Positions 1 through 46,620 of a stretch of DNA of 46,620 nt are shown here, piece after piece. Positions within the stretch are counted from its first letter, which is position 1, and every line of letters begins with the position of its first letter. Position numbers and translations under genes: made by a program. The notes beneath the pieces are model-generated. The model saw only the letters and a program-made list of their open reading frames with translations, did no database searches and was not told the DNA's origin. This DNA comes from an uncultured Lachnospiraceae bacterium (GTDB taxonomy: Bacteria > Bacillota > Clostridia > Lachnospirales > Lachnospiraceae), in the NCBI GenBank assembly GCA_944383835.1, contig CALWRE010000092.1:1-46620 (forward strand). Direction: 5' to 3'.

Positions 1-1429
1 CCAGATCCTGGTATTTCTGCCGCATTTTTTCCATGGCCGCCGCACTGTCCTGGAGCTGGCGGAGCTTCTTGTCCGTCAGTGCGCCTGTATCCCCCATCCT
101 TCCATACAGCCGCAGATCCCGCTGCAAGCCAAAGCAAATGGATGAAATTTCCACATCCCGTATGAGTTTCTCGGAAATTTCCAGTATTTTCTTTTCCTCA
201 TCGCTGTTTTCCTGCGCATACAAGCCATTTACGCAAAACCGGAGAGCCTGTAAAATCCGCCCGCCCGTATGGGCGTCATCCGGGGAAACGGCGGGCAGCT
301 GTCCCAAAAATGTCTCTGCCTTCGCCAGAATCCGGACATTCTCATCACGATTCTTTGGCTGCATCAGTTCCCGCTGTACGGACAGAAGAATATCCTCCTC
401 CCGCTCTTCCCCGGCAGCTGGCTGCCGGCTTTTCTCAGACAAACGGTGCGCCAGGCAGCGCCCTGCAAAACAGCTCTTATCCCGGTAAACCAGGCCGGAA
501 GGAACCGAACCCAAATGGAGAGAAGCAAGGTTTCCTTCCCCTTTCGTTCTCCCCTCTGCTTCTGCTTTCCGGCAGCGGCTTAGAACTTCCTCCCACACCC
601 GTTCGTCCTTCAGGCATTCATATAGTTCCCGAAACTGCAGACCGCAGGACAAGGAGAAGCCGCGAAGAAACGACCCCGCATCCGAAGTTCCGTCTTTTTC
701 CAAAGGCCCCTGCAGCTGTTTTGTCAGATAAACGGCAGCCGCCCTCCTGTCCGCCTCATCCAGGAACCTGTCCTGGTCCAGCATCACATGGAGAAGAATC
801 GATTCTATCCTTTCCCTCGAAAAAGTATTGAGAAAAACACAGGCCTCGCCCTTATTATTCCAAATAGACGGATACAAAGGGCGTACCGCCCCGCCCCGCA
901 CATCGGTGATTCCCGCGTCCCGGAGCATGGAAAATACCGGGCTGTGCAGCAGGTAATCCCGGCTTTTTTCCACAACAGGAGAAACCTTAAGGACAAAGAT
1001 CCCCGTCCTCCCCCTGCAAGAAGCGATATTCTCCAGCACACTGCCCCAGCCGGGCTGCGCAAGCACTTCGCAGAAGTCCTCCAGCGGACAGATAAACGCC
1101 GCAGCCTCGCTTCGCTTCAGCTTCAGCTGCTGAAGCAGAAAATCTCCCTGTTCCGCCATATCGGCATCCGTCTGCTTATCCGCCCCCTTCAAAAAGCTCC
1201 TTATCTTCGCAATTCCCCGCGCAGGCGCGAAATCCCTGCCTTTCACATCTCCATAGGTTTTTATCGTAAAGGTTTTCCCCGCCGCGCCAAGAAAATAAAC
1301 CGTCTGATAGCTCTCGTGCAGCTTCAGCCACAGATACTGGTTCAGTTCAAGCTTCAGCAGATCATCGCCATAATATGTGTCCGTCTCGTCGGCAAAAACC
1401 AGATGGAGCAGCTCTTTGGATGAAAACAA
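1..1429 (-). CDS. Unidentified large protein, C-terminus cut by window edge
   Basis: The minus-strand frame is open for at least 476 codons and has no stop before the window ends, so the C-terminus is missing. I chose a TTG start at 1429 because a purine-rich ribosome site (AGGGGGAG) lies just upstream and no ATG or GTG is available between the preceding gene's stop and this point. The gene begins 34 nt after that stop, so it is the fifth cistron of the operon. I do not recognise the family. The first ~170 residues alternate hydrophobic strands and helices: an acidic ADETDTYYGDD stretch, then a LELNQYLWLKL helix, and a later strand-helix pair around GRTGIFVLK. This resembles the alpha/beta domain that precedes ATPase domains in some bacterial proteins, but no Walker motif is visible in the part seen. 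The rest is mostly helical and charged. Coding status is strong and function is unknown. Confidence 0.75.
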   Translation of the reverse strand, partial: MFSSKELLHLVFADETDTYYGDDLLKLELNQYLWLKLHESYQTVYFLGAAGKTFTIKTYGDVKGRDFAPARGIAKIRSFLKGADKQTDADMAEQGDFLLQQLKLKRSEAAAFICPLEDFCEVLAQPGWGSVLENIASCRGRTGIFVLKVSPVVEKSRDYLLHSPVFSMLRDAGITDVRGGAVRPLYPSIWNNKGEACVFLNTFSRERIESILLHVMLDQDRFLDEADRRAAAVYLTKQLQGPLEKDGTSDAGSFLRGFSLSCGLQFRELYECLKDERVWEEVLSRCRKAEAEGRTKGEGNLASLHLGSVPSGLVYRDKSCFAGRCLAHRLSEKSRQPAAGEEREEDILLSVQRELMQPKNRDENVRILAKAETFLGQLPAVSPDDAHTGGRILQALRFCVNGLYAQENSDEEKKILEISEKLIRDVEISSICFGLQRDLRLYGRMGDTGALTDKKLRQLQDSAAAMEKMRQKYQDL

Positions 1430-1463
1430 TTGCTCTCCCCCTTTCTCCGGCCCTCTGTCCCTT

Positions 1464-1955
1464 TCAGCGGAACAAAGGTTCTTTTTCGGACCGTGTGCTG
1501 CCGGAATCGTTGCGCAAAAGCAGGCTGAGATTCAGTTCTTCATCGATCTCCGCTCCCAGCTGCTGCAGCTCGGCCTCCATTCGGTTGGGCACCTTGACCG
1601 TATGCACCTCCTCCTGTCCGTCAACCTGGACGGATACCTTCACCGCAAGCTCCTTTGCCTCAGGAATTCTGGCAAAGCTTTCCTCCAGCCATACTGCCGC
1701 CTCCCTCAGCTTTTTCCCTGTGCCAATGGCGACGCGTTCTTCCCTGTCCAGGACAATCGTACCTCCGTCGTCCTTCCACCGATACGTGATTACGCCAACG
1801 CTCACCCTCTCCAAAAAGCTGTCCCGATAGCTGTCAATGGCAGGCTTCATCGTCCTCAGCCCTTCCTGCGGATCACCCGGAAAATGAATCTTAGGAAATT
1901 TGCAGACGGGGCACTCGTTTCCATCATGAACCTTCCCGCATACAATACATTTCAT
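1464..1955 (-). CDS. Zinc-ribbon protein of the HerA/Hsp70 operon
   Basis: This protein has 163 residues. The N-terminus carries a CxxC-x8-CxxC zinc ribbon (C3, C6, C15, C18). A middle region, about residues 45-135, looks beta-rich and regular (GVITYRW, REERVAIGTG, LAVKVSVQVDGQ), and the tail is short and charged. The ATG at 1955 directly abuts the TAG of the coiled-coil gene upstream, so the two are very probably translationally linked. I cannot assign a family beyond the zinc ribbon. Within the operon it could be an adaptor that binds nucleic acid or a protein partner of the Hsp70-like or HerA-like ATPase, but that is inference from context only. Confidence 0.8.
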   Translation of the reverse strand: MKCIVCGKVHDGNECPVCKFPKIHFPGDPQEGLRTMKPAIDSYRDSFLERVSVGVITYRWKDDGGTIVLDREERVAIGTGKKLREAAVWLEESFARIPEAKELAVKVSVQVDGQEEVHTVKVPNRMEAELQQLGAEIDEELNLSLLLRNDSGSTRSEKEPLFR

Positions 1956-3566
1956 CTATCTTTCCTCCAGCCTTACGCTCTGAGCGCATTCCATCAGTTC
2001 CAGACGCAAAGACTCTATGGCCTCGGCCAGGTCCTGCATTCCCTCTTTCATCCGGCCGGACAAATCGGCCGTTCCCTGCGCCGGCGTCCTTCCCAGGCTT
2101 CTCTCCATAATCCCCAGGCTCTGCTCCAGACGGCTGCGCACTCTGCAAAGCAGCTGAAGCCTTTCCTGGCAAGCGGCAAGGCCGGCGGCAAAGTCCTCCC
2201 CGGCAACAGGCTCCAGCTCACGCAAAACCGCGGAAAGTTCCCGATCCGTCTTCCAGCCCTGCTCCCTCTGCTTCTCCAGCTCGCTGCGCCGCGCCTGCTT
2301 TTCTTCGATGGCTGCGTTGCCGGCTGCAATCTCCTTCTCCATATCGGCGCACTCTTCCTGCACCTTTTTCAGCGTCTCCATCTGCTCTTCGATCTGACGC
2401 TTATAAATCTCATACTTCTGCATATCGGTCTTGCCTTGGAGATCTTTCAGCTGGCTGTCCAGGCGCTCGACCTGGGCGCTCTTGTTCTTATAATCCGCTG
2501 TCAGCGTATTATAAGTATTATTGTAGTCGGCGCAGGTCTTCTCCGTCGTTTCGATCTGCTTCTCCAGCTGTGCGCAGTCCTCCCGGAGATGCTTGATTTC
2601 TGCCTCCAGCCGTCTCTGCTTCTCCTCCAGTTTTTCCCTGCGCTCCTCTTCATCCGCCTGCTGCCGTTCCCTCTCGGGGATCTGTTCATTCTCCAGCCGG
2701 GCGACCTCGCTCTGCAGGCTTCCCAGGCTCTGTGTAACCTCCCTCAGGCTTTTTTTCAGTTCCTCCTCCCGCCCCTGCAATGCCAGGCTCTGCTGCCGAA
2801 TGGCCTCCAGTTCTTTTTTCTTCTGTTCCAGGCCCCCGCCCTTCTTTTCCAGCTCCAGCCGGATAGCGGCTATCTCCGTCACCATCTCGTCATGCTGTGC
2901 AGCTATCTTTTCCAGCTCGTCTGCCGCCCCTTCCCTTTCCAGGCGGGCACGGCGAAGCTCCTCCAGCACCGGCTCAATCTGCTTCGTGCGATAGGTTTTC
3001 TCTTCTTCCTTCAGCCGGAGCAGCTCGGCTTTCATCTCCTCCAGCTCCCCTGCAGCCTGCCTCTGCTTTTCTATGCTTAAATCCCTCTCCTTTTGCAGGG
3101 CGCAAATCTGCTCTTCGCAGGTGCGTGCGGCAGCGATCTCCCGGCCAGCCTGTTCCTCGATATTCTCCAGCTGTGTCCGCAGATCAGCGGATTTCCGTTT
3201 CTTTTCCGCAAGATCTGCCTGCTTTTCCTTTAGCTGCGACTGAAAGCCGGCGAGCTCCTCCCCTTCCTTCGCAAAGCTCTCCAGCTCCTCCTCCGTCCGT
3301 TTCAATGTCTCCATCGTCTTATCCAGACGGCTGCGGTTCCGGACAAGCTCGTCGCTTTTGTCCTCGTAAATCTGGCGGATCGTCTGGCAGAGCCAAACCA
3401 GTTTCGTGGGCAGCGTCTCGCTTCCGGATGGACAGGCGCTCACATCCTGACCCGTCATGTCCTCAATATCATCGAACAGCGATTCAATCATGCAGACCGC
3501 CATATAGACCGAAGGCTCTTCCCCGGCATTATTGGCAATAGACGCTTTCAGACGGCTGAATTCCAT
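1956..3566 (-). CDS. Long coiled-coil protein of the HerA/Hsp70 operon
   Basis: This protein has 536 residues. A short globular N-terminus (about 1-70, with VYMAVCMIESLFDDIEDM) precedes roughly 400 residues of almost uninterrupted heptad-like Glu/Lys/Gln/Leu sequence, which is characteristic of a coiled coil. The C-terminal ~80 residues are again helical (MERSLGR, MQDLAEAIESLRLELM). There is no Walker A motif, so it is not an SMC or Rad50 ATPase despite the look of the rod, and no signal peptide or membrane segment is visible. The ATG overlaps the stop of the Hsp70-like gene by one base (TAATG), and the stop abuts the zinc-ribbon start. It is probably a structural or scaffolding partner of the operon's ATPases. 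The family is unknown to me. Confidence 0.85.
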   Translation of the reverse strand: MEFSRLKASIANNAGEEPSVYMAVCMIESLFDDIEDMTGQDVSACPSGSETLPTKLVWLCQTIRQIYEDKSDELVRNRSRLDKTMETLKRTEEELESFAKEGEELAGFQSQLKEKQADLAEKKRKSADLRTQLENIEEQAGREIAAARTCEEQICALQKERDLSIEKQRQAAGELEEMKAELLRLKEEEKTYRTKQIEPVLEELRRARLEREGAADELEKIAAQHDEMVTEIAAIRLELEKKGGGLEQKKKELEAIRQQSLALQGREEELKKSLREVTQSLGSLQSEVARLENEQIPERERQQADEEERREKLEEKQRRLEAEIKHLREDCAQLEKQIETTEKTCADYNNTYNTLTADYKNKSAQVERLDSQLKDLQGKTDMQKYEIYKRQIEEQMETLKKVQEECADMEKEIAAGNAAIEEKQARRSELEKQREQGWKTDRELSAVLRELEPVAGEDFAAGLAACQERLQLLCRVRSRLEQSLGIMERSLGRTPAQGTADLSGRMKEGMQDLAEAIESLRLELMECAQSVRLEER

Positions 3567-5314
3567 TATATCGTCACCTCGCTTATCGCAGTCAGATCAA
3601 ACATCTCCGAGTAGCTTTCCAGCGGAATCTCAATCCCTTTATCCGCAGCCTGCAGGCCAAACCTCTGGCTGGGCACGACATGGAAAGAAACCACCTCGTT
3701 CTCATCCATGGAAAAGCCGCAGTTCCAAAATCCCAGCTGAGGCAGCTGTTTCAGCCGCTCCAGCATCACCGGGCGCAGCCGCATAGGGGCGCCGCGGTTT
3801 ACGCTCTCATCAAAGCCGATGACAAAAGAATCAATATTGCCATAGAGCGCTCCCCAGGTCGTGCGGTTGCCAGGCTCATCCGTCTTTTCTTCATCCTCCA
3901 GGATGAAATAAGGGTGCCCGGATTTAATCATCTGATGATATTTGATGGCATAATAGAATTTCTCCGGACGGCCGTCGCTGCTGCGGGTAAATAAGCCGAT
4001 GGAATAGCGGGCGGTCTTTTGCAGCACCACCTTGCCGGCCGCCAGAAGCGCCGCCCCCAGCGAAATGGCCTGCTCCCTTTTTTCCGCCGTGATATTCTTC
4101 GTGCGCAGATCAATGTTGGCATTTGCATCCAGGCGGTAAATCTCCGCCACCTGCTGCTTGACCAGGAAGAAGGAGCCAAAACCGCCCACCAAAGCAATTT
4201 TGAAATCGTCCTGGATTCCCGTCTCCGGCTCGCAGGGATCTTTACCGATGCATTTTTGCACCTTTTCATTGATCTTCCGGATTTCCTCACTCAATACCTG
4301 CTCGATCGTCTCCTGATAGGCCAAAAACAGATGCTGAAAGGTTACCGGCACCTCTTCCTCGTCATATTCCAGGGTGATAAAATCGATGGCTTCCTCCCGG
4401 AAAATCCGGCTGATCTTGCGGTAAGAGCCGTAGGCCCCAAACGTATCTTCTATATCCCGGATCCGTTCGGCGGATTTCAGCTGGCTCTCCAGATCCCGCA
4501 CCGCCGCAATGAAATCCGGGGCTGCGTAATCCGGGCTCTCCCCCTGGCCGACCACCCCCGCATCCTGCAAAGCATGCGTAACCACGCTCTGCATATAAGC
4601 GATGCCGGCGCTGCCAATGGTTCCGCCGCCCGACTGGTCCGGATGATTTTCACCGGCTCCTCCGCCGTCCACATAGCGGATCTCCATAATCCCCTGCTGG
4701 TCGGAGGTCACCTTCGTCAACGTAATATCCAGAGTTCCTCCGCCGTAATCGATCAGAAGCAGATGGCCGTTAAAATTCCTGCCGGTCTGTTTTTCATAAT
4801 TGTAAGCAAAAAAAGCGCTGGCTGCCTCCGGTTCCGTGACTATCTGGACATGTTCTACCGGAATGTCAATATCATTGATCAGAATATCCCGCAGGATCAG
4901 CCGCCCATCCAACGTAGCGACCTTACTGCTCCAGATCTCCGGAACGCAGATAACCAAGTCCTCGAAACCCTTATCATTCTCCCTGCGCAGTACGCCGTCC
5001 AGTACGGACTCCAGGAAAAGCTTGGTGATGCGGCGCGGCGTATACTCTTCGTCGTAGCCCCTGCGTCTTAGCATCTCCTGGTTCGTCTCCGTCAGAAGCA
5101 TCTTAAAAGCCTCGAAAATACGGACTGTTTTTTTCCCTGCCTGGTCCTTAGCCCCCTTGCCGCAGGTGATCTGCCCCTTTTTGGAAACGCTGACCACGGA
5201 AGGGATGCTGGCCGGCTCTCCTTCTGAAAAAGTAATGGCCGTTACATGATTCAAAATCTCGTCATATTTCGACACGGTCGAGTATGTACTCCCAAAATCA
5301 ATTCCAATTTTCAT
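3566..5314 (-). CDS. Hsp70-like (DnaK-fold) ATPase with divergent C-terminus
   Basis: The gene encodes 582 residues from the ATG at 5314, where the actin/Hsp70 phosphate-1 motif begins immediately (MKIGIDFGSTYSTV) and GGGGAGAG lies upstream. The upstream in-frame extension lacks this support. Phosphate-2 is DYGGGTLD (about 189-196), the connecting TEPEAAS segment precedes it, and the adenosine motif is LVGGFGS (about 375-381), so an Hsp70-type nucleotide-binding domain is clear. After about residue 400 I see no recognisable substrate-binding domain. Instead there is an aromatic, acidic ~170-residue region (FYYAIKYHQMIKSGHPYF, later FWNCGFSMDENEVVSFHV). It is therefore not DnaK and not part of a dnaK-dnaJ-grpE locus. 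The start overlaps the HerA-like gene's stop as ATGA, and its own stop overlaps the next ATG. It probably acts as an ATP-driven switch with the neighbouring proteins. Confidence 0.88.
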   Translation of the reverse strand: MKIGIDFGSTYSTVSKYDEILNHVTAITFSEGEPASIPSVVSVSKKGQITCGKGAKDQAGKKTVRIFEAFKMLLTETNQEMLRRRGYDEEYTPRRITKLFLESVLDGVLRRENDKGFEDLVICVPEIWSSKVATLDGRLILRDILINDIDIPVEHVQIVTEPEAASAFFAYNYEKQTGRNFNGHLLLIDYGGGTLDITLTKVTSDQQGIMEIRYVDGGGAGENHPDQSGGGTIGSAGIAYMQSVVTHALQDAGVVGQGESPDYAAPDFIAAVRDLESQLKSAERIRDIEDTFGAYGSYRKISRIFREEAIDFITLEYDEEEVPVTFQHLFLAYQETIEQVLSEEIRKINEKVQKCIGKDPCEPETGIQDDFKIALVGGFGSFFLVKQQVAEIYRLDANANIDLRTKNITAEKREQAISLGAALLAAGKVVLQKTARYSIGLFTRSSDGRPEKFYYAIKYHQMIKSGHPYFILEDEEKTDEPGNRTTWGALYGNIDSFVIGFDESVNRGAPMRLRPVMLERLKQLPQLGFWNCGFSMDENEVVSFHVVPSQRFGLQAADKGIEIPLESYSEMFDLTAISEVTI

Positions 5315-6870
5315 TTTGCTCTCCCCTCCCCTTTTGTATCCTGCTCTTCCAAGCTGCTTTCTTCCCTGAGAAGCTGCCAAAACGCTCTGTCGCGGATCCT
5401 CTCCGGCTCCTCCTGGGACAGCCGCACTACGCTCTCATGCTTGCCGAGTCTTCGGATCGCCGCGCACAGCCCTGCTCCCTTCGCACTTTTGGGCGGCAGC
5501 TTGAATACATATTCCGCCTCCCGCTGTTTTAAATCGCTTACATTATGAACAACCCAAGTCAGCACATAGCGGGAATAGTCCTCGTCATCACCGGCAAAAT
5601 GGGAAAGGCTCTGGGTGGAGAGCATCACGCCCACGCCAAATTCCCTCCCCTCCTTCATAATCTTGCGCAGAGAAGGGAACCCCTGATCCATGATGCTGTC
5701 CGCTTCATCCACTAAGATCAGACTGCGCAGCTGCCGGTACCGCCCATCCGTGCGGCTGGAACCGCTGGCATGCATCCAGGAATAAATCTGATCCAAAGTA
5801 ATGGCCGCAATCAGATTTTGTATATCGGAATCGAAGCCGGACAGGTCTATTACCGTAATGCCGTTCAAGACAGCAGAAAGGGGGCTGGCCGCAGAAGGCC
5901 TGTCTTCAAATAGACGGAACTGCCAGAGTTTTCCCATGGCTGCAGCGAGAGAATCTGCCATCTTACCGGAGGTTTCCTTTTCATAGATCCGGTATACCTG
6001 GTCAAAGGTAGGTGCCAGCCGCTTCCATGTCTCCGGCTCATCCGGGCGTATTCCCTGCGCGGCATAGGCCTTCAAAATACAGTCAAAAAGGAACTGCTGC
6101 TGCTTGGGACCCAGACGAAAGATCCGGGAAATCGTATCCTTAAAGCCATTGGCCGTATGTACGGGAAGAAGAGGGCGAAACGCCTCCGTACGGTAGAGGG
6201 CAAGAGGATTGTAAGGCAGACGGTATGGTTTAAGCACCCGCGCATGCACTGCCTGCACAAAATCCGCCTTGGTCTCGTTGTAATCGCCCTTATAATCAAA
6301 AATCAGGACGCCCAGCCTGCTGCCATTATAATTGTCCGGCTGCTGCCTGTAGAGCTGGGTCACCACCGCCTTGGTAAACTGCGTCTTACCGGTGCCCATG
6401 GTTCCAATGATGCCCATATTGGTATGGAACACCTGGCTGGTATCATTGGGACGCCAGACAAGAGGCTCTCCGTCCTCCATTCTGTGCCCCAGCAGAATTT
6501 CCATCGAACGAGGCGGCTGGACAGGGGCTGCAGCCATTTCCTGCCTCTCCGGATCCACAGATAGATCCACAGATAAAGCCAGGGCGATGCAATGCTCGCA
6601 GGGCACAGCCGACTTTTCTGCCGGCCTGCGGCAGTCGCAGCTGAATTCCAAAAGCTTCTCCTCTTTCTCATCCAGAATAAGCGCCGGATGATTGACAAAA
6701 TTAAAGCCATCCACAGTCTTGGCACAAATGCGCACCTTGCCGTCAGCGAGCTTCTCCCTGGTTATCTGGGAAAGCTTGTTATTCTTCCAAAACCTTTCCC
6801 CCGCCAGGAATGCCGCCCTATCGCAGTATCCGTCCAACCATTTTCTAAGATCCATATCCTGCATATCCAT
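5311..6870 (-). CDS. SWIM zinc-finger fused to HerA/FtsK-type P-loop ATPase
   Basis: This 519-residue protein is the first gene of the five-gene operon. Residues 78-93 form a SWIM-type zinc finger, CxC-x10-CxH (C78, C80, C91, H93). A HerA/FtsK/VirB4-like ATPase follows: Walker A GTMGTGKT (156-163), a conserved LIFDYKGDY strand (~189-197), Walker B LILVDEA (384-390) and GVMLSTQS (~414-421), typical of DNA-pumping or translocating motor ATPases. The C-terminus is charged. SWIM domains usually bind DNA or protein, and HerA-type ATPases act as hexameric motors; the combination suggests a nucleic-acid motor. The ribosome site at 6870 is weak, and internal ATGs at 6864 and 6855 are alternatives. 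A possible promoter lies about 30 nt upstream. No membrane segments are visible, unlike a true FtsK. Confidence 0.88.
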   Translation of the reverse strand: MDMQDMDLRKWLDGYCDRAAFLAGERFWKNNKLSQITREKLADGKVRICAKTVDGFNFVNHPALILDEKEEKLLEFSCDCRRPAEKSAVPCEHCIALALSVDLSVDPERQEMAAAPVQPPRSMEILLGHRMEDGEPLVWRPNDTSQVFHTNMGIIGTMGTGKTQFTKAVVTQLYRQQPDNYNGSRLGVLIFDYKGDYNETKADFVQAVHARVLKPYRLPYNPLALYRTEAFRPLLPVHTANGFKDTISRIFRLGPKQQQFLFDCILKAYAAQGIRPDEPETWKRLAPTFDQVYRIYEKETSGKMADSLAAAMGKLWQFRLFEDRPSAASPLSAVLNGITVIDLSGFDSDIQNLIAAITLDQIYSWMHASGSSRTDGRYRQLRSLILVDEADSIMDQGFPSLRKIMKEGREFGVGVMLSTQSLSHFAGDDEDYSRYVLTWVVHNVSDLKQREAEYVFKLPPKSAKGAGLCAAIRRLGKHESVVRLSQEEPERIRDRAFWQLLREESSLEEQDTKGEGRAK

Positions 6871-6899
6871 TCCGGGCTCTTGCCCTATGTGCTATGTTG

Positions 6900-6928
6900 T
6901 AAATATTCTACCTAATTTTGTTAGGAAA
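6900..6928 (-). promoter_or_regulatory. Candidate promoter of the HerA/Hsp70 operon
   Basis: On the minus strand TTGCGT is followed after 17 nt by TAGAAT, which matches the sigma-A -10 box at five of six positions. The -35 is poor. It sits between the spoIVB stop and the first gene of the operon, the only intergenic space available for a dedicated promoter. Coordinates are approximate to a few bases. Confidence 0.4.
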
Positions 6929-6967
6929 CGCAAGACAGGATTGGCCATTATTTTGACAACATCTTCC

Positions 6968-8260
6968 TTATTTGCTTTCCGCCGCCTCGTCCAGCATATT
7001 TTCCAGAAAAATCCCATATCCCTTGGTACTGTCCTGCACAAATACATGGGTCACCGCCCCCACCATTTTCCCGTCCTGGATGATCGGGCTGCCGCTCATT
7101 CCCTGGACAATCCCTCCGGTCAGTTCTAAAAGTTCCGGATCGGTAACCTGGATAACGATCCCCTTATTGTTCCGGCTGCTTAAATCCACGCGGGTGATCC
7201 GTATCTCATAGTCCTTCACCGTCCCGTCCACCGTGCAGCGGATGTAGGCAGGCCCCACCGACACGTCCTGCCGGTACCCCACCGGCATGCATTCCAGCTG
7301 CGCGAAATCGGCCAGCGCGCTGTCGGAAAGCTGGCCATAGATTCCGCAGTCGGTGTTTTTTTCAATCTCGCCCAGGCGATTGGCCTGGCTGTAATTGATC
7401 ACCCCCGCCAGAGAGCCCGGCGTTCCCATGCTGCCCTTCACGATGGAGCGGATCGTCGCCTCATAGAGGGAACCGCCGCCGTCCTCGATGAGCTGGCCGG
7501 TGTCCGTATCGCTGATCCCAGGGCCCAGGGCGCCAAAGCCCCCGTTCATGTCCACATAGGAGAGGGTGCCGATTCCCTGGGTATCGTCCCGGACCCAGAT
7601 TCCCGCCTTATACTCGTCCTCTCCGGTCTGCACCACCGGCAGGCGAACCTCCACTTCCTCGCCGCTTCGGCGAATCCGCAGGACGATATCTTCCCCTTCC
7701 GCCTGGCAGATTGCCTCCACCAGCTCCTCCTTGGTGGAAACGGCCTCTCCGTCCGCCGCGAGGATATAATCCCCGGAATGGACGATGCCTGCGGCCGGTT
7801 CCGAGGTTACGCCGTCCAGGCCGGTGACCGGGCCGGTGCCGACAATCAGGATTCCGTCGGTTTCCAGATAGATCCCGATGGGGCAGCCGCAGGGGATCAC
7901 CATCTCATTGTCTACCACCTCCACCTCGATATTCTGGAAATGAAACAGGCCGAACAGGTTAAGTTCCAGCTCATAAGTGCCTGTCTCTTCCGAATACAGA
8001 GAAAATCCTTCGTCCAGAAGCACATGAATCTGATCCGAAGGAATATTGGAAGTATCGGTGAGCGTCACTTCCTGATCCTGTACTGTGAGCGTAGCCGTAA
8101 AGGGCAGCTGCAGGCAGATTTCACTCTCTTCCCCGCAGACCACGCGAAGTTTTTCCGGAATCATCCGTTTAAAATAATAAATTGAGAAGAATCCGGCAAA
8201 AATAAGGCTGACGATCAGAACCCGGATCAGGAATCTTCTCAGTATCTTTTTTTCAGTCAT
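6968..8260 (-). CDS. spoIVB: SpoIVB-like S55 peptidase with catalytic His replaced by Pro
   Basis: SpoIVB is a forespore-made serine peptidase that cuts SpoIVFA and so triggers pro-sigma-K processing in the mother cell. The 430 residues start at 8260 (GGAGG six bases upstream). They carry an N-terminal membrane anchor (LIRVLIVSLIFAGFFSIYYF), a PDZ domain (around GIVHSGDYILAADGEAV) and an S55 domain. The nucleophile Ser389 lies in GMSGSP and the acid Asp374 in VTDPELL, fifteen residues earlier as in Bacillus subtilis (D363, S378). The position 142 residues before the serine, histidine (H236) in B. subtilis, is Pro247 here (FGALGPGISD, codon CCT at 7520-7522). The frame is otherwise intact. It lies directly downstream of recN as usual, but spo0A does not follow. 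Whether the enzyme is active cannot be told from the sequence. Confidence 0.93.
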   Translation of the reverse strand: MTEKKILRRFLIRVLIVSLIFAGFFSIYYFKRMIPEKLRVVCGEESEICLQLPFTATLTVQDQEVTLTDTSNIPSDQIHVLLDEGFSLYSEETGTYELELNLFGLFHFQNIEVEVVDNEMVIPCGCPIGIYLETDGILIVGTGPVTGLDGVTSEPAAGIVHSGDYILAADGEAVSTKEELVEAICQAEGEDIVLRIRRSGEEVEVRLPVVQTGEDEYKAGIWVRDDTQGIGTLSYVDMNGGFGALGPGISDTDTGQLIEDGGGSLYEATIRSIVKGSMGTPGSLAGVINYSQANRLGEIEKNTDCGIYGQLSDSALADFAQLECMPVGYRQDVSVGPAYIRCTVDGTVKDYEIRITRVDLSSRNNKGIVIQVTDPELLELTGGIVQGMSGSPIIQDGKMVGAVTHVFVQDSTKGYGIFLENMLDEAAESK

Positions 8261-8294
8261 AAAAAACCTCCGCACCTACAGTGATTTTCCCTGT

Positions 8295-8301
8295 TAGTAT
8301 G
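8295..8301 (-). promoter_or_regulatory. Sigma-G-like -10 box upstream of spoIVB
   Basis: The minus strand reads CATACTA, an exact match to the forespore sigma-G -10 consensus, 34 nt ahead of the spoIVB start. The -35 position, about 17 nt upstream (around GTGTGA), is a weak match. Known sigma-G control of spoIVB in Bacillus makes this plausible. Confidence 0.5.
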
Positions 8302-8344
8302 CGAAGATATTTTAAAAATCACACATAAATTTTTTGTACAAGAT

Positions 8345-8376
8345 GGAAAAAGCACCCCATTTCTGAGATGCTTTGC
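8345..8376 (-). terminator. Intrinsic terminator after recN
   Basis: Read on the minus strand, arms AAAGCATCTC and GGGGTGCTTT pair over ten bases (two G-U pairs) around a six-base loop and run into TTTTT. It lies about 30 nt past the recN stop and separates recN from spoIVB. Confidence 0.75.
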
Positions 8377-8405
8377 GAAAGCCCATGGCTCGCCATTATT
8401 TGACA

Positions 8406-10094
8406 TTATTTTCCATTTTTTATCTGTGCAGCCAGTTCCTTCATCTCCTGGGCATGGCGGTAGGTCGTTTCCGTCATCTGCGCCCCTCCGATCAGCCGGG
8501 CCAATTCCTCTATGCTGGCCTTTTCATCCAGGCAGCGCACCATTGTACAAGTTTTACCGCCCTCGACCCCTTTTTCAATGAGGAAATGGCGGTCCGCCAT
8601 GGCGGCAATCTGGGCCAGGTGGGTGATGCACAGTACCTGATGACGCCTGCCAATAGCAGAGAGCTTCTCTGCCACCTTCTGGGCCGTCCGGCCGCTGATG
8701 CCTGTGTCAATTTCGTCGAAAATCAGCGTGGGAATATCATCGGTATCCGCCAGCACCGATTTGATCGCCAGCATAATCCGCGATAATTCGCCGCCGGAGG
8801 CCACCTGGGAGAGGGGACGCATCTTCTCCCCCGGATTCATGGAAATCAAAAATTCCGCCTCATCCCAACCGTCCTCATGAAATTCCGGCAGCCTGGAAAA
8901 TTCCATCTCCACCTGGACGTCGAGGAAATTTAAGTCGACCAGGGCCCTGCGAATGGCTTCGGTCAGCCGCACCGCTTCTTTCTGGCGAAGCTGCGAAAGC
9001 TCTGCGCAGAGCTTTTCCAGCCGCCCGCAGACCGCTTCATAGTCTGCCTTCGTCTGATCCCGGCGCTCATTATACTGCTCTAAGGTTTCCAGCCTCTCCT
9101 GCCTCTCCTGCCGGTAAGCCATTACCGCTTCGTAATCCGCCCCGTATTTAGCCTGCAGCCCGCGGATCCGGTCCAGCCTTTCCTCGACCTGACGGTACTG
9201 CTCTGCGTCAAAAGACATTCCCTCAATGTAATCGCTGATCTCCCGCCGCAGATCCTCCATCAGGCTGTCAATGGAAAACAGCTGCTCCTGCATACCGGAA
9301 AGTTCCCCGTCGTATTCCACCAGAGAGGTCATTTCCCGGGCCGCCGCCCCGATGCGGGCCAGCCCGGAGTCGTCCGCCTCCGTGTCCAAAAGCTGATAGA
9401 TCCGGTTCATCCCCTCCACAATCCGGCGGGAATTGGCCATGCGGCGGTAGGCGGCGGCCAGTTCCTCCTCCTCGCCGGGCTTCAGCCTGGCATTGTCGAT
9501 TTCCTGAATCTCATAGCGGCAGAAATCCATCTCCCGCAGCCGGCTTTCTTCGTCCAGCAAAAACTCGGCCATGGCCTTTTTCAAGGCCCGGTACCGGTCG
9601 TAATTTTTCTTCAGCTCTTCCTTCAGACCCCCTGCCTGCTCCCGGATATACTCGTCGAGAATCTCCAGATGCTTCGCCTTTTTTAACAAGGACTGGTGCT
9701 CGTGCTGCCCATGGATGTCGATTAAGAGCTCGGTGGCGCGGCGCGCCATGGACTGGGGCACAATCTCCCCGTTCAGCCGGCATACGCTGCGCCCTGCGTT
9801 TATCCGGCGGCTGACAATCAGCTGCCCATCCTCCTCCAGCTCGACGCCCATCTGGGACAGGGCCTGACGCTTGTCCTCCTCCTCGACTGCAAACACCAGC
9901 TCCGCCAGGGCGCTGTCCGCCCCGGAGCGGACCACGTCCCGCCCCATCTTGCCCCCCAGGGCCGCCGTCACCGCGTCAATCAGGATGGATTTTCCCGCTC
10001 CCGTCTCGCCGGTAAGAATCTGCACTCCCTCGCCCAGATTTAATTCCGCCTCGTCAATCAGAGCAAAATTTTTTACATGAATCGTCAAAAGCAT
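8406..10094 (-). CDS. recN: DNA repair protein RecN
   Basis: RecN is an SMC-like ATPase recruited early to DNA double-strand breaks. The start at 10094 is preceded by GGGAGGA at good spacing; the longer upstream frame has no such support. The 562 residues show Walker A GETGAGKS (29-36) near the N-terminus, a central coiled coil (about 150-370), the ABC signature region VASGGELSRIML and Walker B TLIFDEIDTG. The length fits the family (about 550-580). The gene lies between argR and spoIVB, the classical Firmicute order, and ends in a clear terminator. Confidence 0.97.
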   Translation of the reverse strand: MLLTIHVKNFALIDEAELNLGEGVQILTGETGAGKSILIDAVTAALGGKMGRDVVRSGADSALAELVFAVEEEDKRQALSQMGVELEEDGQLIVSRRINAGRSVCRLNGEIVPQSMARRATELLIDIHGQHEHQSLLKKAKHLEILDEYIREQAGGLKEELKKNYDRYRALKKAMAEFLLDEESRLREMDFCRYEIQEIDNARLKPGEEEELAAAYRRMANSRRIVEGMNRIYQLLDTEADDSGLARIGAAAREMTSLVEYDGELSGMQEQLFSIDSLMEDLRREISDYIEGMSFDAEQYRQVEERLDRIRGLQAKYGADYEAVMAYRQERQERLETLEQYNERRDQTKADYEAVCGRLEKLCAELSQLRQKEAVRLTEAIRRALVDLNFLDVQVEMEFSRLPEFHEDGWDEAEFLISMNPGEKMRPLSQVASGGELSRIMLAIKSVLADTDDIPTLIFDEIDTGISGRTAQKVAEKLSAIGRRHQVLCITHLAQIAAMADRHFLIEKGVEGGKTCTMVRCLDEKASIEELARLIGGAQMTETTYRHAQEMKELAAQIKNGK

Positions 10095-10156
10095 ATTCTG
10101 TCCTCCCGGCTCCGCCGCTTTGCCGTCCGCCAGACCTCCTGCCCCCTGCAGGCGGC

Positions 10157-10603
10157 CTACAGCATGCGGCGAATCTTTTCCATCAATACACGGGTCTCTT
10201 CGACGCTTCGGATCGCGCACATGATCGTATCGTCCCCGGCGATGGAGCCCACAATCTCCGTAAAATTCATCGCATCCAAAGCGGCAGCCACCGCGCCGGC
10301 CATCCCGGACGCGGTGCGGATCACCAAGATATTCTGCGCCATATCCATCGAAACGAAGCCAGCCCGAAAGGCGTCCATATAACGCCCCGCCACCGAGTCC
10401 TCCTTTCCCGGCATGGCCGCATACCGCTGGCGTCCGTCCTCGGAAAGCACCTTGGACAAGTGCAGCTCCCGGATATCCCGCGAGACAGTGGCCTGGGTCA
10501 CGGAAAAACCTTCGCGGTTCAGCCGTTCGGCCAGTTCTTCCTGGGTTGTAATCTCATATTTTTCGATAAGTTCCAGAATCTTGTCCTGACGTCTCCCTTT
10601 CAT
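10157..10603 (-). CDS. argR: Arginine repressor ArgR/AhrC
   Basis: This is a hexameric transcription factor that represses arginine biosynthesis and activates catabolism when it binds arginine. The 148 residues are the usual length. An N-terminal winged helix carries the hallmark QATVSRDIRELHL, and the C-terminal oligomerisation and arginine-binding domain includes SIAGDDTIMCAIRS. AGGAGG sits just ahead of the ATG, within the gap after the nadK stop. The location between nadK and recN is conserved in spore-forming Firmicutes. Confidence 0.97.
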   Translation of the reverse strand: MKGRRQDKILELIEKYEITTQEELAERLNREGFSVTQATVSRDIRELHLSKVLSEDGRQRYAAMPGKEDSVAGRYMDAFRAGFVSMDMAQNILVIRTASGMAGAVAAALDAMNFTEIVGSIAGDDTIMCAIRSVEETRVLMEKIRRML

Positions 10604-10611
10604 GTATCCTC

Positions 10612-11418
10612 CTATCTGTCGCCCATCTTCTTTCTCAGTGCTTCCAGAAAACTCTGCTTATTATATTTAATCAGCCGTACCGTCTCGCTGGCACGGCAGA
10701 TCTCTATCCTGTCTCCCGGCAAAAGCTCCGCCACCTCGTTGCCGTCAAAGGCCGCCAGCCCCAGGGCATTTTTGCGGGAAGGATGCTCCATCATCTCCAG
10801 CTCCACCACGGAACGGGATTCGAGGACAATGCTGCGGCTGATCAGGGTATGGGGGGATACCGGCGTCAGAACGATCAGAGAGGCCCTCGGATTGACCACC
10901 GGGCCGCCGGCTGAAAGATTGTAGCCGGTGGAGCCGGTAGGCGTCGCCACCACCATTCCATCAGCCTGATATGTAGTCAGATACTCGCCGTCCACGTAGA
11001 CCTTGAAATACAGGACCGTCAGACCGCGCCCTCCTATGGCGATGTCGTTGAGGGCCACATCCTCATACAGGATCTCCTCCCCTCTTGCGACACGGCCCCG
11101 AAGCATCATTCTCTCTTCAAAGGAAACCTGCCCCTCCACCAGCTGGCGAATCGCGTCGTCCACATGGTCCCGGTCCACCTCCGCCAGATAGCCCAGATTT
11201 CCCAGGTTAATCCCCAAAAAAGGCAGATGCCGGTCCCGAAACTCCCGCGCCGCCTGCAGGAGAGTGCCGTCTCCTCCAAAAACCAGCACGCATTCCGTGT
11301 CCTCCCTGGGGCTTTCGGTGCAGACGCAGCCCAGAGAAACCAGCTTTTCCCCTACCTGCTTTGCCATGCGGATTGCTTCCGCCTTGCCGCTGTTGGCAAT
11401 CAACATAAAATTTTTCAT
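10612..11418 (-). CDS. nadK: NAD kinase
   Basis: The enzyme phosphorylates NAD to NADP in the cytosol. The 268 residues contain the NAD-kinase GGDGT motif (48-52) and the downstream conserved strand/loop with TPTGSTGYNLSAGGP, followed by NPRASLIVLTPV. Length and motif order are typical of the Firmicute PpnK family. Its ATG overlaps the tlyA stop (ATGA), so it is translationally coupled to the rRNA methyltransferase gene, and argR follows after eight bases. Confidence 0.97.
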   Translation of the reverse strand: MKNFMLIANSGKAEAIRMAKQVGEKLVSLGCVCTESPREDTECVLVFGGDGTLLQAAREFRDRHLPFLGINLGNLGYLAEVDRDHVDDAIRQLVEGQVSFEERMMLRGRVARGEEILYEDVALNDIAIGGRGLTVLYFKVYVDGEYLTTYQADGMVVATPTGSTGYNLSAGGPVVNPRASLIVLTPVSPHTLISRSIVLESRSVVELEMMEHPSRKNALGLAAFDGNEVAELLPGDRIEICRASETVRLIKYNKQSFLEALRKKMGDR

Positions 11419-12215
11419 AATGCCTCGTGCGCCCTCTCTACTGTCAAATCCACGTCCACAGCTGTCTCCGGGAAAGCCGGATCCTCTCCCTTTCCCAAAT
11501 ATAACAAATATTCAATATTTCCTTCTGGCCCTTTGATCGGCGAATAGTCCAGGTTTAAAATGCGGTAATCCAGCGTTCCGGCAAAGTCTATGACCTTCTC
11601 GATCACTTCCCTGTGCACGGCCTTATCCCGCACCACGCCTTTTTTGCCCACCTTCTCCCGGCCCGCCTCGAACTGAGGCTTTACCAGGCAGACCGCCTGG
11701 GCCGCGGGAGCGAGAAGCTCGCGCAAGGGGCCCAAGACCTTCGTCAGCGAGATAAAGGACACGTCCACCGAGGCGAAGGAAATCTCCTCCCCGATATCCT
11801 CCGGCGTTACATAACGGATGTTGGTCCGTTCCATGCAGACGACCCGCGGATCCTCCCGCAGCTTCCAGTGCAGCTGTCCGCGCCCCACATCCACCGAATA
11901 GACCTTCGCCGCCCCGTTTTGCAGCATGCAGTCCGTAAACCCTCCGGTGGAGGCTCCCACGTCCATGCATACCTTTCCCGCCAGGTCAAGGCCGAAGGCC
12001 TGAACCGCCTTTTCCAGCTTCAGCCCGCCGCGGCTCACATAGGGCAGGCGCGAGCCTCTGACCTCCAGGGCCGCCTCCTCGTCAAAGGCCGTCCCGGCCT
12101 TATCCTCCTTCTGCCCGTCCACATAGACGATCCCTTCCATGATCATGGCTTTGGCCTTTTCCCGGGAATCGGCCAATCCTCTTTTTACCAGCAGCACATC
12201 CAGGCGCTCCTTCAT
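11415..12215 (-). CDS. tlyA: TlyA/YqxC family rRNA 2'-O-methyltransferase
   Basis: This SAM-dependent methyltransferase family modifies rRNA riboses (16S/23S in mycobacteria). The 266 residues comprise an N-terminal S4 RNA-binding domain (1-60, MKERLDVLLVKRGLADSREKA) and a FtsJ-type Rossmann domain with the SAM motif DVGASTGGFTD (85-95), VDVSFISL and the late KPQFEAGREKVGKKGVVRD. Its position in the ispA-tlyA-nadK-argR-recN run is conserved. Only about 60 purine-rich bases separate it from ispA, where dxs usually lies in related genomes. Confidence 0.95.
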   Translation of the reverse strand: MKERLDVLLVKRGLADSREKAKAMIMEGIVYVDGQKEDKAGTAFDEEAALEVRGSRLPYVSRGGLKLEKAVQAFGLDLAGKVCMDVGASTGGFTDCMLQNGAAKVYSVDVGRGQLHWKLREDPRVVCMERTNIRYVTPEDIGEEISFASVDVSFISLTKVLGPLRELLAPAAQAVCLVKPQFEAGREKVGKKGVVRDKAVHREVIEKVIDFAGTLDYRILNLDYSPIKGPEGNIEYLLYLGKGEDPAFPETAVDVDLTVERAHEAL

Positions 12216-12275
12216 TCCGGTTTCCCGCCTTTCTATCTCGATGTCTTTCTTTTCTCTTTCTTTAAGTCTTTCTTC
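12216..12275 (-). other. Polypurine spacer where dxs is usually found
   Basis: On the minus strand this spacer is almost entirely A and G (AAGAAAGAG-type runs) with no hairpin or coding signal. In many related genomes dxs sits between ispA and tlyA. Nothing here looks like a dxs remnant. Confidence 0.5.
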
Positions 12276-13163
12276 TTATTTCTCCCGATGGATCAGATAG
12301 GCGAACAGCTCCTCCAGGAATTCATTCCGGGAAGGAAAGGCGCCAAGCGCCTGGATTGCCCGCCGGGAAAGATTTTCCACCTGCTTTTTCGCCTCCTCCA
12401 TTCCATAAAGGCTCACATAGGTGTTCTTGCTGTTCTTTTCATCGCTGCCCACCGGCTTGCCTAACACCTCCGAAGTGCTGGTCACATCTAGTATATCGTC
12501 CTGGATCTGGAAGGCGACGCCTAAGTCGCAGGCAATCTGCTCCACCGCCTTTACCTGCTCTGCGCTCGCTCCGGCCAGCACGGCTCCGATCATCATCGAG
12601 GCCTCCAAAAGGGCTCCGGTCTTTAACCGATAGACAAAATCCAGCTGCTCCCCGCTCATCGGCCGGCCGGTCAGTTCCACGTCCACGGTCTGCCCTCCGA
12701 TCATCCCGTAGATTCCGGTCTTGGCCGCCAGAATGCGGATGGCTTCTCCCACGCGCTCCGGGTGGGAGGTGTGGGCAAAGGCTCCGGCCGCCGTCTCAAA
12801 GGCGAAGATCATCAGGCCATCTCCGGCCAGGATCGCCATTGCCTCGCCGTATTCCACCCAGGTGGTCTTTTTCCCCCGCCTGTATTCGTCCCCGTCCATC
12901 GCCGGCAGATCGTCGTGCACCAAAGAAGACGTATGGATCATCTCGATGGCCGCCATAAAGGGGCCGATTTCCTCCCCTTTTCCGCCAAACAGTTTCCAGG
13001 TTTCCTCCATTAACATCGGGCGGAGCCTCTTGCCCCCCGCCAGGACGCTGTAATCCATCGCCGCAAGGACCGTCTTCTGAAACCCTGTCTCCTCCGGCAG
13101 ATACCGGCGGACAATGGCTTCGACCTCCTCCGTGCGGTTTTTCAGCTGTTCTTTAAAATTCAT
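12276..13163 (-). CDS. ispA: Polyprenyl (farnesyl/geranyl) diphosphate synthase
   Basis: It condenses IPP with allylic diphosphates to make C15 (or C20) prenyl diphosphates for isoprenoid synthesis. The start at 13163 (GGAGAG upstream) overlaps the end of xseB by 11 nt. The 295 residues carry the first aspartate-rich motif DDLPAMD (84-90) and the second, DDILD (222-226), each with its magnesium-binding aspartates, plus GGKRLRP near the N-terminus. Length and motifs match IspA. Chain length cannot be fixed from the sequence alone. It is linked to xseA-xseB as in other Firmicutes. Confidence 0.95.
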   Translation of the reverse strand: MNFKEQLKNRTEEVEAIVRRYLPEETGFQKTVLAAMDYSVLAGGKRLRPMLMEETWKLFGGKGEEIGPFMAAIEMIHTSSLVHDDLPAMDGDEYRRGKKTTWVEYGEAMAILAGDGLMIFAFETAAGAFAHTSHPERVGEAIRILAAKTGIYGMIGGQTVDVELTGRPMSGEQLDFVYRLKTGALLEASMMIGAVLAGASAEQVKAVEQIACDLGVAFQIQDDILDVTSTSEVLGKPVGSDEKNSKNTYVSLYGMEEAKKQVENLSRRAIQALGAFPSRNEFLEELFAYLIHREK

Positions 13164-13392
13164 GGCTCTCTCCATTCTCGTCCAAAATCCGACATTGCTT
13201 TTCAACCTTATCGATCTTATCATTGCACAGACGGACCATCTTCATTCCTTCCGTATAAAGGGCGAAGGCCTCCTCCAGGCTCTGGCCGCCGTTATCCAGC
13301 TCTCCCAAAATATCGTTCAGCCGCCCAAAGGCCTCCTCCATCGTCTGCTCGCCGCCATCCTGCATCGTCTTTTCCTTTTCCTGCTTTCCCAT
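13153..13392 (-). CDS. xseB: Exodeoxyribonuclease VII small subunit
   Basis: The 79-residue helical subunit joins XseA to form exonuclease VII, which degrades single-stranded DNA. The family core MEEAFGRLNDILGELDNG and the SLEEAFALYTEGMKM segment are clear. The ATG abuts the xseA stop, and its end overlaps the ispA start, so translation of all three is probably coupled. Confidence 0.95.
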   Translation of the reverse strand: MGKQEKEKTMQDGGEQTMEEAFGRLNDILGELDNGGQSLEEAFALYTEGMKMVRLCNDKIDKVEKQCRILDENGESHEF

Positions 13393-14610
13393 CTATTTTA
13401 CTGCCTCCGCATCTCTGTCTTCTTCTACCCGGACGGCAAAGGCCCCGTCCTTCAGATGGACCGTCAGCCGCTCTCCCCCATGGACCTGCGACGCGGACAG
13501 GACGCCCTGCCCCCTTTCGTCGGTCACATAGGCGTAGCCGCCTCCCAGCCTTTTTAAGGGGCTCAGCCCCTCCAGCCGGGACGCCGCCAGGCTCAGCCGG
13601 TGCCGCTCTCCCTCCAGCCGCCTGTCCATGGCAGACCGCAGCCGGTCTTCGAGATCCGCCAGATTTTGGCGCAGGCTGTCAATTCGATAGCCCGGACGAT
13701 ACAGGCGCAGCCGCAGCTCGCAGCTTTTCAGCCTCTCCCTTTCCCGGGACAGCCTGTCCTGCATCCGGCGGACGAGAATTCTACGCTTCTCCTCCAGGCT
13801 CTCCATAAAGCCGTAATAATCATATACCGCCAATTCCGCTGCCGCAGACGGGGTAGGAGCCCGCAGATCCGCCACGTAATCGGCGATGGTGGTATCCGTC
13901 TCATGCCCCACCGCGGAGATCACCGGGGTATCGCAGTCAAAAATCGCCTGCGCGACAATCTCTTCATTGAAGGCCCATAAATCCTCCAGGGAGCCTCCGC
14001 CCCTTCCGACAATCATGCAGTCCGGATGCAGGCGATCCAGCCTTTCTATGGCTGCGGCTATGCTCTCCGGCGCCCCCTCGCCCTGGACCTGGGCCGGCGA
14101 CAGGATCACCTGCACGTAAGGATTTCTTCGGTGGGCCACGTTGATAATATCCCGGATGGCCGCCCCGGTCGGAGCGGTCACAACGCCAAGCACCCGGACA
14201 AAGGCCGGAATCGGCCTTTTATATTCCGGGGCGAACATTCCTCTCTCGGCCAGCCGCGCCTTGCATTCCTCAAACCGCCGGTACAGCTCGCCCAGCCCGT
14301 CCAGTTCAATCCTCCTGGCATACAGCTGGTAGCGCCCTTCTCTCTCATAGACGCTGATCTGTCCGGTGACCAGCACCTTCTGTCCGTTCTGCATGGAAAA
14401 CGCAAGACCCCGGCGATTGCCGGCAAACATGACGGCCGCCATAGAGCCGCCCTCATCCTTCAGCGTAAAGTAGATGTGACCTGAGGTATGATACTTCAGA
14501 TTAGAGACCTCGCCCCGCACACACAGGCCGGACAGCAGAAAGTCCTGGATGAACATGCCCTTGATATAGCCGTTGACCTGGGATACGGTATAAATGCTGC
14601 ATCCGCTCAT
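13393..14610 (-). CDS. xseA: Exodeoxyribonuclease VII large subunit
   Basis: This is the catalytic subunit of exonuclease VII. The 405 residues begin with an OB-fold nucleic-acid-binding domain ([20 protein letters not shown]). The catalytic domain follows with [29 protein letters not shown] and [27 protein letters not shown], and then a coiled coil that binds XseB. Length is normal. The ATG overlaps the nusB stop by four bases (ATGA). Confidence 0.97.
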
Positions 14611-15035
14611 ACCGGATCGCGTTCCACCAGGCGGGCCAGAATCCCATTGACAAAGCTGGGGGAATCCTCCCCGCCAAACTTCTTGGCTATCTCCACCGCC
14701 TCATTGATCGCCACCTTCGTAGGGACCTCATCGTCATATTTCATCTCATAGAGAGCGAGACGCAGAACCGTCAGGTCTGCCTTGCCCATCCGCTTCGTTC
14801 TCCATCCTTCCGCTGCCTGGTCGATCTCCCCGTCGAGTTCCTCCGCCTTCCCGCAGATGGCCAGAACCTTATCCAAAAGAGCCTGCCTGTCTTCCTCGGC
14901 GATCCGAGCCTGTCCATCCTTCGGCTCCAGCAGTTCCAGGTAGCGCTCCATCTGTTCGCCCCATTCATCCGCCGGAAAAAAATCCCGGCGAAACAGCATT
15001 CTAAAAACATGTTCTCTGGCTTCGTGCCTCGTCAT
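14607..15035 (-). CDS. nusB: Transcription antitermination factor NusB
   Basis: NusB binds boxA RNA with NusE (S10) in rRNA antitermination complexes. The 142-residue all-helical protein has the family ends: [19 protein letters not shown] at the N-terminus and [20 protein letters not shown] followed by [10 protein letters not shown] at the C-terminus. GGAGG precedes the ATG. Its location just upstream of xseA is standard in Firmicutes; folD is not between them here. Confidence 0.96.
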
Positions 15036-15189
15036 AAATTTTCTTCCTCCGAATCATTCGCGCAAGAAAGAGGGACATCCCGACGATCTGCTGTTAAACA
15101 TGCCGCAGCGCCGCCTCCGCCGGAACTTGGATTCCGGCAGCCGCAGCCTGCCCGCACAGATCATCGGAATATCCCCCGCTCTGCCCTTC
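15036..15189. other. Spacer between Asp23 gene and nusB
   Basis: No convincing gene is present. A small inverted repeat (CCGGAA and TTCCGG with a six-base loop, near 15120-15137) lacks a T-run, so I do not call it a terminator. The nusB ribosome site is at its left end. Confidence 0.4.
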
Positions 15190-15579
15190 TTATTTCGCCG
15201 GCTCCAGATTCACTCCGGCTACCTTTACGTTCACATCCAGCACAGAGAAACCAGTCATATTCTCGATGGCAGCCTTTACCTTCTCCTGCACCTTGCCGCA
15301 GACGGCGGGAATGCTGTATCCATAATCCAGGTTCAGGGCCAGATCCACGGAAACCGTTCCGTCAAAGACCTCCACCTTCACACCCTTGGACAGGTTCTTC
15401 ATTCCCAGCTTTGCCACCAGTTCATTGGTCACATTGCCGGCCATGGACGCGACTCCCTTTACCTCGGTGGCCGCCAGCCCGGCAATAATCGCGATCACCT
15501 CATCCGCGATCTGCACTTCGCCTACCTTGTCTTTCTCGTATACCGTATGGGTACTTCTATTGGCCAATGCCTCACTCAC
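15190..15579 (-). CDS. Asp23/Gls24 family envelope stress protein (YqhY-like)
   Basis: The 129 residues match the Asp23 family: IADEVIAIIAGLAATEVKGVA near the N-terminus, then GVKVEVFDGTVSVDLALNLDYGYSIP. The family is implicated in cell-envelope homeostasis; the Bacillus YqhY member, which lies between accBC and nusB, is linked to fatty-acid synthesis control. A GTG start at 15579 is supported by GGAGG eight bases upstream. The gene lies between spoIIIAH and nusB, matching yqhY position, but accB and accC are absent. The exact role is not determinable here. Confidence 0.92.
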   Translation of the reverse strand: MSEALANRSTHTVYEKDKVGEVQIADEVIAIIAGLAATEVKGVASMAGNVTNELVAKLGMKNLSKGVKVEVFDGTVSVDLALNLDYGYSIPAVCGKVQEKVKAAIENMTGFSVLDVNVKVAGVNLEPAK

Positions 15580-15610
15580 AGCAGTTACCTCCTATGTCTC
15601 TTCCTATTCC

Positions 15611-15637
15611 GAAAAGTACGCCCAGTCCGGGCGTACT
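15611..15637 (-). terminator. Terminator of the spoIIIA operon
   Basis: Perfect nine-base arms AGTACGCCC and GGGCGTACT enclose a five-base loop. On the minus strand the stem runs into TTTTC, about 55 nt beyond the spoIIIAH stop. The U-run is short, so efficiency is uncertain. Confidence 0.7.
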
Positions 15638-15692
15638 CCGTCTTATCCTTTATTCTACCCAAATATGGAGACTTTTGCAAGGGGAAATATGC

Positions 15693-16445
15693 TTACTCTC
15701 CGATTTCCAGCAGAGTGATGACAATCTTATCCGCGCTGACCTCGGTTTTGCGCTTGACGATATCCTCCACCTGGGCCCGCTCGGCGTCGGTCAGGGAAGT
15801 GCGGCCCACCACCACGTCCACCGAATCATTGTTTATGTATACAATGCAGTTTTCAAATCCTTTGGCGGCAAGCAGGGACTCCGCAGCCGTCTCCTTCTCC
15901 GCAATCGCCGTCAGATTCAGCATACTGTCGATGGCCTCCTGCTTCTGCGCTTCGTCCACGTTGGCGTTGTCTATGATCTGCATCAGGGTTTCCTTATTCT
16001 TCGCCCTGGTCTGTTCTCTGGACAGTTGGACACTGGCCACGTAATCCAGGACCGTGCTCCCGCCTGTGAGGATAGCCGTTCCAGGCGTATCGCTTTCCAC
16101 ATCCGGGCTGCTCTGAAGCGTCGCCTCCCCGGAGGCTTCGCTTTCCGCCTGGGCGTTCACCTCCCCTGCGGCCGTCTCTCCGGTCTGCACGCTTTTCCCG
16201 TTTGCGGCGGTTTCCTCGCTCCCGCTCAAGGTCTCCTGGAGGGCGGAGGTCAGAGCCTCGTTTTCCGCCAGAATGTCCTCATCTGAAATGTCAAGCAGTT
16301 CATCCACCACATTTTCCTCCCCCGAGGCGGCCGCCTGAGAGTCGGCGTCTTTGTTGTCAGCGGTATAATTCAGATATCCGGCCACCGCAATCATCACCGC
16401 CAGCAAAGTCAAAACCACCTGATTCTTCTTTAAAATTCGTCTCAT
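15693..16445 (-). CDS. spoIIIAH: Stage III sporulation protein AH
   Basis: SpoIIIAH is the mother-cell membrane protein that pairs with SpoIIQ across the intermembrane space to build the feeding-tube channel to the forespore. The 250 residues have an N-terminal membrane anchor (VVLTLLAVMIAVAGYLNYTA), a low-complexity acidic linker (about 35-130) and a conserved C-terminal ring-forming domain (MLNLTAIAEKETAAESLLAAKGF onward) related to YscJ/FliF folds. It is the last gene of the spoIIIA operon, 20 nt past spoIIIAG, and a terminator follows. Confidence 0.95.
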   Translation of the reverse strand: MRRILKKNQVVLTLLAVMIAVAGYLNYTADNKDADSQAAASGEENVVDELLDISDEDILAENEALTSALQETLSGSEETAANGKSVQTGETAAGEVNAQAESEASGEATLQSSPDVESDTPGTAILTGGSTVLDYVASVQLSREQTRAKNKETLMQIIDNANVDEAQKQEAIDSMLNLTAIAEKETAAESLLAAKGFENCIVYINNDSVDVVVGRTSLTDAERAQVEDIVKRKTEVSADKIVITLLEIGE

Positions 16446-16465
16446 ACGGTAACGCTCCTTCTTAC

Positions 16466-17044
16466 TTACGGCTGTGAAGCCATCTTACATACTTTAATTT
16501 TATGTGTGGGAATATCAAATAATGCCTGAACCGCGGCAGAGATTTCCGCCTGAATGCTGGCCCGGTCTCCGCCCTCGCAGGAAACCACCACGCCCTCCAC
16601 CTGGGGCATCAGTTCTTTGACCACGTAAGGTGCCCCATTTCCTTCTCCATAGAGAACCGTCTGGCTGTCCTCGCTGATCTCATAATTATCCCTTACCCCG
16701 CCCTGGGCGTCCGTCTCCCTCGTCACGCTTTCCTGGCGGGACAGGTCGTTTTGCAGCACCTGCTCCGAAGAAGCGGAAATTGTTACCATTACCTCCACCC
16801 TGCCGGCTCCCTCAATGGTAGAGAGCACCTCCTCCAGCCGGTTTTCCAGCTCGGCTGCGTAGGACTGTGCGCTCTGCGCATCCTGGACGGCCGGCTGCGT
16901 CTCCGTTTCCCTTATCTCCTCTTCGGCCGGACTGGCCGGAAAGACAAGCATCGCCAGGATAAGCCCCACTGCCAGCAAAAAGATAAATTTCCGATTCCCC
17001 ATATCGCTCCAAAATTTTTTCCATGAGAATCCCTTTGCGTTCAT
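16466..17044 (-). CDS. spoIIIAG: Stage III sporulation protein AG
   Basis: The 192-residue SpoIIIAG forms a large ring in the intermembrane space of the SpoIIIA-SpoIIQ channel. One N-terminal membrane segment (FIFLLAVGLILAMLVF) is followed by a linker and a ring-building domain: YAAELENRLEEVLSTIEGAG, then VEVMVTISA, and later VEGVVVSCEGGD. Its ATG overlaps the spoIIIAF stop (ATGA), so the two are coupled. Length and order fit the family. Confidence 0.96.
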   Translation of the reverse strand: MNAKGFSWKKFWSDMGNRKFIFLLAVGLILAMLVFPASPAEEEIRETETQPAVQDAQSAQSYAAELENRLEEVLSTIEGAGRVEVMVTISASSEQVLQNDLSRQESVTRETDAQGGVRDNYEISEDSQTVLYGEGNGAPYVVKELMPQVEGVVVSCEGGDRASIQAEISAAVQALFDIPTHKIKVCKMASQP

Positions 17045-17667
17045 CCTTCGCCCTCCCGCATAAGATAGATCGTCACCTGCTCCTCGGAAAGAGAAAACAC
17101 CGAGGCCAGAGCCTCGTGAAAGGAGCGAAGCTCCGACGGCTCGTAATAAACCGCCGTTTCCCTTTCCTGCGGCTCCTGCACCGGAGCCACCGGGGCAATT
17201 TCCTCCACCTGTTCCACTCCTCCGGCCGTCTGCTCCTCTGCTGTCCCTTCTTCCTGCGGCTCCGCCCCGGAATCCCTGTTTTCGCTGACCGTCAGGCTGA
17301 CCGCCTCCGGTTCGCCTGAGGCCCAGTCGATGGAATAGGATTCCAGCCGATAGCCAAAATCCTCGGCAAGAACGGACAGCGGCTCCCCGAGCGCCTCTTC
17401 CTGTTTCTGCCTGGCGGCCTCATCCCAGGCTCCCCCCTCCTGCATTCCGATTTGATCGACCCACGACGAGAGAAGCCCTTCCTCGTAGGATAGGGCCGCC
17501 CGGTCGGAGATCCCAAACAGGGAAAACAGCGGGGCTGCCGCCGCCAGAATCAGCAAAACCCCCAGAAATAAGCGTATATACCTTCGCCACGCCCCCTCCG
17601 GAACAGTCTCCGTCACAATTCCGCCCAAGATCAGCACCGCCGCAATCCCATAGATCCAATCCGCCAT
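17041..17667 (-). CDS. spoIIIAF: Stage III sporulation protein AF
   Basis: The 208 residues begin with two membrane helices (WIYGIAAVLILGGIVTE and YIRLFLGVLLILAAAAPLF), the known topology of SpoIIIAF. An extracytoplasmic domain with an acidic, glutamate-rich linker and a folded end (LSVLAEDFGYRLESYSIDWA) follows. It is a component of the SpoIIIA mother-cell complex. It starts 10 nt after spoIIIAE and overlaps spoIIIAG. Confidence 0.94.
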   Translation of the reverse strand: MADWIYGIAAVLILGGIVTETVPEGAWRRYIRLFLGVLLILAAAAPLFSLFGISDRAALSYEEGLLSSWVDQIGMQEGGAWDEAARQKQEEALGEPLSVLAEDFGYRLESYSIDWASGEPEAVSLTVSENRDSGAEPQEEGTAEEQTAGGVEQVEEIAPVAPVQEPQERETAVYYEPSELRSFHEALASVFSLSEEQVTIYLMREGEG

Positions 17668-17677
17668 CTTTCCTCCT

Positions 17678-18841
17678 TTAGCTCACCCGCCCGAAGCAGG
17701 CGCAAGCCACGCCGATCGCTATGGCAAAGAGAAGGATTCCTCCTCCCATCAGCTTTAAAAGCAGGCCGCAGCCCTCTCCCACCGCCGCCACCGTCTTGGC
17801 GATCCGCTTATCGGAAACAGGCTGGAGTACAGCCGCCAGGCCCTGATAAAGAAGGACAAAAAATCCCAGCTTGCACAGAGGCCCCAACGATACCAGGAGC
17901 AGAATCAATACGCCGCCCACACCAATGCCGTTTCGCACCAGGGCCGCCGTGCTAAGCGCCATCTGCGCCGCCGTCTCCACCCCGTTTCCCACTCCGGGAA
18001 GAAGGCTTGCCAGCTTTACCAGCACGCCGCCCTTCACCGCGTCCATATAGGGAAGAAGAAGGGCCTGCACCGTCTGAAAGCCTACCGCCAGCCCGAATAC
18101 CGCCTTCACCGACCATTTTAACAGGCTGTAAAGGAAATCCGTCAGACGGCTCATAAAGTCTTCGGTAAATAACCCTTCCAGCAGCCGCAGCACCACGCAG
18201 GCTTTCACCCCGGTTATCGCAATGTTTTCAAAAAACCACTGGATCGCCCGGATGAGCAGCAGGGTAAACTCATACATGGCCGCCGCCGTCAGCTGCCCCT
18301 GGATCGCCACCGCCACAAAAAAGACCGGCAGGAAGGCGTTCATCAGCTTTCCGATCACATAAAAGCCTTCCACCGCCACCGACACCGCCGTTCCAAAGGC
18401 CGTAAGGAGCAGAACGGCCAGCACCGTATACAGGATATAAAATCCAGTCTGGGAAATCTGTCCGTCGGGAAAGGCCCGCGCCAGATTGGCAAATACCGCC
18501 CCCATAACCGATAATAAAAGAATTTGCCAGGCCGCATTCCTCCCGGTGCGAAGCTCGCCAAAGAGGGCGTCGTCCAGGTAAGCGATGAGAAGCCGGAAAA
18601 ATTCTGCGAAATTTCCCTTTGCCAGCTGCCCCACCACCTGCCCGAAGGAAATCTCCTCCCCGCCCAGGGCGTCCCGGATCACCTCATCTATCCCGCTGAA
18701 ATCATAGGTCGAAAGCGCATCGGAAAGCTCCTCCTCACTTCCGTCCCCCTCTTCCCCGGCCGCGCTTGCCAGCGCAGCCGATCCGAACAGGAAGAAGAAG
18801 CAAACGGCCAAGAATAGGCTTTTTCCTATCTTTTTCCTCAT
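17678..18841 (-). CDS. spoIIIAE: Stage III sporulation protein AE
   Basis: This is the largest polytopic protein of the SpoIIIA complex, with 387 residues. A signal-like N-terminus (SLFLAVCFFFLFGSAALASA) and a soluble segment are followed by about seven or eight membrane helices. Recognisable family stretches include VKACVVLRLLEGLFTEDF, LPGVGNGVETAAQMALST and the final GGILLFAIAIGVACA. It acts in the mother-cell engulfing membrane. The ribosome site is weak, but coordinates agree with the tight operon spacing. Confidence 0.96.
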   Translation of the reverse strand: MRKKIGKSLFLAVCFFFLFGSAALASAAGEEGDGSEEELSDALSTYDFSGIDEVIRDALGGEEISFGQVVGQLAKGNFAEFFRLLIAYLDDALFGELRTGRNAAWQILLLSVMGAVFANLARAFPDGQISQTGFYILYTVLAVLLLTAFGTAVSVAVEGFYVIGKLMNAFLPVFFVAVAIQGQLTAAAMYEFTLLLIRAIQWFFENIAITGVKACVVLRLLEGLFTEDFMSRLTDFLYSLLKWSVKAVFGLAVGFQTVQALLLPYMDAVKGGVLVKLASLLPGVGNGVETAAQMALSTAALVRNGIGVGGVLILLLVSLGPLCKLGFFVLLYQGLAAVLQPVSDKRIAKTVAAVGEGCGLLLKLMGGGILLFAIAIGVACACFGRVS

Positions 18842-18857
18842 CTATTTTCTCTCACCT

Positions 18858-19253
18858 TCACAAGCCCTCATAGAGAAAAGTGCGAACCGTATCCAGAAGG
18901 GAAAGCACGGCCGGCAGCCCCAGGGCTAAAACCGTCAGCTTCCCGAAGGTCTCGATCTGGCTGGCGATGGAACTGTAGCCGGCGTCCTTGCACAGCCCTG
19001 CGCACAGCTGCACCGTATAGGTAATTCCGATCATTTTCAGCAGAGTCGTCAGATAAACGGCGTCCACCGGCAAAGCGTCGATAAACTGCCCCACTGTATC
19101 CACCACCGCCTCCAGACGGCCCGCCGTGTAAAAGGCGATAATCACGCCCGCGGCCAAAGCCGCATAGATCGCATATTCATTGCGGAACGCCTTCAGCTGC
19201 ACGGCAACCAGCACCGCCAGAAGGCCTATTAGTCCCACGGAAATCACACCCAT
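18858..19253 (-). CDS. spoIIIAD: Stage III sporulation protein AD
   Basis: The 131-residue membrane protein has three to four hydrophobic helices (VGLIGLLAVLVAVQL, YAIYAALAAGVIIAFYTA, LTVLALGLPAVLSLLDTV) and the conserved LLKMIGITYTVQLCAGLCKDAG segment of SpoIIIAC/AD proteins, which resemble FliQ/SpaQ-like export components. It sits between spoIIIAC and spoIIIAE with 11 and 16 nt spacing. Confidence 0.96.
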   Translation of the reverse strand: MGVISVGLIGLLAVLVAVQLKAFRNEYAIYAALAAGVIIAFYTAGRLEAVVDTVGQFIDALPVDAVYLTTLLKMIGITYTVQLCAGLCKDAGYSSIASQIETFGKLTVLALGLPAVLSLLDTVRTFLYEGL

Positions 19254-19264
19254 CCCGCCACCTC

Positions 19265-19459
19265 CTACAGAGCAAACAGATCCTGTATCGTCTCGAACAA
19301 TTCATATATATAAGGAATCACCCAATACAGTACCAGAAGGAGGCCCGCCAAGCTGGTGAGAAAAGCCTGTTCCTCCCTGCCGCTGTGCTTCAGCACCTGG
19401 CACAGCACTGAAACCAAAATTCCCACCGCTCCGATCCGGAAAATCAGGTCGATTGACAT
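19265..19459 (-). CDS. spoIIIAC: Stage III sporulation protein AC
   Basis: The 64 residues form two membrane helices (GAVGILVSVLCQVLKHSG and TSLAGLLLVLYWVIPYIYEL) joined by the conserved KHSGREEQAF loop. It is the FliQ-like small subunit of the SpoIIIA complex. Length is exactly typical. Confidence 0.96.
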   Translation of the reverse strand: MSIDLIFRIGAVGILVSVLCQVLKHSGREEQAFLTSLAGLLLVLYWVIPYIYELFETIQDLFAL

Positions 19460-19468
19460 TATCTCCTC

Positions 19469-19984
19469 CTACATCAGCAAAATCACCAGGAAAAAGCCGG
19501 CGAACACCCCCAGATATCGGTACAGCCTCCCCTTCTTTTCTTCCTGCGCCTTAAGCTCCTCGATCCGCATTCTCCACTGCTCCAAAAAGCGGACCAGGGT
19601 TCCCAGCTGGGTTTCCAGGTCGAACTGTCCCAATTCCTGCCCCAGATACCAGAGAAGCTCCGCTTCATCCCCAAGGAGGCTCTGACGGAGGTATTCGTCC
19701 AGCTCCTCGCTCCAGATTGCATAAAAGCTTCCCCCGTCGCAGCCGGACAGCCTCACGGCTACCCGCCCCAGAAAAGAAGAAAAAGAGGACTTCTCCACCG
19801 TCCCCACCCGTTTCAGCGCCTCTTCCAGAGGCAGCCGCCGAAAGCGGATCTCACTTAGCAAAAGCTGGACGCTTCTGGCGACCTGCTCCCCTTCCTTTAT
19901 TCTGCGGCTGTAGAGCAGGGCCTGACGAAACCCCAGACCTCCGCAGGCGACGACGATCATCGCCATTCCCACCGCCCGCATCAT
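19469..19984 (-). CDS. spoIIIAB: Stage III sporulation protein AB
   Basis: The 171-residue protein has a membrane helix at each end (VGMAMIVVACGGLGFRQA and YRYLGVFAGFFLVILLM) around a helical cytoplasmic domain (GEQVARSVQLLLSEIRFRRLPLEEAL), resembling GspF-like platform proteins of secretion systems. The ATG overlaps the spoIIIAA stop (ATGA), in line with coupling of the ATPase and its membrane partner. Confidence 0.95.
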   Translation of the reverse strand: MMRAVGMAMIVVACGGLGFRQALLYSRRIKEGEQVARSVQLLLSEIRFRRLPLEEALKRVGTVEKSSFSSFLGRVAVRLSGCDGGSFYAIWSEELDEYLRQSLLGDEAELLWYLGQELGQFDLETQLGTLVRFLEQWRMRIEELKAQEEKKGRLYRYLGVFAGFFLVILLM

Positions 19985-20937
19985 CGTTCATTCCTCCTGC
20001 CCCTCCACAGCGTAAGCCCGTCTTTCCCGCAGACCCGATAAAAGATATCCTCCCTCTCCCTTTCGATCAGCACATAGCGGCCGAAACGTCTCTCCGACAG
20101 CCATCGCCCAAAGACCGGACGAAGCCCCAGTTCCTCCAGGGAAGAGGCGTGGGCCGTTGCCAGCAGACGGCAGCCGCAGTTCATCACATACTCCATAGCC
20201 CTGCAGTCCTCCTCGCTCCCCACCTCGTCCACCGCGATCACCTGGGGCGCCATGGTGCGCACCAGCATCATCATTCCCTCCGCTTTCGGACAGCCGTCCA
20301 GTACGTCGGTGCGGCTGCCCAGATCGTTCTGCGGCACTCCCTGGCAGCAGGCCGCCAGCTCGGAGCGCTCGTCCACCACCCCTACCATGCAGGCCTGCTC
20401 CTTTGTCCCATCCGACAGGGCACGGATGATATCGCGAAGGAGAGTGGTCTTTCCCAACCCAGGAGGAGACAAGATCAAGGTATCGCACAGCTGTCCCCTC
20501 TCCCACAAAAAAGGTACGACTCTCCCGCTGCAGCCCGGAATCTCCCTGGCAATGCGAATGTTCAAAAAGGTAATCGGCGAGATGGTCCGCACTCTTCCTT
20601 CTTCCATCACGGTCCTTCCGCACAAGCCCACCCGGTGCCCGCCCTGAATCGTCAGAAAGCCCTGGCGTATCTTTTCTTCAAAGGCGTAACGGGAATAACT
20701 GCTGATATAATCCATGGTCTCGGCGATTTCCGCAAGCGTTACCTGGTGCGCCTCCCCTGCCGGACAGAATTCCCCTTCCTCCGACACAAAATTCTTCTTC
20801 CCGCCGCAGACCACCATAAAGGGCTGCCCCACCCGCAGTCGTATTTCCTCCAGCCGGTCAAAATCCACCGAGAGCCTTCCCAGAACGCGGCGCAGCCCCA
20901 CCGCCAAGATCCTCGTTACTTCCTCTTCCCTGCTCAA
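19981..20937 (-). CDS. spoIIIAA: Stage III sporulation protein AA (secretion-type ATPase)
   Basis: SpoIIIAA is the cytoplasmic ATPase of the SpoIIIA channel, related to type II/IV secretion ATPases. The 318 residues include Walker A SPPGLGKT (157-164), GVVDERSELAA and the VIAVDEVGSEED Walker B strand. The start is a TTG at 20937 nine bases after GGAGG; the ATG closer to that site is out of frame and stops after three codons. As first gene it should be under mother-cell sigma-E control. A weak sigma-E-like element is visible upstream. Confidence 0.96.
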   Translation of the reverse strand: MSREEEVTRILAVGLRRVLGRLSVDFDRLEEIRLRVGQPFMVVCGGKKNFVSEEGEFCPAGEAHQVTLAEIAETMDYISSYSRYAFEEKIRQGFLTIQGGHRVGLCGRTVMEEGRVRTISPITFLNIRIAREIPGCSGRVVPFLWERGQLCDTLILSPPGLGKTTLLRDIIRALSDGTKEQACMVGVVDERSELAACCQGVPQNDLGSRTDVLDGCPKAEGMMMLVRTMAPQVIAVDEVGSEEDCRAMEYVMNCGCRLLATAHASSLEELGLRPVFGRWLSERRFGRYVLIEREREDIFYRVCGKDGLTLWRGRRNER

Positions 20938-20952
20938 ACCAGCATGCCTCCC

Positions 20953-20985
20953 TCTCCATGGACTTCCTGCATCATTCGTATTCCG
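20953..20985 (-). promoter_or_regulatory. Weak sigma-E-like promoter before spoIIIAA
   Basis: On the minus strand a GAGTATGC element is followed after 14 nt by GAATACGAAT, which partly resembles the sigma-E -10 CATACAAT. The case rests mainly on known sigma-E control of the spoIIIA operon. The match is poor, and coordinates are good only to a few bases. Confidence 0.25.
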
Positions 20986-21019
20986 GCCTATCGGCCTGCA
21001 TACTCATGATACCTTGCCC

Positions 21020-21066
21020 GTCCGATGACCACTCGGACAGGCGCATAAATGCGCCTGCCGGTGGTC
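21020..21066. repeat. Long imperfect hairpin with an alternative stem
   Basis: Arms GACCAC (21027-21032) and GTGGTC (21061-21066), CGG/CCG, and perfect nine-base arms CAGGCGCAT (21038-21046) and ATGCGCCTG (21049-21057) form one stem of about 18 pairs with two single-base bulges and a two-base loop. GTCCGA (21020-21025) can instead pair with TCGGAC (21033-21038), so two mutually exclusive folds exist. There is no T-run on either strand, so it is not a normal terminator. It lies between the sigma/anti-sigma cassette and spoIIIAA. Confidence 0.7.
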
Positions 21067-21171
21067 GCCGTCCGGGCTTTCATAGTACAATATATGGACG
21101 AGCTGGAAATTTATGCAGGAAAAACAGCGGGCTGGCCTTGGATGGAGACCAGAATGTCCATTTACCATTTT

Positions 21172-21207
21172 GAAAAGAGGGCAGTCGATTTTCTCGGCCG
21201 CCCTCTT
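21172..21207 (-). terminator. Terminator after the anti-sigma gene
   Basis: Eight-base arms AAGAGGGC and GCCCTCTT (21175-21182, 21200-21207) are followed on the minus strand by TTTTC. They lie 20 nt past the anti-sigma stop and close the sigma/anti-sigma operon. Confidence 0.75.
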
Positions 21208-21226
21208 ATGGGAGAGTTATGATCTC

Positions 21227-22102
21227 TTATTCTGTTACAGCATCTTCTGCGGAAATAGGATTCGGGTCATATATGATTTCTAAAGCCCCGCCTATCGTAT
21301 CAAATGCTTTTAATTTTGCTAAGTCCTCCTCCGCATTTGAAGAAACCGTAATTTGAAGCCGATATGGATTTTCATACACCGCAGAAGAAGATACAAATGG
21401 TAAATCTCCGTTACGCATGGCTTCGCTGACTTTAGCCTGTAATTCGGTGATATATTCTAACGTAATGGTTCGCCCTGTTTCCTCTTTGGCAGGAGCAGTG
21501 GGGTCTGCTTCTTGATAAGTATTTTCATCGACAGGCGCGTCAATATTTATATCGGGATTGTTGGTTCCCTCAATTCCCACTACACCCTCTTTTACATAAA
21601 ATTGATATATTCCATTTACCTTTACAATGCAAATAGCGTCGTCTGACGGGAATTTTATAAAATGATAAACCGTTTCCCCAATTATCCTTTCGTCTTGGCT
21701 ATCTCCGACAATACCCATAACGCCGCCTAAATCATCATCGGTAATCTGATATGTGTTTTCATCGGTCAATCCTGCTGCATTTTCGTCTACAAGTCCGAAA
21801 ATCTTTCGTTGAGAAAAAGAAATCGGAAAATAGAGAACATCGCTTTCCTCCATTGTAAATCCGTAAGCATTTTCTTCGACAATGGGTGGTGTGCTAGAGG
21901 TATCGTTTCCAATGAAATGGGGAAGTGTAAATGCCCCCGCCACGATAAGGCATAAGCAAGCTGCCATAGTTCCCCATTTGACCAAGCTATCCTTATTCGT
22001 TTTCTTTCCGGACTTTTGCACTTTCTTTTTATAGTGGATGGCTTCGTCAATGTACTTGCCGTCAATCTCGCCCATAGCGTCGGAAAACTTTTTCGCATTC
22101 AT
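21227..22102 (-). CDS. Membrane-anchored anti-sigma-factor-like protein
   Basis: The 291 residues have a short cytoplasmic N-terminus (MNAKKFSDAMGEIDGKYIDEAI), a typical start for regulators paired with small clostridial sigma factors. One membrane helix follows (about 43-64, WGTMAACLCLIVAGAFTL), then a ~225-residue extracellular region with acidic and proline-rich linkers. The ATG overlaps the sigma-factor stop (ATGA), so the pair is co-translated. The role, inhibition of the sigma factor until a signal is sensed outside, is inferred from this pairing. Base composition is clearly more AT-rich than in flanking genes, suggesting acquisition. Confidence 0.85.
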   Translation of the reverse strand: MNAKKFSDAMGEIDGKYIDEAIHYKKKVQKSGKKTNKDSLVKWGTMAACLCLIVAGAFTLPHFIGNDTSSTPPIVEENAYGFTMEESDVLYFPISFSQRKIFGLVDENAAGLTDENTYQITDDDLGGVMGIVGDSQDERIIGETVYHFIKFPSDDAICIVKVNGIYQFYVKEGVVGIEGTNNPDINIDAPVDENTYQEADPTAPAKEETGRTITLEYITELQAKVSEAMRNGDLPFVSSSAVYENPYRLQITVSSNAEEDLAKLKAFDTIGGALEIIYDPNPISAEDAVTE

Positions 22103-22659
22103 ACAAATATCTCTCTTTCCATCAAATATTGCTTCATCTTTTCGCGGATACGGGTCAGCCGGACGGAGATGATTTTTTCCGAAAGACCTACAAACTCGGC
22201 TATGTCCTTATAGCTGTCGGCAAACCAATAACGGCGCATGAAGATAACACGGTTTTCGAGGGTCAGCATGTCCAAAAAATCCTCAATGATACGGGCTAAT
22301 TCTCCGACTTCAATTTCCTCTTCCACGGTTTTCCGATCTGCGATACAGGCTTCAATTTCCTCCAAGGCAATCGTATACTGTCCCCCTCGTTTGGCTGTTT
22401 CCTTTCTCCAATAGATTTTGAGTGAAATGTTCCGAACGATTTTTACGATATAGGACAACAGCGGGTTGGGCCGTGCCGGGGGAATAGCGTTCCATGCCCC
22501 TAAATAAGCGTCATTGACGCATTCCTCCGCGTCCTGTCTGTTGTTTACGATATTGTACGAAAGATTGTGACAGACTTTTCCGTATTTATTATCCAACTCC
22601 CGTATGCCTTGCTCGGAACGCTCAAAAAACAGGTCTATGATTTTTTCATCCTCTATCAT
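22099..22659 (-). CDS. ECF-type RNA polymerase sigma factor
   Basis: The 186 residues contain sigma region 2 (LSYNIVNNRQDAEECVNDAYLGAWNAIPP, with the DAEE(C)VND(A)Y helix that contacts the -10) and region 4 (LTLENRVIFMRRYWFADSYKDIAEFVGLSEKII..., a helix-turn-helix that contacts the -35). AGGAGG lies seven bases before the ATG. It is co-transcribed with an anti-sigma gene. Codon use is AT-rich compared with the neighbourhood (many AAA, ATA, TTT codons), which suggests horizontal origin. Target genes are unknown; autoregulation is likely but no confident promoter could be read. Confidence 0.93.
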   Translation of the reverse strand: MIEDEKIIDLFFERSEQGIRELDNKYGKVCHNLSYNIVNNRQDAEECVNDAYLGAWNAIPPARPNPLLSYIVKIVRNISLKIYWRKETAKRGGQYTIALEEIEACIADRKTVEEEIEVGELARIIEDFLDMLTLENRVIFMRRYWFADSYKDIAEFVGLSEKIISVRLTRIREKMKQYLMEREIFV

Positions 22660-22786
22660 CTCACCGCCTCCTTTCCGGCTTCACCTATATACTACGGTTT
22701 TAGCAGCGAATACTACAGCAGATCCAAAACTTTTATAATAATTATACTACTCTTCTCATGAGGCGGCTCGCCAACGGCAATCAAAT

Positions 22787-22811
22787 AGGAGGCCCCAGCC
22801 CGGAGCCTCCT
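22787..22811 (-). terminator. Possible terminator after the cyclophilin-like gene
   Basis: AGGAGGC and GCCTCCT arms flank a GC-rich loop about 60 nt past the stop at 22874. The T-run on either side is poor (ATTTGATT), so this is tentative. Confidence 0.4.
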
Positions 22812-22873
22812 TCGTATCGGCCCATAAGAGCCGGTATATTCCGTTGTCCGATTTGATCTGCAGAAATTTCCGC

Positions 22874-23224
22874 TCAGTCCCCCAATGAAAAGGTGACCGT
22901 CACGTCGCCGTTTCCCAGGGCCTCTTCCCAACCGCTAAGGTCGTCGATCTTCCCCAGCCTTGTATAGCTCCAGGAATTGGAACCATAGAAAATAACGATC
23001 TGGTTTCCCTGATACAGCACGATATCGCCCGCCTGGGTCGTCGTCTGGTGATTGTCTGTGGGAAGGCTGGCGCCCAGAGAGCCTACCTTCTCAAATCCGG
23101 CGTAATCGCTCATCTGTATCGTCAGAGGGCCTTCCGCCATCCTTTCCGCCAGGGCCCCTGCCGCTTCGTTATTCGCCAGGGTCGCCGTAAAGGTGCTGCC
23201 GCCCACTTCTACGTTCATTTTCAT
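22874..23224 (-). CDS. Cyclophilin-like fold small protein
   Basis: The 116 residues match the cyclophilin-like (PF18050-type) family. Seen here are FTATLANNEAAGALAERMAEGPLTIQMSDYAGFEK, then LPTDNHQTTTQAGDIVLYQGNQIVIFYG and SWSYTRLGKI. The fold is that of peptidyl-prolyl isomerases, but family members are not generally shown to be isomerases. There is no signal peptide, so the protein is probably cytosolic. GGAGG precedes the ATG by 11 bases. It stands alone between the sigma cassette and the RpiR regulator; its function is unknown. Confidence 0.85.
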   Translation of the reverse strand: MKMNVEVGGSTFTATLANNEAAGALAERMAEGPLTIQMSDYAGFEKVGSLGASLPTDNHQTTTQAGDIVLYQGNQIVIFYGSNSWSYTRLGKIDDLSGWEEALGNGDVTVTFSLGD

Positions 23225-23301
23225 CTGTGCATTTTCCTCCTCGCTGCTTTCTATAAGTAATGATATCCGAGCGCAGTATGCCCAGTATGCCGGTTCCCGT
23301 C

Positions 23302-24126
23302 TTACAGCGTATACCTATGCTTCAGCTGATGAAGGGAGGAAAGATTCCGGATAGCCTGCGCCCCCATTTTATGCGATACGGACAGGATCAGAGCATCCAC
23401 CAGGGCAGACGGCCCTGCCATGGAATGATACTCCTTTTCCTCGCCGCGGTAAGCATAGAGGTTGATGTCCGCCCTCTCCTGCTCCGGGATAAAGCTGCGG
23501 CTGACAAAGGCCACGGTCCGGTAGCCTGCCTGACGGCGGTAATCCAGGATAACCCTGCCCTCCCGCGATACCTTCGACAGGCTGAACATGACGACCAGAT
23601 CCGTTTCTTCCACCTGGGCCAGCCCCTCCAAAAGCTCGGAGCCCCCGGAGGGCAGAAGAATCACCTCGATTCCCAACCGGCGCAGGCGGAATAGGAGGAG
23701 CTGCCCCAGAGAGGCAGAGGCGCTCTTGGCATGGATAAATACCCGATGGGCCGTAAGCACCGCCTCCCCCGCTTCTTCAAAGGCCTCCTCGGACAGTCCC
23801 TCCAGCGTTTTTTCCAAGTAAGCCTGCTGGAGCCGGATAAAGCTTGCCGCCGTAAAGCCTTCCTTGTCTCCCAGCGTCTGCGCCAGCTTTGCCGCAGGCC
23901 CCTCATGGGGAACCTGCTCCATAACCAGCCGCTTTAATTCCTTGAAATCCGCGCAGCCCATATGCCGGACAAAGCGGGATATCGTCGCCTCCGATACGCC
24001 CGCCTGCCCGGCCAGTTCTCCGATGGAAGAAAATAAGAATACCTCCGTATTCGCCGAAATGTAATCCAACAAGCGCATATCCGCCTTGGTCAGCGGTTCC
24101 TTCATGTTGGGGAAATGCAGCTTCAT
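23302..24126 (-). CDS. RpiR/MurR family transcriptional regulator
   Basis: The 274 residues have an N-terminal RpiR-type helix-turn-helix (about 15-80, with SIGELAGQAGVSEATISRFVRHMGCADFKELK) and a C-terminal SIS sugar-phosphate-binding domain (about 105-245, starting RVFIHAKSASASLGQLLLFRL). Such regulators sense phosphosugars. The ATG overlaps the PHP gene's stop (ATGA), so the two are coupled. It is the last gene of the ECF transporter/PHP cluster and may regulate it; the effector is unknown. Confidence 0.93.
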   Translation of the reverse strand: MKLHFPNMKEPLTKADMRLLDYISANTEVFLFSSIGELAGQAGVSEATISRFVRHMGCADFKELKRLVMEQVPHEGPAAKLAQTLGDKEGFTAASFIRLQQAYLEKTLEGLSEEAFEEAGEAVLTAHRVFIHAKSASASLGQLLLFRLRRLGIEVILLPSGGSELLEGLAQVEETDLVVMFSLSKVSREGRVILDYRRQAGYRTVAFVSRSFIPEQERADINLYAYRGEEKEYHSMAGPSALVDALILSVSHKMGAQAIRNLSSLHQLKHRYTL

Positions 24127-24923
24127 CCCGCCATACCTCCTGCCAAAAGTACGCTGACATAATCTCCGCCCAGAGCATGGATCTCCTTCAGCGCCTTTTT
24201 CAATATGCCGGCGGTCTTTACCTGGAAGGCTGCCCTGTCTGACACCACGATCCGATAGCCGTCTTTCCCGATTGCGGACCGGAGGCCGGACAGGGTCGTG
24301 ATCTCTTCGTCAAACTCCGTATAAATACAGCCATACTGCACCGCCTGGTGGGTATCGCTCCCGGCGACCACCGGCTTATGCAGGCGTTCTCCCAAAGCTC
24401 CCGTCAGCTTCTCGGCCTGCTCCCTGTCCGCCGCCACGTCCTTCCCGTTCAGATCCAGGAAAGACAGCCGCCTTAGCTCTTCCTCCGGAAGCTCCGGAAT
24501 ATGCCCACCCTCCCGGTAGGGGTGAGCCGCCCCCACGAGCAGGTCATATTCGTCAAAAAGATCCAGAAGCTTTGCAAAGGGCAGGAAACTCCCCGGCTTC
24601 TTATGCGGCTCCAGGCGGCGGTTCAGTTCCAATATTTCCTCCAGGGAGCCAATGGACAAGATGTGGCCGCCCTCCGCAATATCGGTCTCCATGCCGGGAA
24701 AAATCCGCAGTCCCCCTTCGGTAACCAGGGTATCCCCCTCCCGCCTGCAGCAGCTTTTCAGATAGCCGTAGAGTTCATCAAACTGCAGGGTGTTGAAATG
24801 CTCCGTCAGGCATAAAGCGTCAAGCCCCGCCTCCTTTGCCTCCCCAAAAAGCCAGTCCGTGTATTCTGTGGAAAACGGAAGCTTCTTGGCCAGCTTGCCG
24901 TGCGTGTGAAAATCCAGTTTCAA
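24123..24923 (-). CDS. PHP-domain phosphoesterase
   Basis: PHP proteins use a metal cluster to hydrolyse phosphoesters such as histidinol phosphate or nucleotides. The metal ligands are visible: HTH near the N-terminus (LDFHTHGK), LTEHFN, GMETDIAEGGH, AAHPYREGGH and VAGSDTH at the end. I set the start at TTG 24923, seven bases after GAGGG. The upstream in-frame TTG at 24962 lies inside the dispersed palindrome and would add 13 residues encoded by repeat DNA. About 266 residues. The substrate is unknown; association with an RpiR regulator and an ECF importer hints at a sugar- or nucleotide-phosphate intermediate. Confidence 0.9.
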   Translation of the reverse strand: MKLDFHTHGKLAKKLPFSTEYTDWLFGEAKEAGLDALCLTEHFNTLQFDELYGYLKSCCRREGDTLVTEGGLRIFPGMETDIAEGGHILSIGSLEEILELNRRLEPHKKPGSFLPFAKLLDLFDEYDLLVGAAHPYREGGHIPELPEEELRRLSFLDLNGKDVAADREQAEKLTGALGERLHKPVVAGSDTHQAVQYGCIYTEFDEEITTLSGLRSAIGKDGYRIVVSDRAAFQVKTAGILKKALKEIHALGGDYVSVLLAGGMAG

Positions 24924-24944
24924 AATCCATCCCTCTTTTCCATT

Positions 24945-24978
24945 AAATGATGTTGGGGTCAAAAGGTATTTTGACCCC
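24945..24978 (-). repeat. Dispersed palindromic repeat, copy A
   Basis: A perfect palindrome with ten-base arms (GGGGTCAAAA and TTTTGACCCC, four-base loop) is followed on the minus strand by an AACATCATTT tail. Copy B at 36504-36536 is identical over core and tail except for one missing A, in the opposite orientation. It lies between the T component and the PHP gene and can form a hairpin in their shared transcript. Confidence 0.85.
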
Positions 24979-25003
24979 TGTGATATCCGGGGCAGAATAT
25001 CCC

Positions 25004-25054
25004 GCCTGCGTCTGCCCTCAGAATGCGGCGCCTGCGTCTTTCCTCAGAATATGG
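25004..25054. repeat. Near-perfect 26-bp tandem duplication at the ecfT end
   Basis: GCCTGCGTCTGCCCTCAGAA (from 25004) recurs as GCCTGCGTCTTTCCTCAGAA (from 25030), period 26. The second unit covers the ecfT stop codon at 25044-25046, so the duplication has extended the 3' end of the gene into the spacer. Confidence 0.7.
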
Positions 25055-25883
25055 TGGACGCAAGAATCGACAAAGATATCCATAAAAAGGATACCGCTAA
25101 AAACATCAGATCGTCCCAGGTGACCTTCAGCGAGGCAAGACGCATCTTTTTGACCCTTTTGTCCGTCGCCGCCAGGCGGTATCCCTTGATCTCCAGGGCC
25201 TCCACCGTCGTGCGCGACCGCTTGGCCGTATTCAGCATCAGCGGGTAGAATGCATGCATAATGGTCTTTACCTGATAGGCCAGATATTTCACCTTGCCCC
25301 AGAAGGTCTGCGACGCCGGCGGATTGCCCCGCAGGCGGAAGGACAGCAGAATGTTCTGAAACTCTTCCATGAGCATGGGCAGGATCCTGTAGGCATAGGA
25401 AATCGAAAAGGACAGCCGCTCCGGACAGCCAAACCACATCAGCCCGTTGGACAAACGGTCCGGATCCAGGCCGGAAAAGACCGTGATGGAGGCCAGGGAG
25501 CAGCAGGCTACCTTTAACGTCAGCGTCAGCAGAGGGGCGATAGCCGAAGCGTCGCCGCCGAAAAGCAGGGTGACGATGAACAGATAGCCGGTCTGGGAAA
25601 AGACGCCGATGCCAAAGAGAAACAGGACGAGCCCCGCCACCCGTGCCAACATCGTCGTCACCACCACTAACAGGAAGCAGCCCATCAAAAAATAGATATC
25701 GCTTACGAACCAGGGAACCAGCCCCAGAAACAGATACCAGACAATCAGGATGCGGGGATCCAGCTTGGCGATCACCGTATCGTCGTTGCCGTAGGCGTTC
25801 TTCAGCACCTGGCTGCGCAGGAAATCGATTGTAAATTTATCTAAGATATTTTCCGACAGCTTCTTTTTTGCCTTCATTTCCAT
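25044..25883 (-). CDS. ECF transporter T component (EcfT-like)
   Basis: EcfT is the membrane scaffold that couples the ATPases to the substrate-binding S protein. About 279 residues start at ATG 25883, seven bases after GGAGG and only four after the ATPase gene's stop; the longer upstream frame is unsupported. There are five to six membrane helices (ILIVWYLFLGLVPWFVSDIYF, AGLVLFLFGIGVFSQ, LFIVTLLFGG, and the last, LMFLAVSFLWISLSILAS). Family motifs SISYAYRILPMLMEEFQNI and the coupling helix RSRTTVEALEIKGY are present. Substrate specificity is set by the S subunit. Confidence 0.92.
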   Translation of the reverse strand: MEMKAKKKLSENILDKFTIDFLRSQVLKNAYGNDDTVIAKLDPRILIVWYLFLGLVPWFVSDIYFLMGCFLLVVVTTMLARVAGLVLFLFGIGVFSQTGYLFIVTLLFGGDASAIAPLLTLTLKVACCSLASITVFSGLDPDRLSNGLMWFGCPERLSFSISYAYRILPMLMEEFQNILLSFRLRGNPPASQTFWGKVKYLAYQVKTIMHAFYPLMLNTAKRSRTTVEALEIKGYRLAATDKRVKKMRLASLKVTWDDLMFLAVSFLWISLSILASTIF

Positions 25884-25887
25884 TCCT

Positions 25888-27603
25888 TCACCTCCGAAAT
25901 GCCGCGGTAAATTCATCCACCGTATAGCAGTATGCCCGTTCATCCAGAGCGCGTCCCATGGTAAAAATCTCCGGCGGGCGAATCCCCACAAGGCGGGCGA
26001 CTTCCTCCCTGCCGAATATCTCGTCGCGGTCTCCGTCCGCTACCACGCGGCCCTGGTACAGGACGACGATTCTTTTTGCCCACTCGCAGACCAGCTGCAT
26101 ATCGTGGGTGGCGATCATCACCGTCTCCGTGACCTCCTTCATGGCTTCCAGAGCCTCCATGATCTCCCTGCGGGTAGCCATGTCCAGGTTGGCCGTGGGC
26201 TCGTCCAAAAGAAGGATTCCCGGATTGAGCGCAATGCCGATGGCAAGACTGGCCCTGCGCATCTGCCCGCCGGATAAAAGCCTTCCGTCCCTGTCCCTAA
26301 GTTCTGTGAGACGGAACTGCTCCAGCAGCTGTTCCGTCCTCTCCTTCCAGTTTTCCACGCCCCGCGCCTGCATGGCAAAGGCAATGTCCGCCTCGATGCT
26401 GTCCTTGATAAACATTTCCTCCGGGTTCTGGAAGACCAGCGAAATCTTCCGGGACAGGCTTTCCGTCTTCTTTCGCCGAATGCTCTCTCCGTCCAGCAGG
26501 ACTTCTCCCGCCTGCGGCTTCAAAAGCCCCACCATCAGCTTCATCAGCGTGGATTTTCCCGCTCCGTTGGAGCCGATCAGGGCGATCTTCTCTCCCCGCT
26601 CCACCTTCAGGTTCAGTCCGTCGAAGACGACCCTGTCCTCTCCTTTTACCGACCGGAAGGCCATGGAGACATCACGGAATTCGACGGCGGAGGGCGCAGC
26701 GGATTGGCTGCCGCCCTGCTCGTCCCCCTTGGCCTGCGCACACGCCGGACATGCGCCGTCCCAAACCAGGCCGTCAAAATATTTCCTGCCTTCTTCCACC
26801 GTGGTGGGCAGGGGGCCGTCGGGGAGGCGCACCCCCTTCCCCTGCAGGCTCCGGGCCGCCGCCGTCACCTGCGGAGGGAAGATATTGCAGTCCCGCAGTT
26901 CATCTACCCGGGATAAAGCCTCCCTGGCCGGCAGCTTCCAGCGGACCTGCCCGTCCTTCATCAGCACCACATGACGGCAGTAATCGGCTATGTACTCGGT
27001 GTGGTGCTCAATGACGATAATGGTCTTGCCGTATTCCTCATTGAGCTTTCGCAGCACCTCATAGATGCGGTCCGCATGGCTGGGATCCAGCTGGGCGATG
27101 GGCTCGTCCAGGATCAGGATCTCCGGCCGCAGGGATACGGCCCCCGCCAGGGCGAGAAGGTGGGTCTGGCCGCCGGACAGCTGCCAGATATAGTCGTCCT
27201 CCCTTCCCTCCAGACCACAGAGAGAAAGGGCCTTCTGCCCTCTCTCCCGGTAGTCTTCCATGGCGTAATTCATGCACGCATAGGAGGCGTCGTCCAGCAC
27301 CGTGGGGCGGACGATCTGATTTTCAAAATCCTGGTACACATAGCCCGCCCTGCAGGCCAGCGTTCCCACGTCGTTTTCCCTCGTGTCCAGCCCGTCCACC
27401 GTCACCTTGCCCTCGAAATCGCCGGTGATAAAGTGGGGAATCAGCCCGTTGAGCGTCTTGCAGAGAGTGGATTTCCCGCAGCCGTTATTGCCGACAATGG
27501 CTAAGAAATCGCCCTTCTCGATCTCCAGCGACAGTTCTTTAAGAACCGGCTCCTTCGCCGCCGGATAGGAGTAGGTCAGGTTCTGCACCTCGATGATATT
27601 CAT
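25888..27603 (-). CDS. Fused double ATPase of an ECF transporter
   Basis: The 571 residues carry two complete ABC nucleotide-binding domains in one chain, corresponding to EcfA and EcfA'. Domain 1 has Walker A GNNGCGKST (38-46), signature LSGGQ (142-146) and Walker B ILILDEP. Domain 2 has Walker A GSNGAGKST (344-352), LSGGQMRRASLAI and ILLLDEPTANLD. The linker (about 240-305) includes the IFPPQVTAAA segment seen in fused ECF ATPases. Both sites look intact. It overlaps the S-component gene by four bases, and ecfT follows. Confidence 0.95.
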   Translation of the reverse strand: MNIIEVQNLTYSYPAAKEPVLKELSLEIEKGDFLAIVGNNGCGKSTLCKTLNGLIPHFITGDFEGKVTVDGLDTRENDVGTLACRAGYVYQDFENQIVRPTVLDDASYACMNYAMEDYRERGQKALSLCGLEGREDDYIWQLSGGQTHLLALAGAVSLRPEILILDEPIAQLDPSHADRIYEVLRKLNEEYGKTIIVIEHHTEYIADYCRHVVLMKDGQVRWKLPAREALSRVDELRDCNIFPPQVTAAARSLQGKGVRLPDGPLPTTVEEGRKYFDGLVWDGACPACAQAKGDEQGGSQSAAPSAVEFRDVSMAFRSVKGEDRVVFDGLNLKVERGEKIALIGSNGAGKSTLMKLMVGLLKPQAGEVLLDGESIRRKKTESLSRKISLVFQNPEEMFIKDSIEADIAFAMQARGVENWKERTEQLLEQFRLTELRDRDGRLLSGGQMRRASLAIGIALNPGILLLDEPTANLDMATRREIMEALEAMKEVTETVMIATHDMQLVCEWAKRIVVLYQGRVVADGDRDEIFGREEVARLVGIRPPEIFTMGRALDERAYCYTVDEFTAAFRR

Positions 27604-28448
27604 GCCTGGGCCCTCTGCGGCTTCTCCGCTCTCTTTTTAATCACCAGAAGAACGATGACGCTGAGAACCGCCGCGGCAACGATGCCCACGGCCAGAGCCG
27701 TGCTGCTCTCCGCCCAGTCGGCCTCCCACTCGATCAGAGGCATCCCGCTGGTAGCTAATAACTCTGCTCCTGCCGCCACCACAAAGGCCGCAAGACATCC
27801 CAGGATCACTTTCACGTTGATGCCGCCCAGGAAGGTTTTCTCCGTCCGGGGCTGCATGCCCAAAAGGGGCTCAATCTTTCCGTACAGGCGGGGCACCAAA
27901 AACAGGGTGGGCAGCAGGCAGAACAGAATGCCCGAGAACAGCAGATCGTTCAGGAAGGCAAAGCCCTCTGTGGCAAAAACACTCTCCGGAAGTCCGGCCA
28001 CAGCCTCAAAATCCTCCACCGCAAACTGCACCTTCATGATATCCACCAGCATTCCCAGGAAAAGCTGCAGGCCGGTACCGGTGATGGCCGCCACGCCCAC
28101 CATGGCGCGGTTTGCCGGATTCTTCACCATCCGGCCGGCCACATAGACGCCGATGGTCACCGTCAGGAACTTCTCCAGCTCGCCCAGGCCGCCGAACTGT
28201 CCCAGCATGATCTCGCTGAACACCAGCTCGCCGGTGGCTGCGCCCAGGGCCGCCGAAAGCGGGTCAAAGAGCATGGCCAGGGTCAGCGGGATGAATAAGA
28301 AATACTCCACCGAAAACTCCACAATCCCGGCCTGGAAGCTGGGAATCAGCTCCGTCAGCAAAGTAGCGAGCCCATACAGAGCCATCGTCAATACAAATAC
28401 CATCAATTTCTGAGACTGCGTTGCCGCCTCTCTTTTTGTCGTTTCCAT
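27600..28448 (-). CDS. ECF transporter S component, substrate unknown
   Basis: The start at 28448 is preceded by a textbook AGGAGG; 282 residues. The S subunit is the membrane protein that binds the vitamin or metal. It has about seven hydrophobic segments (LMVFVLTMALYGLATLL, YFLFIPLTLAMLF, VGVAAITGTGLQLFLGML, the final IVAAAVLSVIVLLVIKK), more than the six typical for ~180-200-residue S proteins, with a large C-terminal addition. I cannot name the substrate: no thiamine, biotin, cobalt or queuosine gene is nearby. It is first in the operon S-AA'-T-PHP-RpiR. Confidence 0.88.
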   Translation of the reverse strand: METTKREAATQSQKLMVFVLTMALYGLATLLTELIPSFQAGIVEFSVEYFLFIPLTLAMLFDPLSAALGAATGELVFSEIMLGQFGGLGELEKFLTVTIGVYVAGRMVKNPANRAMVGVAAITGTGLQLFLGMLVDIMKVQFAVEDFEAVAGLPESVFATEGFAFLNDLLFSGILFCLLPTLFLVPRLYGKIEPLLGMQPRTEKTFLGGINVKVILGCLAAFVVAAGAELLATSGMPLIEWEADWAESSTALAVGIVAAAVLSVIVLLVIKKRAEKPQRAQA

Positions 28449-28478
28449 CTTAATCCTCCTAAAAAATAACCAGATTGA

Positions 28479-28504
28479 TCTGCAGGTCTCTTTTTGCCTG
28501 CAGA
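28479..28504 (-). promoter_or_regulatory. Leader hairpin before the S-component gene
   Basis: Perfect eight-base arms TCTGCAGG and CCTGCAGA with a ten-base A-rich loop lie 30 nt before the start codon. It could be an attenuator or protein-binding site; I recognise no named riboswitch. Confidence 0.45.
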
Positions 28505-28507
28505 CAC

Positions 28508-28513
28508 ATTCTA
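28508..28513 (-). promoter_or_regulatory. Extended -10 candidate for the ECF operon
   Basis: The minus strand reads TGCTAGAAT: an extended -10 (TGn) with TAGAAT. The expected -35 (about 17 nt upstream) is only A-rich. It would put transcription start just before the leader hairpin. Confidence 0.35.
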
Positions 28514-28571
28514 GCATCCGGAAGATTAGTTTTTTATCATGTCTATGTAAAATGAAAATAAATTTTCTTTT

Positions 28572-29981
28572 TTATTGTAAATGAAATTTTTTATGTCCTC
28601 TCGTTGTCCTCTCGTAATCCCTCTGGACGGCAAAGACCTGGCGGGAAAGGAGAAAGAGGGCCGTCAGGTTGGGGATCGCCATCAGGCCGTTGCAGACGTC
28701 TGCCAGCTCCCACACCAGCCCCAGGGAGGCCACGGAGCCCAGGCTCACCACAAAGACATAGGCCATCTTATAGAGAAGCACGGCCCCCTCGCCGAAGAGA
28801 TATTCCGTGGCCCTCTCCCCGTAGTAGGACCAGCCCACCAGACTGCCGAAGGCGAAAAGGGCCAGGCACAGGGCGATCAGCTGGTCGCCCCAGGGCAGGA
28901 CCAGCGAAAAGCAGCGCATGGTCAGGGCCGCCCCGTCCAGTCCCGCCAGGCTCTGGGGATCGGCTGCCGCCGTGGTCAGGATTACCAGGGCCGTCACCGT
29001 GCAGACCACAATGGTATCGGCAAACACCTCAAAGATTCCCCACATTCCCTGCTCGGCCGGTTCCTTCGTATCCGCCGCGCTGTGGGCAAAGACCGAAGCT
29101 CCCAGCCCCGCCTCATTGGTAAATACCCCTCTGGCCACGCCGATGCGCATAGCCCTCGCCATTCCATAGCCGGCAAAACCGGAGACGGCCGGGCGCAGAC
29201 GAAAAGCCTCCCGGAAGATCAGCCCAAAGGCCTCCGGAATCTGCTCCGCCCGAAAGATAAGGACCACCGCCGCCCCTCCCATATAGAGGAACACCATAAA
29301 GGGCACCAGCCGCTCCGCCAGGGCGCTGATCCGCCGAATGCCCCCTAAAAGCACCACCCCCACCACAAAGGCCGCCGCCACGCCGGTGATCCAGCCCGGC
29401 ACGCCGAAGGCCTCCTGGAGACTGCCGGCCATCGAATGGATCTGGGCCACATTGCCCACGCCGAAGGAGGCCATCATGCAGAGGAAGGCAAAAGAGACCG
29501 CCAGCCACTTGGCATGGAGCCCCTTCTCCATATAGGACATGGGGCCGCCGCTATAGTTTCCCTCCCGGTCCCGGCCCCGGTACAGGATGCCCAGGGCCTT
29601 CTCCGCAAAACCGGTCATCATCCCCAGGATAGAGCTTACCCACATCCAGAAAACGGCCCCCGGCCCTCCGGCGGTGATGGCCGTCGCCACCCCCACGATA
29701 TTTCCGGTTCCCACAGTGGCCGCCAGGGCCGTGCAGATGGACTGCCGCTGGGAGATCCCCTGTCTCTTTGAAGGCTCCCCCTTGCTATTTTTCTTTCGGC
29801 CAAACAGCTGCGCCCAGGTGTATTGCAGCCATAAGCCGGCCCGGCGCAGCTGAAACCAGCCCGTCCCCCAGGAAAAGTAGAGCCCCGCCGCCAAAAAGAA
29901 AATCAGCATGCAGGGCCACTCCCACAATATTTTATCCAGCCAATCCAAAACCGCCCGAAGGCTTTCCCAAACCGCCGCCAT
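28572..29981 (-). CDS. Sodium:alanine symporter (AGCS family)
   Basis: The 469 residues belong to the alanine/glycine:cation symporter family, importing small amino acids with Na+. Hallmarks are QSICTALAATVGTGNIVGVATAI, GPGAVFWMWVSSILGMMTGFAEKALGI and NEAGLGASVFAHSAADTKEPAEQG. About eleven membrane helices are visible. Base composition matches the surroundings. It is 28 nt past the YkgJ-like gene, possibly co-transcribed. Substrate choice (alanine, glycine or other) cannot be set from the sequence. Confidence 0.95.
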   Translation of the reverse strand: MAAVWESLRAVLDWLDKILWEWPCMLIFFLAAGLYFSWGTGWFQLRRAGLWLQYTWAQLFGRKKNSKGEPSKRQGISQRQSICTALAATVGTGNIVGVATAITAGGPGAVFWMWVSSILGMMTGFAEKALGILYRGRDREGNYSGGPMSYMEKGLHAKWLAVSFAFLCMMASFGVGNVAQIHSMAGSLQEAFGVPGWITGVAAAFVVGVVLLGGIRRISALAERLVPFMVFLYMGGAAVVLIFRAEQIPEAFGLIFREAFRLRPAVSGFAGYGMARAMRIGVARGVFTNEAGLGASVFAHSAADTKEPAEQGMWGIFEVFADTIVVCTVTALVILTTAAADPQSLAGLDGAALTMRCFSLVLPWGDQLIALCLALFAFGSLVGWSYYGERATEYLFGEGAVLLYKMAYVFVVSLGSVASLGLVWELADVCNGLMAIPNLTALFLLSRQVFAVQRDYERTTRGHKKFHLQ

Positions 29982-30009
29982 ACCGGCCTCCGCCTCTTTA
30001 TCCTCGGTA

Positions 30010-30690
30010 CTATTCTACGAAGATACCGTCCAAAACAGAACCGGCCCTCTCCTTTCTTGCGTCAAACTGGCCGTAAAAATCCGCCGTCCCATCGTAGGGC
30101 GTCAGAAAGAAAAGCCGCAGCAAGAGAAGGCTGACGCTCCTTCTCGCCTCATCGCCGTTCCGGTCGGCGCCCTGGCGGCAGCGGGTCAAAAGCCCGTGCC
30201 AGTCCCGGATATAGTCCTCGTATCGGTCCAGCTGCGGGATTCCCAGCCATTTGCGGATCCGCACCTTGGTCTTGCCCGGCTTCGGACACTGATCCAGCTG
30301 CAGATAATAGCGAAAATCCCCGTTCTCATAATACCGGCCCAGCGGAAACAGGCGGCACAGGCCCGGACGGAACCCATGGATCCGGCAGCGTCCTTCCTCG
30401 TTTAAAAAGCCGCAGGCCTCCTCCCCATCCTCCCTCTTCCGAAGCTTCAGATGGGGCAGGATCAGCCCGTCGTCCAGGCCCAGCTCCGCGTAGCCTGCCT
30501 GCAAAAGCTCCTCCATCGTCCGCCCCGTCCCCTTTGCCAGCTCATAGGTATCCCAGGGGTCGAGCACGATGGAATCCCCCGCCGTCTGGCAGCAGCTGTG
30601 ACAGCCCTCGCAGCCGCCGCAGTCCGCCCTTACCATATCCTCCGCACCGTAGAGCTTCTGAAGCTCCCGGATGTCCACTTCCCGTCTCAT
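30010..30690 (-). CDS. YkgJ-type cysteine-cluster protein
   Basis: The 226 residues contain the family cluster CGGCEGCHSCC (C24, C27, C30, C33, C34) and a second group, CGFLNEEGRCRIHGFRPGLCR, giving eight cysteines suited to bind zinc or an iron-sulfur cluster. The family is sometimes called Fe-S oxidoreductase, but its function is not settled. The N-terminus (MRREVDIRELQKLYGAE) and C-terminal helices are ordinary. No biosynthetic partner is nearby, so I do not assign a reaction. Confidence 0.88.
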   Translation of the reverse strand: MRREVDIRELQKLYGAEDMVRADCGGCEGCHSCCQTAGDSIVLDPWDTYELAKGTGRTMEELLQAGYAELGLDDGLILPHLKLRKREDGEEACGFLNEEGRCRIHGFRPGLCRLFPLGRYYENGDFRYYLQLDQCPKPGKTKVRIRKWLGIPQLDRYEDYIRDWHGLLTRCRQGADRNGDEARRSVSLLLLRLFFLTPYDGTADFYGQFDARKERAGSVLDGIFVE

Positions 30691-30777
30691 CTTATCCTTA
30701 TTCTACCTTTCCTTTTGACGTTTTTATTCTTCTTTTCTTCTGCCCTGCTATGGGAACGCAAAGCTGCACCCTGAAAT

Positions 30778-31521
30778 TCATCCTAAAGAAGCCGCAATGA
30801 CAAACAAAAAAATGAAAAAAGTAAGGATGGCCCCGCAGCTGGATACGGCGCCGGCCGCCTCCGCTGCGTCTCCCAGATACCCGCTGCGCCTGATCCGATC
30901 GGCAATCACCGGTCTCAGGATAAAGCGAAACACCAGACAAAACAACGGGAAGAAAAAGACCGCCTCCCTGCCGGCAAAAGACACTGGCTCACTCCCTTTA
31001 AACTGGATCGGTATCCGTTCCGGTAAAAATGAATAGGAGGCAGCAGCAGCCAGCAGGCAGAGAATCGTAAAGATCAGCCATCCCTGCATTCCGCACAACC
31101 ATCGCCAGGCAATGGATCTGTCCTGAAGAAAAACTCTCTCCAGCCTAACCTTCAAAAAGGGAGACGTCAGGTAAACCTCCGGCTGCAGAGAGAAGTAGGA
31201 AAGCCGTCCGTCTTTCAAGATCAGGCCGCACAGCCTGGCCGCCTCCTCCGCCGCCGCACTCTGCGCCAGCAGTTCCCTCCGCTGCATTTCAACAGCCGTC
31301 AAAAGTTCCTTCTCACCGGATTGAATCCGACGAATTTCCTCCACAGAGATTCCCAGTCCCCGCAGCAGAAGAATCTTCTTCAATTCCTCCACATCCGCCT
31401 CCGTGTAATCCCTGTAACGATTCTCCTTTTCCCGCTTCGGAGCCAGCAGCCCTGCTTTTTCATAAAAACGGATCTGCGAACGGTTCATCCCTGTTTTCTG
31501 CTCTACGTCTTTGATCTTCAT
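30778..31521 (-). CDS. MerR-family regulator fused to membrane domain
   Basis: The 247 residues start at ATG 31521 with AAGGA upstream. Residues 1-70 are a MerR DNA-binding domain (MKIKDVEQKTGMNRSQIRFYEKAGLL, then YTEADVEELKKILLLRGLGISVEEI). A coiled segment (about 75-110) follows, as in MerR dimers. Instead of a small ligand-sensing tail, the C-terminus has three membrane helices (LIFTILCLLAAAASYSFL, FFFPLFCLVFRFIL, ILTFFIFLFVIAASL) with an IPIQFKGSEPVSFAGREA linker resembling DUF1648/SdpI proteins. This would be a membrane-tethered regulator, perhaps sensing envelope or antimicrobial stress. Its own promoter has the 19-bp spacing typical of MerR control. Confidence 0.85.
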   Translation of the reverse strand: MKIKDVEQKTGMNRSQIRFYEKAGLLAPKREKENRYRDYTEADVEELKKILLLRGLGISVEEIRRIQSGEKELLTAVEMQRRELLAQSAAAEEAARLCGLILKDGRLSYFSLQPEVYLTSPFLKVRLERVFLQDRSIAWRWLCGMQGWLIFTILCLLAAAASYSFLPERIPIQFKGSEPVSFAGREAVFFFPLFCLVFRFILRPVIADRIRRSGYLGDAAEAAGAVSSCGAILTFFIFLFVIAASLG

Positions 31522-31592
31522 CTTATGTCCTTGTCTTCCTTCCTTGTAAATTTTCCTCACATTCCTTTATGCAGTTCCGCCTGCATACCAGG

Positions 31593-31623
31593 ATTGTAAA
31601 GGGTGAAGCAGATTTACAGTCAA
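31593..31623 (-). promoter_or_regulatory. MerR-type 19-bp spaced promoter with operator dyad
   Basis: On the minus strand TTGACT (31618-31623) is separated from TACAAT (31593-31598) by 19 bp, the over-long spacer that MerR proteins correct by twisting DNA. A dyad with six-base arms TGTAAA and TTTACA lies across the spacer. It sits about 70 bp ahead of the merR-like start, so autoregulation is likely. Confidence 0.65.
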
Positions 31624-31650
31624 GAAGGATTGCAAAAAAACCCAAGAATT

Positions 31651-32220
31651 TTATCCGTTGATCCGCACATACCGGGAAAATGCCTCCGCCGAAACCATGC
31701 CGCGGTAAATCCCCCGCAGGGCGGCGGCAATCTCCCCATCCTCCGCCTCCCTCCCGCAGGCCGCGTACAGAAGGGAATAGTCCACGCCGTAAATCCAGCC
31801 ATGGGCGCCGGTCAGCCGCAGGCCGCATTTTTTATAGAAGGATATGCGGCGCAGGCGAATGTCCCGGTCTTTTTGTGTCCCGGCATAGGCCGGATCCTCC
31901 GACTCCACGATCAGTCCGCTGCAGTCGCCGCAGTATTCCCGCAGAAGGGCCATGGCTCTCTGGCCGTACCCCTGGCCCCGCAGGGAGGCCTCCACCGCAA
32001 AGTAGTCCAGCAGGCTGAATTCTCCCTTCTCCCCATCGCAGAGAAAGGCGTAGGCCGCCAGCTTTTCCCCTTCATAGAACCCCAGGCAGCGGTAATGCCC
32101 GGCCCGCGTCATCTGTTCGATGGAAGAAAAGGGCTTGCGCTCATTGTCGGGGAAATCCTTCATCATATAGGCGTCGTAGACCTGCCGGGCCGCCGGCAGA
32201 TCCAGTTTTCGGATCTCCAT
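31651..32220 (-). CDS. GNAT-family N-acetyltransferase
   Basis: The 189 residues contain the GNAT acetyl-CoA loop region (YFAVEASLRGQGYGQRAMALLREYC, R/QxxGxG/A-like) and the preceding strands LAAYAFLCDG and FSLLDYFAV. An additional C-terminal helical part (GCGREAEDGEIAAAL) is present. The family acetylates amines on small molecules or proteins; the substrate is unknown. It ends just before the MerR-like gene's promoter and starts 20 nt after rlmB, so it may be the last gene of the cys/rlmB operon. Confidence 0.9.
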   Translation of the reverse strand: MEIRKLDLPAARQVYDAYMMKDFPDNERKPFSSIEQMTRAGHYRCLGFYEGEKLAAYAFLCDGEKGEFSLLDYFAVEASLRGQGYGQRAMALLREYCGDCSGLIVESEDPAYAGTQKDRDIRLRRISFYKKCGLRLTGAHGWIYGVDYSLLYAACGREAEDGEIAAALRGIYRGMVSAEAFSRYVRING

Positions 32221-32239
32221 TTTTCGTCACCTCTGCTTC

Positions 32240-32983
32240 TTAACCCATCATCCGCTGGCGCACCACCTCGTAGGCCAGGACGCCGGCGGCCACGGAGGCG
32301 TTCAAGGAATCGATATCCCCCTTCATCGGAATCGCCGCCGTCATATCGCATTTTTCCCGGACCAAACGGCTGACTCCGTCTCCCTCGCTGCCGATCACCA
32401 GGCCGATGGGCCCTTTCAGGTTGCAGCGGTACATGACGTCCCCGTCCATGGCGGCGCAGACGAACCACAGTCCTTTTTTCTTCAGCTCCTCGATCTCGGC
32501 GGACAGGTTCGTAACCCTGGCCACCGGCGTATAGTTGAGAGCCCCGGCTGAGGTTTTCGCCACCACGGCCGTCAGTCCCACCGCCCGGCGCTTGGGTATG
32601 ATGACCCCGTGGGCCCCGGCCAGGTTGGCCGTGCGGATGATAGCTCCCAGATTATGGGGATCTTCAATCCCATCGAGGATAAACAGGAAGGGATCCTCTC
32701 CCTTTGCCCTGGCAGCCTCCAGCATGTCCTCCGCCTGGGCGTACTCATAGGCCGCCGCCTGGGCGACCACTCCCTGATGCTTGCCGGTTTCCGACAGCTG
32801 ATCAAGTCTCTCCTTTTTGACGAAGCTCACCAGCACCTCCCGTTTTCTGGCCTCCCTTAAAATCGTCTGAATCGGCCCGTCCTTGCAGCCGTCCAGAATA
32901 AACACCCGGTCGATGGGACGGCCCGAGCGAAAGGCCTCCAGCACAGCGTTTCGTCCCTCTATCGTAAATTCCTCGTATCGCAT
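32240..32983 (-). CDS. rlmB: 23S rRNA (guanosine-2'-O-)-methyltransferase RlmB-like
   Basis: A SPOUT-fold RNA ribose methyltransferase of the TrmH/RlmB family, which in E. coli methylates G2251 of 23S rRNA. The 247 residues have the N-terminal L30e-like substrate domain (about 1-75) and all three SPOUT motifs: DPHNLGAIIRTA, GLVIGSEGDGVS and IPMKGDIDSLNASVAAGVLAYE. The location after cysS-mrnC is the classic Firmicute order. Confidence 0.96.
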   Translation of the reverse strand: MRYEEFTIEGRNAVLEAFRSGRPIDRVFILDGCKDGPIQTILREARKREVLVSFVKKERLDQLSETGKHQGVVAQAAAYEYAQAEDMLEAARAKGEDPFLFILDGIEDPHNLGAIIRTANLAGAHGVIIPKRRAVGLTAVVAKTSAGALNYTPVARVTNLSAEIEELKKKGLWFVCAAMDGDVMYRCNLKGPIGLVIGSEGDGVSRLVREKCDMTAAIPMKGDIDSLNASVAAGVLAYEVVRQRMMG

Positions 32984-32988
32984 TTCTC

Positions 32989-33543
32989 TTATCTTTCCTT
33001 TCCTTTCTCCTGGGAGTTTCCGCCTCCCTCCTGGGCGGCCATTCCCGCCCGCACTAGGTCGATGGCCCGCCGGAACTCGCCCTTCAGATACAGGTAGCCC
33101 AGAAGGGATTCAAAACCGGTGGCCGCCCGGTAGTCCGCCACCGAGGCGTTCTTGGCCTTGGTAAAGGAATGGGCGTTGCGCCCCCTCTTATAGACCGCCG
33201 TCTCCTCCGGCGTCAGCTCTTCCAGCAGGCTGTGAATCATCCCGGCCTGGGCCGAGGCCCGGGAGAGGGCGCTTCTCTCCCGGTTCAGCTGATTCGGGGA
33301 GGCATTGTGCCGGCTTACCACCACCGTGCGCACTATCAGCTCATAGACCGCATCGCCCAGGAAAGCCAGGGCCAGGGGGGAATAGCTTCGCAGATCGTAG
33401 TCCGGCAGGGAGAAGGCCTCTTTCATATAGAGGCCCAGGCCCTCTTCCCATGCTTTTTCCTCTGCTGTATTTTCCTCCGGCGAACGGTCCTGCTCCCCTT
33501 TCACGTCTTTGCCCTCATTCTCCTGCATCAAGCTCTCTTCCAT
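32989..33543 (-). CDS. mrnC: Mini-ribonuclease III
   Basis: Mini-III cleaves double-stranded precursor 23S rRNA ends and lacks the dsRNA-binding domain of RNase III. The RNase III catalytic fold is seen in [24 protein letters not shown] and later [16 protein letters not shown]..., [19 protein letters not shown]. The start is either ATG 33543 (GGGAG four bases upstream) or ATG 33528, which overlaps the cysS TGA; I chose the former. The N-terminal ~45 residues are low-complexity acidic, and the full 184 residues exceed the usual ~140 because of that tail. It sits between cysS and rlmB. Confidence 0.93.
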
Positions 33544-34934
33544 TTGACTCCCTCTCTGGTATCCTCCAACAGAATCCCTTTTTCGGCCAGTTCCGTCCGA
33601 ATCTGGTCGGCCAGGGCAAAGTTTTTCTCTTTTCTGGCCTGCTGCCGTTTCGCAATCATCTCCTCGATATCGGCGTCCAGCAATTCTTTCTTCTTCTCCG
33701 TGATCAGCCCCAGCACATCGCACAGCTTCTCGATCTCGGCAAGCAAAGTCTCCACATAGGTCCGGGAGGACTGCTCCGACGCGGTGGCATTGGCCAGCCG
33801 CACCATCTCAAACACAGCGGCGATGGCGTCCGCCGTATTGAAATCATCGTCCATGGCCGCCTCGTACTTCGCCGTCAGCCCTTTCAGCTCTGCGATGCGC
33901 TCCTGCTCCTCGGCGCTCAGAGCCTGATCCTGGGCCTTTCCCATCAGCTCCCGCAGCCGCTCTGCTCCGGTCACAATGCGGTCCAGGCCGTTCTTCGCCG
34001 CCTCCATCAGCTCCGCGCTGAAATTCAGCGGACTTCTGTAGTGGGCGCTCAGCATAAAGAAGCGCAGCACCTGCAGATCGTACTTCTCGGAGATATCCCG
34101 CACCGTGAAGAAATTGCCGGCGGACTTGGACATCTTCTTATTATCGATATTTAAGAAAGCGTTGTGCATCCAATAGCGGGCAAATTCCTTGCCGTTGGCC
34201 GCCTCGCTCTGGGCAATCTCATTCTCGTGGTGCGGGAAGATCAGATCCTCTCCCCCCGCATGGATATCGATCTGGTCGCCCAGATAGCGCTTCGCCATCA
34301 CCGAGCACTCGATATGCCAGCCGGGCCGGCCTTCGCACCAGGGGGACTCCCAGTAGGGCTCTCCTTCCTTCTTCGGCTTCCACAGGACGAAATCGAACTC
34401 ATCCTCCTTCTCATCGCCGGTGACCTTGATGGAGCGGTGGCCGGCCTGCAGCTCATCCAGGTTCTTATGGGAGAGCTTGCCGTACTCCTTGAAGCTGCGG
34501 GTGCGGTAATACACCGTGCCGTCGGAGACCACATAAGCATGGCCGGTATCGATGAGCTTCTGAATCATCTCCTCCATCCCGCAGATTTCCTGGGTGGCCA
34601 GGGGATGGGTGGTGGCCGGACGGACGTTCATCGCCTCCATGTCCTTCTTGCACTCCGCAATATAGCATTCCGAGATCACCGAGGCGTCCACTCCCTCCTC
34701 GATGGCCTTCTTAATGATCTTGTCGTCCACGTCGGTAAAGTTGGAGACATAGTTCACCTCATAACCCTTGTACTCAAAGTACCGGCGCACCGTGTCGAAA
34801 ACGATCATCGGACGGGCGTTGCCGATATGGATCAGATTGTAGACGGTGGGCCCGCAGACATACATCCGCACCTTTCCCTCTTCCAGGGGAACGAACTCTT
34901 CCTTTTTCTTCGTCAGCGTATTATAGATTTTCAT
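33528..34934 (-). CDS. cysS: Cysteinyl-tRNA synthetase
   Basis: It charges tRNA-Cys with cysteine in the cytosol. The 468 residues start at ATG 34934, overlapping the cysE end, and include the zinc-ligand start [10 protein letters not shown], the HIGH-like HIGN, zinc-binding WHIECSVMA and [20 protein letters not shown], and the KMSKS motif. Length is normal. It is the second gene of a T-box-controlled cysteine operon with cysE. Confidence 0.97.
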
Positions 34935-35598
34935 CTGTCTTTCCTTTCTCCTTTTGGATATTTTCAAGGCGCCGAAGTTCTCTTCGCAGGCTGGCGCACT
35001 CTTTTTTCAGCATATCGATCTCCTGCTTCACCGGGTCGGGCAGATGGATCTGATCGAGATCCGCCTGGGGTACCCTCACGTTGTCCCTCTTGACCACCCG
35101 TCCCGGCACCCCCACCACGGTGGAGCCGGGCGGCACCTCCGAGAGCACCACGGAACCGGCTCCGATCTTGGAATTGTCTCCGATGGTAAAGGAGCCCAGC
35201 ACCTTGGCCCCGGCGCTGACCATCACGTTGTTGCCCAGGGTCGGATGGCGCTTTCCCTTTTCTTTGCCGTTTCCTCCCAGGGTCACTCCCTGGTAGAGAG
35301 TCACATTGTCCCCGATAACCGTCGTCTCCCCGATGACCACGCCGTGGCCGTGGTCGATAAACAGACCTTTTCCAATCTGCGCACCAGGATGAATCTCAAT
35401 CCCGGTCTTTCGCGCCGCCCTCTGGGACAGCCATCTGGCCCAGAAATAATGGCCGTTCTGATACCATCTGTGGGCGGTGCGGTAGGCCAGTATGGCCCAA
35501 AAGCTGGAATACAAAAGCACCTCTGCCGTAGACTTGATGGCCGGGTCTCTGTCCCGTATCACCTCCGCCTCCCGGCGAATATAGGCTATAAACCCCAA
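34921..35598 (-). CDS. cysE: Serine O-acetyltransferase
   Basis: It makes O-acetylserine, the cysteine precursor, from serine and acetyl-CoA. I set the start at TTG 35598, eight bases after an ideal GGGAGGG; the frame extends further to a GTG at 35682 but that has no ribosome site and abuts the T-box terminator. The 225 residues have an N-terminal helical domain ([23 protein letters not shown]) and left-handed beta-helix repeats ([35 protein letters not shown], catalytic His/Asp region), plus a C-terminal charged helix. Control by the upstream cysteine T-box fits its role. Confidence 0.95.
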
Positions 35599-35688
35599 AC
35601 AGGATTCCCTCCCTTCCAAAACAAAGCGTCTCTGCCGGAACGTCTCCGCCGGATCGAAACGAAATTTCAAATGAAGTTTCACAGAAAC

Positions 35689-35945
35689 AAAAAAACTCCG
35701 CCTCCCAAAAAGGAGACGAAGTCACTTACTCCGCGGTTCCACTCCGATTAGGGCCAAAAGGCCCTCTCTCAAATGCCCCTAACGCGGGCCGGACGTACCT
35801 CGCTGAGCGGCATAGCTTTCGATACGCCGTTTCACAAGGTCAGCTCCCGGATGCACTTCTTCTGCCGCCTGGCCGGGAACGCTTACAGCCGGTGACGCTC
35901 CCTCTCTGCTGCCTGCATCTGCAGAATACTCTTCCTTTCATCGCC
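35689..35945 (-). promoter_or_regulatory. T-box leader, probably tRNA-Cys responsive
   Basis: On the minus strand the conserved T-box sequence TGGAACCGCGG occurs (35731-35741), followed by an intrinsic terminator whose stem (CTCC/GGAG-rich, 35699-35720) runs into seven T residues (35689-35695). Stem I features lie upstream: AGTA near 35930, AGAGAGGGAG near 35905, and a GAAG-TGC-A specifier region with TGC at 35853-35855. A TGC (Cys) codon suits the cysE-cysS operon. When uncharged tRNA-Cys binds, antitermination is expected. Confidence 0.9.
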
Positions 35946-35955
35946 TTTCTAATTT

Positions 35956-35984
35956 AGTCTATGCAATTACGCGGATTTTGTCAA
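35956..35984 (-). promoter_or_regulatory. Sigma-A promoter of the cysE-cysS operon
   Basis: On the minus strand perfect TTGACA (35979-35984), a 17-bp spacer, and TAGACT (35956-35961) lie just upstream of the T-box, so the transcript begins about 10 nt before stem I. Confidence 0.8.
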
Positions 35985-36014
35985 GAGGTTAAATCCCATG
36001 TATCAGATACGGAG

Positions 36015-36482
36015 TCAGATAAGAAGGGCTATGGCCTGGGCCGCTATCCCCTCTCCTGCTCCGGTAAATCCCAGTCCTTCCTCGGTGGTGGCCTTGACGC
36101 TCACCTGGCTGACCTCTGCCCCCAGCGCCTCTGCGATATTTTTGCGCATCTGCTCGCGGTACGGAGCCAGCTTCGGCCTCTGGGCAATCACGGTGGCGTC
36201 CACATTTCCCACCCGATACCCCGCCTCCTCCAGAATCTCTCCCACCTTGCGCAGCAGCTGCAGGCTGTCCGCCCCCTCATAGGCCGGATCCGTATCCGGG
36301 AAATGCTGCCCGATATCTCCCAGGGCAGCCGCCCCCAGCAAGGCGTCCATCACCGCATGGACCAGCACGTCCGCATCGGAATGCCCTAAAAGCCCCTTCT
36401 CCCAGGGAATCTCCACCCCGCCTAAGATCAGCTTTCTGCCCTCGGCCAGACGGTGCACATCGTATCCCATCCCTATCCGCAT
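36015..36482 (-). CDS. ispF: 2-C-methyl-D-erythritol 2,4-cyclodiphosphate synthase
   Basis: IspF closes the MEP-pathway cyclodiphosphate ring. The 155 residues have the zinc site MGYDVHRL (D8, H10) with [18 protein letters not shown], the [17 protein letters not shown] segment, and the end [26 protein letters not shown]. Length is exactly typical. Presence of IspF and IspA implies the MEP route; dxs is elsewhere or missing. IspD is not fused or adjacent here. Confidence 0.97.
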
Positions 36483-36503
36483 CGTATTTACCCCTTTCTC
36501 ATA

Positions 36504-36536
36504 GGGGTCAAATACCTTTTGACCCCAACATCATTT
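36504..36536 (+). repeat. Dispersed palindromic repeat, copy B
   Basis: Nearly identical to copy A at 24945-24978 (one A shorter in the left arm), including the AACATCATTT tail, but in opposite orientation. It lies 22 nt upstream of the ispF start. A second short inverted repeat (ACCCCT/AGGGGT, 36490-36508) can compete with its left arm. Confidence 0.85.
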
Positions 36537-36604
36537 TATTCTGCTTCTTGTTACCCGCTTCTTTGCGTCTGGCATCAGACTAACAGAGAGTGCGGCAAAT
36601 GTCA

Positions 36605-36656
36605 AGAAAAAAGAAGGCCCCTCCAACCGCACACCTTCGGTCGGAAAGGCCTCTTT
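36605..36656 (-). terminator. Terminator after rpsT
   Basis: On the minus strand a long stem (AAGGCC...CCG pairing with CGG...GGCCTT, slightly imperfect) runs into TTTTTT, about 50-100 nt past the rpsT stop. Strong and clear. Confidence 0.85.
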
Positions 36657-36706
36657 GTCATTTTACCAGGCGCAGCATACCTGGACAATATTCATAAGAA
36701 CCTCTA

Positions 36707-36970
36707 TTACTGTACTCCGTTTACGGCTTTGGTCAAACGAGAGATCTTTCTGGACGCAGTATTCTTATGATAAACGCCCTTCGAGGCAGCTTTATCAATC
36801 GTAGAAATCGCGTTCTGCAGAGCAGCAGCAGCCAGCTCCTTATCCCCGGCGGCAACGGCAGCATCCACCTTCTTCACAGCGGTCTTGACGCCGGAACGAA
36901 TGGACTTATTGCGGGCAGCACGGGTCGCATTAACCAGAATTCTCTTCTTAGCAGACTTGATATTCGCCAA
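36707..36970 (-). CDS. rpsT: 30S ribosomal protein S20
   Basis: S20 binds 16S rRNA in the small subunit. I set the start at TTG 36970, seven bases after GGAGGT, giving the normal LANIKSAKKRI... beginning; the ATG five codons upstream would include the ribosome site. The 87 residues are helical and lysine-rich with the usual conserved end (KGVYHKNTASRKISRLTKAVN). A TTG start is common for rpsT and is known to keep expression low in E. coli autoregulation. Confidence 0.96.
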   Translation of the reverse strand: MANIKSAKKRILVNATRAARNKSIRSGVKTAVKKVDAAVAAGDKELAAAALQNAISTIDKAASKGVYHKNTASRKISRLTKAVNGVQ

Positions 36971-37058
36971 TCTGTACACCTCCACATCGCTTAATATTCT
37001 TCTCCATTGTTTGCATTAAAGCCGGACACGGACGTTTCTAATGTAAACATGCCTATAT

Positions 37059-37087
37059 ATTCTATAAAATAATTTTCCGTATGTCAA
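37059..37087 (-). promoter_or_regulatory. Sigma-A promoter of rpsT
   Basis: The minus strand has perfect TTGACA (37082-37087), a 17-bp spacer, and TAGAAT (37059-37064), about 90 nt ahead of the rpsT start. A clear vegetative promoter. Confidence 0.85.
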
Positions 37088-37111
37088 TACATAAATTTTT
37101 CTTTTTTCCTC

Positions 37112-37135
37112 AAAAATATTCCTAAAAATATTCCT
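37112..37135 (+). repeat. 12-bp tandem direct repeat before gpr
   Basis: AAAAATATTCCT occurs twice in direct tandem in the AT-rich region between the rpsT promoter and the gpr ribosome site. It may overlap the forespore promoter of gpr, but no clear sigma-F/G box was recognised. Confidence 0.6.
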
Positions 37136-37163
37136 AATCAATATCTCAGGAGGACTCTATATT

Positions 37164-38219
37164 ATGGAAGATAATCCCCTCATTCCCCCGGTGAAAACCG
37201 GCTATATTCCAAAGGAGCTGACAGAGACGCCGCAGACAGGGGCTCCGGCCTTCGACGTCCGCACGGACCTGGCCGTGGAGGAAACCGGGACGAGGAAACA
37301 GACCGCCTCCATGTCCGGGGTATCCATATCCGAACACACGGAAAAAGATACGCAGATCCATGTCACACGGGTCATGATTGAAAACGAAATCGGGGCCGTA
37401 GCCCTCCACAAGCCGGTAGGGACTTATATCACTCTGGAATCCCGCCGCATGAGCGAAAACAACGGCAGCTACCACCGGGAAATCTCCCGCTGCCTGGCCA
37501 GGCAGCTGCATTCCCTGACCGCCGGCCTGCATTTCCAAAAGCCCCCTACCATCCTGGCTGTGGGACTGGGAAACAGCAGCGTCACGCCGGACGCCCTTGG
37601 CCCCATGGTTTTAGACAATCTTTTCATCAACCGCCATCTGCGCAGCGGCGATTTCAAGATTCCTGCCATCCGCAGCAGTTCGGCGTCCGTCTGCGGCATT
37701 GTCCCCGGCGTCATGGCCCAGACCGGCATGGAAACCGCCGAAATCGTAAAGGCCCTGGTCCGCCAGATCCAGCCGGACCTGATCATCGCCGTCGACGCCC
37801 TGGCGGCCCGCAGCGTCACGCGGCTGGGAACCACCATTCAGATTTCCGATACCGGCATTCATCCCGGTTCCGGCGTGGGCAATAACCGCCATGCCCTGAC
37901 GAAGCAGAGCCTGGGGGTGCCGGTGATCGCTATCGGCGTTCCCACTGTCGTCGGAGCCGCCGCCATTGTCACCGACACCCTGGATACCCTGATCGAGGTG
38001 CTGCGCCGGGAGACGGACACCGAGGACTTCGCCTCCGTCCTCTCTTCGATGAATGCGGAAGAGCGGTATGCCCTGATCCGGGAACTGCTGGAACCCCGCT
38101 TCGGGCCCATGTTCGTCACCCCAAAGGATGTGGATGAAACAATCAAACGCCTCAGCTATACCATCTCCGAGGGAATCAACATATCCCTCTTCGGCGAGCA
38201 GGAAAACGAACCGAACTGA
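37164..38219 (+). CDS. gpr: Germination protease GPR
   Basis: GPR degrades small acid-soluble spore proteins during germination. The 351 residues are in range (~330-370). Family features: FDVRTDLAVEE near the processing site, GLGNSSVTPDALGPMV, AIRSSSASVCGIVPGVMAQTGMETAE, and PDLIIAVDALAARSVTRLGTTIQISDTGIHPGSGVGN. AGGAGG precedes the ATG by ten bases. It is the only protein gene on the plus strand here, divergent from rpsT as in other spore formers. spoIIP, its usual downstream neighbour, is not present; the GerMN gene converges on it instead. Confidence 0.97.
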   Translation: MEDNPLIPPVKTGYIPKELTETPQTGAPAFDVRTDLAVEETGTRKQTASMSGVSISEHTEKDTQIHVTRVMIENEIGAVALHKPVGTYITLESRRMSENNGSYHREISRCLARQLHSLTAGLHFQKPPTILAVGLGNSSVTPDALGPMVLDNLFINRHLRSGDFKIPAIRSSSASVCGIVPGVMAQTGMETAEIVKALVRQIQPDLIIAVDALAARSVTRLGTTIQISDTGIHPGSGVGNNRHALTKQSLGVPVIAIGVPTVVGAAAIVTDTLDTLIEVLRRETDTEDFASVLSSMNAEERYALIRELLEPRFGPMFVTPKDVDETIKRLSYTISEGINISLFGEQENEPN

Positions 38220-38232
38220 CCGGCCGCCCCGC

Positions 38233-39306
38233 CTACTCGTTCCCGGAAACCGTTTCGCCGGCTGTCGCGGGCTCCGGCTGGGGCTGCGTTTCGGCCGCCT
38301 CCGTCGTCTCTTCCTCCTGCTGCAGATAGGACAGTTCTCTTTCAAACCGGCCGGACAGGGATATGTTGTTGCGGAAGCTCACATCGGCGGAGCCGTTCAC
38401 GGTAATCTGCACCTGATTGATCGTGGTCAGCTCCGTCAGAGAGTCCACAATGGAGTAGATCACAATGGCGTCGGTTACATTGGCCGTATCCTCCAAAAAG
38501 GTGCTGTCAAAGTCAACATAGCAGACCCCGTCCCGGACCGTAACCCCCTGGACGCGGACCGTCGTCGGGATCGTCGCCATGCTGCCCTCCCGCAGAGGCC
38601 CCTCCAAAAGCTGATTCAATACCACGCTCTCCAGGGAGGAATTGCTGGGGTAGAGTACCGACTGGGTCTCCATCACCAGAGCGTTTCCCTCCGCGTTGGC
38701 AAAATACAGCACCAGATCGGCCTGCAGGTAGCGGTTGGTATCATCCCCCGTATTATCCAAGAAATCCGAACCGCTGATCAAAATGGGGGATGAATCCGCC
38801 GGCTGCGATTCCGCCCCGGACTCATTTTCTCCGTCAGGGGACGAGCCGCCCCCATAGGGCTTTTCATTGACATAGATGGAGATATAGTCCACCCCCTCCA
38901 CCTGCGTCAGGGTTTTCGCCAGGGCCGCACGGCATAAAAGCTCCGTCACCTTATCCATCAGCGTATAGGTGATATCAAAATAGATATTGACCACATTTTC
39001 CTCCAGCCGCGGCTGGGAGGATAAAACCACATTGGCCGGAATCGCTCTCTGCCCGTCACTGCCCTCCGGCACCGTCTGGCACTGTTCCAGAAGTTCTGCG
39101 ATGATTCCTTCCGTGTCCTGCGCCTCCGGCTCATAGATGCGGCTCACCAGGGCCGTTCCCGACTGATTGACATAGTACGTGTAATATTGTCCCTCCTGCA
39201 GCTGCTCCGCCTGTCTCCCGCCCGAGCAGCCCCATACGGCGCCCGCCAGGGCGAAAAGCAGGAGGAGGCACGCCGCCCGCAGCGCAGACGAGCCTGTTTT
39301 CTTCAT
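38233..39306 (-). CDS. GerMN-domain lipoprotein
   Basis: The 357 residues begin with a lipoprotein signal (LLLLFALAGAVWGC, modified at Cys27). Two GerMN-like repeats are visible: one in about 60-160 (NVVNIYFDITYTLMDKVTELLCRAALAKTLTQVEGVDYISIYVNEKP) and one in about 195-325 (ALVMETQSVLYPSNSSLESVVLNQLLEGP... VQGVTVRDGVCYVDFDSTF). In B. subtilis, GerM affects spore cortex and germination. Its ATG overlaps the histidine kinase stop (39303-39306), so it is probably an accessory of that two-component system. Confidence 0.9.
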   Translation of the reverse strand: MKKTGSSALRAACLLLLFALAGAVWGCSGGRQAEQLQEGQYYTYYVNQSGTALVSRIYEPEAQDTEGIIAELLEQCQTVPEGSDGQRAIPANVVLSSQPRLEENVVNIYFDITYTLMDKVTELLCRAALAKTLTQVEGVDYISIYVNEKPYGGGSSPDGENESGAESQPADSSPILISGSDFLDNTGDDTNRYLQADLVLYFANAEGNALVMETQSVLYPSNSSLESVVLNQLLEGPLREGSMATIPTTVRVQGVTVRDGVCYVDFDSTFLEDTANVTDAIVIYSIVDSLTELTTINQVQITVNGSADVSFRNNISLSGRFERELSYLQQEEETTEAAETQPQPEPATAGETVSGNE

Positions 39307-40754
39307 AACTCCACCTCCTGTCTGCGGTAGGTACGGGGAATGCGAACCGAGAACGTGGTTCCCTCCCCTTCTACGCTGTGCACCCGGATGGCCCCGTGAT
39401 GCAGCGATATAATGCTTTTCGTAATGGCGAGGCCCAGGCCGGTTCCCCCGGTCGCCCGAGACCGCGCCTTGTCCACCCGGTAAAAGCGCTCAAAGATATG
39501 ATCCCAGTCCGATTCCGGGATTCCGATGCCGGAATCCGCCACCTTGATATAGAAAAACTGATGGTCCGCATTGAGGGAGACGCGGACCCAGCCGTTGTCC
39601 ACATTATATTTGATGGCGTTTTCCACCAGGTTGGTGATGGCAAGGCTCAGCTTCACCTCGTCGGCGTCCGCCAATACCGGCCGGAAGCTTTCCAAAACCA
39701 GATCCACATTCCGCTTCATCGCCAGCGGCCGCAGCCGCTTCAGCATGGCCTCCAGCATGTCGTTAATATTGACCTGGGAAATATTCAGCTCCGTATTGGC
39801 CTTATCCATGCGGACCAGAGTCAGCAGATCCTCGATGATCTGGCTCTCCCGGTCGATCTCCGCCGATATGTCCGTCATAAACTCCCGGTAAAGCTCCACC
39901 GGAACATTTTCCTGGTCGATCAGCGAATCCGCCAGCACCCGGATAGAGGTAATCGGCGTCTTCAGCTCGTGGGACACATTGGAGACAAACTGCTGCCTGG
40001 ATTCATCCAGGGTGCGCAGCCTCGCCAGCGTCCGGTTATAAGCCTGGGCAATCCGCTGCGTCTCCACGCAGTCGTCCACCTGGATATCTCCCCCCACCGA
40101 ATCCTGGGAGGACTCGTCGATGGCACGCACAACCTTTTTGAAGGGACGGACCAGCCGCGCCGACAAAAACAGGCTGATTGCCGCAACCGCCATCGCGGCG
40201 ATGATCATCGCCACCATGCCCTGATACTGCAGCCGTTCCTCCAGCGTCCCTATGGTCTCCGTAGAGGCGGTAATGACAAAGACCCCTACGATCTCCTCCT
40301 GCTCATTGTTAATCGGCAGGGTCAATTCCAGATACTGTCCCTCTGCGTCATGGCGGGAGGTGTTGGTGCCGGCGAAGCAGGTGATTACCTCTTCCGATAT
40401 GTTGTACTTGCCCTCGCCCATATAATATGTATCCTTGCAGATCCGATAATTGCTGTCCACCAGGATAATGCGTCCGCGGTACAGGCGGGCCAGCTGCTCG
40501 ATCTCCGCCGTCACAACGGGCTGATCCATATTGGCCATGTATCCGCGCTCTTCCAGCTCGCTGATCAGGGCCACGCTCTGATACTGCAGTTCCGCCATCC
40601 TGGTCTGAATCTGATTCTGCGAGGAGCTGTATACCATAATTGTGCTGACCGCATACATCGGAATAATTCCCATCAGCACAAGAAGCAGAAGCATCCTCGC
40701 ATGGATGCTCCCCAGAAAGCGAATGTGTTTTCCTGCGCGTGCCATCTCACTCAT
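39303..40754 (-). CDS. Sensor histidine kinase (WalK/PhoR-like)
   Basis: The 483-residue kinase has an N-terminal membrane helix (MLLLLVLMGIIPMYAVSTIMVY), an extracellular sensor of about 130 residues, a second helix (AMIIAAMAVAAISLFLSA), a HAMP-like linker, and a kinase core with H262 (FVSNVSHELKTPITS), N-box NLVENAIKYN, G-boxes DSGIGIP and GTGLGLAI. There is no PAS domain. The ATG overlaps the response regulator stop (ATGA). The signal is unknown. Confidence 0.94.
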   Translation of the reverse strand: MSEMARAGKHIRFLGSIHARMLLLLVLMGIIPMYAVSTIMVYSSSQNQIQTRMAELQYQSVALISELEERGYMANMDQPVVTAEIEQLARLYRGRIILVDSNYRICKDTYYMGEGKYNISEEVITCFAGTNTSRHDAEGQYLELTLPINNEQEEIVGVFVITASTETIGTLEERLQYQGMVAMIIAAMAVAAISLFLSARLVRPFKKVVRAIDESSQDSVGGDIQVDDCVETQRIAQAYNRTLARLRTLDESRQQFVSNVSHELKTPITSIRVLADSLIDQENVPVELYREFMTDISAEIDRESQIIEDLLTLVRMDKANTELNISQVNINDMLEAMLKRLRPLAMKRNVDLVLESFRPVLADADEVKLSLAITNLVENAIKYNVDNGWVRVSLNADHQFFYIKVADSGIGIPESDWDHIFERFYRVDKARSRATGGTGLGLAITKSIISLHHGAIRVHSVEGEGTTFSVRIPRTYRRQEVEL

Positions 40755-41440
40755 CCTTTATAATAATAGCCCACGCCCCATTTCGTGTAGACGTATTTGG
40801 GGTCGCTGGGGTTTGCCTCTACCTTTTCCCGAAGCCGCCGGACATGGACGTCCACCGTGCGCACGTCCCCCGGATACTCATATCCCCAGATAATGTTCAG
40901 AAGCTTTTCCCGGCTGAACACCTTGCCCGGATTGGTCAAAAGAAGCTCCAGCAGGTCAAATTCCTTGGCTGTCAGGTTAACCTCCCGGTCCCCGATAAAG
41001 ACCCGGCGGCTCTCCCGATCCATCGTCAGTTCTCCCACCTTCAGGCGGGAAGAGGCCTCCTCCTTGGCCGCCTTGCGGCTGTTTCGCCGGACAATGGCCT
41101 TGATCCGCGCCTTGACCTCCAGAATATTAAAGGGCTTCGTGATATAATCGTCCGCCCCGTATTCCAGGCCCAGAATCTTATCCATATCGTCGCTTTTCGC
41201 CGTCAGCATGATAATCGGCATATCAGAAAATTCCCGGATGCGCTGGCAGACCTCATAGCCGTCATATACCGGCAGCATCAGATCGAGCAAAACCACATCG
41301 TACTCGTTCTGACGGGCCAGGCGCAGAGCCTCCTCCCCGTCATATGCGCAGTCCACCTCCATCCCATCCTGCTCCAGGCTGAAGCGAATCCCCTTCACAA
41401 TCAGTTTTTCGTCGTCCACTACCAGTATACGGTTCGCCAT
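40751..41440 (-). CDS. OmpR/WalR-type response regulator
   Basis: The 229 residues have a receiver domain (phospho-acceptor D53 in VVLLDLMLP, K102 in ITKPF, D9/D10) and an OmpR winged helix (MDRESRRVFIGDREVNLTAKEFDLLELLL, then VRTVDVHVRRLREKVEANP). I set the start at the ATG 41440, six bases after GGAGG; the ATG at 41446 directly adjoins that site. It is paired with the kinase that follows. Target genes are unknown; cell-envelope control like WalR is possible. Confidence 0.95.
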   Translation of the reverse strand: MANRILVVDDEKLIVKGIRFSLEQDGMEVDCAYDGEEALRLARQNEYDVVLLDLMLPVYDGYEVCQRIREFSDMPIIMLTAKSDDMDKILGLEYGADDYITKPFNILEVKARIKAIVRRNSRKAAKEEASSRLKVGELTMDRESRRVFIGDREVNLTAKEFDLLELLLTNPGKVFSREKLLNIIWGYEYPGDVRTVDVHVRRLREKVEANPSDPKYVYTKWGVGYYYKG

Positions 41441-41442
41441 AA

Positions 41443-42123
41443 TCATCCTCCCACAGTGATATAGTCCTTTATCTTTGCAAACAGGCCCTCCTTGATTCCG
41501 GACACCTGCATGATATCCTCTATGTCCTCAAAGGGGCCGTTTGCCTCTCGGTAAGCCACGATATCCTGAGCCCTGACCTCGCCGATCCCCGGCACGGTCT
41601 GAAGCTGTGCCGCCGTGGCCTGATTGATGTTTACCAGTCCTGCCGTCCCGTCTTCCGTCTCCTCCTGGGACTGGGCAGGCTGATACCAGCCGTCCCCGAT
41701 AAGTCCGTAAGGATTCTCCGCCGCCTCTTCCTTCGATGGAATCACTATTTTTATCCCATCCTCCAGAACAGAGGCCAGATTCACCGAATCCTCCGCCGCC
41801 TCCTCCAGAAAACCGCCGGCCGCCTCCACTGCGTCCCAGACCCTGCTGCCCTGGGGCAGTTCATAGACGCCAGGGCTTTTCACCTGTCCGCAGATGTGGA
41901 CAAACAAGGCGGGCGCCTGGGTTTCCTCCTGGGTAAGCGCCGGAACCGTCTCCGGATTCGTCTCCTCCTGTACGGGAGCCGGAGACTGCGTGACGATCTG
42001 GACCGCGCCGGACGGCTGCCCGCAGCCGCAAAACAGAACGGTCCCGCTCATGGCCGCCGTCACGCAAAGAACAGCCAGATGCCTTTTGGCACGGCTGATT
42101 TGCTTTTTCTTCGTCCTTCCCAT
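41443..42123 (-). CDS. comEA: ComEA-like SLBB/helix-hairpin-helix protein
   Basis: ComEA proteins bind incoming DNA at the cell surface during transformation. The 226 residues have an N-terminal signal or anchor (HLAVLCVTAAMSGTVLFCGCG, with a possible lipobox), a low-complexity linker, an SLBB domain (FVHICGQVKSPGVYELPQGS) and a C-terminal helix-hairpin-helix pair (GLVNINQATAAQLQTVPGIGEVRAQDIVAYREANGPF). The order matches ComEA. No comEB/comEC follow; it heads a two-component operon instead, so competence is not established here. Confidence 0.85.
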   Translation of the reverse strand: MGRTKKKQISRAKRHLAVLCVTAAMSGTVLFCGCGQPSGAVQIVTQSPAPVQEETNPETVPALTQEETQAPALFVHICGQVKSPGVYELPQGSRVWDAVEAAGGFLEEAAEDSVNLASVLEDGIKIVIPSKEEAAENPYGLIGDGWYQPAQSQEETEDGTAGLVNINQATAAQLQTVPGIGEVRAQDIVAYREANGPFEDIEDIMQVSGIKEGLFAKIKDYITVGG

Positions 42124-42213
42124 TCCGCTGTCCTTTCCGTGCGGAGGGTCGGCCGGTTCTCCTTTGCCATAGCCCTATTTTACTCAATCCCGCCGGGAAA
42201 TACAAGTGAAACT

Positions 42214-42642
42214 TTACCATTTAAACAGGATGATTCCGGCCACCGCCAGCCCCATCCCGATGACCTTGCGCCATTCAAAAGGAGCCTTCTCCACCCCGAA
42301 GAGACCGAAAGCCTCGATCAGATAGGCCACCAGCACCTGCGAAACCACAATGATCATCACCGAACGGGCCGGCCCCAGAGAGTTCATCCCCTGGATGACC
42401 GTATAGGTGATAAAAGCGCCGAGCACGCCGCCGGTCAGCATATACCAGGGACTCACGGAAAACAATCCTGTCACCTGCGGCCTTCCGGTAAACAGCCAGA
42501 TAACCAGGCAGGTGGCAAAGGCTGTCAGCTGCACCCAGCCGGCCGATACCCAGATGCTCGTCTGCTTGGTTACCTCGGAATTAAACACGCCCTGAATGCT
42601 CATCAGAGCGCCGGACAGCAGTGAAATGATAATTCCAAACAT
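42214..42642 (-). CDS. YdcZ/DUF606-like membrane protein
   Basis: The 142 residues form four to five membrane helices (MFGIIISLLSGALMSIQGVFN, LTAFATCLVIWLFTG, MLTGGVLGAFITYTVI, SVMIIVVSQVLVAYLIEAFGLF, MGLAVAGIILF). The N-terminal GALMSIQGVFNSEV motif and half-EmaE length match the DUF606/YdcZ family of the drug/metabolite transporter superfamily, which work as paired half-transporters. Here only one is seen. Substrate is unknown. Its leader can fold so as to hide the ribosome site. Confidence 0.86.
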   Translation of the reverse strand: MFGIIISLLSGALMSIQGVFNSEVTKQTSIWVSAGWVQLTAFATCLVIWLFTGRPQVTGLFSVSPWYMLTGGVLGAFITYTVIQGMNSLGPARSVMIIVVSQVLVAYLIEAFGLFGVEKAPFEWRKVIGMGLAVAGIILFKW

Positions 42643-42645
42643 ACA

Positions 42646-42699
42646 AAGACCTCCTGCTTTTCACACTTATCTACAGTGTGTCCGGAAGGAGGCCTTTTT
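42646..42699 (-). promoter_or_regulatory. Structured leader sequestering the ribosome site
   Basis: On the minus strand, AAGGCCTCCT pairs fully (one G-U) with AGGAGGTCTT (42646-42655), which contains the ribosome-binding site of the YdcZ-like gene; inside sits a second hairpin CACACT/AGTGTG with a seven-base loop. Read on the plus strand the same stem is followed by TTTTT, so a plus-strand terminator role is an alternative. Confidence 0.45.
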
Positions 42700-42709
42700 A
42701 GCCGTAAAT

Positions 42710-43375
42710 TTACTGTTTTTCCACCACTTCGCCCTGTTTTTTATAGATCGAATGGGAAGGTACTGTGCCGCGGACCATCGAAAGCGGATAAATATTGGTC
42801 TCCCTTCCGATGACGCTGCCCGGATTTAATACCGAGCCGCATCCCACCTCCACCTGGTCGCCCAGAATGGCCCCGAACTTTTTCAGTCCGGTGGGAATCT
42901 CCCCTTCGGGCGTCTTCACCACCACCAGAGTTTTATCCGACTTTACATTGGAGGTAATGGAACCCGCCCCCATATGAGCCCGGTAACCCAGGATGGAATC
43001 GCCCACATAATTATAATGGGGCACCTGCACCTTATTAAAAAGGATCACATTCTTAAGCTCGGTGGAATTGCCTACCACAGCCCCTTCGCCTACGAGCGCA
43101 TTGCCCCGGATAAAGGCGCAGTGACGGATCTCCGCATCCTTGCCGATGATCACGTTGCTGCCGATAAACGCTGTCGGGGCTACCTTAGCCGAGCGGGCGA
43201 TCCAGACATGGTTTTCCCTCTCCTCGTATTCCTCCGGAGAAAGAGTCTGGCCCAGCTTTACAATAAAATCGCCGATTCCGGCAAGAGCCTCCCAGGGATA
43301 CTCATACTGCTCCAAAAACGGCTTTGCCAAAGTCTCATCCAGCGTAAACAGCTCCTGTATCGTCCAATCTTTCAT
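42710..43375 (-). CDS. Hexapeptide-repeat (LbH) protein, GlmU/sugar-transferase-like
   Basis: The 221 residues show left-handed beta-helix repeats from about 65 to 205 (VAPTAFIGSNVIIGKDAEIRHCAFIRGNALVGEGAVVGNSTELKN, then LGYRAHMGAGSITSNVKSDKT, and GDQVEVGCGSVLNPGSVIGRETNIYP). This arrangement is seen in the acetyltransferase half of GlmU and stand-alone nucleotide-sugar acyltransferases. The N-terminal 60 residues lack a pyrophosphorylase domain. Substrate is unknown; annotators often call it a UDP-N-acetylglucosamine pyrophosphorylase. Confidence 0.85.
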   Translation of the reverse strand: MKDWTIQELFTLDETLAKPFLEQYEYPWEALAGIGDFIVKLGQTLSPEEYEERENHVWIARSAKVAPTAFIGSNVIIGKDAEIRHCAFIRGNALVGEGAVVGNSTELKNVILFNKVQVPHYNYVGDSILGYRAHMGAGSITSNVKSDKTLVVVKTPEGEIPTGLKKFGAILGDQVEVGCGSVLNPGSVIGRETNIYPLSMVRGTVPSHSIYKKQGEVVEKQ

Positions 43376-43395
43376 TCAGCCTACCTCTCACCTGT

Positions 43396-43956
43396 TTATG
43401 AATAAGCAAACAGCCTGCGCCAAAATCCATACACGCTGCGCCCGGCCGTAACCGACATCTCCCTGGACGCCACCATCTTATCTGCCAGCGTCAAAAGCCA
43501 TGCCTGACGGCCTCTGGGCAGGGAAGTGGACAGGGGGAACATATGGCTCGCGATCGCGGCGCACTGCTCCGGGCTTAAGTCAAAATAAATCTTGGCCCGC
43601 CTCGCGGCGATCCGCCCGTGCAGGAAGGCATGCATATGGGTCAGGCGCTTGAATCCCCGATAGCGGGAGACAAATTCCTTATACCAGCCGTCATGCCAGT
43701 CGTAGCCAAAAAAATCATGCAGGAGAGCAGCCCTGGTCAGGGAACGAAGCTCATCCTCCTTCAAACGCACGCCCTTGCCCAGCCGATAAGCTCTGCGGGC
43801 CGTGGCAAGAGAATGCTCATACACCGAATTATCCGGGCCATGATGCGAGAGGTCTTTCAGCTGCTGAAAAACCGGGTTGTCCAGGATATCCTGGATCATC
43901 GGAAAAAACTCCTCGTCCATGGGAATCACCTTCTTTCTAAAATCTATTGTATTCAT
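43396..43956 (-). CDS. HD-domain metal-dependent phosphohydrolase
   Basis: The 186 residues carry HD-family ligands: YEHSLATARRAYRLGK (first His), ALLHDFFGYDW (His-Asp) and later HAFLHGRIAARRAK and AIASHMFPLS. HD proteins hydrolyse phosphates of nucleotides or other substrates. There is no second domain. The family hallmark DNSVYEHS matches small HD hydrolases in clostridia. It sits 18 nt upstream of the hexapeptide gene, likely in one operon. Confidence 0.9.
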   Translation of the reverse strand: MNTIDFRKKVIPMDEEFFPMIQDILDNPVFQQLKDLSHHGPDNSVYEHSLATARRAYRLGKGVRLKEDELRSLTRAALLHDFFGYDWHDGWYKEFVSRYRGFKRLTHMHAFLHGRIAARRAKIYFDLSPEQCAAIASHMFPLSTSLPRGRQAWLLTLADKMVASREMSVTAGRSVYGFWRRLFAYS

Positions 43957-43974
43957 TTTTCCGCCAGATTACAA

Positions 43975-44010
43975 GAGACAAAAAGAAAAGATTTTTTTAA
44001 ATTTTCTTTC
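43975..44010 (-). terminator. Possible A/T-rich terminator after topB
   Basis: Eight-base A/T-rich arms AAAGAAAA and TTTTCTTT flank a T/A loop and run into TTTTTG on the minus strand, just past the topB stop. The stem is weak. Confidence 0.35.
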
Positions 44011-44018
44011 GGCAGGGG

Positions 44019-46133
44019 TCAGGCCTTCTTCTTTCCCTCTGCCTTCTGCCCGGCTGTTTTCCCGCCCTTCTCGTAGTAAGGGCGCACCCGGTCGAAAAGG
44101 GCGTAGAGCTGCCGCCCATTGTTCAGCCCCATCACCCCGGCCGTGCGGCGGCGGATGAAGCCGTCCAGCTTCACCATGTATTCCTCCTCGGTGATCTGCC
44201 CCTCGGCCACATAGGTCAGGCCCTTCTCCCAGCTGGCCGTCAGCTCCGGATTTAACAGCTGCCGGAGGGATTGGTCCACCGTATCATAGTAGAGTTCCCC
44301 CAGCAGGGTGGGCGTTATCACCTGGGTCTTTTTATTCAGCGCCAGATAGCGGTTGTTCACCAGCTTTTTCAGGATCTCCGCCCGCGTCGCACTGGTGCCG
44401 ATCCCGCTGCCCTTAATCTGGGCGCGAAGTTCCTCGTCCTCAATCAGCTGGCCGGCATTTTCCATCGCCAGGATAATGGAGCCGGAGGTATAGCGCTTCG
44501 GCGGAGACGTCTCCCCTTCTTTTATCACAAAATCCCGGACCGGCAGCTTCATTCCTTTCTTCAGATGCACAATCCGGTCCAAAAGGGAGCTGTCCTGGGC
44601 CAGGGTCTCCTCCTGCTCCCCCTGCTGGTCTCCTCCCGCACTTTCTCCTCCGCTCTCTCCTCCTGGCCGTTCTCCTTTCTTTTGCCCTCCCGCCGGCTGG
44701 GTATTTCCCCCGCCCTTTGGCGCATAGGCCACCGCCAGATAGCCGGCGTCCTTCAATACCTTAAAGCGAGCGAAAAAAGATTCTCCGCGAATGCCGAACT
44801 GAAACGCATATTTCTGATAGACGGCCGGAGGGAAAAAGATGCTCAGGAAACGGCGCACAATCAGCTCATAGACCCCCAAAGCCCCGGCAGACAACCGCCC
44901 CATCTGTCCCGTCCCCTCGCCGGTCGGGATGATGGCATAGTGGTCGGTGATCGCCTTATCGTTGACATAACGGGTCTTCGCCAGGTTTTTATAACTCCCC
45001 TCCTGCAAAATCTGCTCCGCGAACGACCGGACCGCCTGAATCGAACGCAGCCCGGAAATGTTTTTCGTTATCTCCTTGGCCACCGCAGAAGAAAGGACGC
45101 GGGCGTCGGTACGGGGATAGGTCACCATCTTCTTTTCATAGAGCTCCTGGACTATTTTCAACGTCTCGTCCGGGCTCAGCTTGAAATAGCGGGAGCAATC
45201 ATTCTGCAGCTCCGCCAGGTTATATAAAAGCGGGGGATTCTTCTTTTCCTGCCTGCGCTCCACATTCAGAATCTGCGCGGTAAGCGGCTCCTCCTCCCGC
45301 AGAAATGCGATCAGCTCCTCGGCCGTTCGCTTTTCCTTAAAGCCATTGTCCTTATACAGGCAGGGCTTTCCAAAATACCGGCTGCCCTCCACGGCCTTCC
45401 ACTCCGCCTCCAGCGTATCCCCCCCGCTGTCCAGCACAGCCAGAACCCGGTAAAACGGAGTCTTCACAAAATCGCGGATTTCGCGCTCCCTGCGCACAAC
45501 CATTCCCTGCACGCAGGTCATCACCCGCCCCACCGACAAAACCGTGCGGCTTTCCTTTAAATAGGAAGAAAGTACATTCCCATATTTCAGCGTCAGCAGG
45601 CGGGAAAAATTGATTCCCATCAGGTAATCTTCCTTGGCCCGCAGATAAGCCGAGGAGGCAAGATTATCATATTCCGACAGTTCCTTGGCCGTGCGGATTC
45701 CTTTCAGAATCTCTTCCTCCGTCTGCGAGTCGATCCAGACCCGGCGGCGCTTCTTGCCCTTCACCCCGGCCATCTGCTCTACCAGGCGATAGATGTATTC
45801 CCCCTCTCGTCCGGAGTCGGTACAGACATAAATCGTCTCCACATCCGGCCGGTTTAACAGGTCCTTGACAATATCGAACTGCTTTTTCGTGGAATCAATC
45901 ACTTCATATTTAAAGGTCTTCGGGATAAAGGGCAGGGTGTCCAGGCTCCATCTTTTGAGCTGGGGATCGTAGGCCTCCGGATAACTCATCGTAATCAAGT
46001 GTCCCACGCACCAGGTCACAACGGCATCCGCCGATTCCAGATACCCGTCCCTGCGCGTCCCATTTATCTTCAGCGCCTTGGCAAACTCCATCGCCACGCT
46101 GGGCTTTTCCGCTATGTACAATGCCTTTCCCAA
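44019..46133 (-). CDS. topB: DNA topoisomerase III-like (TopB)
   Basis: A type IA topoisomerase that relaxes or decatenates DNA through a 5'-phosphotyrosine link. The TTG start at 46133 is seven bases after GGAGG and gives the standard GKALYIAEKPSVAMEFAKAL opening (TOPRIM Glu9). The 704 residues include D106 in CTDSGREGEYIYR and the active Tyr339 in VTYPRTDA. In canonical TopB the TOPRIM motif is DxDREGE, whereas here the second Asp is Gly108. There is a ~38-residue Gly/Gln/Glu-rich insert (about 473-510) and no C-terminal zinc fingers. The open frame upstream through a microsatellite is not considered coding. Confidence 0.92.
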   Translation of the reverse strand: MGKALYIAEKPSVAMEFAKALKINGTRRDGYLESADAVVTWCVGHLITMSYPEAYDPQLKRWSLDTLPFIPKTFKYEVIDSTKKQFDIVKDLLNRPDVETIYVCTDSGREGEYIYRLVEQMAGVKGKKRRRVWIDSQTEEEILKGIRTAKELSEYDNLASSAYLRAKEDYLMGINFSRLLTLKYGNVLSSYLKESRTVLSVGRVMTCVQGMVVRREREIRDFVKTPFYRVLAVLDSGGDTLEAEWKAVEGSRYFGKPCLYKDNGFKEKRTAEELIAFLREEEPLTAQILNVERRQEKKNPPLLYNLAELQNDCSRYFKLSPDETLKIVQELYEKKMVTYPRTDARVLSSAVAKEITKNISGLRSIQAVRSFAEQILQEGSYKNLAKTRYVNDKAITDHYAIIPTGEGTGQMGRLSAGALGVYELIVRRFLSIFFPPAVYQKYAFQFGIRGESFFARFKVLKDAGYLAVAYAPKGGGNTQPAGGQKKGERPGGESGGESAGGDQQGEQEETLAQDSSLLDRIVHLKKGMKLPVRDFVIKEGETSPPKRYTSGSIILAMENAGQLIEDEELRAQIKGSGIGTSATRAEILKKLVNNRYLALNKKTQVITPTLLGELYYDTVDQSLRQLLNPELTASWEKGLTYVAEGQITEEEYMVKLDGFIRRRTAGVMGLNNGRQLYALFDRVRPYYEKGGKTAGQKAEGKKKA

Positions 46134-46195
46134 ACAAGCGCCTCCTTTCCAGAAAATCCATCCATCGGATGCCGGACAGCCGGCGAGGATGAGCG

Positions 46196-46256
46196 GTAGT
46201 AGTAACAGTAACAGTAATAGTAATAGTAATAGTAACAGTAATAGTACTAATAAGTA
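46196..46256. repeat. Trinucleotide microsatellite before topB
   Basis: About twenty trinucleotide units alternate AGT with AAC or AAT (plus strand), spanning ~60 bp in the topB leader, between its likely promoter and its ribosome site. Copy number is likely to vary between strains. Confidence 0.85.
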
Positions 46257-46338
46257 TATAGCAATAAAAGCAGGAATGAAAGAGAACCGATAGCCGAATA
46301 AAGAAATGCCTGTGGTCTGAACAATTTCTACCTGTAGC

Positions 46339-46367
46339 ATTTTAGCATACTCCACCGGAATCAGCAA
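46339..46367 (-). promoter_or_regulatory. Promoter of topB
   Basis: The minus strand has TTGCTG (46362-46367), a 17-bp spacer and TAAAAT (46339-46344), with TG one base upstream (extended -10). It gives a leader of about 200 nt that includes the microsatellite. The -35 is only a partial match. Confidence 0.55.
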
Positions 46368-46495
46368 CAACAAGATACGCCGCCCGCGCCATACCTGAGC
46401 CATAATGTGTATTCCTGGAGAGCAAATTTCGGCAGTATGTTTTCTTGTTTTTGCTAATTTTACTTTAAAATACTTCAAATTTTGTAAAAAAGTGC

Positions 46496-46524
46496 TTGCC
46501 AAACAGGATAAAGTATGCTATGAT
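46496..46524 (+). promoter_or_regulatory. tRNA-Ala promoter
   Basis: TTGCCA (46496-46501), a 17-bp spacer and TATGAT (46519-46524) lie 12 bp before the tRNA 5' end. A good sigma-A promoter. Confidence 0.85.
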
Positions 46525-46535
46525 ATCACTCGTTC

Positions 46536-46608
46536 GGGGCATTAGCGCAGTTGGGAGCGCGCCACACTGGCAGTGTGGAGGTCAGGGGTTCGAATCCCCT
46601 ATGCTCCA
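46536..46608 (+). tRNA. tRNA-Ala (anticodon GGC)
   Basis: The 73-nt gene folds into a full cloverleaf: acceptor GGGGCAT/ATGCTCC (one G-U), D-arm GCGC...GCGC, anticodon stem CCACA/TGTGG with loop CTGGCAG (anticodon GGC, reading GCC/GCU), and T-arm AGGGG-TTCGAAT-CCCCT. The discriminator is A73; the 3' CCA is not encoded. TTTTTT follows, and more tRNAs may lie beyond the window. Confidence 0.96.
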
Positions 46609-46620
46609 TTTTTTATTGCC

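Follow-up and report, generated by a model that had tools for sequence, protein, structure and literature searches.

An operon with an Hsp70-fold ATPase, a coiled-coil protein and an optional DptH-type HerA motor, and its zinc-ribbon-tagged neighbours in Clostridia-type genomes

Genes and junctions of the operon

The window analysed here is a stretch of 46,620 nucleotides, positions 1–46620 of contig 92 of its genome (G000). Checking of the open reading frames confirmed five consecutive genes on the minus strand at one end of it, encoding in order the proteins P2, P1, P3, P4 and P5. The gap between spoIVB and the operon (6871..6967, minus strand) is 97 bases long, and a scan of it detected no sigma-70-like site. 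The tight junctions of the original prediction were largely borne out, the P2 and P1 frames overlapping at ATGA, P1 and P3 meeting at TAATG with a shared A at 3566, and P3 and P4 abutting (1955/1956), but P4 and P5 are separated by a 34-base gap.

P2 (5311..6870, minus strand; 519 residues) combines a SWIM-like zinc finger with a HerA/FtsK-type ATPase of the DptH/DndH type. Residues 123–502 matched DptH (PDB 7es4, E 1.3e-100), the PADLOC DndH model was matched at E 6e-171 over its positions 1308–1686 of 1686 only, and Pfam DUF87 at E 3.3e-10; a HerA/TrwB-like pump match was also present. The ATPase shares 46.1% and 40.9% identity with the C-terminal portions encoded by two plasmid genes annotated as dptH. 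The SWIM finger that had been proposed with it was matched weakly (Pfam E 0.17; PADLOC SWIM_XIII E 0.0013), but its residues C78, C91 and H93 are invariant in 10 aligned sequences.

The second ATPase, P1 (3566..5314, minus strand; 582 residues), consists of a nucleotide-binding domain (approximately residues 1–446) and a C-terminal region without a match. Two different ATPase types are indeed present. Pfam HSP70 was matched above the cut-off over residues 3–212 (E 3.6e-9), and in hhalign the alignment of P1 with six proteins of the Hsp70 family (Prob 99.6) was confined to query columns 4–448; a weak ParM_N match (E 0.056) was also seen. The alignment retained invariant stretches which we take to be the nucleotide-binding motifs. 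That the Hsp70 fold lacks a recognisable substrate-binding domain, as predicted, agrees with the ends of these matches at residue 212 and column 448; neither Pfam nor hhalign detected such a domain, although a very divergent one may be present.

P3 (1956..3566, minus strand) has a conserved N-terminal head of about 100 residues followed by a long coiled coil, and at 536 residues it is larger than the coiled coil of about 400 residues first described. P4 (1464..1955, minus strand; 163 residues) carries an N-terminal zinc ribbon (CxxC..CxxC), its four cysteines invariant across 14 aligned sequences and weakly matching RUBY_RBDX (E 0.0017), and a conserved C-terminal domain. P5 (1..1429, minus strand), with a TTG start at 1429, is a protein of about 500–560 residues cut by the contig end, with 476 residues in the window compared with 494–558 in uncut relatives (among loci L002–L016). 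Searches of Pfam, NCBIfam and PADLOC gave it no family at E 1 or better, and its best PDB profile match was at E 0.033.

A larger conserved set and its distribution

The count of five genes is an artefact, because the contig edge truncates the view. Relatives carry four further conserved genes after P5, namely the helical P6 and P7, a Cdc48/Vps4-like AAA+ protein (P8) and a degenerate AAA+ protein (P9), giving a unit of about nine genes, with P6 in one or two copies, in the order (HerA), Hsp70-like, coiled coil, zinc ribbon, P5, P6, P7, Cdc48/Vps4-like AAA+ and degenerate AAA+. This order was kept at 15 loci from other genomes wherever the contig reaches, HerA alone being variable, and the genes co-occur far beyond chance, in agreement with the predicted set; rows L017–L033, whose matches cover no more than a portion of the nucleotide-binding domain at 23–37% identity, were left out. 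The P3 head gave tblastn matches in all 15 related loci (weak in L016, 38.9 bits), the length of its coiled-coil portion varying between loci, and P5 homologues were found in 14 of the 15. P6 and P7 had no match in the window's own genome, one of the searches matching nothing in any genome and therefore saying little by itself; since the contig ends inside P5, this absence is indistinguishable from an assembly gap.

The P8 profile matched Cdc48/p97 (E 1.5e-75) and Vps4B (E 6e-39), and P9 is AAA-related to P8 (hhalign Prob 98.3). PDB profile matches of P6 reached E 4.5e-5 and resemble coiled-coil matches, while the best for P7 was at E 0.42. Early readings of an MIT domain at the P8 N-terminus and of P6 and P7 as ESCRT-III-like rested on presumed motifs, and both were dropped: no Pfam MIT was found in eight N-terminal fragments of P8, nor is MIT listed among the matches of the ATPase of the distant relative L056, and hhalign against a 20-protein PspA profile gave Prob 0.4 (P6) and 0.2 (P7). 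The ESCRT/Vps4 system has an MIT domain on its AAA+ ATPase, whereas P8 has none that is detectable. A reading of P5 as a degenerate AAA+ protein was likewise abandoned (hhalign Prob 0.2 against P8 and 0.4 against P9). No nuclease or other killing enzyme was recognised among the family matches of the core proteins, where P5, P6 and P7 have no family.

HerA was present in 10 of the 16 type I loci and absent upstream of the Hsp70 gene in 5 of the 15 that could be judged (window included in both counts), and it was not seen in the regions retrieved from six distant relatives; it is therefore not obligatory. Distances between P1 and between P2 sequences across loci correlated moderately (Spearman 0.50, 28 pairs), which is compatible with either an old or a recently captured HerA.

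The distribution is sporadic. The system is rare (5/392 genomes of the order, 2/391 of the class and 1/398 of the phylum) and occurs mainly in Clostridia-type genomes from metagenomes. Housekeeping genes flank the window's operon (spoIVB-recN-argR-nadK-tlyA), L009 (rpoB-rpoC) and L010 (dnaB-tilS-ftsH), while surface or repeat proteins flank L013 and L016. The sites vary, as would be expected of variable defence loci, but the flanks identified are of these two kinds, and no defence island was found among them. Matches listed for 90 neighbour proteins against PADLOC (25 of 90 families) were generic AAA, reverse transcriptase, trypsin and UvrD-like, and a zinc-ribbon protein adjoining L010 gave a sub-threshold DnaJ_C-like match (E 7e-5). 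No P1 orthologue was found in a pattern scan of IMG/VR, in 50,697 phage records or in 72,556 plasmid records, the last yielding three DnaK-like matches at about 25%, and there is therefore no sign of mobility. The HerA profile was not found in IMG/VR either; P2 had two matches in phage records, one being a 21-kb faecal record with what reads, from its open reading frames, as a dptFGH-like set.

Zinc-ribbon-tagged neighbours

At L002, L003, L004, L005, L015 and L052 the operon adjoins proteins with a common N-terminal zinc-ribbon tag and differing bodies (RCC1, LRR, Sel1 and MORN, where scanned). Several bodies (DUF285/LRR_5, Big_2, RHS repeat) are of kinds typical of surface proteins. A simple hydropathy scan found a hydrophobic segment in 10 of 26 tagged proteins and none in the other 16, and the variants L052 and L053 encode extra proteins with membrane segments apparent by eye. 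The notion of a constant tag on a faster-changing body was discarded, since in nine paralogue pairs the tag (38–67% identity) and the body (28–54%) differed modestly or not at all.

The tag was found below E 1e-8 in 7/16 system genomes, by a profile built partly from six of these seven (the genome of L007 was not used), and in 0/387 genomes of the order without the system. The remaining 9/16 had no tag at this threshold: the sole match in the window's own genome was its own P4 (E 0.005), G004 had no match at all, and the genomes of L006, L008, L009, L010, L013, L014 and L016 had weak zinc-ribbon matches only (about E 4e-5 or worse). The tag was also absent from the system genomes G111, G206 and G283. 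When restricted to system genomes outside profile building, the tag was present in 1/13 compared with 0/387 without the system (13/400 = 0.03), or in 1/10 when G111, G206 and G283 are omitted (p 0.025).

The distant relative L056, in which no P5, P6 or P7 was seen and the zinc-ribbon tag is of another type, adjoins a diversity-generating retroelement acting on zinc-ribbon proteins. Its reverse transcriptase matched RVT_1 (E 2e-16), and 15/15 and 20/21 differences between template and variable repeats fall at template adenines (chance 2e-10 and 2e-12).

Interpretation and relation to known systems

Since in some relatives the operon adjoins variable proteins with a common zinc-binding tag, it could represent a machine for recognition or defence that is not yet described. 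The explanation that we favour, with a probability of roughly 0.4 as a whole, is an undescribed multi-ATPase complex that docks tagged binders and is most likely a conflict (anti-invader) system. The operon products would form one cytoplasmic complex, in which the tagged proteins bind something, either an invader or damaged components, and may attach through their zinc ribbons to a scaffold of the coiled-coil and zinc-ribbon proteins. In this scheme the Hsp70-fold protein would not help folding but would control assembly as an ATP-gated switch, and the AAA+ pair could remodel the assembled complex or take it apart; the DptH-type HerA motor, where present, might grip or move DNA. We infer such a recognition complex from the gene content, and it is plausibly a conflict system; the defence function originally suggested remains at this level. 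In favour of the explanation are the gene order kept at 15 loci, the DptH-type HerA, an Hsp70 with conserved nucleotide-binding stretches and no detectable substrate domain, the AAA+ pair, the sporadic distribution, the tagged neighbours, the retroelement at L056 and the DnaJ_C-like match near L010. Weighing against it are the 9/16 system genomes without the tag (the window's own among them), the lack of a recognised nuclease in the core, the housekeeping or surface character of the identified flanks, the failure to find P1 orthologues in viral, phage or plasmid collections, the loci without HerA, and the differences seen at L056.

The tagged proteins could also point to a protein-sorting or envelope-assembly machine, a possible though rather unlikely alternative in which the tag is an address that brings envelope repeat proteins to the Hsp70 and AAA+ proteins for threading or assembly and HerA is a VirB4-like protein pump. 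The hydrophobic segments in 10/26 tagged proteins, the surface-type repeat bodies and the apparent membrane segments of L052 and L053 are consistent with it, whereas 16/26 tagged proteins have no such segment, HerA matches the DptH ATPase (E 1e-100) and a secretion channel gene was not noticed. A stress or protein-quality operon of an ordinary kind, equipped with a specialised chaperone, is quite improbable: Hsp70, a Cdc48-like AAA+ protein, the sub-threshold DnaJ_C-like neighbour and the housekeeping flanks of three loci fit it, but such an operon agrees poorly with occurrence in 5/392 order genomes, an Hsp70 lacking a detectable substrate domain and a HerA DNA motor in 10/16 type I loci.

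Still less probable is that the operon belongs, as a divergent variant, to a defence system already named (DndFGH, CoCoNuT or a HerA capture system). The DndH-type HerA and the components in common with CoCoNuT type III-A (PMC11090510) speak for it, but P2 corresponds to the last domain of DndH only and no McrB/McrC, HEPN, vWA, DndF or DndG is among the core-protein matches; for the core, such membership is mostly refuted. The Hsp70/actin fold with its weak ParM_N match (E 0.056) and the HerA/TrwB-like pump would suit a segregation or mobile-element module, in which an integrated element supplies the actin-fold ATPase, the coiled coil and the DNA pump; this is very improbable indeed, given that the plasmid, phage and IMG/VR searches yielded no P1 orthologue, that the sites adjoin different core operons and that no integrase or relaxase was noticed in the L002–L016 flanks among the matches listed (25 of 91 Pfam families).

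A bolder reading is an undescribed class of immunity inside the bacterial cell: a constant chassis of Hsp70/Cdc48 type would read out a changeable set of zinc-ribbon-tagged binders (propellers, leucine-rich repeats, Sel1, MORN), hypermutated by reverse transcriptase in at least one branch, and the DptH-type DNA motor would be an output that is not always present; we regard it as speculative and unlikely. If the chassis does read tagged recognition proteins, bacteria would have a modular detector whose sensors can be exchanged, and DptH-type HerA motors would work outside phosphorothioate restriction. Should it be an envelope-sorting machine instead, Hsp70 and Cdc48-type ATPases would still be put to an uncommon use for bacteria. 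The set of about nine genes, together with the tag motif, can be searched for and tested.

The literature search found no publication describing the set. The original prediction that no named system matches holds for the set as a whole, PADLOC being strong for the HerA domain only (the end of DndH), but not for the motor, whose nearest counterpart is the one at the C-terminus of DptH/DndH. The likeness to DndFGH/DptFGH lies in this DndH-type HerA domain; DndH has about 1700 residues and eight domains including a REase (PMC10853773), whereas P2 has 519 residues with the SWIM-like finger and HerA only, and neither DndF nor DndG was matched among the core proteins scanned. HerA/FtsK and BREX-related capture systems likewise pair a DndH-related HerA with a second ATPase in the operon, HerA being coupled to D5 helicase, Orc/Cdc6, REase or PglZ (PMC10853773, PMC12839542), while here Hsp70, a Cdc48-type AAA+ protein and a coiled coil are found instead, with no nuclease recognised; Hsp70 and SWIM are absent from the main text of Rakesh et al. 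2024 (PMC10853773). CoCoNuT type III-A operons are described as bringing together Hsp70, coiled coil, zinc ribbon, LRR and ATPases that are Cdc48-like or HerA (PMC11090510), a component theme common to our operon, but the defining McrB GTPase and McrC are not among the core matches, nor among the matches listed for the part of the neighbours scanned. The NTP-dependent conflict systems of Kaur et al. 2020 are defined by MoxR-vWA or by a double GTPase with GAP1, neither of which is among the core matches here, where no vWA, MoxR or GTPase family was found; the same paper describes an Hsp70 without a peptide-binding domain, zinc ribbons and repeat-type bodies, and names diversity-generating retroelements at least eight times (PMC7159879).

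Gene content of the operon and its extent in relatives

In the window, spoIVB (TIGR02860) and the contig end bracket five minus-strand open reading frames in the order P2-P1-P3-P4-P5: P2, a SWIM-like finger with a HerA ATPase (5311-6870); P1, an Hsp70-fold ATPase (3566-5314); P3, a coiled-coil protein of 536 aa whose head is conserved (1956-3566); P4, a zinc-ribbon protein (1464-1955); and P5, a large protein whose gene is cut by the contig end (1-1429). Tight junctions had been claimed in the original prediction and were confirmed for three of the four, the fourth (P4/P5) being a 34-base gap. The upstream genes spoIVB, recN, argR, NAD kinase and tlyA are a core chromosomal run; the source assembly (G000) is 86.6% complete.

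P1, used as query on one genome per species, returned 32 loci, of which 15 (L002-L016) matched over the full length at 41-67% identity, while 17 that matched only a partial nucleotide-binding domain (23-37% identity) were left out. Gene order in the 15 relatives was constant as far as each contig reaches and continued through P6, P7, P8 and P9, so that the operon is not the five-gene unit first proposed. The P3 head was present in all 15, and profiles detected P4 in 14, P5 in 14, P6 in 13, P7 in 11, P8 in 11 and P9 in 10; genes absent from L004, L005, L006, L011 and L012 are missing because they lie beyond contig ends. Two P6 copies occur in L008, L009, L013, L014 and L016. Judged from sequence, P8 is a predicted Cdc48/Vps4-like AAA+ protein, and P9 is a degenerate AAA+ protein related to it (Prob 98.3). 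Neither P5 nor P7 was significantly matched by any family or PDB sequence, and for P6 the comparison yielded coiled-coil-like matches only (best E 4.5e-5). An ESCRT reading of the operon was rejected.

The HerA motor and the Hsp70-like protein

Residues 123-502 of P2 matched the DptH ATPase (PDB 7es4, E 1.3e-100), and the PADLOC DndH model matched P2 at E 6e-171, covering model positions 1308-1686 only. P2 was 46.1% and 40.9% identical to two annotated plasmid dptH genes, the closer of which belongs to a dptFGH operon. The stretches GTMGTGKT and VDEAD, which we take to be Walker A and Walker B, and Q420 were invariant across 10 aligned sequences. In the window and in 9 of the 15 relatives HerA immediately precedes P1; in L002, L005, L006, L010 and L015 it does not, and L012 is cut there. 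No HerA was seen in the fetched stretches of six distant relatives (L052-L056, L089), that of L054 extending <1 kb upstream. Among 146 genomes of the order, HerA of the P2 type (E <= 1e-25) was found in the window's own genome only. One relative encodes, just upstream of HerA (L003:5279-7042), another protein whose SWIM-like N-terminus resembles the one in HerA (29% over 109 aa) and whose C-terminal part differs; it looks peptidase-like by eye, and Pfam gave no match. A faecal record filed as phage (L102, MT836308.1) has a DptFGH-like set and, judged by eye, genes of partition and relaxase-like type; it therefore probably represents a mobile element and not a phage.

Alignment of P1 with six Hsp70-family proteins spans columns 4-448 and not beyond, and the last ~130 residues of P1 are conserved. 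The P1 profile matched at least 5/392 order genomes (E <= 1e-40) and at least 2/391 class genomes (E <= 1e-30), own genome included in both, and at least 1/398 phylum genomes, that one being the own genome; these are lower bounds, with at most three candidates scored per genome among the matches listed. Matches at E <= 0.001 occurred in 41 of 61 close relatives and, except in G000 and G004, were DnaK-like, reaching at most ~42 bits over the first ~223 residues. P1 was not found in IMG/VR (pattern scan) or phages, and plasmids gave DnaK-like matches only. Upstream of the Hsp70 gene, L006:3-1448 is the apparent end of a Ser/Thr protein kinase (by eye).

Variant loci and zinc-ribbon-tagged proteins

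P5 comes first in the distant loci L052 and L053, which read P5-Hsp70-coiled coil-zinc ribbon-apparent membrane protein-P6-like-helical-P8-P9-like. In L055 and L089 the neighbours of Hsp70 include a radical-SAM-like gene recognised by eye (L055:1582-2232, L089:6532-7155), proteins with coiled coils or zinc ribbons, and a large protein; in L055 this last joins two AAA stretches to a trypsin-like domain. Pfam Radical_SAM matched 2/90 neighbour proteins. Hsp70 of L056 adjoins an AAA+ ATPase and helical proteins. L054-L056 and L089 were placed in one family by their P1 profile scores (153-325 bits).

Genes on the operon's strand and close to it encode proteins that open with one extended zinc ribbon, the tag (consensus roughly WxCPxCxxxN....CxxCGFDxSxxYxxYPTL): two at L002 (LRR in the one scanned), two at L003 (RCC1, Sel1), three at L004 (RCC1, two DUF285/LRR), two at L005 (bodies without assigned family), five at L015 (RCC1 in the one scanned, two more by eye) and one at L052 (MORN). 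Further tagged genes, with bodies including Sel1, RCC1 and RHS-repeat, are found elsewhere in some of these genomes. The tag profile scored below 1e-8 in 7 of the 16 genomes with the operon, six of which had fed the profile. L007's genome, with four tagged genes, is the seventh and contributed nothing to it; over the system genomes independent of profile building, the tag occurs in 1/13. None scored below 1e-8 in G000, G004 and the genomes of L006, L008, L009, L010, L013, L014 and L016; all except G004 gave weak zinc-ribbon matches, no better than about E 4e-5. The order survey, in which as many as 17 first-look candidates were scored in a genome, found the tag in 1/392 genomes (G377, a system genome) and no match below 1e-8 in the system genomes G111, G206 and G283. 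This makes 1/5 genomes with the system vs 0/387 without (p 0.013), the tag and system surveys having equal genome numbers and apparently the same draw. A second extended zinc-ribbon profile, from three L010 proteins, matched L056 (E 2.5e-5) and, weakly, L055 (E 0.005); its first ~25 positions were also matched by simple zinc ribbons of other loci. Right after P9, L010:19043-21721 encodes three tandem zinc-ribbon proteins, the first with a sub-threshold DnaJ_C-like match.

A diversity-generating retroelement (L056:829-1230, 1745-2716, 3465-4379, minus strand) adjoins the Hsp70/AAA+ operon of L056. It is made up of a reverse transcriptase, two DUF6273 target genes with zinc ribbons and a template repeat, base differences falling at template adenines in 15/15 and 20/21 cases (35/36 in all). 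DUF6273 is mentioned alongside such retroelements in two papers.

Possible roles in defence or envelope sorting, and known systems

For a role in defence we count the DptH-type motor, the sporadic spread, the variable binding-type partners, the retroelement and a theme shared with published conflict systems; against it, that no nuclease or killing enzyme was recognised in the core proteins, that the operon is flanked by housekeeping genes in three loci (the window, L009, L010) and by surface or repeat proteins in two (L013, L016), and that no specific defence system was among the PADLOC matches listed for 90 scanned neighbours (25 of 90 families), where a UvrD-like GajB match is most likely an AddA-like gene of L088 (by eye). 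A further point against it is the hydrophobic segment in 10/26 tagged proteins, which would suit an envelope-sorting machine as well.

Literature searches of open PubMed Central, outside which most subscription papers lie, turned up no description of the gene set, and each of the named systems examined has a defining feature that was not found in the operon or could not be shown there. A conflict role is plausible, though somewhat less likely than not. We rate the operon as a variation on multi-ATPase conflict-type operons, a theme already known, and in this theme it resembles the published conflict systems described in excerpts of PMC7159879, PMC11090510, PMC10853773 and PMC12839542.
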